Virus record (IMG/VR): IMGVR_UViG_3300025655_000220
Span: 1-28,350 of that record
From: a virus
DNA length: 28,350 bases
Direction: 5' to 3' (one strand)
Position 1 is the stretch's first letter. Each line of letters starts with the position of its first letter. The translations under genes were made by a program, and so were the position numbers. The notes under the pieces were generated by a model, which saw nothing but the letters and a program-made list of their open reading frames with translations, did no database searches and was not told the DNA's origin. This document shows, in pieces, positions 1 through 28,350 of this stretch.

Positions 1-1206
1 ATTCGTACACTGCAAGATAAAGAGTTCTATGATGCACACAAAGGTATTCGGTGCCCAGACACACTGTTTAGCAAAGACATTCGTAAGATTAAACAGACAC
101 TAGATTATGCTATCAAAACATTTGAGCGTAGTGTTACTGTAGCTGAACTTGAGGCGCTGTTCTTTGCTCACAATAGTAGCATTACTACTGCCACAAAGTT
201 GGTGTACCTTGAGCTATTCAATAAGCTTAAGAAAGAGCAGCCAATGCATGGCGAGATCGCTGAGGAAGTTATGTCTCGGCTATTTCAACAGGTAGTTGGT
301 GAACAGGTAGCAGCCATTGGCTTTGACTATGTTAATGGCACAGAGACTAGCCTAGAGCCACTACGTAAACTGATTGAGTTCTACAACGATGACTTCTTAC
401 CCAACCTTAAGATTGAGTGGGAGGATATGTCCATTGAGAGTCTGCTTGAGAAAAACGGTAAAGAGACACAGTGGAAGTTCAACATCCCATCGCTGCAGCG
501 CCGTGTAGAGGGCATTAGTGGTGGCCACCTCATTATGTGTGGTGCGCGTCCTAACGTAGGTAAGACAAGCTTCCACGCCTCTCTTATTGCAGCAGAGGGT
601 GGCTTTGCTAGTCAGGGTGCTAAGTGCATCATTATGTGTAACGAAGAGGCATCACACCGTGTTGGTGCTAGATACCTAACAGCAGCCTCAAATATGACAC
701 TTAATGAGGTTAAGGAAAACCCCGCACTTGCAGGGTCACGATACTACAAGATTAGAGATAACATCCACCTAAAAGAGTGTACGGGCCGTGACCTATCGTG
801 GGTAGAGTCTATTGTTAAAGCGGAACGTCCTGACATTCTTGTACTTGACATGGGTGATAAGTTTGCATCACGTAGTAGTGATAAGTCTGATGTGTATCTA
901 AAAGATGCGGCTATCTATGCACGTAACATTGCTAAAGAGTATGGCTGTGCTATCTTCTGGATGTCCCAGCTTAGTGCTGAGGCGGAGGGCAAGGTTGCAG
1001 TAAACATGTCGATGATGGAAGGATCAAAGACGGGTAAAGCAGCAGAAGCAGATTTGATGTTGCTTCTTAGTAAGAACTCTGTTGTAGAGGGTGCAGAAGA
1101 TGAGGACTCGCAACGCCACATCAACATTGCTAAGAATAAGCTTAGCGGTTGGCATGGTATTGTTCACTGTGAACTAGATGGTGAACGTGCAATCTATAAA
1201 GCTTAA
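1..1206 (+). CDS. DnaB-like replicative helicase, 5' end cut by window
   Basis: Hexameric replicative helicase that unwinds duplex DNA ahead of the polymerase. The frame is open from base 1, so the real start lies to the left; the internal TTG at 199 is not the start. Counting codons from base 1, the RecA-like ATPase core has a Walker A motif GARPNVGKTS at residues 181-190, a Walker B-like strand DILVLDMGD at 278-286 and a conserved MSQ motif near 322. The part before residue 150 is helical and fits the DnaB N-terminal/linker region; no primase zinc motif is visible in the part seen. It ends 9 bases before the DNA polymerase gene. The family is clear; whether a primase domain is fused upstream cannot be seen. 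Confidence 0.88.
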   Translation: MRTLQDKEFYDAHKGIRCPDTLFSKDIRKIKQTLDYAIKTFERSVTVAELEALFFAHNSSITTATKLVYLELFNKLKKEQPMHGEIAEEVMSRLFQQVVGEQVAAIGFDYVNGTETSLEPLRKLIEFYNDDFLPNLKIEWEDMSIESLLEKNGKETQWKFNIPSLQRRVEGISGGHLIMCGARPNVGKTSFHASLIAAEGGFASQGAKCIIMCNEEASHRVGARYLTAASNMTLNEVKENPALAGSRYYKIRDNIHLKECTGRDLSWVESIVKAERPDILVLDMGDKFASRSSDKSDVYLKDAAIYARNIAKEYGCAIFWMSQLSAEAEGKVAVNMSMMEGSKTGKAAEADLMLLLSKNSVVEGAEDEDSQRHINIAKNKLSGWHGIVHCELDGERAIYKA

Positions 1207-1215
1207 GGAGACAAA

Positions 1216-3276
1216 GTGACAGCCTATATCCTAGACGTTGAGAATACTACATGTCGTCACCACGATAAGCTACACCTCGACCCCTTCGAGCCTAGCAATA
1301 CGCTGACTATGGTTGGTATGCAGCGTGTAGATGATGGGCGACAGCTACGACTACCGTTTGACCATAGTGAAGCACAGGACATTGAGGGCACTAATCACAA
1401 GCGTATACAATCTACGCTAGATCGCTGCACATTGCTTATTGGACACAACCTACAGCACGACTTGATGTGGCTGTGGGAGAGTGGCTTTAAGTATGATGGT
1501 GAAATATACGATACCATGCTTGGTGAATACCTACTGCTGCGTGGTATGGAGGGTCTGCTATCCCTTGAGGCTTGTGCTATTCGTCGTAAGCTTCCACTGC
1601 AGAAACAAGACACACTTAAACAATACTTCAAGGAAGGAGTAACAACACGTGATATACCTCTTAGCGAGCTTAGCACCTATCTTAGCTACGATCTTGGTAC
1701 TACTCGTGAGCTATATCTTGCTCAACTTAATGATTATTCGCAAGACTCGTCGTCGTCATTAGTACCAGTACGTGACATCACTATGCAGACATGCGTTGTT
1801 CTTACTCGTATGTATTGCAATGGCTTTTCCGTAGACTTAGATGCACTGGCTGACGTTAAGCTTCTGTTCGAGACTGAGCTTGCAGATATTGAGCAGCGGC
1901 TGTATAAGCAAATCCGTAACCTCATGGGCGACACACCTATCAACCTCAACAGCCCAGAGCAGATGTCACAAGTTATCTTTAGTCGTTCTATGAATAGTAA
2001 GAAAGATTGGGCTGGATTGTTTGAGCATATCCGCACACCAGCAGAGTTCAAGGCCGCTGTTAAAGCTAATAGTTCTGCTATCTACAAGACAGTTGCATAC
2101 CAGTGCCCTACATGTGAGGGTAGGAAGTACACATACAAGACTAAAGCTAATGGCCAACCATTTGCAAAGCCTAACAGGTGCAAAGACTGTGATGCTGAGG
2201 GGTTTAAGCTTCGCAATACTACTGAGCTAGCTGGGCTTAGGTTTGACGCACCAAGTAAAGAGTGGGCATCAGCTAATGGCTTCTCTTCTGCTAAGGATAA
2301 CCTCTCCGTACTAATTACAGTTGCGATAACTAATGGTATGGAAGATGCTAAGAACTTCCTGACGGACCTACAACGTATGAATGCTGTGTCTAGCTATCTA
2401 TCCAGCTTTGTTGGTGGTATTGAGGCATATACTAAGCAAGATGGTATGCTTCACGTAGGCCTGACACAACACATCACTGCCACTGGACGCTTTAGTGGTC
2501 GTAACCCCAATATGCAAAACATGCCACGTGGTGGTACATTCCCTGTTAAAAAAGCCTTCAAGTCTCGCTGGGAAGGTGGCAAGGTTATGGAAGCTGACTT
2601 TGCACAGCTTGAGTTCCGTGTTGCTGCATTCCTAGCCCAAGACGAATTGGCTATGGAAGAGGTACGTACAGGCTTTGACGTTCACAGCTATACTGCTCAG
2701 GTTATTACTGATGCAGGTGAACCTACGACACGACATGATGCTAAGGCTCATACGTTTGCTCCGCTGTATGGTGCTACAGGACACGGCAGAACACCAGCAC
2801 AGGCTGCTTACTACACACACTTCATTGATAAGTATGTTGGCATTGCAGCATGGCATAAGCGTTTGGGTGACGAAGCCATTCGCTTTGAGAAGATTACTAT
2901 CCCTAGTGGTAGGCAGTACGGCTTCCCTGGTACTACTCGACGTAAGAACGGTACTGTTACTAACTTTACTCGCATTAAAAACTATCCAGTACAAGGTTTT
3001 GCTACTGGTGATATCGTTCCTGTTGTGCTAGTAGAGATTGATAAGCGTCTTCGTGAGGGTAACTTTCTGACGCTACTTGTTAACACCGTACATGACTCTA
3101 TTGTGTTCGATGTACACCCCATAGAGATTGATCGTATGATTACCTTTGTAGATGATATGAACCGTGATCTACACCAGATTATCCTCGGCGCTTTTGGTAT
3201 TGACTTCAATGTACCACTTCTGCTAGAAGCTAAGATAGGTGATAACTGGCTAGCACAGAAGGATGTTAAGAAATGA
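1216..3276 (+). CDS. polA: DNA polymerase I (family A) with 3'-5' exonuclease domain
   Basis: Phage replicative DNA polymerase. The GTG start at 1216 is chosen because AAGGAG lies at 1205-1210. The N-terminal proofreading domain shows Exo I (DVEN, residues 7-10), Exo II (GHNLQHD) and Exo III (YLSYDLG). The polymerase domain has motif A (DFAQLEFR, from D461), motif B (R506, K510, F514, Y518-G) and motif C (HDS, H626-D627). Between the exonuclease and motif A, around residues 297-335, is an insertion with two CxxC pairs (CPTC and CKDC) that looks like a zinc ribbon; T7 polymerase has a thioredoxin-binding insertion instead, so this insert is worth noting. All catalytic residues are present. Its stop overlaps the start of the next small gene (ATGA). 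Confidence 0.95.
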   Translation: MTAYILDVENTTCRHHDKLHLDPFEPSNTLTMVGMQRVDDGRQLRLPFDHSEAQDIEGTNHKRIQSTLDRCTLLIGHNLQHDLMWLWESGFKYDGEIYDTMLGEYLLLRGMEGLLSLEACAIRRKLPLQKQDTLKQYFKEGVTTRDIPLSELSTYLSYDLGTTRELYLAQLNDYSQDSSSSLVPVRDITMQTCVVLTRMYCNGFSVDLDALADVKLLFETELADIEQRLYKQIRNLMGDTPINLNSPEQMSQVIFSRSMNSKKDWAGLFEHIRTPAEFKAAVKANSSAIYKTVAYQCPTCEGRKYTYKTKANGQPFAKPNRCKDCDAEGFKLRNTTELAGLRFDAPSKEWASANGFSSAKDNLSVLITVAITNGMEDAKNFLTDLQRMNAVSSYLSSFVGGIEAYTKQDGMLHVGLTQHITATGRFSGRNPNMQNMPRGGTFPVKKAFKSRWEGGKVMEADFAQLEFRVAAFLAQDELAMEEVRTGFDVHSYTAQVITDAGEPTTRHDAKAHTFAPLYGATGHGRTPAQAAYYTHFIDKYVGIAAWHKRLGDEAIRFEKITIPSGRQYGFPGTTRRKNGTVTNFTRIKNYPVQGFATGDIVPVVLVEIDKRLREGNFLTLLVNTVHDSIVFDVHPIEIDRMITFVDDMNRDLHQIILGAFGIDFNVPLLLEAKIGDNWLAQKDVKK

Positions 3277-3347
3277 CTGAGATTATTACTGTTGCAGTAA
3301 TATCACTACTAGTATTACTTGTGTATGTAGCAACAATTGACGATTGA
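3273..3347 (+). CDS. 24-residue single-pass membrane peptide
   Basis: A very short frame starts at ATG 3273, inside the polymerase stop (ATGA overlap), and ends at TGA 3345-3347. The product begins MTEIITVAVISLLVLLV and ends YVATIDD: an acidic N-terminus, one continuous hydrophobic stretch of about 17 residues, and an acidic tail, the pattern of a single membrane helix. The ATGA junction suggests expression by translational coupling to the polymerase. The following promoter overlaps its stop codon. No function is recognised; small membrane peptides of this sort in phages can be holin-like or act on host membranes, but nothing here decides that. Its short length means chance cannot be excluded. 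Confidence 0.5.
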   Translation: MTEIITVAVISLLVLLVYVATIDD

Positions 3348-3372
3348 CAAACACCACCAAACTGAGTATAAC
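3344..3372 (+). promoter_or_regulatory. Strong sigma70-type promoter
   Basis: A perfect -35 box TTGACA (3344-3349), a 17-base spacer and a -10 box TATAAC (3367-3372), five of six to consensus, lie in the gap before the SSB-like gene. Transcription would begin near 3379 and give a leader of about 45 bases with AAAGGA ahead of ATG 3424. It is the best promoter match in the left arm and would give the SSB-like gene extra expression beyond read-through from the polymerase. Confidence 0.75.
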
Positions 3373-3423
3373 TAATTCTCCGCTAAAAGATACAGTGGAA
3401 GTTAACAACAAAAGGAACTAAAA

Positions 3424-4344
3424 ATGAGCAACGATATCGCACTTCTCAACGGCACCTTTGAAATGGGTACAGACTTGGCAGCAATGCTAGGCTTTAAGAC
3501 GGGTGGTGGTGAACAGGCTAGCACCCTCGCAGAGCTTAAGCAGTTGTATAAGGCTGTTAAAGGTGAAATGGAACACAAAGGCAAGAAGATGGCTGTGGAA
3601 GTAATTCCAGGTGGTAGCTACTCCTTGACCCTAGCTGATGGTTCCACGGTATACTCGGATACTGCTACTGTTCGCATCTTCATGCAGCGCTACCAGTACC
3701 AACGCTATGAGAAGTTTGCAGCAGCAGTAGAAGGTAAAGACGGTAAGATGTTCCGTTCCGTTATGGCTACCAGCTTTAACGTAGGCGACTTGAAGGACAA
3801 CTACGGTGGATTTAACTGCGGGCGTCCAGGTGGTTACATTAAAGATTACGACTCTTTGACGGGTCCATTGCGTGACATTGTTAAGAATACGAAACGTGTT
3901 ATGGTTATCTTTGGTTTTGTTACATTGGACAATCCAACAGATGAAGCTGGAAATGCAGTAGACAATCCAGGCACTCAGCCGTTCTTCATGCGTATCAAAA
4001 ATGCTAAGAGCTATAAGAATGTCGAAGGCATTGCTAAAACTCTGATGAAGCAGAACCGCTTGCCTATTCAGTATAACGTCAAGTTTACGAATGACTCTGT
4101 TCCACTGCCAAACGGTGAACTGAACTTCTTCGTTGTAGTGGAGCCTCTGGCTTCTGTTGATTTGACTGCAGAAGATCAGCAGGCAGTTAAAGACTTTATG
4201 GCATGGATTGAGTTTCAGAATAGCTTTATCTTGAAGCTGTGGAGTGCAGTGCATGAATCTGATATGTCTGAAGAAGACAAAAATGTTCTGCAAAACTTTA
4301 TTCAGATTGAAGATGTTTCCGTAGAAGAACAGGAAGACATCTAA
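3424..4344 (+). CDS. Putative single-stranded DNA-binding protein
   Basis: 306-residue protein, probably the phage ssDNA-binding protein that coats unwound template. The main evidence is position (between the polymerase and two recombination nucleases, behind its own strong promoter) and the sharply acidic C-terminal tail EDVSVEEQEDI, which is typical of SSBs that recruit replication partners. The middle has many aromatic and basic residues (for example RIFMQRYQYQRYEKF near residue 83), suitable for DNA contacts. No textbook OB-fold motif could be recognised by eye. Start is ATG 3424 with AAAGGA upstream; the stop shares one base with the next ATG (TAATG). The role is an inference; it could be another abundant replication accessory protein. 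Confidence 0.5.
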   Translation: MSNDIALLNGTFEMGTDLAAMLGFKTGGGEQASTLAELKQLYKAVKGEMEHKGKKMAVEVIPGGSYSLTLADGSTVYSDTATVRIFMQRYQYQRYEKFAAAVEGKDGKMFRSVMATSFNVGDLKDNYGGFNCGRPGGYIKDYDSLTGPLRDIVKNTKRVMVIFGFVTLDNPTDEAGNAVDNPGTQPFFMRIKNAKSYKNVEGIAKTLMKQNRLPIQYNVKFTNDSVPLPNGELNFFVVVEPLASVDLTAEDQQAVKDFMAWIEFQNSFILKLWSAVHESDMSEEDKNVLQNFIQIEDVSVEEQEDI

Positions 4345-5228
4345 TGAATCATCCAGCAGAGGTAGCTCTTCATATGCTACTTCAGTCTGTTGCTTCGGGG
4401 TCGGGTGATATCAGCGATGATATCCTCGACCAAGTTGCCGCAGATGTGAAGGAAGCACTTAAGCGTCAAGTCAGTAGCCCCTCACGTAAGGGTAACTTCA
4501 AGCTGCGGGTATCTAACCTAGGCCGTCCAACATGCCAGTTGTGGTATGATAAGAATAAGCCAGAAGCAGCTACTCCAATGCAGCCATTCTTCCTTATGCA
4601 GATGCTTATCGGTGACGTAACAGAAGCTGTATTTAAGGGCTTGCTACGTGCAGCAGGTGTAGACTTTGGTGAGTCTGAGACTGTGTACCTTAAGGTAGGC
4701 GATAGCGAAATCCGTGGTAGCTATGATATGATGCTGGATGGTGCCATTGATGACGTTAAGTCTGCATCACCTTGGAGCTACACGAATAAGTTTGATACCT
4801 ATGAACACATGGAAGCAGGCGATAGCTTCGGCTATATTGCACAGCTTGTAGCTTACGCTAAGGCTAAGGGTGTTGAGGTAGGTGGCTGGTGGGTACTGAA
4901 TAAGTCTAACGGTGAGTTTAAATATCTTAAAGCTAATCCAGATGTAGACAAGGTGCTCAAGCAGATTGAGAATACTGTAAACTACATCAATAACGATGAA
5001 CCATTCAAGCGTTGCTTTGAAGCAGAGGCAGAGACATTCTACGGTAAGGCTACGGGTAATCTTGTAGTTCCTGATGCGTGTCGTTTCTGTAACTATCGCA
5101 AGGACTGCTGGCCAGATGTACGTGAGTTGCCAAAGCTTGTTACTAAGGCTTCTACTAAGGAGGGTGCTATGACTGAGTACGTATACGTTGCACCTGAGCA
5201 CGAGGCTAAAGCACAGGGCTTTAAGTGA
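4344..5228 (+). CDS. PD-(D/E)XK exonuclease of Cas4/AddB type with Fe-S cysteines
   Basis: DNA exonuclease of the RecB/Cas4 branch of the PD-(D/E)XK superfamily, likely used in phage recombination or in turning host DNA into nucleotides. Visible active-site parts: E94 in GDVTE, D128 in GSYDMML, the D137-V-K139 pair in DDVKS, and the QLVAY motif (Q167, Y171). It also has one cysteine near the N-terminus (C64) and three near the C-terminus (C246, C249, C255; spacing C-x2-C-x5-C), the layout that binds a 4Fe-4S cluster in Cas4 and AddB. Length 294 residues. It starts inside the stop of the SSB-like gene (TAATG) and overlaps the next gene by GTGA. Family assignment is good; the exact substrate is unknown. 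Confidence 0.8.
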   Translation: MNHPAEVALHMLLQSVASGSGDISDDILDQVAADVKEALKRQVSSPSRKGNFKLRVSNLGRPTCQLWYDKNKPEAATPMQPFFLMQMLIGDVTEAVFKGLLRAAGVDFGESETVYLKVGDSEIRGSYDMMLDGAIDDVKSASPWSYTNKFDTYEHMEAGDSFGYIAQLVAYAKAKGVEVGGWWVLNKSNGEFKYLKANPDVDKVLKQIENTVNYINNDEPFKRCFEAEAETFYGKATGNLVVPDACRFCNYRKDCWPDVRELPKLVTKASTKEGAMTEYVYVAPEHEAKAQGFK

Positions 5229-5407
5229 AGCACAAGCCAGGATATTACGTAAGAGAGAACCGCTATACGGAATACATCCTGCATGGACCGTATGACACCG
5301 AGCAACTAGCCAGAGACAACTTACCCAAAGATGTTGTCAAAGGGCTTACAGTAGATTGGGTAACATATTGGGTATCACAGATACATGAAACCAAAGACAC
5401 AGCGTAA
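5225..5407 (+). CDS. Small hypothetical protein (60 aa)
   Basis: Not recognised. GTG start at 5225 overlaps the nuclease stop (GTGA) and the 3' end runs 23 bases into the endonuclease I gene, so it is wedged between two recombination nucleases and probably translated by coupling. The product is polar with many aromatics (YYVRENRYTEYILHGPYDT) and then a DNLPKD segment. There is no signal peptide, membrane segment or metal-binding cysteine. The pattern of an aromatic strand followed by a helix could be a small alpha/beta fold. Confidence 0.65.
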   Translation: MKHKPGYYVRENRYTEYILHGPYDTEQLARDNLPKDVVKGLTVDWVTYWVSQIHETKDTA

Positions 5408-5834
5408 ACACGTTGTAGCTAAATATCGCAGTGGCCTCGAAAAGGAGGCTGCTGCTTTTTTGTCTCAGCATGACATTGGCTATAAGTATGAAGCTTATAC
5501 AATTGAGTGGGAAGACCTTAGCTACAGGAAGTACACACCAGACTTTGTTTTAGACAATGGCGTTATCATTGAGACTAAAGGTATGTTTGATGCAGATGAT
5601 AGGCGCAAACACCTTGAGGTAAAAAAGCAACACCCTGAGCTAGATATCAGATTTGTTTTCAGTAATGCAAAAGGAAAGCTTTACAAAGGATCAAAGACCT
5701 GCTATAGCAAATGGTGTGAGGATAACGGGTTTCAGTGGGCGCATAGAGTAATTCCACAATCATGGCTACTAGAAACTGGTACACCTATTACAGATAACGT
5801 AAAACTTAAAACACAAAGGAGAGACAAGCTATGA
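5385..5834 (+). CDS. Endonuclease I (Holliday-junction resolvase, T7 gp3 family)
   Basis: Structure-specific nuclease that cuts four-way junctions and branched replication intermediates and, in T7, helps degrade host DNA. The 149-residue length matches T7 gp3. The catalytic set is complete: E19 (in RSGLEKEAA), D53 (in YTPDFVLDNG), E63 and K65 (in VIIETKG), matching E20, D55, E65 and K67 of T7 endonuclease I. The start at ATG 5385 lies inside the preceding small gene, and the stop overlaps the next small gene (ATGA). It is one of two junction-type nucleases here, the other being the endonuclease VII-like protein at 10717. Confidence 0.92.
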   Translation: MKPKTQRKHVVAKYRSGLEKEAAAFLSQHDIGYKYEAYTIEWEDLSYRKYTPDFVLDNGVIIETKGMFDADDRRKHLEVKKQHPELDIRFVFSNAKGKLYKGSKTCYSKWCEDNGFQWAHRVIPQSWLLETGTPITDNVKLKTQRRDKL

Positions 5835-5995
5835 CAGCCTTCATGCTAGCGTTAGCTATTTTTATTCCATTCCAATTTATCTTTATCGCACTTCGCCTTA
5901 TGAATAGCGCACGAGCAGATACAATTGATATTGTAGTACTTCAAATGATGGTATTTAATATTATCTTCACCTCAACCTATTACTTGATTGGATAA
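5831..5995 (+). CDS. Small two-helix membrane protein (54 aa)
   Basis: ATG at 5831 overlaps the endonuclease I stop (ATGA), with AAAGGAGAG about 8 bases upstream; TAA at 5993-5995. Residues 3-23 (FMLALAIFIPFQFIFIALRL) and roughly 33-53 (the IVVLQ to TYYLIG part) are hydrophobic and separated by a short charged turn (SARADT), so it should be a helical hairpin in the membrane. Two-helix proteins of this size fit class II holins, but this gene is in the early replication arm, so it may instead act on the host membrane early. No function can be assigned. Confidence 0.65.
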   Translation: MTAFMLALAIFIPFQFIFIALRLMNSARADTIDIVVLQMMVFNIIFTSTYYLIG

Positions 5996-5999
5996 ATAG

Positions 6000-6149
6000 A
6001 TGAGCAACAATAATAGCAACAACAAGAGTGTCGGGCTTAAGCGTTTGACTAAGCCACACAGTGTACCAATGAAGACTGCCCCTGGTGGCAAGGATATGGT
6101 ACGAGATAACAGTAAGCAGCGTCTCTATAAAGTGGCAGGTGAAAAGTGA
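6000..6149 (+). CDS. Small basic hypothetical protein (49 aa)
   Basis: Not recognised. ATG 6000 follows the previous stop by four bases, and the TGA at 6147-6149 overlaps the next GTG start. The product starts with an Asn/Ser-rich run (MSNNNSNNKS), then a lysine/arginine-rich body (GLKRLTKP, GGKDMVRDNSKQRLYK), and is probably disordered and nucleic-acid or protein binding. It sits inside a tightly coupled run of small early genes. Confidence 0.55.
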   Translation: MSNNNSNNKSVGLKRLTKPHSVPMKTAPGGKDMVRDNSKQRLYKVAGEK

Positions 6150-6502
6150 ATACATATGACAGTGACGATGAAAACAATATGTACTCCATCATGCTTGTGC
6201 CATACTTCGATGGAGAGCAGCTTAACGTAAGGGTTGGCATGGCCTTCCCTAGTGTAGATGATCCTGAGGATGATACACACGTTGATATGATTGCTACACT
6301 AACCTTCATGGCTACAGCATTTAAGCTGATGCAGTCAGATGAAAAGTTCGCTAAGAAAATTCTAAAGCACAATAAGGCCACACTTGAAGAGTATGAGTTC
6401 GCCCACAAGAATGCTAAGGCTGAGCCAGAGCTTCCCAAGAAAGAATACTTAGACGAAGCTAAAACAATCATCAAGCCAACATTTGGTAAGAAGGGTAAGT
6501 AA
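6146..6502 (+). CDS. Acidic hypothetical protein (118 aa)
   Basis: Not recognised. The GTG start at 6146 overlaps the preceding stop (GTGA), with AGGTGAAAAG just upstream. The N-terminal third is strongly acidic (DSDDEN, SVDDPEDD), the centre is a predicted helix (MIATLTFMATAFKLM), and the C-terminal end is basic (IIKPTFGKKGK). No cysteine motif or membrane segment is seen. The strong acidic-to-basic split is typical of small phage proteins that bind a host partner, but no role can be named. Confidence 0.65.
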   Translation: MNTYDSDDENNMYSIMLVPYFDGEQLNVRVGMAFPSVDDPEDDTHVDMIATLTFMATAFKLMQSDEKFAKKILKHNKATLEEYEFAHKNAKAEPELPKKEYLDEAKTIIKPTFGKKGK

Positions 6503-6503
6503 T

Positions 6504-6818
6504 ATGACAGAGAAGAAATCTACCACATCTGATGGTGGATCAAGTACCTACTATGACTTTCCTGTGGGTTCTGTAACCCTAAACGATGTCATGGAGTGGC
6601 TTGCCCAAACTAGATGGGGAGGCGACTCTCTGCACCTAAAGGACATCTTTAAAGCTGCGTGGCGGTGGGGAGAGAAGGCTGGTACAACTAAGGCGTACGA
6701 TGCACGTAAGATTATGTATTACGGAGCACGGTTGCTTATGATGTATGGCGGCGTACAGGCCCTACGTGAGACACTAAAAGATATGCTAGAAGATAAACAA
6801 TTTAATACGAGGAACTGA
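6504..6818 (+). CDS. Hypothetical protein, DUF3310-like pattern (104 aa)
   Basis: The ATG at 6504 is chosen over an in-frame TTG at 6483 because AAGGG lies about 10 bases upstream and the earlier start would run deep into the previous gene. The body reads YYDFPVGSVTLNDVMEWL, then DIFKAAWRWGEKAGTT, then YDARKIMYYGARLLM. This order (Tyr/Pro segment, helix, 'N/D-I-x-K-A-x-x-R-x-G-x-K' helix, 'D-x-x-K-x-x-x-Y' helix) resembles the DUF3310 family found next to phage nucleotide-metabolism genes. The match is by eye and loose. It is directly upstream of the MazG-like gene, which fits nucleotide metabolism. Confidence 0.65.
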   Translation: MTEKKSTTSDGGSSTYYDFPVGSVTLNDVMEWLAQTRWGGDSLHLKDIFKAAWRWGEKAGTTKAYDARKIMYYGARLLMMYGGVQALRETLKDMLEDKQFNTRN

Positions 6819-6819
6819 T

Positions 6820-7281
6820 ATGTCTAAGTTTGATACGAGCGATGCAGTATGTGAGTTTATCCGTGCATTTGATGCATCTACAGATATTGCTCTGTGGGAG
6901 AAGCTAGTTAAAGAAGAAATGGAAGAGCTTCGCTTGGAGCTTATTGCTGATAAGGTTGACCGAGAAAAGGTGCTGAAAGAGACAGCAGATGTTATGTATG
7001 TTGTAACTCCTTTGCTTGGCTTGACTCAGGTGCTTGGTGCTATCGGCCTTGTTAGTGAAGATCGTATGGCTGATATCGCTGATATGATTGAACGTGCAGA
7101 TAAGATCATGGCTACACCTATTGCTATGTTTGGGCATGACGTCATTCAAGAGGCATTTAATCTTGTACATGCAAGTAACATGTCTAAGCTTGGTGATGAT
7201 GGTAAACCCATTCGCCGTGATGATGGTAAAATTCTCAAGGGTCCAAACTATAAAGCCCCTGACCTGAGCGCACTGGTGTAA
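6820..7281 (+). CDS. MazG-like nucleotide pyrophosphohydrolase
   Basis: Probable all-alpha NTP pyrophosphohydrolase (MazG/HisE superfamily), which hydrolyses nucleoside triphosphates to monophosphates. The metal-binding pattern is visible: EEMEE at residues 32-36 and ETAD at 54-57 (E-x-x-E then E-x-x-D), each within helices. The C-terminal GPNYKAPDLSAL segment is also common in this family. Length 153 residues. ATG 6820 has GAGGA upstream and starts one base after the previous stop. In phages such enzymes may adjust dNTP pools or host (p)ppGpp; the neighbourhood (RNR and glutaredoxin just downstream) supports nucleotide supply. Confidence 0.72.
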   Translation: MSKFDTSDAVCEFIRAFDASTDIALWEKLVKEEMEELRLELIADKVDREKVLKETADVMYVVTPLLGLTQVLGAIGLVSEDRMADIADMIERADKIMATPIAMFGHDVIQEAFNLVHASNMSKLGDDGKPIRRDDGKILKGPNYKAPDLSALV

Positions 7282-7283
7282 CA

Positions 7284-7451
7284 ATGAGATTTAATATTGT
7301 TATTGAACTTGAAGTGGACGAGGGTAGCAATATCCTCTCCACCTGTAATACGAACTACGAACAAGATGTTGCGGATAGTGTTGAGAACCTACTACATGAT
7401 TTAGATGATGTGGACGTTTCTGACATTGTAGTAACACGAATTAAGGGATAG
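7284..7451 (+). CDS. Small acidic hypothetical protein (55 aa)
   Basis: Not recognised. ATG 7284 is two bases after the MazG-like stop, and TAG 7449-7451 is three bases before the RNR start, so it fills the gap exactly, which supports it being real. The product starts MRFNIVIELEVDEG (a likely beta strand), has a helix rich in Asp/Glu (VADSVENLLHDLDDVDV) and a final strand (DIVVTRIKG). The strand-helix-strand layout suggests a small compact fold. A link to nucleotide reduction is only inferred from position. Confidence 0.6.
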   Translation: MRFNIVIELEVDEGSNILSTCNTNYEQDVADSVENLLHDLDDVDVSDIVVTRIKG

Positions 7452-7454
7452 AGC

Positions 7455-9437
7455 ATGAGCATTCGGAACACTAAGGTTTCTGCACGAGCAGAGATTATTA
7501 CACGGCGTACCTATAACCGTCCAAAAGACGAGGCGGGTACTGTATTTGAGACTTGGGAAGAGACTATTGATCGCGTTATTGGGCACCAAGAGTGGCTGTG
7601 GAAACGCGCAAAGAAGGCTGACCTTAGTGTACAAGACTATCAAGAATTGGCTAAGCTGCGTAAGCTTATGGTAGAGCGTAAGGCTACCGTATCTGGGCGT
7701 ACACTGTGGCTTGGTGGTACTACGGTAGCGCAGACACGTGAGGCTTCTCAGTTCAACTGTAGCTTCGGTGAGATTGAGACGGTGCACGATGTAGTTGACT
7801 CGCTGTGGCTGCTGTTGCAGGGCTGTGGTGTAGGATTTAAGCCAGTTGTTGGTACACTTAATGGCTTCACTAAGCCTGTATCTGTTGAAACTGTACGCTC
7901 TACTCGCACCAATCGTGGGTATGAGAATAACACCAGCCACTTCTACGTACGCGATGGCTTGAAGGTGTGGGAACTGCGTATCGGTGATAGTGCAGAGGCA
8001 TGGGCTAAGGCTGCAGGCAAGCTGTTGGCAATGAAAGAGCCTGTTGATATTGTTGTGCTTAACTACCAAGAAATCCGTCCTGCAGGTGAACGCCTCAAAG
8101 GCTACGGCTGGATTAGCTCTGGTGATGAACAAATCCATGTAGCATTTAAAGCTATCTGTGATATCCTTAGTAATCGTGCAGGAAAGCTTCTGCGTCAGAT
8201 GGATATCCTAGACATTGAGAACTGGCTTGGTACTATCTTGTCGTCTCGCCGCTCTGCAGAGATTGCTGTTATGGACGTTGAGAGCCAAGAGATTGATGAC
8301 TTCATTGTAGCTAAGCGTGACTACTGGCTGCATAACAACCACCACCGAACACAGAGTAACAACTCTATTCTGTTCCACCACAAGCCATCTAAGTGGGAGT
8401 TGCTTTATATCTTCCAGAAAATCCAAGAAGCGGGTGGCTCTGAGCCAGGGTTTATCAATGCTGAGGCAGCTATTAAGCGGGCACCTTGGTTTAAGGGTGT
8501 TAATCCTTGTGCTGAAATTTTGCTGGGTAACAAGAGTTTCTGTAACCTCGTCGAGGTAGACCTTGGTAAGTTTAATGGTAACGAAGTAGCACTGTATGAA
8601 GCTATGTATCTTGTTGGTCGTGCCAACTATCGTCAGACTTGTGTGAACCTTGACGATGGTGTGTTGCAGCGTTCTTGGCATGAGCTTAATGAGTTCTTGC
8701 GTTTGTGTGGTGTTGGTGCTACTGGTATTGTACGCTGGGAACACGTAGATAAAGCTATTGCATGGGCTGCTATTCGTGAGTACGCAGTAAGTGGTGCTAA
8801 CTCTATGGCAGATGAACTCGGTCTTCCACGTGCTAAGCTGGTGACTACGGTTAAGCCTTCTGGTACACTTGGTAAGATTATGGATACTACGGAGGGTGTT
8901 CACAAGCCTCTTGGTAAGTACATCTTCAACAATGTTAAGTTCGGCAAATATGATCCCTTGATCCCACAGCTTCGTGATGCTAACTATCACATCTTTGAAC
9001 TTGACTCCATGAAAGATGCAGTGTTTGTTCGTCTTCCTGCTTCATATGAAGATGTTAAGTTTGACATTGTAGATGGTGTTGAAGTTAACCTTGAGTCTGC
9101 TGTAGCACAGCTTGATCGCTATAAGCTTATCATGGAAAACTACGTAGACCACAACTGCTCTGTGACTATCAGCTACGACCCATCTGAGGTTCCTGCTATT
9201 GTTGATTGGCTTAGTGCTAATTGGGATACTTATGTGGGTGTGTCATTCATCTATCGTAATGATCCAACTAAGACAGCTAAAGACCTTGGCTACGAATACC
9301 TGCCACAAGAGGTTGTAACTAAGGAAGTATTTGAAGCATATACAGCCACCCTTGGTATGCTGGACTTGGATAGAGCTAATACTCTCGAAGAGCTTGACCA
9401 AGAAGGTTGTGCTACAGGTGCTTGCCCAATTCGATAG
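7455..9437 (+). CDS. nrdJ: Class II (cobalamin-dependent) ribonucleotide reductase
   Basis: Adenosylcobalamin-dependent ribonucleoside triphosphate reductase, making dNTPs without oxygen or a second subunit. At 660 residues it is slightly shorter than the monomeric Lactobacillus leichmannii enzyme (739). All five functional cysteines line up with identical spacing: C102 (in QFNCSF; partner of the substrate-side pair), C352 in NPCAEI (thiyl radical site, with E354), C363 (11 residues later, as C408/C419 in RTPR), and the C-terminal pair C652/C657 (in GCATGACPIR) that passes electrons from glutaredoxin or thioredoxin. The GTLG and LLQGCGVGF segments are also typical. ATG 7455 has AAGGGA upstream. 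The glutaredoxin gene follows directly. The phage depends on host cobalamin to use this enzyme. Confidence 0.95.
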   Translation: MSIRNTKVSARAEIITRRTYNRPKDEAGTVFETWEETIDRVIGHQEWLWKRAKKADLSVQDYQELAKLRKLMVERKATVSGRTLWLGGTTVAQTREASQFNCSFGEIETVHDVVDSLWLLLQGCGVGFKPVVGTLNGFTKPVSVETVRSTRTNRGYENNTSHFYVRDGLKVWELRIGDSAEAWAKAAGKLLAMKEPVDIVVLNYQEIRPAGERLKGYGWISSGDEQIHVAFKAICDILSNRAGKLLRQMDILDIENWLGTILSSRRSAEIAVMDVESQEIDDFIVAKRDYWLHNNHHRTQSNNSILFHHKPSKWELLYIFQKIQEAGGSEPGFINAEAAIKRAPWFKGVNPCAEILLGNKSFCNLVEVDLGKFNGNEVALYEAMYLVGRANYRQTCVNLDDGVLQRSWHELNEFLRLCGVGATGIVRWEHVDKAIAWAAIREYAVSGANSMADELGLPRAKLVTTVKPSGTLGKIMDTTEGVHKPLGKYIFNNVKFGKYDPLIPQLRDANYHIFELDSMKDAVFVRLPASYEDVKFDIVDGVEVNLESAVAQLDRYKLIMENYVDHNCSVTISYDPSEVPAIVDWLSANWDTYVGVSFIYRNDPTKTAKDLGYEYLPQEVVTKEVFEAYTATLGMLDLDRANTLEELDQEGCATGACPIR

Positions 9438-9445
9438 GAGACAAC

Positions 9446-9685
9446 ATGTACTATATCATCACTAAAGATAACTGTATCTACTGCGATAAAGCTAAGATGT
9501 TTCTTATTGATAACATGGAAGCCTATCAAACTATTGACTATAAAGATAATGTGTTTATGAAGAAGCTTATGTTTAAAGCTGAACTCGTGACACTGCCACA
9601 GATTTGGCATCATGATGAATACGTAGGTGGTTACAATGAACTTCTTTCGTATCACAGCTATTTAGATGTTGACTTAATTCTGTAA
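9446..9685 (+). CDS. Glutaredoxin
   Basis: Small thiol-disulfide carrier, most likely the electron donor for the RNR encoded 8 bases upstream. ATG 9446 with TAGGAGA upstream is the right start; a longer frame from 9407 would overlap the RNR end and lacks a ribosome site. The 79-residue product has the active site C10-I-Y-C13 at the end of the first strand, the cis-proline motif TLPQIW (P51) and the glutathione-binding GGYNEL (G61-G62) near the C-terminus. Full-length, with nothing missing compared with short bacterial and phage glutaredoxins. Confidence 0.92.
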   Translation: MYYIITKDNCIYCDKAKMFLIDNMEAYQTIDYKDNVFMKKLMFKAELVTLPQIWHHDEYVGGYNELLSYHSYLDVDLIL

Positions 9686-9697
9686 CTGTGCTATATA
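9669..9697 (+). promoter_or_regulatory. Probable sigma70 promoter for the tRNA region
   Basis: TTGACT (9669-9674), a 17-base spacer and TATATA (9692-9697) lie at the end of the glutaredoxin gene, about 40 bases before tRNA-Met. Five of six bases match at -35 and four or five at -10. Transcription would start near 9704 and run through tRNA-Met, antisense across the HNH gene, and on to tRNA-Thr. The sequence between, to 9737, has no gene; a weak GTGCG/CGCAC hairpin lies at about 9708-9727. Confidence 0.55.
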
Positions 9698-9737
9698 GCT
9701 AAAGTGGGGTGCGGCACTTAAAACGCACAACCTTATC

Positions 9738-9813
9738 GCTAGAGTAGCTTAGTGGCTAAAGCCAGATGCTCATAACGTCCAGATCGTGGGTTCGAGTCCC
9801 TCCTCTAGCACCA
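9738..9813 (+). tRNA. tRNA-Met (CAT anticodon)
   Basis: Cloverleaf with a perfect 7-bp acceptor stem (GCTAGAG/CTCTAGC), discriminator A and encoded CCA (9811-9813). D stem GCTT/AAGC; anticodon loop CTCATAA giving CAT; T arm with loop TTCGAGT. The anticodon stem has an A-C mismatch at its first pair and the T stem one T-T mismatch, as is common in phage tRNAs. A CAT anticodon can also be an isoleucine tRNA after lysidine modification; the sequence alone does not separate the two. Confidence 0.88.
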
Positions 9814-9814
9814 A

Positions 9815-9841
9815 GCCCCCTTAGCTCAACTGGATAGAGCA
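9815..9841 (+). pseudogene. 5' half of a broken tRNA (acceptor and D arm only)
   Basis: One base after tRNA-Met comes GCCCCCT, TA, then a textbook D arm (GCTC, loop AACTGGATA, GAGC). After position 9841 the tRNA pattern stops: no anticodon stem, T arm or matching AGGGGGC acceptor strand follows in the next several hundred bases. The 5' sequence is typical of arginine or isoleucine tRNAs. From 9821 it is also read on the other strand as the last codons of the HNH gene. The best explanation is a tRNA gene split by insertion of that endonuclease gene. Confidence 0.7.
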
Positions 9842-10285
9842 ATTTCTAGGTAGATTATCATATTCCCAATGACAGTTTGGGCAAAGAAGTTTTAGGTTGT
9901 CTCTATCGTTTATTTGTGATATAGTTGCAGTTAGTGGAAAGTCTCCTATAGCTTTTATGTGACATACTTCTACGTGCTTATCATAACTACAAAAATCACA
10001 TACTTGTGGTTCATTCTTAACAGAAGCCCTAGCTCTACTACGTATTAACGCATATGCACTGGACTTGTGGTGTTTATGATACGTAGCCTCTTCTAGGGTA
10101 AAGTCTCTTATAGTAGAACATGCATCGCATTTACTTTTTCTCGCACTAATTACTGTATCACAAGCACTACATGTGCGTAACCTTGCCTTCCTTTTAGGTA
10201 CTTTATTAGTCTCTTTTGCAGCACAAGACCTAGAACAAAATTTAGGGTTTGTAGTGTCTTTAAGGCAATAAGCACACTTCGTCAT
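9821..10285 (-). CDS. HNH homing-type endonuclease inserted at a tRNA
   Basis: Free-standing HNH endonuclease (154 aa), against the direction of its neighbours. It has two N-terminal zinc-knuckle pairs (C4/C7/C17/C21 and C39/C42/C53/C56) and a C-terminal HNH domain: C96/C99, VCHIKAIGDF (H109), N130 in DRDNLKLL and CPNCH (C135/C138/H139). ATG at 10285 has CAGGAG upstream, and a minus-strand promoter lies further up. The last seven residues (NCSIQLS) and the stop codon are read from the antisense of the tRNA 5' half at 9821-9841 and the few bases beyond it. Its zinc-knuckle start resembles that of the second HNH gene at 12316. Nothing about it suggests a phage housekeeping role. Confidence 0.85.
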   Translation of the reverse strand: MTKCAYCLKDTTNPKFCSRSCAAKETNKVPKRKARLRTCSACDTVISARKSKCDACSTIRDFTLEEATYHKHHKSSAYALIRSRARASVKNEPQVCDFCSYDKHVEVCHIKAIGDFPLTATISQINDRDNLKLLCPNCHWEYDNLPRNCSIQLS

Positions 10286-10299
10286 GGTATAACTCCTGA

Positions 10300-10389
10300 G
10301 GTTCTCGCCCCCACATTGGTCTTCTAAACCATTGGCATTATAATTAGTGGGATGGACGCCCTGAGGTTCAATTCCTCCGAGGACTTCCA
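10300..10389 (+). other. tRNA-like element with T arm, acceptor and CCA but abnormal core
   Basis: Ninety bases between the HNH start and its promoter. The ends look like a tRNA: GGTTCTC (10300-10306) can pair with GAGGACT (10379-10385) using two G-U pairs, followed by T-CCA, and a T arm GAGG-TTCAATT-CCTC sits just inside. A hairpin TGGT-CTTCTAA-ACCA around 10317-10331 looks like an arginine TCT anticodon arm. But no D arm is present and about 29 bases separate the anticodon-like arm from the T arm. A 10-base direct repeat (CCTGAGGTTC) occurs at both ends. It could be a rearranged tRNA remnant or, read on the minus strand, the structured leader of the HNH gene. Confidence 0.45.
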
Positions 10390-10391
10390 GA

Positions 10392-10419
10392 ATTATACCA
10401 TACTTGAAACTTTAGTCAA
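10392..10419 (-). promoter_or_regulatory. Minus-strand sigma70 promoter for the HNH gene
   Basis: On the minus strand TTGACT (10414-10419), a 16-base spacer and a consensus TATAAT (10392-10397) preceded by TGG (extended -10). Transcription would begin near 10385 and give a leader of about 100 bases, folded as the antisense of the tRNA-like element, before the HNH ATG at 10285. This makes the HNH gene independently expressed, as expected of a mobile endonuclease gene. An 8-base inverted repeat, TGGTATAA at 10284-10291 with TTATACCA at 10393-10400, flanks the leader. Confidence 0.6.
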
Positions 10420-10444
10420 GTAGCTACACCATTACTTTAATTAT

Positions 10445-10521
10445 GCCCTAGTAGCTCAGTTGGTAGAGCAGACGCCTTGTAAGCGTATAGGTCGGGAGTT
10501 CGAGTCTCTCCAGGGGCACCA
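10445..10521 (+). tRNA. tRNA-Thr (TGT anticodon)
   Basis: Complete cloverleaf: acceptor GCCCTAG with CAGGGGC (one G-U and one mismatch), D stem GCTC/GAGC around AGTTGGTA, anticodon arm ACGC-CTTGTAA-GCGT giving anticodon TGT (threonine ACA), T arm GGGAG-TTCGAGT-CTCTC and encoded CCA. It would be read from the promoter at 9669. It is the second intact tRNA of a small cluster that also holds tRNA-Met and the broken tRNA. Confidence 0.88.
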
Positions 10522-10716
10522 ATAAAACATGGTTCTAGTTATACGGTATACGTGTAGTTGTTCACCGTTACCTCGCTTATGGTATTCGACTGTAGTAACG
10601 CCATAGGTCAGGCGGCTTAAGTGTCCGTTTTCTACATCCGTGATGAACACCGATACCACGGAAGAGTATCGCCGTACCTGGTAAGCGGCACAACGTAACA
10701 ACATAAAGTTTACACA
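10522..10716 (+). other. Non-coding gap between tRNA-Thr and the endonuclease VII-like gene
   Basis: No gene is supported here. Plus-strand frames are short and lack ribosome sites. A minus-strand frame runs through it into the tRNA but is rejected because it includes antisense tRNA sequence and has no ribosome site. Base composition is a little richer in G+C than the flanks. It may be remains of a deleted gene or an untranslated leader; there is no clear terminator. Confidence 0.4.
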
Positions 10717-11130
10717 ATGCAGCATGAACTTTTTAGTGACTTACCTACATTGATACAGGATGGGCATTCAAAGACATGCTCAAAGTGTAGCAGGGAGTTA
10801 CCCCTATCCTCGTTTAGTAGAGCAAGTGGTGGAAACTATCTTAGAACAGAATGTAAGCGATGTTCAAGAGAGCTATCAAGTGTACGTACAAAGCTAGGTA
10901 AGAACATTCCAAAGCCCAGCGCTGACTACCAATGTCCTATCTGTAACAAGAAAGCAGAAGATGTTGTAGGTCATGGCGGTAAAAGTGGTTCCGCTTGGGT
11001 ATTGGATCATAACCACGAAACAAACAGCTACAGAGGATGGCTATGTCACAAGTGTAACAGGGGCTTAGGCTCATTTAACGATAACACAGAAACCCTTCAA
11101 AGAGCGATTAAATATTTGTATGGCACGTAA
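10717..11130 (+). CDS. Endonuclease VII-like HNH (His-Me finger) nuclease
   Basis: Recombination endonuclease VII family (T4 gp49 type), which resolves branched DNA; free-standing members may also be mobile nucleases. The 137-residue protein has an N-terminal zinc knuckle (C21/C24/C46/C49) and a C-terminal nuclease domain: C73/C76, the catalytic DHNHET (97-102), then RGWLCHKCNRGLG (C110/C113, N114) and a final helix. ATG 10717 is the only in-frame start, but its ribosome site is weak. The gene overlaps PhoH by 11 bases, so it is part of the PhoH operon. With endonuclease I the phage has two junction-type nucleases; this one may be an acquired homing-type gene. Confidence 0.82.
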   Translation: MQHELFSDLPTLIQDGHSKTCSKCSRELPLSSFSRASGGNYLRTECKRCSRELSSVRTKLGKNIPKPSADYQCPICNKKAEDVVGHGGKSGSAWVLDHNHETNSYRGWLCHKCNRGLGSFNDNTETLQRAIKYLYGT

Positions 11131-11869
11131 CAAGCCCAAAATTACGCGACCTCAACGTGGTAAGCAACAGCAGCCACAAAGACCACAACGCAGCCGCTAC
11201 TCTAATGCAGAAGCAGAGAGCACTGCACGTGTTGTAAACCTTACACCAAAGAATGATAACCAAGGTAGAATGATTAAAGCTATGCGTAGTAGCTCACAGG
11301 TTATTGTGACAGGCTATGCTGGTACTGGTAAGACCTACCTAGCAGCAACAGAAGCAGCTAATCTGTATCTACAGCGTAAGATTAAACGCATTGTAGTACT
11401 GAGGCCTGCTGTAGCTGTAGGTAAAGACCCAGGAGCATTGCCAGGAGACTTGGCTGAGAAGAATGCACCGTGGGCTGCACCAGTTATTGATGTGCTCATT
11501 GAGCAGCTTGGCAATGGTGTAGTAGAGTCTGGACTAAAGAATGGCAACATCTTAGCTCAGCCTATTGCTACAGCTAGAGGTAAGACACTAGCTAACGCCT
11601 TTATCATCATTGATGAAGCACAGAACCTAACCATTGAAGAGCTTAAGCTACTCACTACACGTGTTGGTGAAGGCTCTCGCTTAGTTATCAATGGTGACAT
11701 TAAGCAGACTGACTTGCGTGGTAAGACACACAGTGGTCTAGCTAAGTGCGTACAGATGGCTACTAAGTATAACATGGGTATTCCAATCATCGACTTCGGT
11801 ATTGACGACATTGTTCGTAGTGATATCTGTAAGCAATGGATTATCGCTTTTGACGCTGAGGGACTATAA
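11120..11869 (+). CDS. phoH: PhoH-like P-loop ATPase
   Basis: PhoH family protein, widespread in marine phages, with RNA helicase/ATPase-like features and no settled role in infection. The first 30 residues are basic and Gln/Arg/Pro-rich (KQQQPQRPQRSR), probably disordered and RNA-binding. The ATPase core has Walker A GYAGTGKT (65-72), RPAVAVGKDPGALPGD (95-110; typical of PhoH), Walker B IIIDEAQN (162-169) and sensor motif NGDIKQTDL. Length 249 residues, full for the short phage form. ATG 11120 starts inside the endonuclease VII-like gene, and its TAA shares a base with the next ATG. Confidence 0.92.
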   Translation: MARNKPKITRPQRGKQQQPQRPQRSRYSNAEAESTARVVNLTPKNDNQGRMIKAMRSSSQVIVTGYAGTGKTYLAATEAANLYLQRKIKRIVVLRPAVAVGKDPGALPGDLAEKNAPWAAPVIDVLIEQLGNGVVESGLKNGNILAQPIATARGKTLANAFIIIDEAQNLTIEELKLLTTRVGEGSRLVINGDIKQTDLRGKTHSGLAKCVQMATKYNMGIPIIDFGIDDIVRSDICKQWIIAFDAEGL

Positions 11870-12075
11870 TGACACCATTTGAAGCTGGCCAACAAGGCTT
11901 TGTTAAGACACACCGTAACAACAATAGATACGGTACACCTGAATACAAGGCATGGATTGCTGCTAAGTTCGTAGCTACTAACCCATACAAAGAAGGTACG
12001 CAAGCGTATCGTGAGTGGGAACGTGGCTTTAATGTTTCATACAAATACAATAAGGACTACATGAATGCCAACTAA
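11869..12075 (+). CDS. Small hypothetical protein with RMF-like repeat pattern (68 aa)
   Basis: Function not recognised. ATG 11869 overlaps the PhoH stop (TAATG) and its own stop overlaps the next gene by 11 bases, so the three are coupled. It has two similar halves: an aromatic/glycine segment ending in TPEYKAW, then NPYKEGTQAYREWERGF. The NPY...W..GF pattern recalls ribosome modulation factor and related small ribosome-binding proteins, but the match is loose and by eye. The protein is basic and aromatic. Confidence 0.65.
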   Translation: MTPFEAGQQGFVKTHRNNNRYGTPEYKAWIAAKFVATNPYKEGTQAYREWERGFNVSYKYNKDYMNAN

Positions 12076-12253
12076 AGATATTACGAATGCTCTATTTATG
12101 GATGCACTAGCGGAAGCACTAGACCCAATTGCTGAGTTTCTGCAGGATGGCTTGCATGATTCACATGAACGTAGGAATGCTATTACTAAATTCTCTGAAC
12201 TACAGTTTTGGGTAGGTGAGTGCATTGATAACTACGGTGTTAAGACTACCTAG
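12065..12253 (+). CDS. Small helical protein, Acb2/Tad1 hairpin-like candidate (62 aa)
   Basis: Last gene of the left arm. ATG 12065 lies inside the previous gene; TAG 12251-12253 is 31 bases before the terminator hairpin. The protein is predicted as two or three helices. Its C-terminal half, HERRNAITKFSELQFWVGEC, resembles the pattern 'S-x-E-R-x-x-A-x-x-K-x-x-E-A-x-x-W-x-x-x-x-I' of the Acb2/Tad1 hairpin family (T4 Vs.4-type), members of which bind cyclic nucleotide signals of CBASS or Thoeris. The match is motif-level only and the short length leaves room for chance. If right, it is an anti-defence sponge; if not, it is an unassigned small phage protein. Confidence 0.6.
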   Translation: MPTKDITNALFMDALAEALDPIAEFLQDGLHDSHERRNAITKFSELQFWVGECIDNYGVKTT

Positions 12254-12261
12254 ATAAAAAG

Positions 12262-12270
12262 AAACCCCGC
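12262..12270. repeat. Left arm of a split inverted repeat (probable old terminator half)
   Basis: AAACCCCGC, preceded by AAAAAG, is the exact complement of the sequence at 12697-12705. The two arms now lie about 430 bases apart, on either side of the HNH gene and its terminator. Each has A/T-runs on the outer side, as expected of the two sides of a two-way terminator hairpin. Confidence 0.6.
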
Positions 12271-12277
12271 TACAATA

Positions 12278-12326
12278 AAGTAAAGCCCCCTAAGGATATT
12301 CCTAGGGGGCTTTTTTCACTTTACTT
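12278..12326. terminator. Two-way intrinsic terminator at the end of the left arm
   Basis: GCCCCCT (12285-12291) pairs with AGGGGGC (12304-12310); inside, AGGA/TCCT closes a TAT loop with one bulged A. Six T residues follow at 12311-12316, so it is a strong terminator for rightward transcription. An outer repeat, AAGTAAAG (12278-12285) with CTTTACTT (12319-12326), places a T-rich tail on the other strand too, so it can also stop leftward transcription right after the HNH stop codon at 12316. Confidence 0.88.
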
Positions 12327-12675
12327 CCCAGTCCCTGTTTAACCAAGTCTTAAGTCTGTGACAGTTAGCGCACAGTGTTTGTAGATTTGTCTTATCATTA
12401 TTACTATGCACACCGTCTATGTGGTCTACATCAAGTTGGCAGGTGTGTACCGCTACAAAACCACAACATTCGCACGTATCTTTTTTGTACTTTTTATACA
12501 CGTGATTTTTGTTTCTTTTTGCAGCAGATTCTTTTGTCCACTTATTTTTATACCCAGTCCTCTTCCTACTAGCGTATGTTTGACAATTGTGTGTGCAGTA
12601 TTTCTTGTCTGACCTATTTGGCACGAAGCTTTCGCTACAGTGCTCACATAATCTAGCGGGGTATTGTTTTGCCAT
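12316..12675 (-). CDS. HNH homing-type endonuclease at the junction of the two arms
   Basis: Free-standing HNH endonuclease (119 aa). It has an N-terminal zinc knuckle (C10/C13/C27/C31), a basic linker, then an HNH domain: C68/C71, the core VDHIDGVHSNNDKTNLQTL (D84-H85, N97) and CANCH (C102/C105/H106). ATG 12675 has TAGGAT upstream; TGA at 12316-12318 abuts the terminator. It is transcribed in the direction of the late arm and lies just behind it, between two halves of an inverted repeat. It shares the N-terminal knuckle style of the HNH protein at 9821, so the two may be related mobile genes. Confidence 0.85.
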   Translation of the reverse strand: MAKQYPARLCEHCSESFVPNRSDKKYCTHNCQTYASRKRTGYKNKWTKESAAKRNKNHVYKKYKKDTCECCGFVAVHTCQLDVDHIDGVHSNNDKTNLQTLCANCHRLKTWLNRDWEVK

Positions 12676-12696
12676 ATAATATCCTAGGATTGCTGT

Positions 12697-12705
12697 GCGG
12701 GGTTT
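12697..12705. repeat. Right arm of the split inverted repeat
   Basis: GCGGGGTTT followed by more T residues (to 12707), directly after the end of the late arm's last virion gene. It complements 12262-12270. The inner flanks also match partly (CAAT on the left, ATTG on the right). See the paired entry at 12262. Confidence 0.6.
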
Positions 12706-12709
12706 TTGC

Positions 12710-15700
12710 TTAATCTGCTTTTAGATAGTCAGCTTTAGTTTCAAGGTATGTTTTTAGAATATCAAGTTGATCTGGTGTCAAGTCGTATACTTCTTTATCA
12801 CCAAAGCTATCCCTAAACATAGACATTGCCTCCTGTACACTTTTCTTATTAAACTTAGTAGTGATATCAAACAAGGAAGCTACGTGCTGGTCTTCAACAA
12901 CAATGCTGCCACGGAGAGCTTCAAGCGCCTCTTTCTTAGATGCAGCCAAGGCTCTATTAACCATAGCCTGTTTCTTATCTAGGGGTGCCTCTTTGAATGT
13001 CTTACTAGAGTCAAGCAGCCTCATGTTATACTCTAGGATAGGAGCCATAACTTCATTTACAGCATTATTTGCCTCTGGTACCGGTGAGTATACGTCTGCT
13101 TTATACAACTCCTTGCCTACTTGTGTTAGTACTTTCTCTGTAGTAGTCAGAGGTGGAAGCGTTCTACGACCAATTACTTGCGTTGGCTGTAGATCAATAG
13201 GACCAGAACGTACTGCAGTTCTCTTCCCTGGGGGTACACCCATAGCAGTTCCTGTAGCTGCCTCAGATATTACTGCAAAGATTTGATCTACGTAACGGAT
13301 GCTATTGTTTAGTGCTTGTATACCCTGCTTACGATCTGGACCTTCGTAGTCTTCGCCACGATAGATAGCCGCAGCATAGTTAACTGGATCAATAGGACGC
13401 ATCATACCGCTTACATAGCCAAGACCAAACGTCTCATACATAGCAGCCATAGACTTCTTGAGGTACATGGACGATTCATCTGGATTGTTAATTGCATCTA
13501 GGATAGCTTGAGTAGAACCAATCAAACCCTTTTCTTGGTCTGAAAGCTGTCGTGTCATTTGTCCTGGCCCAAGTGCAACAGCCATATCTGCTTTAAGTTC
13601 TTCTGGCATCTCTTCATCAGATATCCAGTAGTGGAATATAGCAGCACCAGCACGGAGGAAGTTCTCTGGATATTCGTATTGTCTATTTACGATATTACCC
13701 TCGTCGTCGAAGTCTTGGTTATACTTCAAACCTGCTGCAATGTTATGTGCATACTTACCTGCAAGAGTGTACATAAGGGTAAGACCCACTACACCACGAG
13801 AGATAAGCTCTGCTGTGTCTCTGCTATTATGGTTAACTAGGTTAGCACCGCCGAAGATACCCTTCTTAGCACCATTAGCCGCCATAGTGATAACTCTAGC
13901 AGCACCACCTACACCAGTATAATCAGACATAACACGAATGGTGTTGTTGAAGAACCTGCCGAAGGGAATAACAGTACCAACAAAAGGAACTCTGCTAAGG
14001 CTCTCAATGAATGCACCCGCTTTTTCTAGTGGGTTAGCATCCTTACCAGACTTAGATGGCAAAGACATAACCATACGCATAGCATCTTCATAAGAGTTAG
14101 ACATAACATCTAGGTAGTCTTGTGTCTGCATCTTAGCCAGTAGATCAGGCCTATTGTAGAACTCAGTTAGGCCTACATCAGCACCGAACTTAAGACGTAG
14201 ATTCTTATCAAGAGCAGGTACAAAAGCCATAGACTTAGTATAGCCGTCAAGAGCTTTACCTAGCCAGATAGTTTGTGCTGCATCTACCATCTTATCGCCC
14301 ATCTTAAGGAACTTTGTATCCTCAAGCTTAAAGCCAAACTGTTTATAGAAGTCTTCACCTAGAGCAGCCTGATCCGCACCAGATACTTGGTTACGCATCA
14401 TCTTGTTAAGCAGGTCTGGGTGTGCAGCAAGAATACCGTCAAAGGCTTCTTTAGTAGTTGCGGGGTTCAGGTATGTAGTCTGCTTAAATACAAGTGCTTT
14501 ACGGATAGCTTTACCCTGCTCTTTCTGTGATGCAGAGAAGAAGCCAAGCCCAGAGTGTAGGGTAGCTCTAACTAGATCAGAGATATCATCCATAGCAGCC
14601 ATAGCCACGTGACCCTTAGCGTTCATCATAGACGTTGCAGGGTGTGCTGTGACGGCACGAAGGAATAGGTTTTGAATGTAGCCCATCTTGTTCCACGCAC
14701 CAGTAGCTGCAGAGGGAATAAATTTAGGCTGGCTAAGCAATGCACCAGCAGTAGGCGTAACATAATCATTAGATAGCTTACGGATTTGAGATGCGACATT
14801 CAGACCCTGACCATAAGACTTAAACTTCTTAGCAATCATATCACCAAACTGTCCTGGGGATAGGTCTTTGTAGTTAGCCACAGAAGCACCGAGGTTATTA
14901 ACAAAAGAGTCCTGCATCTGCTTATGGTAGTCTGCTGGAAGCTGGCGAATTACGTTACTGATGAAGTCCATAACACCATCATCTGTATCTTTCTTTGCTG
15001 GAATAGTAACACCAGCAGAAACAAGCGATTCTGCAAGGCCAGTTATGCCATTCTCTTTATTACCAAGGAGCACGTACTTCCAGAAGTCAGTATCATCAGT
15101 AAGATCACCGAAGTTACCTGTACCCATCTTAGCGCCACCACGTGCAGCTTTCTTCTCCCATGTAGAGGTCATCTTGAGGGGGTCGGATATAAGCGTAGTA
15201 AGAGCAAAGTCAAGGTTAACAGCGATATTCTTAGCAGCTACCTTAGCAGCAGCCTTTGGTGTAGATGGGCCAGCAGCTTTAGCAGCATTAACCTTATCAA
15301 GGATGTCAACAGGTACGTCAAGATTTACAGCTTTAGTAGCTTTAGAGATACCAGACATAGCACCTTGAATCATGCCGCCACCAAGAGCACCAAGAGCAGT
15401 CAAACCACTCTGGAATGCACTATAATCCTCTTGTGCTCCTGTATCAATCATGCCACTCTGGTACGCATAGTCTACGCCCAGCGCTGTAGCAGTATCCAAG
15501 GCGGTAGTAGCAATAAGCTTATTCGTTGCCTCCTTCTTTAGGACACCAGAAGATGCAGCAGCAGTCATAGACTTACGAAAAGCCATGTTAGATGCAGCAG
15601 CAGCCTCAGCTTGTACCACCTTAGCAGAAGCTTTACGTGCAACAGCCTTCTTTGTGGCCTCCGTAGCGGCCTTAGTAGCAATAGCTTTAGCTGCTGCACC

Positions 15701-16372
15701 AGCCCCCTTAGTACCAAAGCGAGTAGCAATACCTGCGCCACCAAGAATAACAGCTAAGTTAGTTGGGTCAACGATAGTGGAATATGCATAATCGTACAGA
15801 CCGTCAAAGGTATCACCCCAGCTAGCTTGCTCACCAAAGATGCTACCCATGCTATCAAATAGCTTATAGGCATCACCAGCAATAGCTTTATCTTCATCCG
15901 AAGCACCGCTAAGATCGTAGACCTCATTCAGAACAGTCATGGAGTTACCAGCAGACCAAGAGCGCATACGGTTAATGTACTTATCTGCTACCTCTTGGTT
16001 AGTGAGACCGTCTACAGCTTCACCAGCATACAGCTTGAGGTATTTACGCATAGTGCCTTGGTACGCCTCATTCTTGTACAGATCAGCTACAGCAAGTGGT
16101 TTCTGTTGCTCTTGTGAAAGATTAGTAGAAGCCTCAGATTTAGACATGGTAGATACAGCAGCAGGAGCACTAACTAACCGCTGAAACTCCGTCATAGGCT
16201 TATCCACAGCAACAGGTGCAGTTGGCTCCACTGTAGTGGCAGTGGTAGTGTCAGCAATTGGTTCTTTGATTGTGTGTGTAGTAGGAGATACACGTTCTAC
16301 CGTGTACTCCTCTACTGGTACGTCCTCACCAAGAACTAGGCGTTGAAAGATGCTCTTCTTTGTATCGGTCAT
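12710..16372 (-). CDS. Very large internal virion / DNA-ejection protein (1220 aa)
   Basis: Probable equivalent of T7 gp16 (1318 aa), a core protein released into the cell envelope to make the DNA-ejection channel. Evidence is size, place as the last and largest protein of the late arm, and composition; no enzymatic motif is seen, and the lytic transglycosylase is a separate gene here (18728). The first 90 residues are Thr/Pro/Val-rich and likely disordered, with FQRLV repeated twice (IFQRLVLG and EFQRLVSA). Residues about 200-370 are Ala/Gly-rich with amphipathic helices (LAVILGGAGIATRFG, LTALGALGGGMIQGAMSG), and a hydrophobic stretch VGLTLMYTLAG lies near 875, fitting membrane insertion. 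ATG 16372 has GGAA upstream. Confidence 0.65.
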   Translation of the reverse strand: MTDTKKSIFQRLVLGEDVPVEEYTVERVSPTTHTIKEPIADTTTATTVEPTAPVAVDKPMTEFQRLVSAPAAVSTMSKSEASTNLSQEQQKPLAVADLYKNEAYQGTMRKYLKLYAGEAVDGLTNQEVADKYINRMRSWSAGNSMTVLNEVYDLSGASDEDKAIAGDAYKLFDSMGSIFGEQASWGDTFDGLYDYAYSTIVDPTNLAVILGGAGIATRFGTKGAGAAAKAIATKAATEATKKAVARKASAKVVQAEAAAASNMAFRKSMTAAASSGVLKKEATNKLIATTALDTATALGVDYAYQSGMIDTGAQEDYSAFQSGLTALGALGGGMIQGAMSGISKATKAVNLDVPVDILDKVNAAKAAGPSTPKAAAKVAAKNIAVNLDFALTTLISDPLKMTSTWEKKAARGGAKMGTGNFGDLTDDTDFWKYVLLGNKENGITGLAESLVSAGVTIPAKKDTDDGVMDFISNVIRQLPADYHKQMQDSFVNNLGASVANYKDLSPGQFGDMIAKKFKSYGQGLNVASQIRKLSNDYVTPTAGALLSQPKFIPSAATGAWNKMGYIQNLFLRAVTAHPATSMMNAKGHVAMAAMDDISDLVRATLHSGLGFFSASQKEQGKAIRKALVFKQTTYLNPATTKEAFDGILAAHPDLLNKMMRNQVSGADQAALGEDFYKQFGFKLEDTKFLKMGDKMVDAAQTIWLGKALDGYTKSMAFVPALDKNLRLKFGADVGLTEFYNRPDLLAKMQTQDYLDVMSNSYEDAMRMVMSLPSKSGKDANPLEKAGAFIESLSRVPFVGTVIPFGRFFNNTIRVMSDYTGVGGAARVITMAANGAKKGIFGGANLVNHNSRDTAELISRGVVGLTLMYTLAGKYAHNIAAGLKYNQDFDDEGNIVNRQYEYPENFLRAGAAIFHYWISDEEMPEELKADMAVALGPGQMTRQLSDQEKGLIGSTQAILDAINNPDESSMYLKKSMAAMYETFGLGYVSGMMRPIDPVNYAAAIYRGEDYEGPDRKQGIQALNNSIRYVDQIFAVISEAATGTAMGVPPGKRTAVRSGPIDLQPTQVIGRRTLPPLTTTEKVLTQVGKELYKADVYSPVPEANNAVNEVMAPILEYNMRLLDSSKTFKEAPLDKKQAMVNRALAASKKEALEALRGSIVVEDQHVASLFDITTKFNKKSVQEAMSMFRDSFGDKEVYDLTPDQLDILKTYLETKADYLKAD

Positions 16373-16387
16373 TGTTAGTTCCAGTTA

Positions 16388-17395
16388 TTATTTGTTCAAG
16401 AAACTAGTGTAGTAGCTCTCAAGTTCAGGTGGAATGAATGATTTATCAAACACTGTTGCATACTCTAGTAGAATAGGTCCAAGCTTATCATTTGCAATCA
16501 GTACATCTTTATTGTTATTGATTAGATCAAGCGCAGCATAGGGTCCGTCAACACTCTCTTGTAGGAATGTCTTAGTTCCCATAATAGCTTGTGCTCTGTC
16601 CACTACAGCACTGTTAGTACGGAGTGTGGGGTTATTAGCAACCTCATATCCAGCCATACCAGGGTTGTTGAGTGCATCGTATACAGCCTTAACACCGAAG
16701 TTCTTCATCAGTAGTGAGGGGTTATTCTTAGAGGCCTGTTCTATTGCAATAGTTAGCTCAGCTTTTGCTTCACTAGCCGCCATTTTTGCTGCACTACTCT
16801 GTGTTTCATCAAGAGTAATTTTAGATAGCCTATTAAGCCTGTCTTGTGCGTCAGACATCATTGTATTGTTTACAGTATCAACAACCACTTTGATCTGCTC
16901 TGGTTTCTGTGTAGTGGACTTATTAGCAGCACCAGCAAACATAACAGCAAAATCACCTGTAGTAGTACTACCATCAGTACCCTTTACTGTAGTAGCAACA
17001 TCTGTTGTGATGCCACCCGCACCTACGGTAGCACGGAGTTTTGCTACTTGATCCTTTGTTAGACCCTCTACATTAGAAAGAAGGGAGTTAAGTTTAATGA
17101 GACCCCTATCTGATCCATCAAGGTAAGGACTCAAATCCTCGCTACTAAATCCATGGTCCAGCAATAGTCCTGCAGTAGTTGCTGCATCCGCTACCTTCTT
17201 ATCTCTAGCAGCTTTTGTTTCTATAGTGTATCTAGCGGAAACCATATCAAGATCGTGCTGAGTGCTACGTGCCCAATCTTTATCTTTCTGCTCAAGCTCT
17301 TTGGCCAAGAGTTCGTCTTCACGGGTTCTCTTGTCCTTCTCACGCATAATGTTAGTTGCTTCACCAAAGAAGCCTGCTGCAAACCCTGCGTTCAT
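16388..17395 (-). CDS. Probable internal virion protein (335 aa)
   Basis: Not recognised by family. The first 60 residues are strongly charged and likely coiled coil (REKDKRTREDELLAKELEQK); the rest is Ala/Ser/Thr-rich and helical. No membrane segment or cysteine motif. ATG at 17395 overlaps the stop of the upstream 190-residue gene (TAATG), and 15 bases separate it from the 1220-residue gene. Position between the transglycosylase block and the giant ejection protein suggests a core or ejection protein, in the manner of T7 gp14-gp15; that role is inferred from context only. Confidence 0.55.
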   Translation of the reverse strand: MNAGFAAGFFGEATNIMREKDKRTREDELLAKELEQKDKDWARSTQHDLDMVSARYTIETKAARDKKVADAATTAGLLLDHGFSSEDLSPYLDGSDRGLIKLNSLLSNVEGLTKDQVAKLRATVGAGGITTDVATTVKGTDGSTTTGDFAVMFAGAANKSTTQKPEQIKVVVDTVNNTMMSDAQDRLNRLSKITLDETQSSAAKMAASEAKAELTIAIEQASKNNPSLLMKNFGVKAVYDALNNPGMAGYEVANNPTLRTNSAVVDRAQAIMGTKTFLQESVDGPYAALDLINNNKDVLIANDKLGPILLEYATVFDKSFIPPELESYYTSFLNK

Positions 17396-17967
17396 TACAT
17401 AGCTCCTTTACGTGCCATTAGGCCACTCTTAACTGGTGGCATAGGCTCCTGAGGCACTGCATCTACTGCAATCTCTTGCATAGGGGCTTCTGCAGTATCC
17501 TTAGGTGTAGCATCAGTAAGACTATCTGTAACTTCACCAATAAACTCTGCCCCAGGATCATTGGGCTTAAGTGACTCAAGGCGCTTCTTCATCAGATAGC
17601 TAAGCTTAGCTTCTTCTTTGGCTCTAGCTGCAGGCTCATTAGCAAAGCCTTCAATGTAATCAATCTTAGCTTTCTTAGCTGCAGTGATGATAAACTCATG
17701 CAGTACAGGAGCAACGATAAGACCAACATCTACAGAGTACAAGCCATTCATCGTAGACACCGTGTTCAGTGTATTAACAAGAGCCTTAACTGGAAAGCCA
17801 GACTCAAGTGCAAATAGAAGATCGTCCATAACGTCCGGCTTAGTCATACGCTTGGTATGAAACTTAATAGCCTCTTCTGGGTCTTCCATTTTAGGTGGCT
17901 GTTCCCAAGGAGCATTGCCAGGTTCAATGGTAAGTGATTGGCCTGGAATTGGTGCTGTAAAGTTCAT
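17395..17967 (-). CDS. Virion-associated protein of unknown function (190 aa)
   Basis: Starts MNFTAPIPGQSLTIEPGN, with a Pro-rich lead (PWEQPPKMEDPEEA), a helical middle with a hydrophobic stretch (LYSVDVGLIVAPVLHEFII, about residues 76-94) and an acidic, Pro-rich end. I recognise this opening as a recurring style among marine podovirus structural genes, but no function is known to me. It is coupled on both sides: two bases after the transglycosylase stop and overlapping the next gene. Probably part of the internal core or tail. Confidence 0.5.
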   Translation of the reverse strand: MNFTAPIPGQSLTIEPGNAPWEQPPKMEDPEEAIKFHTKRMTKPDVMDDLLFALESGFPVKALVNTLNTVSTMNGLYSVDVGLIVAPVLHEFIITAAKKAKIDYIEGFANEPAARAKEEAKLSYLMKKRLESLKPNDPGAEFIGEVTDSLTDATPKDTAEAPMQEIAVDAVPQEPMPPVKSGLMARKGAM

Positions 17968-17969
17968 TC

Positions 17970-18728
17970 TTATCTCTCGCTATTGCTATATCTATTGTAG
18001 CCATTTTGGAACTTAGTTAGGTACTCAGAGCCTGTCATGTAGCCATCACTCTTTTCACCAGACTTAGCTACAGGCTGTCCTGTAAACCACACAGATACGG
18101 CATCTTCAAGTGTACCATGCTTCTGCTTAGCTTTTTCCATACGGTGTAGGAATAGTGCATCCTGCATTTCAGGGCTATTCATAAACTGTTCTTCGGTTAC
18201 TACTTTACCAAACGCATCTTTACTCCACTCTTCAAGATTTCCTGGCATTACCTGATAGGCACCCATAGCTCTCTCGCCAGCATACTGACCGCTCTTCATT
18301 AGGGGTCCACGAGCAGAGTAGTCACCGCCACTACTTTCGATGTCTTTAATGGCCTGTATTAGAGCTTTTGTATTAGTCTTACCACCATCAAGCCAACGTC
18401 CAGGCTCTATACTAACGGTATCACTAAGGCTCTCTACAGTATTGACAGACTCTGGTGGGGGAGTATACCCATCATCTACTCCACGGAATGCAGAGATATA
18501 ACGTGTAGCAAGATCACTCTTAGTTGTAGAGTATTCAGAGTTGTCCGCCAGCTTTAGTCCTGTGTCAGCAGCAGCACGAAGTCTCTCTTTTGTATTTTCG
18601 GCAGTACGTGCAGCAATTCCTCTACGTCTGCCTGATTCACCCGCAGTAGCTGCTGGATTTGGACCAACAGATTGCAGAATACTATCTGCCATAGAGGATG
18701 CTTCTTGATAATATGTATCATATGACAT
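17970..18728 (-). CDS. Virion lytic transglycosylase (SLT-type)
   Basis: Cell-wall-degrading virion enzyme that opens the peptidoglycan during DNA entry. The catalytic domain occupies about residues 120-250: AIKDIESSGGDYSA with the catalytic Glu at 131, then GAYQVMPGNLEEW (156-168), the two signature parts of soluble lytic transglycosylase folds. The first 110 residues are charged and likely disordered. Length 252 residues. In T7 this activity is fused to gp16; here it is a separate gene upstream of the giant protein. ATG 18728 has AAAGGA about 11 bases upstream. It could also act at lysis, but position argues for entry. Confidence 0.8.
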   Translation of the reverse strand: MSYDTYYQEASSMADSILQSVGPNPAATAGESGRRRGIAARTAENTKERLRAAADTGLKLADNSEYSTTKSDLATRYISAFRGVDDGYTPPPESVNTVESLSDTVSIEPGRWLDGGKTNTKALIQAIKDIESSGGDYSARGPLMKSGQYAGERAMGAYQVMPGNLEEWSKDAFGKVVTEEQFMNSPEMQDALFLHRMEKAKQKHGTLEDAVSVWFTGQPVAKSGEKSDGYMTGSEYLTKFQNGYNRYSNSER

Positions 18729-18746
18729 TAGTTTAATGGTCCTTTA

Positions 18747-20657
18747 TTAAAGTATCTTAAATAGGCCTTCAATAGCACGTGCAGCAAATGCACCTTTGGC
18801 TGTATCTGCCGCAAGCTTAGATTCTTGAGCAGCGGTTAGCTGAGCCATTGCCACATTAGCGGCACGATCAGCCGCATTCTCAGAACTCTGAAAAGCAAAT
18901 GCCATGACATCACGTTCACGCTGCCACAGATTAGCCATAGCCTGCGTTGTCATACCAGTTGCAGATTGTGCATCTTGCATATTAGCCTGTTGCTGTGCTG
19001 CAGTATTAGTGGTAGCAATCTGTTGACGCCACTGTGCGTTAGCCTGAGAGATAACTAGAGTGTTAGTAGCCTCAAATTGATCTCTTTGGTTCTGTACCTC
19101 AGCATTAAACTTAAGGATAGTATTTTCTTGATCCGTAGCAAACTGAGTCATAGCGTTACTTTGGGTAACATTAAACTGTTGTGTCTGAGAAGTCAAGCCA
19201 TCATAGAACTGTTTTACTTGATTTTCGGAAGAAGCGTTAAACTGTTTGGCAGCATTCTCAGCAGCAGCGTCAGTAAACATGGAGTTGATCATAGCCTGAG
19301 ACTTAAACAGTGTAGTTTGCTGTTCATTGTTCAGGTTAGTCATGTCCATCTGCAAGAAGGATTGTGCATTCTGTACTGCAGCTTGTTGACGGTTATTGAG
19401 GTTAGTAAGATCAAGCTGAGACATAGCTGCAACATCAGCCATAATCTTAGCATTTCTGGCGCTGAGGTTATTAAGATCAACAGACTGTGCAAGCTGAGCA
19501 TTCTCAAGTGCAATCTGAGTCTCAGCAGTAAAGTTCATATTGGCAATGTCACTGATCTTAGCAGCATTAGTAACACGAGTTTGGAAAGCTTGGTCAAAGT
19601 CTTGCTTAAGGAAGTCTGCCCTCATTTGTGCAGATACAAGCGTAGACTGTTGACGATTGCTTAGGTTCTGTGCTTCAAAGCTAGCACGAGTCTGTGCATC
19701 AATTTGTGCAATAGGCAGAGCAGATTCCATAGCAGCTTGGATAACAGCTTGACCAGCAATAGAAGAAGCACCAAGACCACGCTGTACAAGCATAGCATTA
19801 GCAGCCCGCATAGCACCCGCAGCCCAAGCAGGAGTAGCGCCATTGTCAAAGTCAGACATCAAGCCTTCAAGTTGACCTGCTACAGTAGCTTGTTTAGAGG
19901 GAAGAGCCTCTGCAGCTACAATCTGAGTAGCCTCATTAACCTTAGCCATATCAACAGCAGAGCCAGAGACAGCTTCACCAGCCTGTAGAGCACGTGCTGC
20001 AGGAGCCTGTACTGTTTGGGCTTTAGCAATCTGTGCAGCGTCTACACCAAGCTGTGTTAGGTTGGCTGGGTCCATAGATGCAGCATTTACTTGAGCTTTA
20101 TCCGTTACAGTACCCTGTGCCGCTTTAGTTGCATCAACAACACCCTGTGTACCAGTTTGCGTCATAGTAGTATCGACTTTAGCAGCAGTAGCGGCAGTAG
20201 GAGTTGCAGCTTGAGCAGTCTGACCAATGTTAGCTGGGGTTACAATATTAGCTGGGGTAGCTACTTTACCTGCATTAGGATCAATAGTTTGTGCAGCATC
20301 TTCTTTTACAGTTGCAGCGGTAGTTGGGGTAATAAGTGCAGAAGGATTAGTATAGGCATTAACAGCCATATCCTGCGTACCAGCTTTAAGTGCTGCAGCC
20401 TTCTCAGCTTCTGTTTGCACTACACCACCATCAGCCATAGCCATGCCCTGTGTTGCAGGTGGCATAGCTTTAAAGGCAGGCTTACCATCAATCATGCGCT
20501 GGGCTGTTTGTGCATATGTACCCATCTTAGCTGCAGCGGCTGGATTAGCGGATAGAAACTGATCCATTTGTTTAGAGTCTGGGGAGCCAGTATAGCCTAG
20601 CTTCCCAAGTAGTGTAGCAGTTTGTTGTGGAGTAAATCCGCTAAATTTCTTAGCCAT
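18747..20657 (-). CDS. Ala/Gln-rich repeat-bearing internal virion protein (636 aa)
   Basis: Structural protein of unknown exact role. Residues 1-55 form a short conserved-looking helical domain (GFTPQQTATLLGKLGYTG, then FLSANPAAAAKMGTYAQTA). Residues about 90-250 are Ala/Thr/Pro low complexity. The C-terminal half is a long Gln/Asn/Ala-rich helical region with 22-23-residue repeats, clearest near residues 385-455 (DLTNLNNRQQ then DMTNLNNEQQ). Such repeats suggest a long coiled rod. There are no membrane segments. ATG 20657 has AAAGG upstream. By place it is a T7 gp14/gp15-like ejection protein or a tail/core component; I cannot choose. Confidence 0.6.
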   Translation of the reverse strand: MAKKFSGFTPQQTATLLGKLGYTGSPDSKQMDQFLSANPAAAAKMGTYAQTAQRMIDGKPAFKAMPPATQGMAMADGGVVQTEAEKAAALKAGTQDMAVNAYTNPSALITPTTAATVKEDAAQTIDPNAGKVATPANIVTPANIGQTAQAATPTAATAAKVDTTMTQTGTQGVVDATKAAQGTVTDKAQVNAASMDPANLTQLGVDAAQIAKAQTVQAPAARALQAGEAVSGSAVDMAKVNEATQIVAAEALPSKQATVAGQLEGLMSDFDNGATPAWAAGAMRAANAMLVQRGLGASSIAGQAVIQAAMESALPIAQIDAQTRASFEAQNLSNRQQSTLVSAQMRADFLKQDFDQAFQTRVTNAAKISDIANMNFTAETQIALENAQLAQSVDLNNLSARNAKIMADVAAMSQLDLTNLNNRQQAAVQNAQSFLQMDMTNLNNEQQTTLFKSQAMINSMFTDAAAENAAKQFNASSENQVKQFYDGLTSQTQQFNVTQSNAMTQFATDQENTILKFNAEVQNQRDQFEATNTLVISQANAQWRQQIATTNTAAQQQANMQDAQSATGMTTQAMANLWQRERDVMAFAFQSSENAADRAANVAMAQLTAAQESKLAADTAKGAFAARAIEGLFKIL

Positions 20658-20668
20658 TAGTTATACCT

Positions 20669-20893
20669 TTATTTACGTAGTGCAGTTTCAATACTGTCAA
20701 GCTTTGAAAAGATAGCACGGAGATTATCCCGCAGCTCTTTATTCTCACGATCATGCGCCTGCTTATTAGCTTCGATCTGATTCTGTATAACTGCTAGCGT
20801 CACATGATGTTCCTGCTGTTTGTTATGCATTAGCCAGATAAAGGCTGCAAGCGGGGCCACTACCCATTTTAGTGCTAAGTCAAGTAGTTCCAT
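20669..20893 (-). CDS. Membrane-anchored coiled-coil protein, spanin or holin candidate (74 aa)
   Basis: Residues 8-22 (LKWVVAPLAAFIWLM) form one membrane helix near the N-terminus; residues about 30-72 are a charged heptad-rich helix (IQNQIEANKQAHDRENKELRDNL). This is the layout of inner-membrane spanin subunits (Rz-like) and also of some small phage holin-associated proteins. It is shorter than most i-spanins and no lipoprotein partner gene is visible nearby or embedded. ATG 20893 has AGGGG upstream. It lies between the fibre/chaperone pair and the internal protein genes, a common place for lysis genes. Confidence 0.6.
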   Translation of the reverse strand: MELLDLALKWVVAPLAAFIWLMHNKQQEHHVTLAVIQNQIEANKQAHDRENKELRDNLRAIFSKLDSIETALRK

Positions 20894-20903
20894 TTAGTAG
20901 CCC

Positions 20904-21239
20904 CTAAGGTTGTACAGGCCAGGCCACATCCAACGGGAAGCCAGCCTGAGCAGTCACATCCCGCAATGCCTGACGATACACAGCCCACGCAGCTTGGTCT
21001 ACAGGTGCATCTGCAACCTGCGTCCAGTCACATGCTGCAAGCAGTGCGTTACGCTCTGCACGGACCTGCTCTGCCGTGGGTGCTGGCTCAACGTAGGGTG
21101 CAATCTCAATACCCTGTTCAAGGATAGCCGCATAGTGACGGTTGCCAGCGTCAGCGGGGATTGACATCTGGACGCCATCGACCAGTGCGTTGATGCTACC
21201 CGTGGCGGTGAATTGTGCGTTTAGGATATTCATGTTCAT
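20904..21239 (-). CDS. Tail-fibre assembly chaperone-like protein (copy 1, 111 aa)
   Basis: The C-terminal half, RAERNALLAACDWTQVAD then AWAVYRQALRDVTAQAGFP and ending AWPVQP, is the pattern of the phage tail assembly chaperone domain (Phage_tail_APC-like) often found right after fibre genes. The N-terminal half is a beta-rich segment ending in YVEPAPTAEQV. It follows the tail fibre by 3 bases, which fits a dedicated chaperone for that fibre. A second protein with the same C-terminal domain lies at 27165. ATG 21239 is preferred (GGAG upstream); ATG 21233 is possible. G+C is near 60%, above the phage average. Confidence 0.75.
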   Translation of the reverse strand: MNMNILNAQFTATGSINALVDGVQMSIPADAGNRHYAAILEQGIEIAPYVEPAPTAEQVRAERNALLAACDWTQVADAPVDQAAWAVYRQALRDVTAQAGFPLDVAWPVQP

Positions 21240-21242
21240 GGC

Positions 21243-23606
21243 TTATAACTCCGCATCTGTTGTGTATCCAAAGTTCCATCTTGCACGGGAACCCGTCCCA
21301 ACGTCAGCGGACTTGCTGATCTCAAAGTGGGCCGCGTCTGTATTGGCGAAGGCAACAATCCCAGAAGATACGTTTACGTTGCTCCCAAATACGTTCTGGT
21401 TGTTAATAGAAACCGATGGAGAAACACGTTTTGCAACCTTATACGGCACGGTCACACCCATCCGATAGTTAAGGTGGTCAATCTCAATACCACCCGTGCC
21501 AACCTCATAATACCGCTGACACAGCGCCAGTTCTGTCCCCACGGGCCTGCGCTCAAACGGTGTGGCGACGGAGCCTGCTTCGAGTTGGACTTGTGCGATG
21601 TAGATACTGTCACTGTTCAAGTTGGACCCAAAAGCGCCTTCCTTGATGTCAAAGGTTAGTTCCAGCCTTGAGTTCGCCCCGATGGTCTTTCCTGCAATAG
21701 AAGGGATGCTGACAGTAGCAGTAAACTTTTGCCAAGAAGTCGTCAGAGAAACGGGAGATGCGTTGGTGTCTACGTTAGCGGACCCGGCGAAGACTTGGGA
21801 GAAGCGTAGCCGAATGGCGCGTGTTGCTGATGCCTTGGCGTAAAATGAGACCGTTACTGTCTGACCCGCAAACGTGCGAACGTCCTCAATTTTCTGGCTC
21901 ACGTTCCCAGCAGTCATCGTATAAGACGACCCCCGTATGCGGTAAAAGTAAGTAGGCTCGTTAGGCACATCTGTCTGCCCAACTGTGAACGCTTGACGGG
22001 ATTGCGTCACTGTTCCAGAAGGACCTGTCACGTTGTGAACCCACCGATCAGCCAGATAGTCACTCCCAGAAAGACTCGTCCCCCGCTGCCAGATGTCAAA
22101 ATTCCCGTTGATGATGGCGTTGCGACCTACAAATTGCTGAACCGCGTTAAGTTGGGAGGTAGTGGTGGTTACACCGTCAAGAATGTTAATCTCTGTTGCC
22201 GTTGCCGTAAGACCCAGATTCGTCAAGGCACCAGCAGCGGTAGATGCACCAGTACCACCATCAGCAATAGCCAAGTCTGTAATACCTGTAATAGTACCGC
22301 CAGTAATAGTTGCAGCACCTGTATGTGTACCAGCCGTGTTACCAGTTACATTACCGGTTACGTTACCAGTTACATTACCTGCAAGATTGCCAGAGAAGCC
22401 ACCAGTGGTATGAATTACATTACCTGCAGAGGTCCAGCGATCATTAGCTTCATCCCATAGCCACGACACATTAGCAGAAGTACCACGCTCAATCTCAATG
22501 CCAGCACTCTGTGATGGAACACCAACTTCATCAGAGTTAAGCGTAACGATGCTATCAGCAATGTTTACCGTGTTACTATTCACTGTAGTAGTAGTACCGT
22601 TAACAATCAAGTCACCTCCGATGATAGCAGTACCTACAGTAGTGAGTGTACCAGGGAGTGTTACAGCAGAGGGCAAGCTAAGCACAGGGCTAACGCCTTC
22701 ACCTACACCAGAAGTTACAGTGATTTGATTGGCAGTACCGCTAACACCAGCTACATAGTTACCCGTAGTGTCAGTACCTAGTGCTACAGAGTTTGGCTGT
22801 ACAGTGGTTACGATGTTTACGTTAGCGGAGCCATCAAAGGACACAGAACCAGTAACGTCGCCACTCAAAGATACAGTACGTGCAGTTGCAAGCTTAGTAG
22901 CAGTAGAAGCGTTACCATTTACAGCACCTGTAAGGTTACCAGTGATACCAGTAGTAGAGCTAATGGATGTGAAGGCACCCGTAGATGGAGTAGTTGCACC
23001 GATAGGGGTAGCATTGAGAGAACCGCCAGTAATGGTAGCATTAGATGAGATAATAGCAGCACTAACAGATGTTGCGGCTACCGTAGTGAAGGTTGCAGCA
23101 GCAGGGGTAGTTGCACCAATAGTAGTACCATCTACTGCACCACCGTTAATGTCTACAGTAGCAAAAGTAGAAGTGCCGCTGGAGGTTACATTACCCGTAA
23201 TACCAGCAGTAGAGGATACAGTGGTGAAGCTTGCGGCGGCAGGGGTAGTAGCACCAATAACAGTAGCGTCAATAGTGCCAGCATTAATGTCTGCGGTGTC
23301 CGCTGCAAGGCTGTCTATGTTTGCAGTACCATCAATCCATAAATCTTTATATTGCAGCGATGGTGTACCGAGGTCAACAACATTGGTAGTCTTTGGGTAC
23401 AACTGAGAAGAAGTAACGATTACATCTTGTACTGGACCAAGCTTTGTGATAGGGGCACCGCTACCCGATGTCCCGTCATGCGTGTGGCCTGTGCTAGCAT
23501 TGAAGGCACTTTGTACAGCGTTAAACTCGTTATCCAAGTCGTCAGCATTTGCTACTTTATTGTTTGCGATGTTATCTGCTGTATCAGCACGAGAGTAACC
23601 TGTCAT
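21243..23606 (-). CDS. Tail fibre / receptor-binding protein (787 aa)
   Basis: Main host-recognition fibre. The N-terminal 60 residues contain STGHTHDGTSGSG, a common virion-proximal fibre motif. The shaft has repeats: IGATTP at 117-122, 163-168 and 202-207, each within a G-x-(I/V/L)-x-x-T-x-IGATTP-x(5)-F-T unit; GNVT triplet repeats near 410-420; and ITGITDLAIADGGTGAS then EINILDGVTTT at 439-480, typical of beta-helical fibres. Residues about 495-690, starting at NAIINGNFDIWQRG, look like a carbohydrate-binding jelly-roll and end QVQLEAGSVATPFERRP, followed by a C-terminal tip. The tip-coding part (21243 to about 22136) has clearly higher G+C than the shaft. ATG 23606 has AAGG upstream. The chaperone-like gene follows. 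Confidence 0.85.
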   Translation of the reverse strand: MTGYSRADTADNIANNKVANADDLDNEFNAVQSAFNASTGHTHDGTSGSGAPITKLGPVQDVIVTSSQLYPKTTNVVDLGTPSLQYKDLWIDGTANIDSLAADTADINAGTIDATVIGATTPAAASFTTVSSTAGITGNVTSSGTSTFATVDINGGAVDGTTIGATTPAAATFTTVAATSVSAAIISSNATITGGSLNATPIGATTPSTGAFTSISSTTGITGNLTGAVNGNASTATKLATARTVSLSGDVTGSVSFDGSANVNIVTTVQPNSVALGTDTTGNYVAGVSGTANQITVTSGVGEGVSPVLSLPSAVTLPGTLTTVGTAIIGGDLIVNGTTTTVNSNTVNIADSIVTLNSDEVGVPSQSAGIEIERGTSANVSWLWDEANDRWTSAGNVIHTTGGFSGNLAGNVTGNVTGNVTGNTAGTHTGAATITGGTITGITDLAIADGGTGASTAAGALTNLGLTATATEINILDGVTTTTSQLNAVQQFVGRNAIINGNFDIWQRGTSLSGSDYLADRWVHNVTGPSGTVTQSRQAFTVGQTDVPNEPTYFYRIRGSSYTMTAGNVSQKIEDVRTFAGQTVTVSFYAKASATRAIRLRFSQVFAGSANVDTNASPVSLTTSWQKFTATVSIPSIAGKTIGANSRLELTFDIKEGAFGSNLNSDSIYIAQVQLEAGSVATPFERRPVGTELALCQRYYEVGTGGIEIDHLNYRMGVTVPYKVAKRVSPSVSINNQNVFGSNVNVSSGIVAFANTDAAHFEISKSADVGTGSRARWNFGYTTDAEL

Positions 23607-23615
23607 TCTATTACC

Positions 23616-25154
23616 TTATTGTCTATCATTAGGCATAAACTCGATAATAGCAGCATCGAGTGTGTGGGATGGATTTGTTGAGTTGTCATCAAAGCGGATA
23701 GCAAATGTCTTGCCTGCACCAACTAGTTGTGTTACGTATACCTTATCCAGATCACCGCCGAAGGTGAAGTTACCCCAAGTAACACCAGGAGCACCCCATA
23801 GTGCTGTACCGCCACTAGTACCTATGATATCAAAAGTTGGTGGCTGGATAACTGTAGCATTGTTGATTCTGTTGAAGTCAAACTTAATTCCGCACTGTAC
23901 ATTAAATGTTCCAGTAGGACTTACGTAAAGCGTCATCTTGTATAGTGTTTTACGAATTTGTGGATCGGTAATAGGCATATAAGGAGATTCATAGATGGCG
24001 TTTATATTAGCACCGTCTAGGCTATTTCCACTTTCCATTGTGTACACATAACCGTCATCATTGGCAAAGTATATGGCCTCACCTGACGCGGAATACTTAC
24101 TATCTACTGCATGTACCTTGAAGCCTTTAAGTGTGGACCACTCAATACGAGAGGCACCCTGATCACTAAACTTAGTTGCAAGCAACCCTCTATGGTTCTT
24201 TGGTGTATCGGATGGTATATAGGCAAACAGTCTATACTGAGCTTTACCACGAATGACCATACTTGTATAGGTATCTGTTGAATCAATGACAATCCTGGCA
24301 TCCTTTTCGATGGGACTAGATGCAATCTCAAGAGCAAAGTCGTCGATACGATTTGTTGCACTAAGAAGCCTAAGACCATCTGGAGCCAGATAAATTATGT
24401 CGCCACCAATCTCTTGGATAGTGTCTCCATCAATACAACCAATATCTTCTGTAATAGGCTGCAGAACAAAGTCAGCAATGCTGTTACCCGTTAGCTGTAA
24501 TACTTTATTACGAGCAAATACAATAAGTACTTCACGAAAGACTGCCATACCAGTTATAGTATGACCAATATCAATTACACCAGAACCATTGGCTGGGGTG
24601 AAGTCTGTATCAGAGTATGGAGCAGTAAATGTTAGCTGTGTACCCTTAGCATAAAAGATGTGATTCTTGAATGAGCGAACATACTTTGCACCTTGTACAG
24701 TAGCAGGGGCGGTTGTAATAAAGGTTAGGGTATTTGCTGTATCATTATAGATTGCTGGATAGTTTACGCCATCTACAAAAGCAACCTTATGAGTACTACC
24801 AAAGTTATACTCTGCTGTTGAAATCTTATTGCCTGGATTAGCTGCTGCACCAATAGATGTCCATACTGTACCTGTACCGATGTAATACTCTGTATTAGCA
24901 CCGTTGTTGCGGGCAGCGATAACCTCACCAGCATTTAGATACTTGATTCCTTGAATATCACCTATACCTGGAATTATTGTTTCACTAAACTTAGTATAGC
25001 CTAGAACTTTGCGATAACCACCCTCACGAGCAGGTTCGTAGTTCTGCAAGACAGTTGCTGATCCTACTTTATTAATACCCTGCTGCAGAGGGCTTAGGTT
25101 ACTTACTAGACCCCCCTTAAACTCAATGGGGAATGTTTGCCAAGCTGTAGGCAT
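23616..25154 (-). CDS. Tail nozzle protein (T7 gp12 / P22 gp10-like)
   Basis: Probable tail tube nozzle (tubular protein B). It opens WQTFPIEFKGGLVSNLSP, with the 'gG-l-x-x-n-l-x-p-l-q-x-g' start and NYEPAREGGYRKVLGY typical of this group, and is rich in beta strands with repeated aromatic edges (GDIIYLAPDGLRLL, GEAIYFANDDGYVY) as in a beta-propeller. Length 512 residues. It overlaps the adaptor gene (TAATG at 25154), and adaptor-nozzle order is the usual one in podoviruses. No catalytic motif is seen. Assigned from pattern and order rather than close similarity. Confidence 0.7.
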   Translation of the reverse strand: MPTAWQTFPIEFKGGLVSNLSPLQQGINKVGSATVLQNYEPAREGGYRKVLGYTKFSETIIPGIGDIQGIKYLNAGEVIAARNNGANTEYYIGTGTVWTSIGAAANPGNKISTAEYNFGSTHKVAFVDGVNYPAIYNDTANTLTFITTAPATVQGAKYVRSFKNHIFYAKGTQLTFTAPYSDTDFTPANGSGVIDIGHTITGMAVFREVLIVFARNKVLQLTGNSIADFVLQPITEDIGCIDGDTIQEIGGDIIYLAPDGLRLLSATNRIDDFALEIASSPIEKDARIVIDSTDTYTSMVIRGKAQYRLFAYIPSDTPKNHRGLLATKFSDQGASRIEWSTLKGFKVHAVDSKYSASGEAIYFANDDGYVYTMESGNSLDGANINAIYESPYMPITDPQIRKTLYKMTLYVSPTGTFNVQCGIKFDFNRINNATVIQPPTFDIIGTSGGTALWGAPGVTWGNFTFGGDLDKVYVTQLVGAGKTFAIRFDDNSTNPSHTLDAAIIEFMPNDRQ

Positions 25155-25876
25155 TATCTAATCCTTGTGTTGGAACCACGATTACCATTGCGATCAATTA
25201 CAGTAGTACGCACATAGTCAGTACGATTGATAAAGATTGAGCGCATCTGTTTAATGCCATTCATAAACTTATCTTGCGTAGAAGCCGCATCCTGAGAGTT
25301 ACCACGGAAAAGGTACGCATAGTGCATAGCTCCATCTACGATAATACTACGAAATACTTCTGGAATAGTTGGTACATCGTTATGTAGAATCATGTCAAAT
25401 GGAAGTCTGTAGTACTCATAAACCAACTCATAGTCTTTATCTGGCGTTGGTACTAGGGTAAATTCCATGTTAGGAGTACGAGCTACAAGTTTTGGAACAC
25501 CACTGTTTGCGTTAGTGTAGTTATACTCTGAGTCTATGTATTTGTCAAGATAATCTTCGTATTGAAGCACATTTAAATGCGATGTTTCATTACCAAGAGC
25601 TACATCCTTCTTAATACGGAAAGTGTTCATATCTACTGTTTTAACATCGGACGGGAATGTATAACGGGATGTGCCAGCAAGCAGAAACTCTTCTTGAGTA
25701 ACGTGATTAAAGGGCCACTCATAAGCCTGATAGTTAATCTGACGAATAGCAGCGTTAACAGCCTCTTTAGCAGAAGCATAGAAGCCAGAGGCAGTAGCAA
25801 AGTTACTTGTGCTAAGCTCTACTTCATTAAGCCTACGATTAACATCATTTACTAGGCCAAGAAAGTCGTATGCCAT
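25154..25876 (-). CDS. Tail adaptor protein (T7 gp11-like tubular protein A)
   Basis: Probable head-tail adaptor ring that joins the portal to the nozzle. The N-terminal helices (FLGLVNDVNRRLNEVELST, AVNAAIRQINYQAYEWPF) have the 'n-d-V-N-R-R-L-x-E' and 'A-I-R-x-I-x-x-x-x-x-W-P' pattern of podovirus adaptor proteins; a beta middle (RYTFPSDV, TFRIKK) and a helical end follow. 240 residues against 196 in T7 gp11. ATG 25876 has AAGGAG upstream, placed inside the end of the preceding gene. The gene overlaps the nozzle gene by one base. Confidence 0.72.
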   Translation of the reverse strand: MAYDFLGLVNDVNRRLNEVELSTSNFATASGFYASAKEAVNAAIRQINYQAYEWPFNHVTQEEFLLAGTSRYTFPSDVKTVDMNTFRIKKDVALGNETSHLNVLQYEDYLDKYIDSEYNYTNANSGVPKLVARTPNMEFTLVPTPDKDYELVYEYYRLPFDMILHNDVPTIPEVFRSIIVDGAMHYAYLFRGNSQDAASTQDKFMNGIKQMRSIFINRTDYVRTTVIDRNGNRGSNTRIR

Positions 25877-25877
25877 G

Positions 25878-26198
25878 TTAGCGCTCCTTAATCATAAGTG
25901 TAACAGTGCGTTCTACTGTCATACCTCTACTTGTAGTAATCTGGCAATACATCTTGTATCTAGCGTTATTAGTACCACCGCTGAGTGTGATGGTAGATAC
26001 AGTGTCACTACTATTGTCATCAACATTAATGATGCCGTTAATACTCAGAGGTGAGACAAGTGGCTGCTTGACTCCATCTGAATCATCAACGTACCAAGTA
26101 GATGATGTAATAGTTTCACCATCGTACAGAAAACGAGACCAGTCGATGCTATAGTCTAGTGTTTCATCTTTATCTTTGTTTGGCCACTTATAGCTCAT
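25878..26198 (-). CDS. Ig-like beta-sandwich structural protein (106 aa)
   Basis: Small protein of the kind often found among phage tail or head-completion genes. The pattern SIDWSRFLYDGETITSSTW, then SDTVSTITLSGGTNNARYK, then ITTSRGMTVERTVTLMIKER is a series of beta strands like an immunoglobulin fold. No function is established for this group to my knowledge; decoration or baseplate roles are possible. The gene ends one base before the adaptor start. The 40-base gap to the previous gene has a weak GTAGT/ACTAC hairpin only. Confidence 0.6.
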   Translation of the reverse strand: MSYKWPNKDKDETLDYSIDWSRFLYDGETITSSTWYVDDSDGVKQPLVSPLSINGIINVDDNSSDTVSTITLSGGTNNARYKMYCQITTSRGMTVERTVTLMIKER

Positions 26199-26238
26199 AA
26201 CACCCTCGTATTTCTATTTATAGTTTTATGTAGTGCTC

Positions 26239-27156
26239 TCATACTACAGCAGCTACGCTAATAGTACGAGATTCACCAAGTACATGTGGCATTGTTTTAA
26301 TGTTAACAATACCTTTAGGTATAAAGATAGCCCTACTCTCACTAAGTACAATGTACGTACGCTTTACCGCATAGTCTGGGTTAAACGGACCCTTAATATG
26401 TGTATACGAGACTTCAACTTCTGGCGTAGCTACTGTTACAGAGTTAGCTGTAGCTATAATGTTAATAATAGAGTCTACAGAGGTAATTTGTGCAGCACCA
26501 GTATTAATATTACTTCTACCAAGTACTACATTAGGAACTACATCAACGCTGCCTACAGATACTACACCAAGCGTAATTGGGGTAGTGAATAGGTAGCATA
26601 TTATAGTCGCATCTGTCGATGTTACACTAGTAGTATCTGCTATAATATTAGTGGATTCTAGTATATATGTAAGGACAGCAGATGCGTTACTTACAATAGA
26701 TGGCACAGAAACAATAGTTGTTGATTGTAGTATGACATTAGGTACAACATCTACAGGGGCTACAACACATGCACCGCTGGTAATTTCGGCTGGAAGTAGG
26801 TTGTAGCTACCTGCCACTATTGTAGTGCCAACACTTGTAGCACCAGTAACAATCTCTGAATAATTAAATACGCAGTTAAATACCGTGTCTACTTGTGTTA
26901 TCTCAGTGTTATCTACAGTTATGTCCGTAGATGCTGTTATAACATTCTGTACAACGTCAGAGGAGGCTACACTAAAACTACCAGAAGTTATAGCAATAGT
27001 GCTCAGGTTATAGATATATGCTACAGTAGGAGTAGTTACTACTGGTGCTGCAGAAGATATAGAGGATGATACAATTTTATCTATATTTAAGTCATTGGCG
27101 GTAATCGCACTATCATCACCAAGCGGAGCGGAGGCGAGTGGGGAAAAGCCAAGCAT
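26239..27156 (-). CDS. Structural protein built of ten ~23-residue beta repeats (305 aa)
   Basis: Starts MLGFSPLASAPLGDD, an opening I associate with marine podovirus structural proteins. Residues about 28-256 are ten tandem units of 22-24 residues, each roughly 'x-S/T-x-I-T-x-G-x-x-x-V-x-S-V-D-V-V-x-N-V-I-L' (for example ITSGACVVAPVDVVPNVIL and ITLGVVSVGSVDVVPNVVL). The end, after SYTHIKGPFNPDYAVKRTYI, is non-repetitive and beta-rich. The alternating hydrophobic pattern suggests stacked beta strands, as in fibres. Start ATG 27156 has GAGG upstream. Likely a fibre, whisker or tail-decoration protein; the exact role is unknown. Confidence 0.7.
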   Translation of the reverse strand: MLGFSPLASAPLGDDSAITANDLNIDKIVSSSISSAAPVVTTPTVAYIYNLSTIAITSGSFSVASSDVVQNVITASTDITVDNTEITQVDTVFNCVFNYSEIVTGATSVGTTIVAGSYNLLPAEITSGACVVAPVDVVPNVILQSTTIVSVPSIVSNASAVLTYILESTNIIADTTSVTSTDATIICYLFTTPITLGVVSVGSVDVVPNVVLGRSNINTGAAQITSVDSIINIIATANSVTVATPEVEVSYTHIKGPFNPDYAVKRTYIVLSESRAIFIPKGIVNIKTMPHVLGESRTISVAAVV

Positions 27157-27164
27157 GTGTTACC

Positions 27165-27443
27165 TCAAGGTTTGGTGGGCCAGATGACCGAGTAGGGGAA
27201 ACCCTCTTGCTCCGTTATATCACGAAGCGCCTGACGATACGATGCCCACTCAGGTGTCATGGTGTTGTCGCTCAAGGCCATCCAGTCGGTTGCTGACAGA
27301 AGACGCTCACGTTGGTTGCGGACATCTGATGCCTGTCTGTCGTATTCACCATCTACCCATTCGGCCTCTCTAAGATTTAACGCCGCTACTTCAGCTTCGT
27401 TTAACTGCACCATACTTCCGTTGACTATTTTGTAATTTGTCAT
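27165..27443 (-). CDS. Tail-fibre assembly chaperone-like protein (copy 2, 92 aa)
   Basis: Same C-terminal domain as the protein at 20904: RERLLSATDWMALSDN, then EWASYRQALRDITEQEGFPYSVIWP. The N-terminal part differs (KIVNGSMVQLNEAEVAAL). ATG 27443 overlaps the stop of the upstream fibre-like gene (ATGA), so it is coupled to it and could serve as its partner. G+C (about 53% in the part counted) is above that of the following repeat gene. Having two such proteins in one window suggests that each fibre-like protein has its own helper. Confidence 0.72.
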   Translation of the reverse strand: MTNYKIVNGSMVQLNEAEVAALNLREAEWVDGEYDRQASDVRNQRERLLSATDWMALSDNTMTPEWASYRQALRDITEQEGFPYSVIWPTKP

Positions 27444-27985
27444 TTGGCTACTCCGTAAAGTGATGCACTGCCATTAACGAAACTTCCTAGCAACTGGATT
27501 GAATTATTGCCTTGCTGCCCCCAGTAGCCACCATAATTTTGAACGATTGAGTTACCGCTGCTGCCAAACGCATTTACGGACTGCCCAAAAGTTGCTCGAC
27601 GGTAATTTGCAGTGCTAGTCCTAGCTAAATCAATTATAAGAACGTAACCAAAAACCCCATACTTACCCGAAGAAGTGTTAATATTAAACTCGCTTATTCC
27701 AGTTGAACTGGTTAAATTTTTGTAATTAAGTCCATCATCATAGACGCCATCTATGCCGAAGCGCATGGTAACATTGCTGTAATTGGTTGATACATCTAGC
27801 ATTAAAAAATATTGCGTGTATCCTGAAACCCCAGTAAACTCTATTGAACTAACCGAACTTGTGACCGTTGCTGTGCTAATTAAATTCCAAGCACCGCCAC
27901 CACCGCCAACAGCAGCCCCATCAATCGCCAGGGAACCGCCCGTAGCAGAGATGTCATTGGTCTGATGATTGATGGTGACTGCCAT
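27440..27985 (-). CDS. Minor fibre-like structural protein (181 aa)
   Basis: The ATG at 27985 (MAVTINHQTNDIS) is chosen because it overlaps the upstream stop (TAATG); a longer frame from 28039 would run into that gene. A short N-terminal anchor-like part is followed by AAVGGGGGAW and then a beta domain beginning WNLISTATVTSSVSSIEF and TGVSGYTQYFLML. That 'W-x-L-I-s-x-x-x-v-x-x-v-x-S-I-x-F-T-G-x-s-G-Y' opening recurs in phage tail-fibre and receptor-binding domains. The C-terminal half is Gly/Asn/Ser-rich. Coupled to the chaperone-like gene after it. Probably a side fibre or tip protein. Confidence 0.65.
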   Translation of the reverse strand: MAVTINHQTNDISATGGSLAIDGAAVGGGGGAWNLISTATVTSSVSSIEFTGVSGYTQYFLMLDVSTNYSNVTMRFGIDGVYDDGLNYKNLTSSTGISEFNINTSSGKYGVFGYVLIIDLARTSTANYRRATFGQSVNAFGSSGNSIVQNYGGYWGQQGNNSIQLLGSFVNGSASLYGVAK

Positions 27986-28284
27986 TACACTGCAATGCTC
28001 CCTGCCATATCTTCCTGCGTCATAACCCAAGCGTAGCACTTGTCCATGAAGGATGCGCCGGATGATGCCTCAATCTCAGTCAGGTCAGCATGGTAGCGGC
28101 GGAAGTCCACCTCGCGGGTGTCATCGTTAGGCGTAGCAGTGGCGTAGCCAGCGACATCAATCATCACGGTGAACTTAGGGCCACCCTCACGCATACGGGA
28201 GATGCTCCCAGTCACGATACGGAAGTAAGCGCCAGCAAAGGGTGTGCCGTATTGGCTTGTCTCAAGGTTTAACTGAATAGCCAT
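27985..28284 (-). CDS. Small structural-region hypothetical protein (99 aa)
   Basis: The start is set at ATG 28284 because AAAGGAGG lies just upstream; the longer frame from 28338 has no ribosome site. The product MAIQLNLETSQYGTPFAGAY continues as a beta-rich domain (FRIVTGSISR, KFTVMIDVAGYATA) and ends ASFMDKCYAWVMTQEDMAG. Not recognised by family. High G+C (over 60% in part), unlike most of the window. Coupled to the fibre-like gene after it, so it may belong to the same exchangeable module. Confidence 0.65.
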   Translation of the reverse strand: MAIQLNLETSQYGTPFAGAYFRIVTGSISRMREGGPKFTVMIDVAGYATATPNDDTREVDFRRYHADLTEIEASSGASFMDKCYAWVMTQEDMAGSIAV

Positions 28285-28295
28285 GTTGGCCTCCT

Positions 28296-28350
28296 TTAAA
28301 TGTAGATGACTTCTGATGTGTCTAGGTTGCAAACCCACCGAATGTTAGTA
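28296..28350 (-). CDS. C-terminal end of an upstream late gene (cut by window)
   Basis: On the minus strand an open frame enters from the right edge and ends at TAA (28296-28298), giving the C-terminus TNIRWVCNLDTSEVIYI. It is placed just before the ribosome site of the next gene, as expected of an operon neighbour. Too short to identify; the frame could be chance. Confidence 0.4.
   Translation of the reverse strand, partial: TNIRWVCNLDTSEVIYI

Follow-up and report, generated by a model that had tools for sequence, protein, structure and literature searches.

A predicted non-cloverleaf tRNA-Arg(UCU) beside an HNH endonuclease gene that appears to have truncated a standard tRNA-Arg gene in a phage

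Introduction

When an endonuclease gene runs into a phage tRNA gene and only the 5′ half of that tRNA is left, what is the tRNA-like piece that lies on the other side of the intruder? The question is raised by a locus in a virus record of 28,350 bases (the window, meaning the whole stretch of DNA analysed). The genes for glutaredoxin and endonuclease VII flank the locus, and the ribonucleotide reductase of the phage shares 67% identity with those of SIO1-type podoviruses (Zobellviridae, Cobavirinae). An earlier note had described it as a tRNA gene broken by an HNH gene on the opposite strand, and had read the far-side piece as the likely product of rearrangement or tRNA chimerism.

The broken tRNA-Arg gene

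ARAGORN and Rfam call just two tRNAs at this locus, a standard tRNA-Met(CAU) at 9738–9813 (plus strand; Rfam tRNA 58.2 bits) and a standard tRNA-Thr(UGU) at 10445–10521 (plus strand; 57 bits). The tRNA-Met ends one base before the 5′ tRNA half at 9815–9841 (plus strand), which holds an acceptor 5′ strand and a D arm and, as the earlier note had said, is not followed by a 3′ half. The same note had proposed looking in relatives for an intact tRNA-Arg between tRNA-Met and tRNA-Thr, and the phage locus L004, whose reductase is 99% identical in amino acids, provides one: it has tRNA-Met, an intact tRNA-Arg(tct) at 5281–5357 and tRNA-Thr, with no HNH open reading frame. Nucleotide homology between the window and L004 extends over 9400–9842 (95.5%), is interrupted, and starts again from 10442 (90.3%). 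The half shares this homology, as well as its slot and spacing, with the intact L004 gene (by eye, 23 of 27 bases agree), and is thus read as what remains of a standard tRNA-Arg(UCU), about its first 26 bases. Since this relative is intact and lacks the HNH gene, the comparison argues that an HNH-bearing cassette truncated the standard tRNA-Arg(UCU) of the window and left only its 5′ half, which bears out the claim of a broken tRNA-Arg gene. The window, as the occupied site, and L004, as the empty one, would then be a natural replacement pair.

At the right-hand junction, a ten-base match, ACCATTACTT, gives a weak hint that the old CCA end marks the end of the cassette, 36 of 1000 shuffles giving an equally good match. 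No tRNA was called in the region examined in the named relatives SIO1 and ICBM1, so these two do not polarise the truncation. A further IMG/VR record (L002/L050/L051/L071) has the same arrangement at 99.9–100% identity and may not be an independent assembly.

Two other stretches of this region deserve mention. The non-coding interval between tRNA-Thr and the endonuclease VII gene (10522–10716) is ~90% conserved with L004; a structured RNA there is unsupported, as single-sequence folding gave z of 0.27 and 0.40, no stabler than shuffles. In L004, the stretch after the intact tRNA-Arg (5358–5457) is itself tRNA-like, with a T-loop-like sequence, long complementary flanks (ATTACTT...AAGTAAT) and a weak score of 13.8 bits with the R1 model discussed below.

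A complete gene on the far side

The features that the earlier note listed for the far-side piece are all there: an anticodon-like TCT arm, whose loop reads CTTCTAA, a T arm and CCA. Its GAGGACT indeed does not pair with the GCCCCCT of the half. What had gone unused is its own 5′ end: GGTTCTC at 10300–10306 pairs with GAGGACT at 10379–10385 in 7/7 positions (four Watson-Crick and three G-U; family columns 2–8/83–89). Because the three G-U pairs would become A-C mismatches in a minus-strand RNA, the plus-strand RNA is likely the product. We conclude from these pairings, and from the relatives described below, that 10300–10389 (plus strand) is a complete predicted gene, CCA included, of a conserved family of non-cloverleaf tRNA-Arg, here of subtype B and with the anticodon UCU, rather than the missing half. 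The R1 model scores it at 77.7 bits (E 2.4e-19), the window being itself among the 39 training rows. The note's view that simple insertion does not explain everything therefore stands, while its reading of the piece as a chimera or rearranged fragment gives way to an element with its own acceptor stem and a conserved family.

The strands of this element follow an unusual order. Only nine bases separate the acceptor from the anticodon stem, which leaves no room for a D hairpin. The 5′ strand of a D-stem equivalent, CCCAC at 10310–10314, pairs with GTGGG at 10347–10351 (99.0% of cells paired) and so encloses the anticodon arm at 10316–10332, with its loop CTTCTAA at 10321–10327 and the anticodon TCT at 10323–10325. 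A pseudoknot strand, GGC at 10334–10336, pairs with GCC at 10358–10360 (column pair 37–63 in subtype B). A D-loop-like GGA at 10354–10356, equivalent to G18-G19-A20, follows the helix and is found in 39/39 rows of alignment A2, a motif that the search pattern demanded; the T arm comes last (10362–10378, loop TTCAATT). Counted against a functional tRNA are the U-U at the outermost pair of the anticodon stem and a discriminator that is U in place of the usual A/G73.

An imperfect inverted repeat surrounds the element (10284–10401, plus strand; arms 10284–10307 and 10378–10401, 79% complementary). It lengthens the acceptor stem by ~9 bp and contains the −10 box and the start codon of the HNH gene. 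The folded region has a z of −3.24; by eye, no counterpart of the repeat was seen at the two HNH-bearing loci L052 and L089.

Three other identities were considered for the piece and rejected. It is not one of two halves of a single tRNA, since the acceptors do not pair and the piece has its own 5′ strand. An interrupting intron, of group I or another type, has no Rfam match in the window. A tRNA-Sec would carry the anticodon UCA; the anticodon here is UCU, and the RF01852 score is 25.6 bits against a cut-off of 47.

A family in two subtypes

BLAST and inspection revealed similar uncalled elements upstream of HNH relatives in L052 and in the Erwinia phage L089, and further ones in Streptomyces, Felixounavirus, Acinetobacter and Melvirus (Zobellviridae) phages. 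A pattern built from eight such elements matched at least 120 stretches in a scan of viral contigs, the scan frequencies being lower bounds. Among the matches listed, the acceptor pairs 7/7 in 114/120 and 6/7 in the other six, where a 7/7 acceptor at the best of 20 spacings has, by our estimate, a chance of roughly 2%; CCA is encoded in 84 of the 120. Members fall into subtype A, with 12 nt from acceptor to anticodon loop and a 3-bp D-stem equivalent, and subtype B, to which the window belongs, mostly with 14–16 nt and a 5-bp D-stem equivalent. With R1, three subtype B members score 77.7–86.8 bits and four of subtype A 33.9–44.8, standard tRNAs reaching at most 27.1.

Existing tools and annotations mostly pass these elements over. 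ARAGORN calls overlap the new form at 6 of 217 places, and the Rfam RF00005 cut-off is reached in 5/20 loci tested and missed at 10300–10389 in the window. One query matched 242 phage records (the listed ones include Felixounavirus, Justusliebigvirus, Klebsiella and jumbo phages) and a second 344, mostly of Vibrio; at the listed matches the annotation is mostly absent or ‘hypothetical protein’, with a few cases of ‘tRNA-OTHER’.

Outside phages, a housekeeping bacterial tRNA was considered and rejected: many of the bacterial carriers are tRNA arrays on MAG contigs and only 5/60 genomes of one family carry the new form, which therefore looks mobile. Archaeal sequences that match this pattern resemble intron-containing standard tRNA-Arg genes. 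Two loci are recorded here as separate observations. In the Felixounavirus isolate heid (MN850577.1, L093), the start of an annotated HNH gene (1540–1938) overlaps an unannotated non-cloverleaf tRNA of subtype A (1495–1573), so that this start has probably been called too early. In L162, the phage tRNA region contains a group I intron (2556–2760; Rfam 55.2 bits) at a distance of ~0.75 kb from a non-cloverleaf tRNA.

Evidence for the fold

The D-stem equivalent was examined at fixed offsets, without any alignment, in 41 subtype B and 60 subtype A sequences, excluding 19 of 120 distinct members (spacing 13, 15 or 16); one match judged false, L149, is left out of this and later counts. The helix is fully paired in 40/41 of subtype B (shuffle maximum 16) and 43/60 of subtype A (maximum 22), and at 13 other offsets full pairing occurs in none of subtype B and in at most four of subtype A. 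When the GGA was dropped from the pattern, two of 108 sequences were discarded for poor acceptors, and 29 of the 106 kept are without the motif needed for the stem count, which gave 76/77.

MAFFT alignments of 39 subtype B and 40 subtype A sequences give the same picture. With no structure supplied, the top 15 of 15 column pairs by mutual information in subtype A are stem pairs of the proposed fold, as are the top 10 of 10 in subtype B, including the pseudoknot pair 37–63, the 11th being an off-register acceptor pair; the pairs ranked first come from the acceptor, the D-stem equivalent, the anticodon arm and the T arm. RNAalifold arrives at this nested fold as well. In the named structure, 88.3% (B) and 96.9% (A) of cells hold standard pairs, against ~65% in shuffles, and its covariation is 0.829 against 0.225 shuffled in subtype A and 0.644 against 0.190 in subtype B. 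Neither mutual information nor RNAalifold gave column pairs for a D hairpin between the acceptor and the anticodon arm. The extra helix of subtype B, which crosses the D-stem, has at least three contiguous Watson-Crick pairs in 35 of 47 distinct strand pairs (shuffle mean 11.3, maximum 23); the same pseudoknot was sought in subtype A and not found (2/39). Shared ancestry inflates such counts, and the distinct pair types and the unsupervised result rest on more than counts. On this comparative evidence, the predicted architecture is one in which the D-stem encloses the anticodon arm, the D-loop-like GGA follows it and the D hairpin is absent, with a pseudoknot in subtype B.

Amino acid identity

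An anticodon-free descriptor run over 2.14 Mb of loci returned 83 distinct matches, of which 79 read TCT and three ACG, TCG or CCT, once each and all for Arg, while the last was judged false; on reversed and on shuffled sequence it returned none. Because those loci had mostly been picked with the TCT pattern, forms lacking C35 were scanned separately in viral contigs, with two matches in subtype A (L257, which is real, and one judged false) and one in subtype B (L375). The L257 element (1726–1802, plus strand) has the anticodon UAU for an Ile codon, and that of L375 (6061–6145, minus strand; R1 52.9 bits) has GUA for a Tyr codon. Arginine is thus not universal in the family, and these two appear to be rare re-uses of the scaffold for other codons.

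The elements of arginine tRNAs are given as A20, C35, U/G36 and A/G73, with A20 as the main determinant in bacteria (PMC9976931). In the subtype A scan that did not demand GGA, an A follows GG in 104 of 106 good members among the matches listed. The discriminator is A or G in 55/60 of subtype A and 31/60 of subtype B, and U in 27/60 of the latter. Judged by these positions, arginine anticodons and A20 are kept nearly throughout, and the discriminator fits arginine in subtype A and often does not in subtype B. We infer that the non-cloverleaf tRNA is transcribed, processed, charged by ArgRS and used to decode AGA.

Large tRNA arrays are consistent with such a role. Among distinct loci with at least 12 ARAGORN tRNAs, 35 hold the new form only, 2 both forms, 5 the standard form only and 4 neither, a comparison biased by the fact that loci had been picked for one tRNA form or for HNH. 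In the arrays of L235 (27 tRNAs) and L244 (35), the new form is within the array and a standard Arg(UCU) is absent. The tRNA counts of many phages, including laboratory phages of E. coli, would then miss their AGA tRNA, which would affect work on codon compensation and on tRNA-targeting defence.

The HNH gene and its neighbours

The HNH gene (9821–10285, minus strand) encodes 154 amino acids, matches PF13391 (HNH_2) with an E of 1.4e-6, above the curated cut-off, and aligns with its relatives in alignment A1. Its last seven residues (NCSIQLS) and stop are read antisense within the tRNA half, as the earlier note had pointed out. The nearest relative, in L052, ends WEYDNL; the frame in the window continues into the antisense tRNA and adds PRNCSIQLS. 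A sigma70-like promoter pattern faces the gene (10392–10419, minus strand; TTGACT-16-TATAAT, 11/12, with TG ahead of the second hexamer). It is a pattern match only, the sole 11/12 site in a region where three sites were found against 2.8 expected.

A tRNA-Arg(UCU) of either form lies within 55 nt of the HNH gene or overlaps it in 14 of 21 HNH loci, where tRNA-Arg(UCU) makes up 15 of 161 tRNAs; the 21, all chosen by HNH homology, are a set of 20 plus Erwinia phage Ep030, and include near copies (L055–L057, L059/L063, L061/L062). The HNH gene is 47 nt from the new tRNA in L052 and 9 nt in L089, and L115 has an HNH gene of the family on both sides of it. Seen from the tRNA, 12/120 members among the matches listed have an HNH gene of this family at most 1.5 kb away, 11 at ~100 nt or less. 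The two genes thus come together often, the link is local, and the new tRNA is independent of the HNH gene. We infer that the HNH protein would cleave tRNA-Arg genes and take part in homing.

Other HNH relatives also touch tRNA sequence. In L055 (2992–3456), L058, L059, L060 and L063, the stop codon is a TAG within the 5′ end of a same-strand standard tRNA-Arg(UCU). Relatives in L067 (3055–3666) and L068 (2959–3570) have an extra C-terminal part whose tail resembles an antisense tRNA reading; that of L068 overlaps a tRNA-Lys, and no tRNA is called at that place in L067. In L064, the stretch 3′ of the HNH gene (3441–3650) resembles, by eye, an antisense tRNA-Leu 3′ half and a group I intron core.

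Competing explanations

Taken together, we consider it highly probable that 10300–10389 is a real AGA-reading non-cloverleaf tRNA-Arg that came with or next to the HNH gene, that the cassette cut short the resident tRNA-Arg(UCU) and left its 5′ half, and that the new tRNA supplies the lost function. The D-stem would be rebuilt from one strand before and one after the anticodon arm, with the GGA moved between it and the T arm. As in the three-dimensional structure of a normal tRNA, the D-stem equivalent would prolong the anticodon stem, and this continuous hairpin could still stack under the acceptor/T helix. Since the GGA follows the D-stem equivalent it could still reach the T loop, so that G18-G19-A20 may meet both the T loop and ArgRS, and an L shape may persist by a different path of the strand. 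Acceptance of such a form is plausible because HisRS, EF-Tu and the ribosome accept even a D-armless tRNA, as an E. coli study found (PMC11551756).

In the reading closest to the earlier note, the piece would be a standard tRNA that has decayed or carries an intron, or else the other half of the broken gene. This would account for the tRNA-like arms, the absent D arm and the broken half across the HNH gene, and is nevertheless extremely improbable: the piece has its own fully paired acceptor strand, the same fold recurs with compensatory changes in more than 100 relatives, 108 of the 120 listed members have no HNH of the family within 1.5 kb, and the window has no Rfam group I intron. A tRNA-shaped RNA with a role other than decoding, whether as a decoy against host defences that cut tRNAs, in regulation or as a signal for processing, is also improbable, if less so. 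Escape from tRNA-targeting defences is reported for phage tRNAs (PMC10264068; PMC11555353), U73 is common in subtype B, and the window RNA is antisense to the HNH leader within an inverted repeat; a decoy, however, need not keep arginine anticodons, A20 and CCA all together, and the new form occupies the place of the missing Arg(UCU) in tRNA arrays.

The history could also have been different without changing what the tRNA is. The non-cloverleaf tRNA and the HNH gene may have arrived separately, with truncation by drift once the standard tRNA had become dispensable, a course compatible with a decoding tRNA. The many members with no neighbouring HNH of the family speak for it, as does L090, of the same virus family (Zobellviridae), which has the new tRNA and no such HNH; a single junction nevertheless marks both the 3′ end of the HNH gene and the break in the tRNA, two thirds of the loci with HNH relatives have the gene abutting tRNA-Arg(UCU), of one form or the other, and in L052 and L089 the two genes are close neighbours, so we regard separate arrival as unlikely, though it deserves real weight. 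Beyond the joint arrival of tRNA and HNH gene favoured above, a wider proposal is offered tentatively, at somewhat less than even confidence: functional non-cloverleaf tRNAs, partly pseudoknotted, may be widespread in phages and work on unmodified bacterial ribosomes, and the one in the window may be the immune half of a homing cassette, in which the HNH protein would destroy standard tRNA-Arg(UCU) genes and the re-wired gene, free of the target layout, would keep AGA decoding, the scaffold being occasionally re-used (UAU, GUA).

Comparison with known systems

According to a 2024 paper, all known bacterial tRNAs are cloverleaves and arm-lacking tRNAs are restricted to mitochondria (PMC11551756), and the word phage is absent from the main text of a 2020 review of non-canonical tRNAs (PMC7609411). 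We found no earlier description of a non-cloverleaf phage tRNA-Arg in open-access full texts, a body outside which most subscription journals lie. The all-cloverleaf rule would be broken by a large natural family whose strands follow another order and whose fold is maintained by covariation in phages of Enterobacteriaceae, Vibrio, Acinetobacter, Streptomyces and uncultured hosts. Such a family would also reveal which share of the tRNA fold is really required by ArgRS, EF-Tu and the ribosome, and would add a scaffold for orthogonal tRNA design.

The new form shares with standard bacterial tRNA-Arg(UCU) the 7-bp acceptor stem, the UCU anticodon arm, the T arm, the encoded CCA and G18-G19-A20. 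It differs in lacking the D hairpin, in a D-stem that encloses the anticodon arm with the D-loop 3′ of it, and in the pseudoknot of subtype B. The absent D hairpin and the short connector before the anticodon arm recall D-armless mitochondrial tRNAs (e.g., tRNA-Ser AGY) and the engineered mini HisT of E. coli; unlike a tRNA with no D-stem at all, the new form keeps a covarying D-stem-equivalent helix and the GGA in another order, and it occurs in phages, which use bacterial translation. Altered stem lengths are shared with tRNA-Sec, the best sub-threshold Rfam match, and with allo-tRNAs (8/4, 9/3), whereas those retain the cloverleaf order with a D hairpin.

Small endonuclease genes in phage tRNA regions are familiar from T4 SegB and other free-standing homing endonucleases. 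The HNH gene of the window is likewise a small endonuclease gene placed in a tRNA region; it differs in being of the HNH_2 type, in abutting tRNA-Arg(UCU) and in relatives that sometimes lie beside a non-cloverleaf tRNA, and its role in homing is putative.
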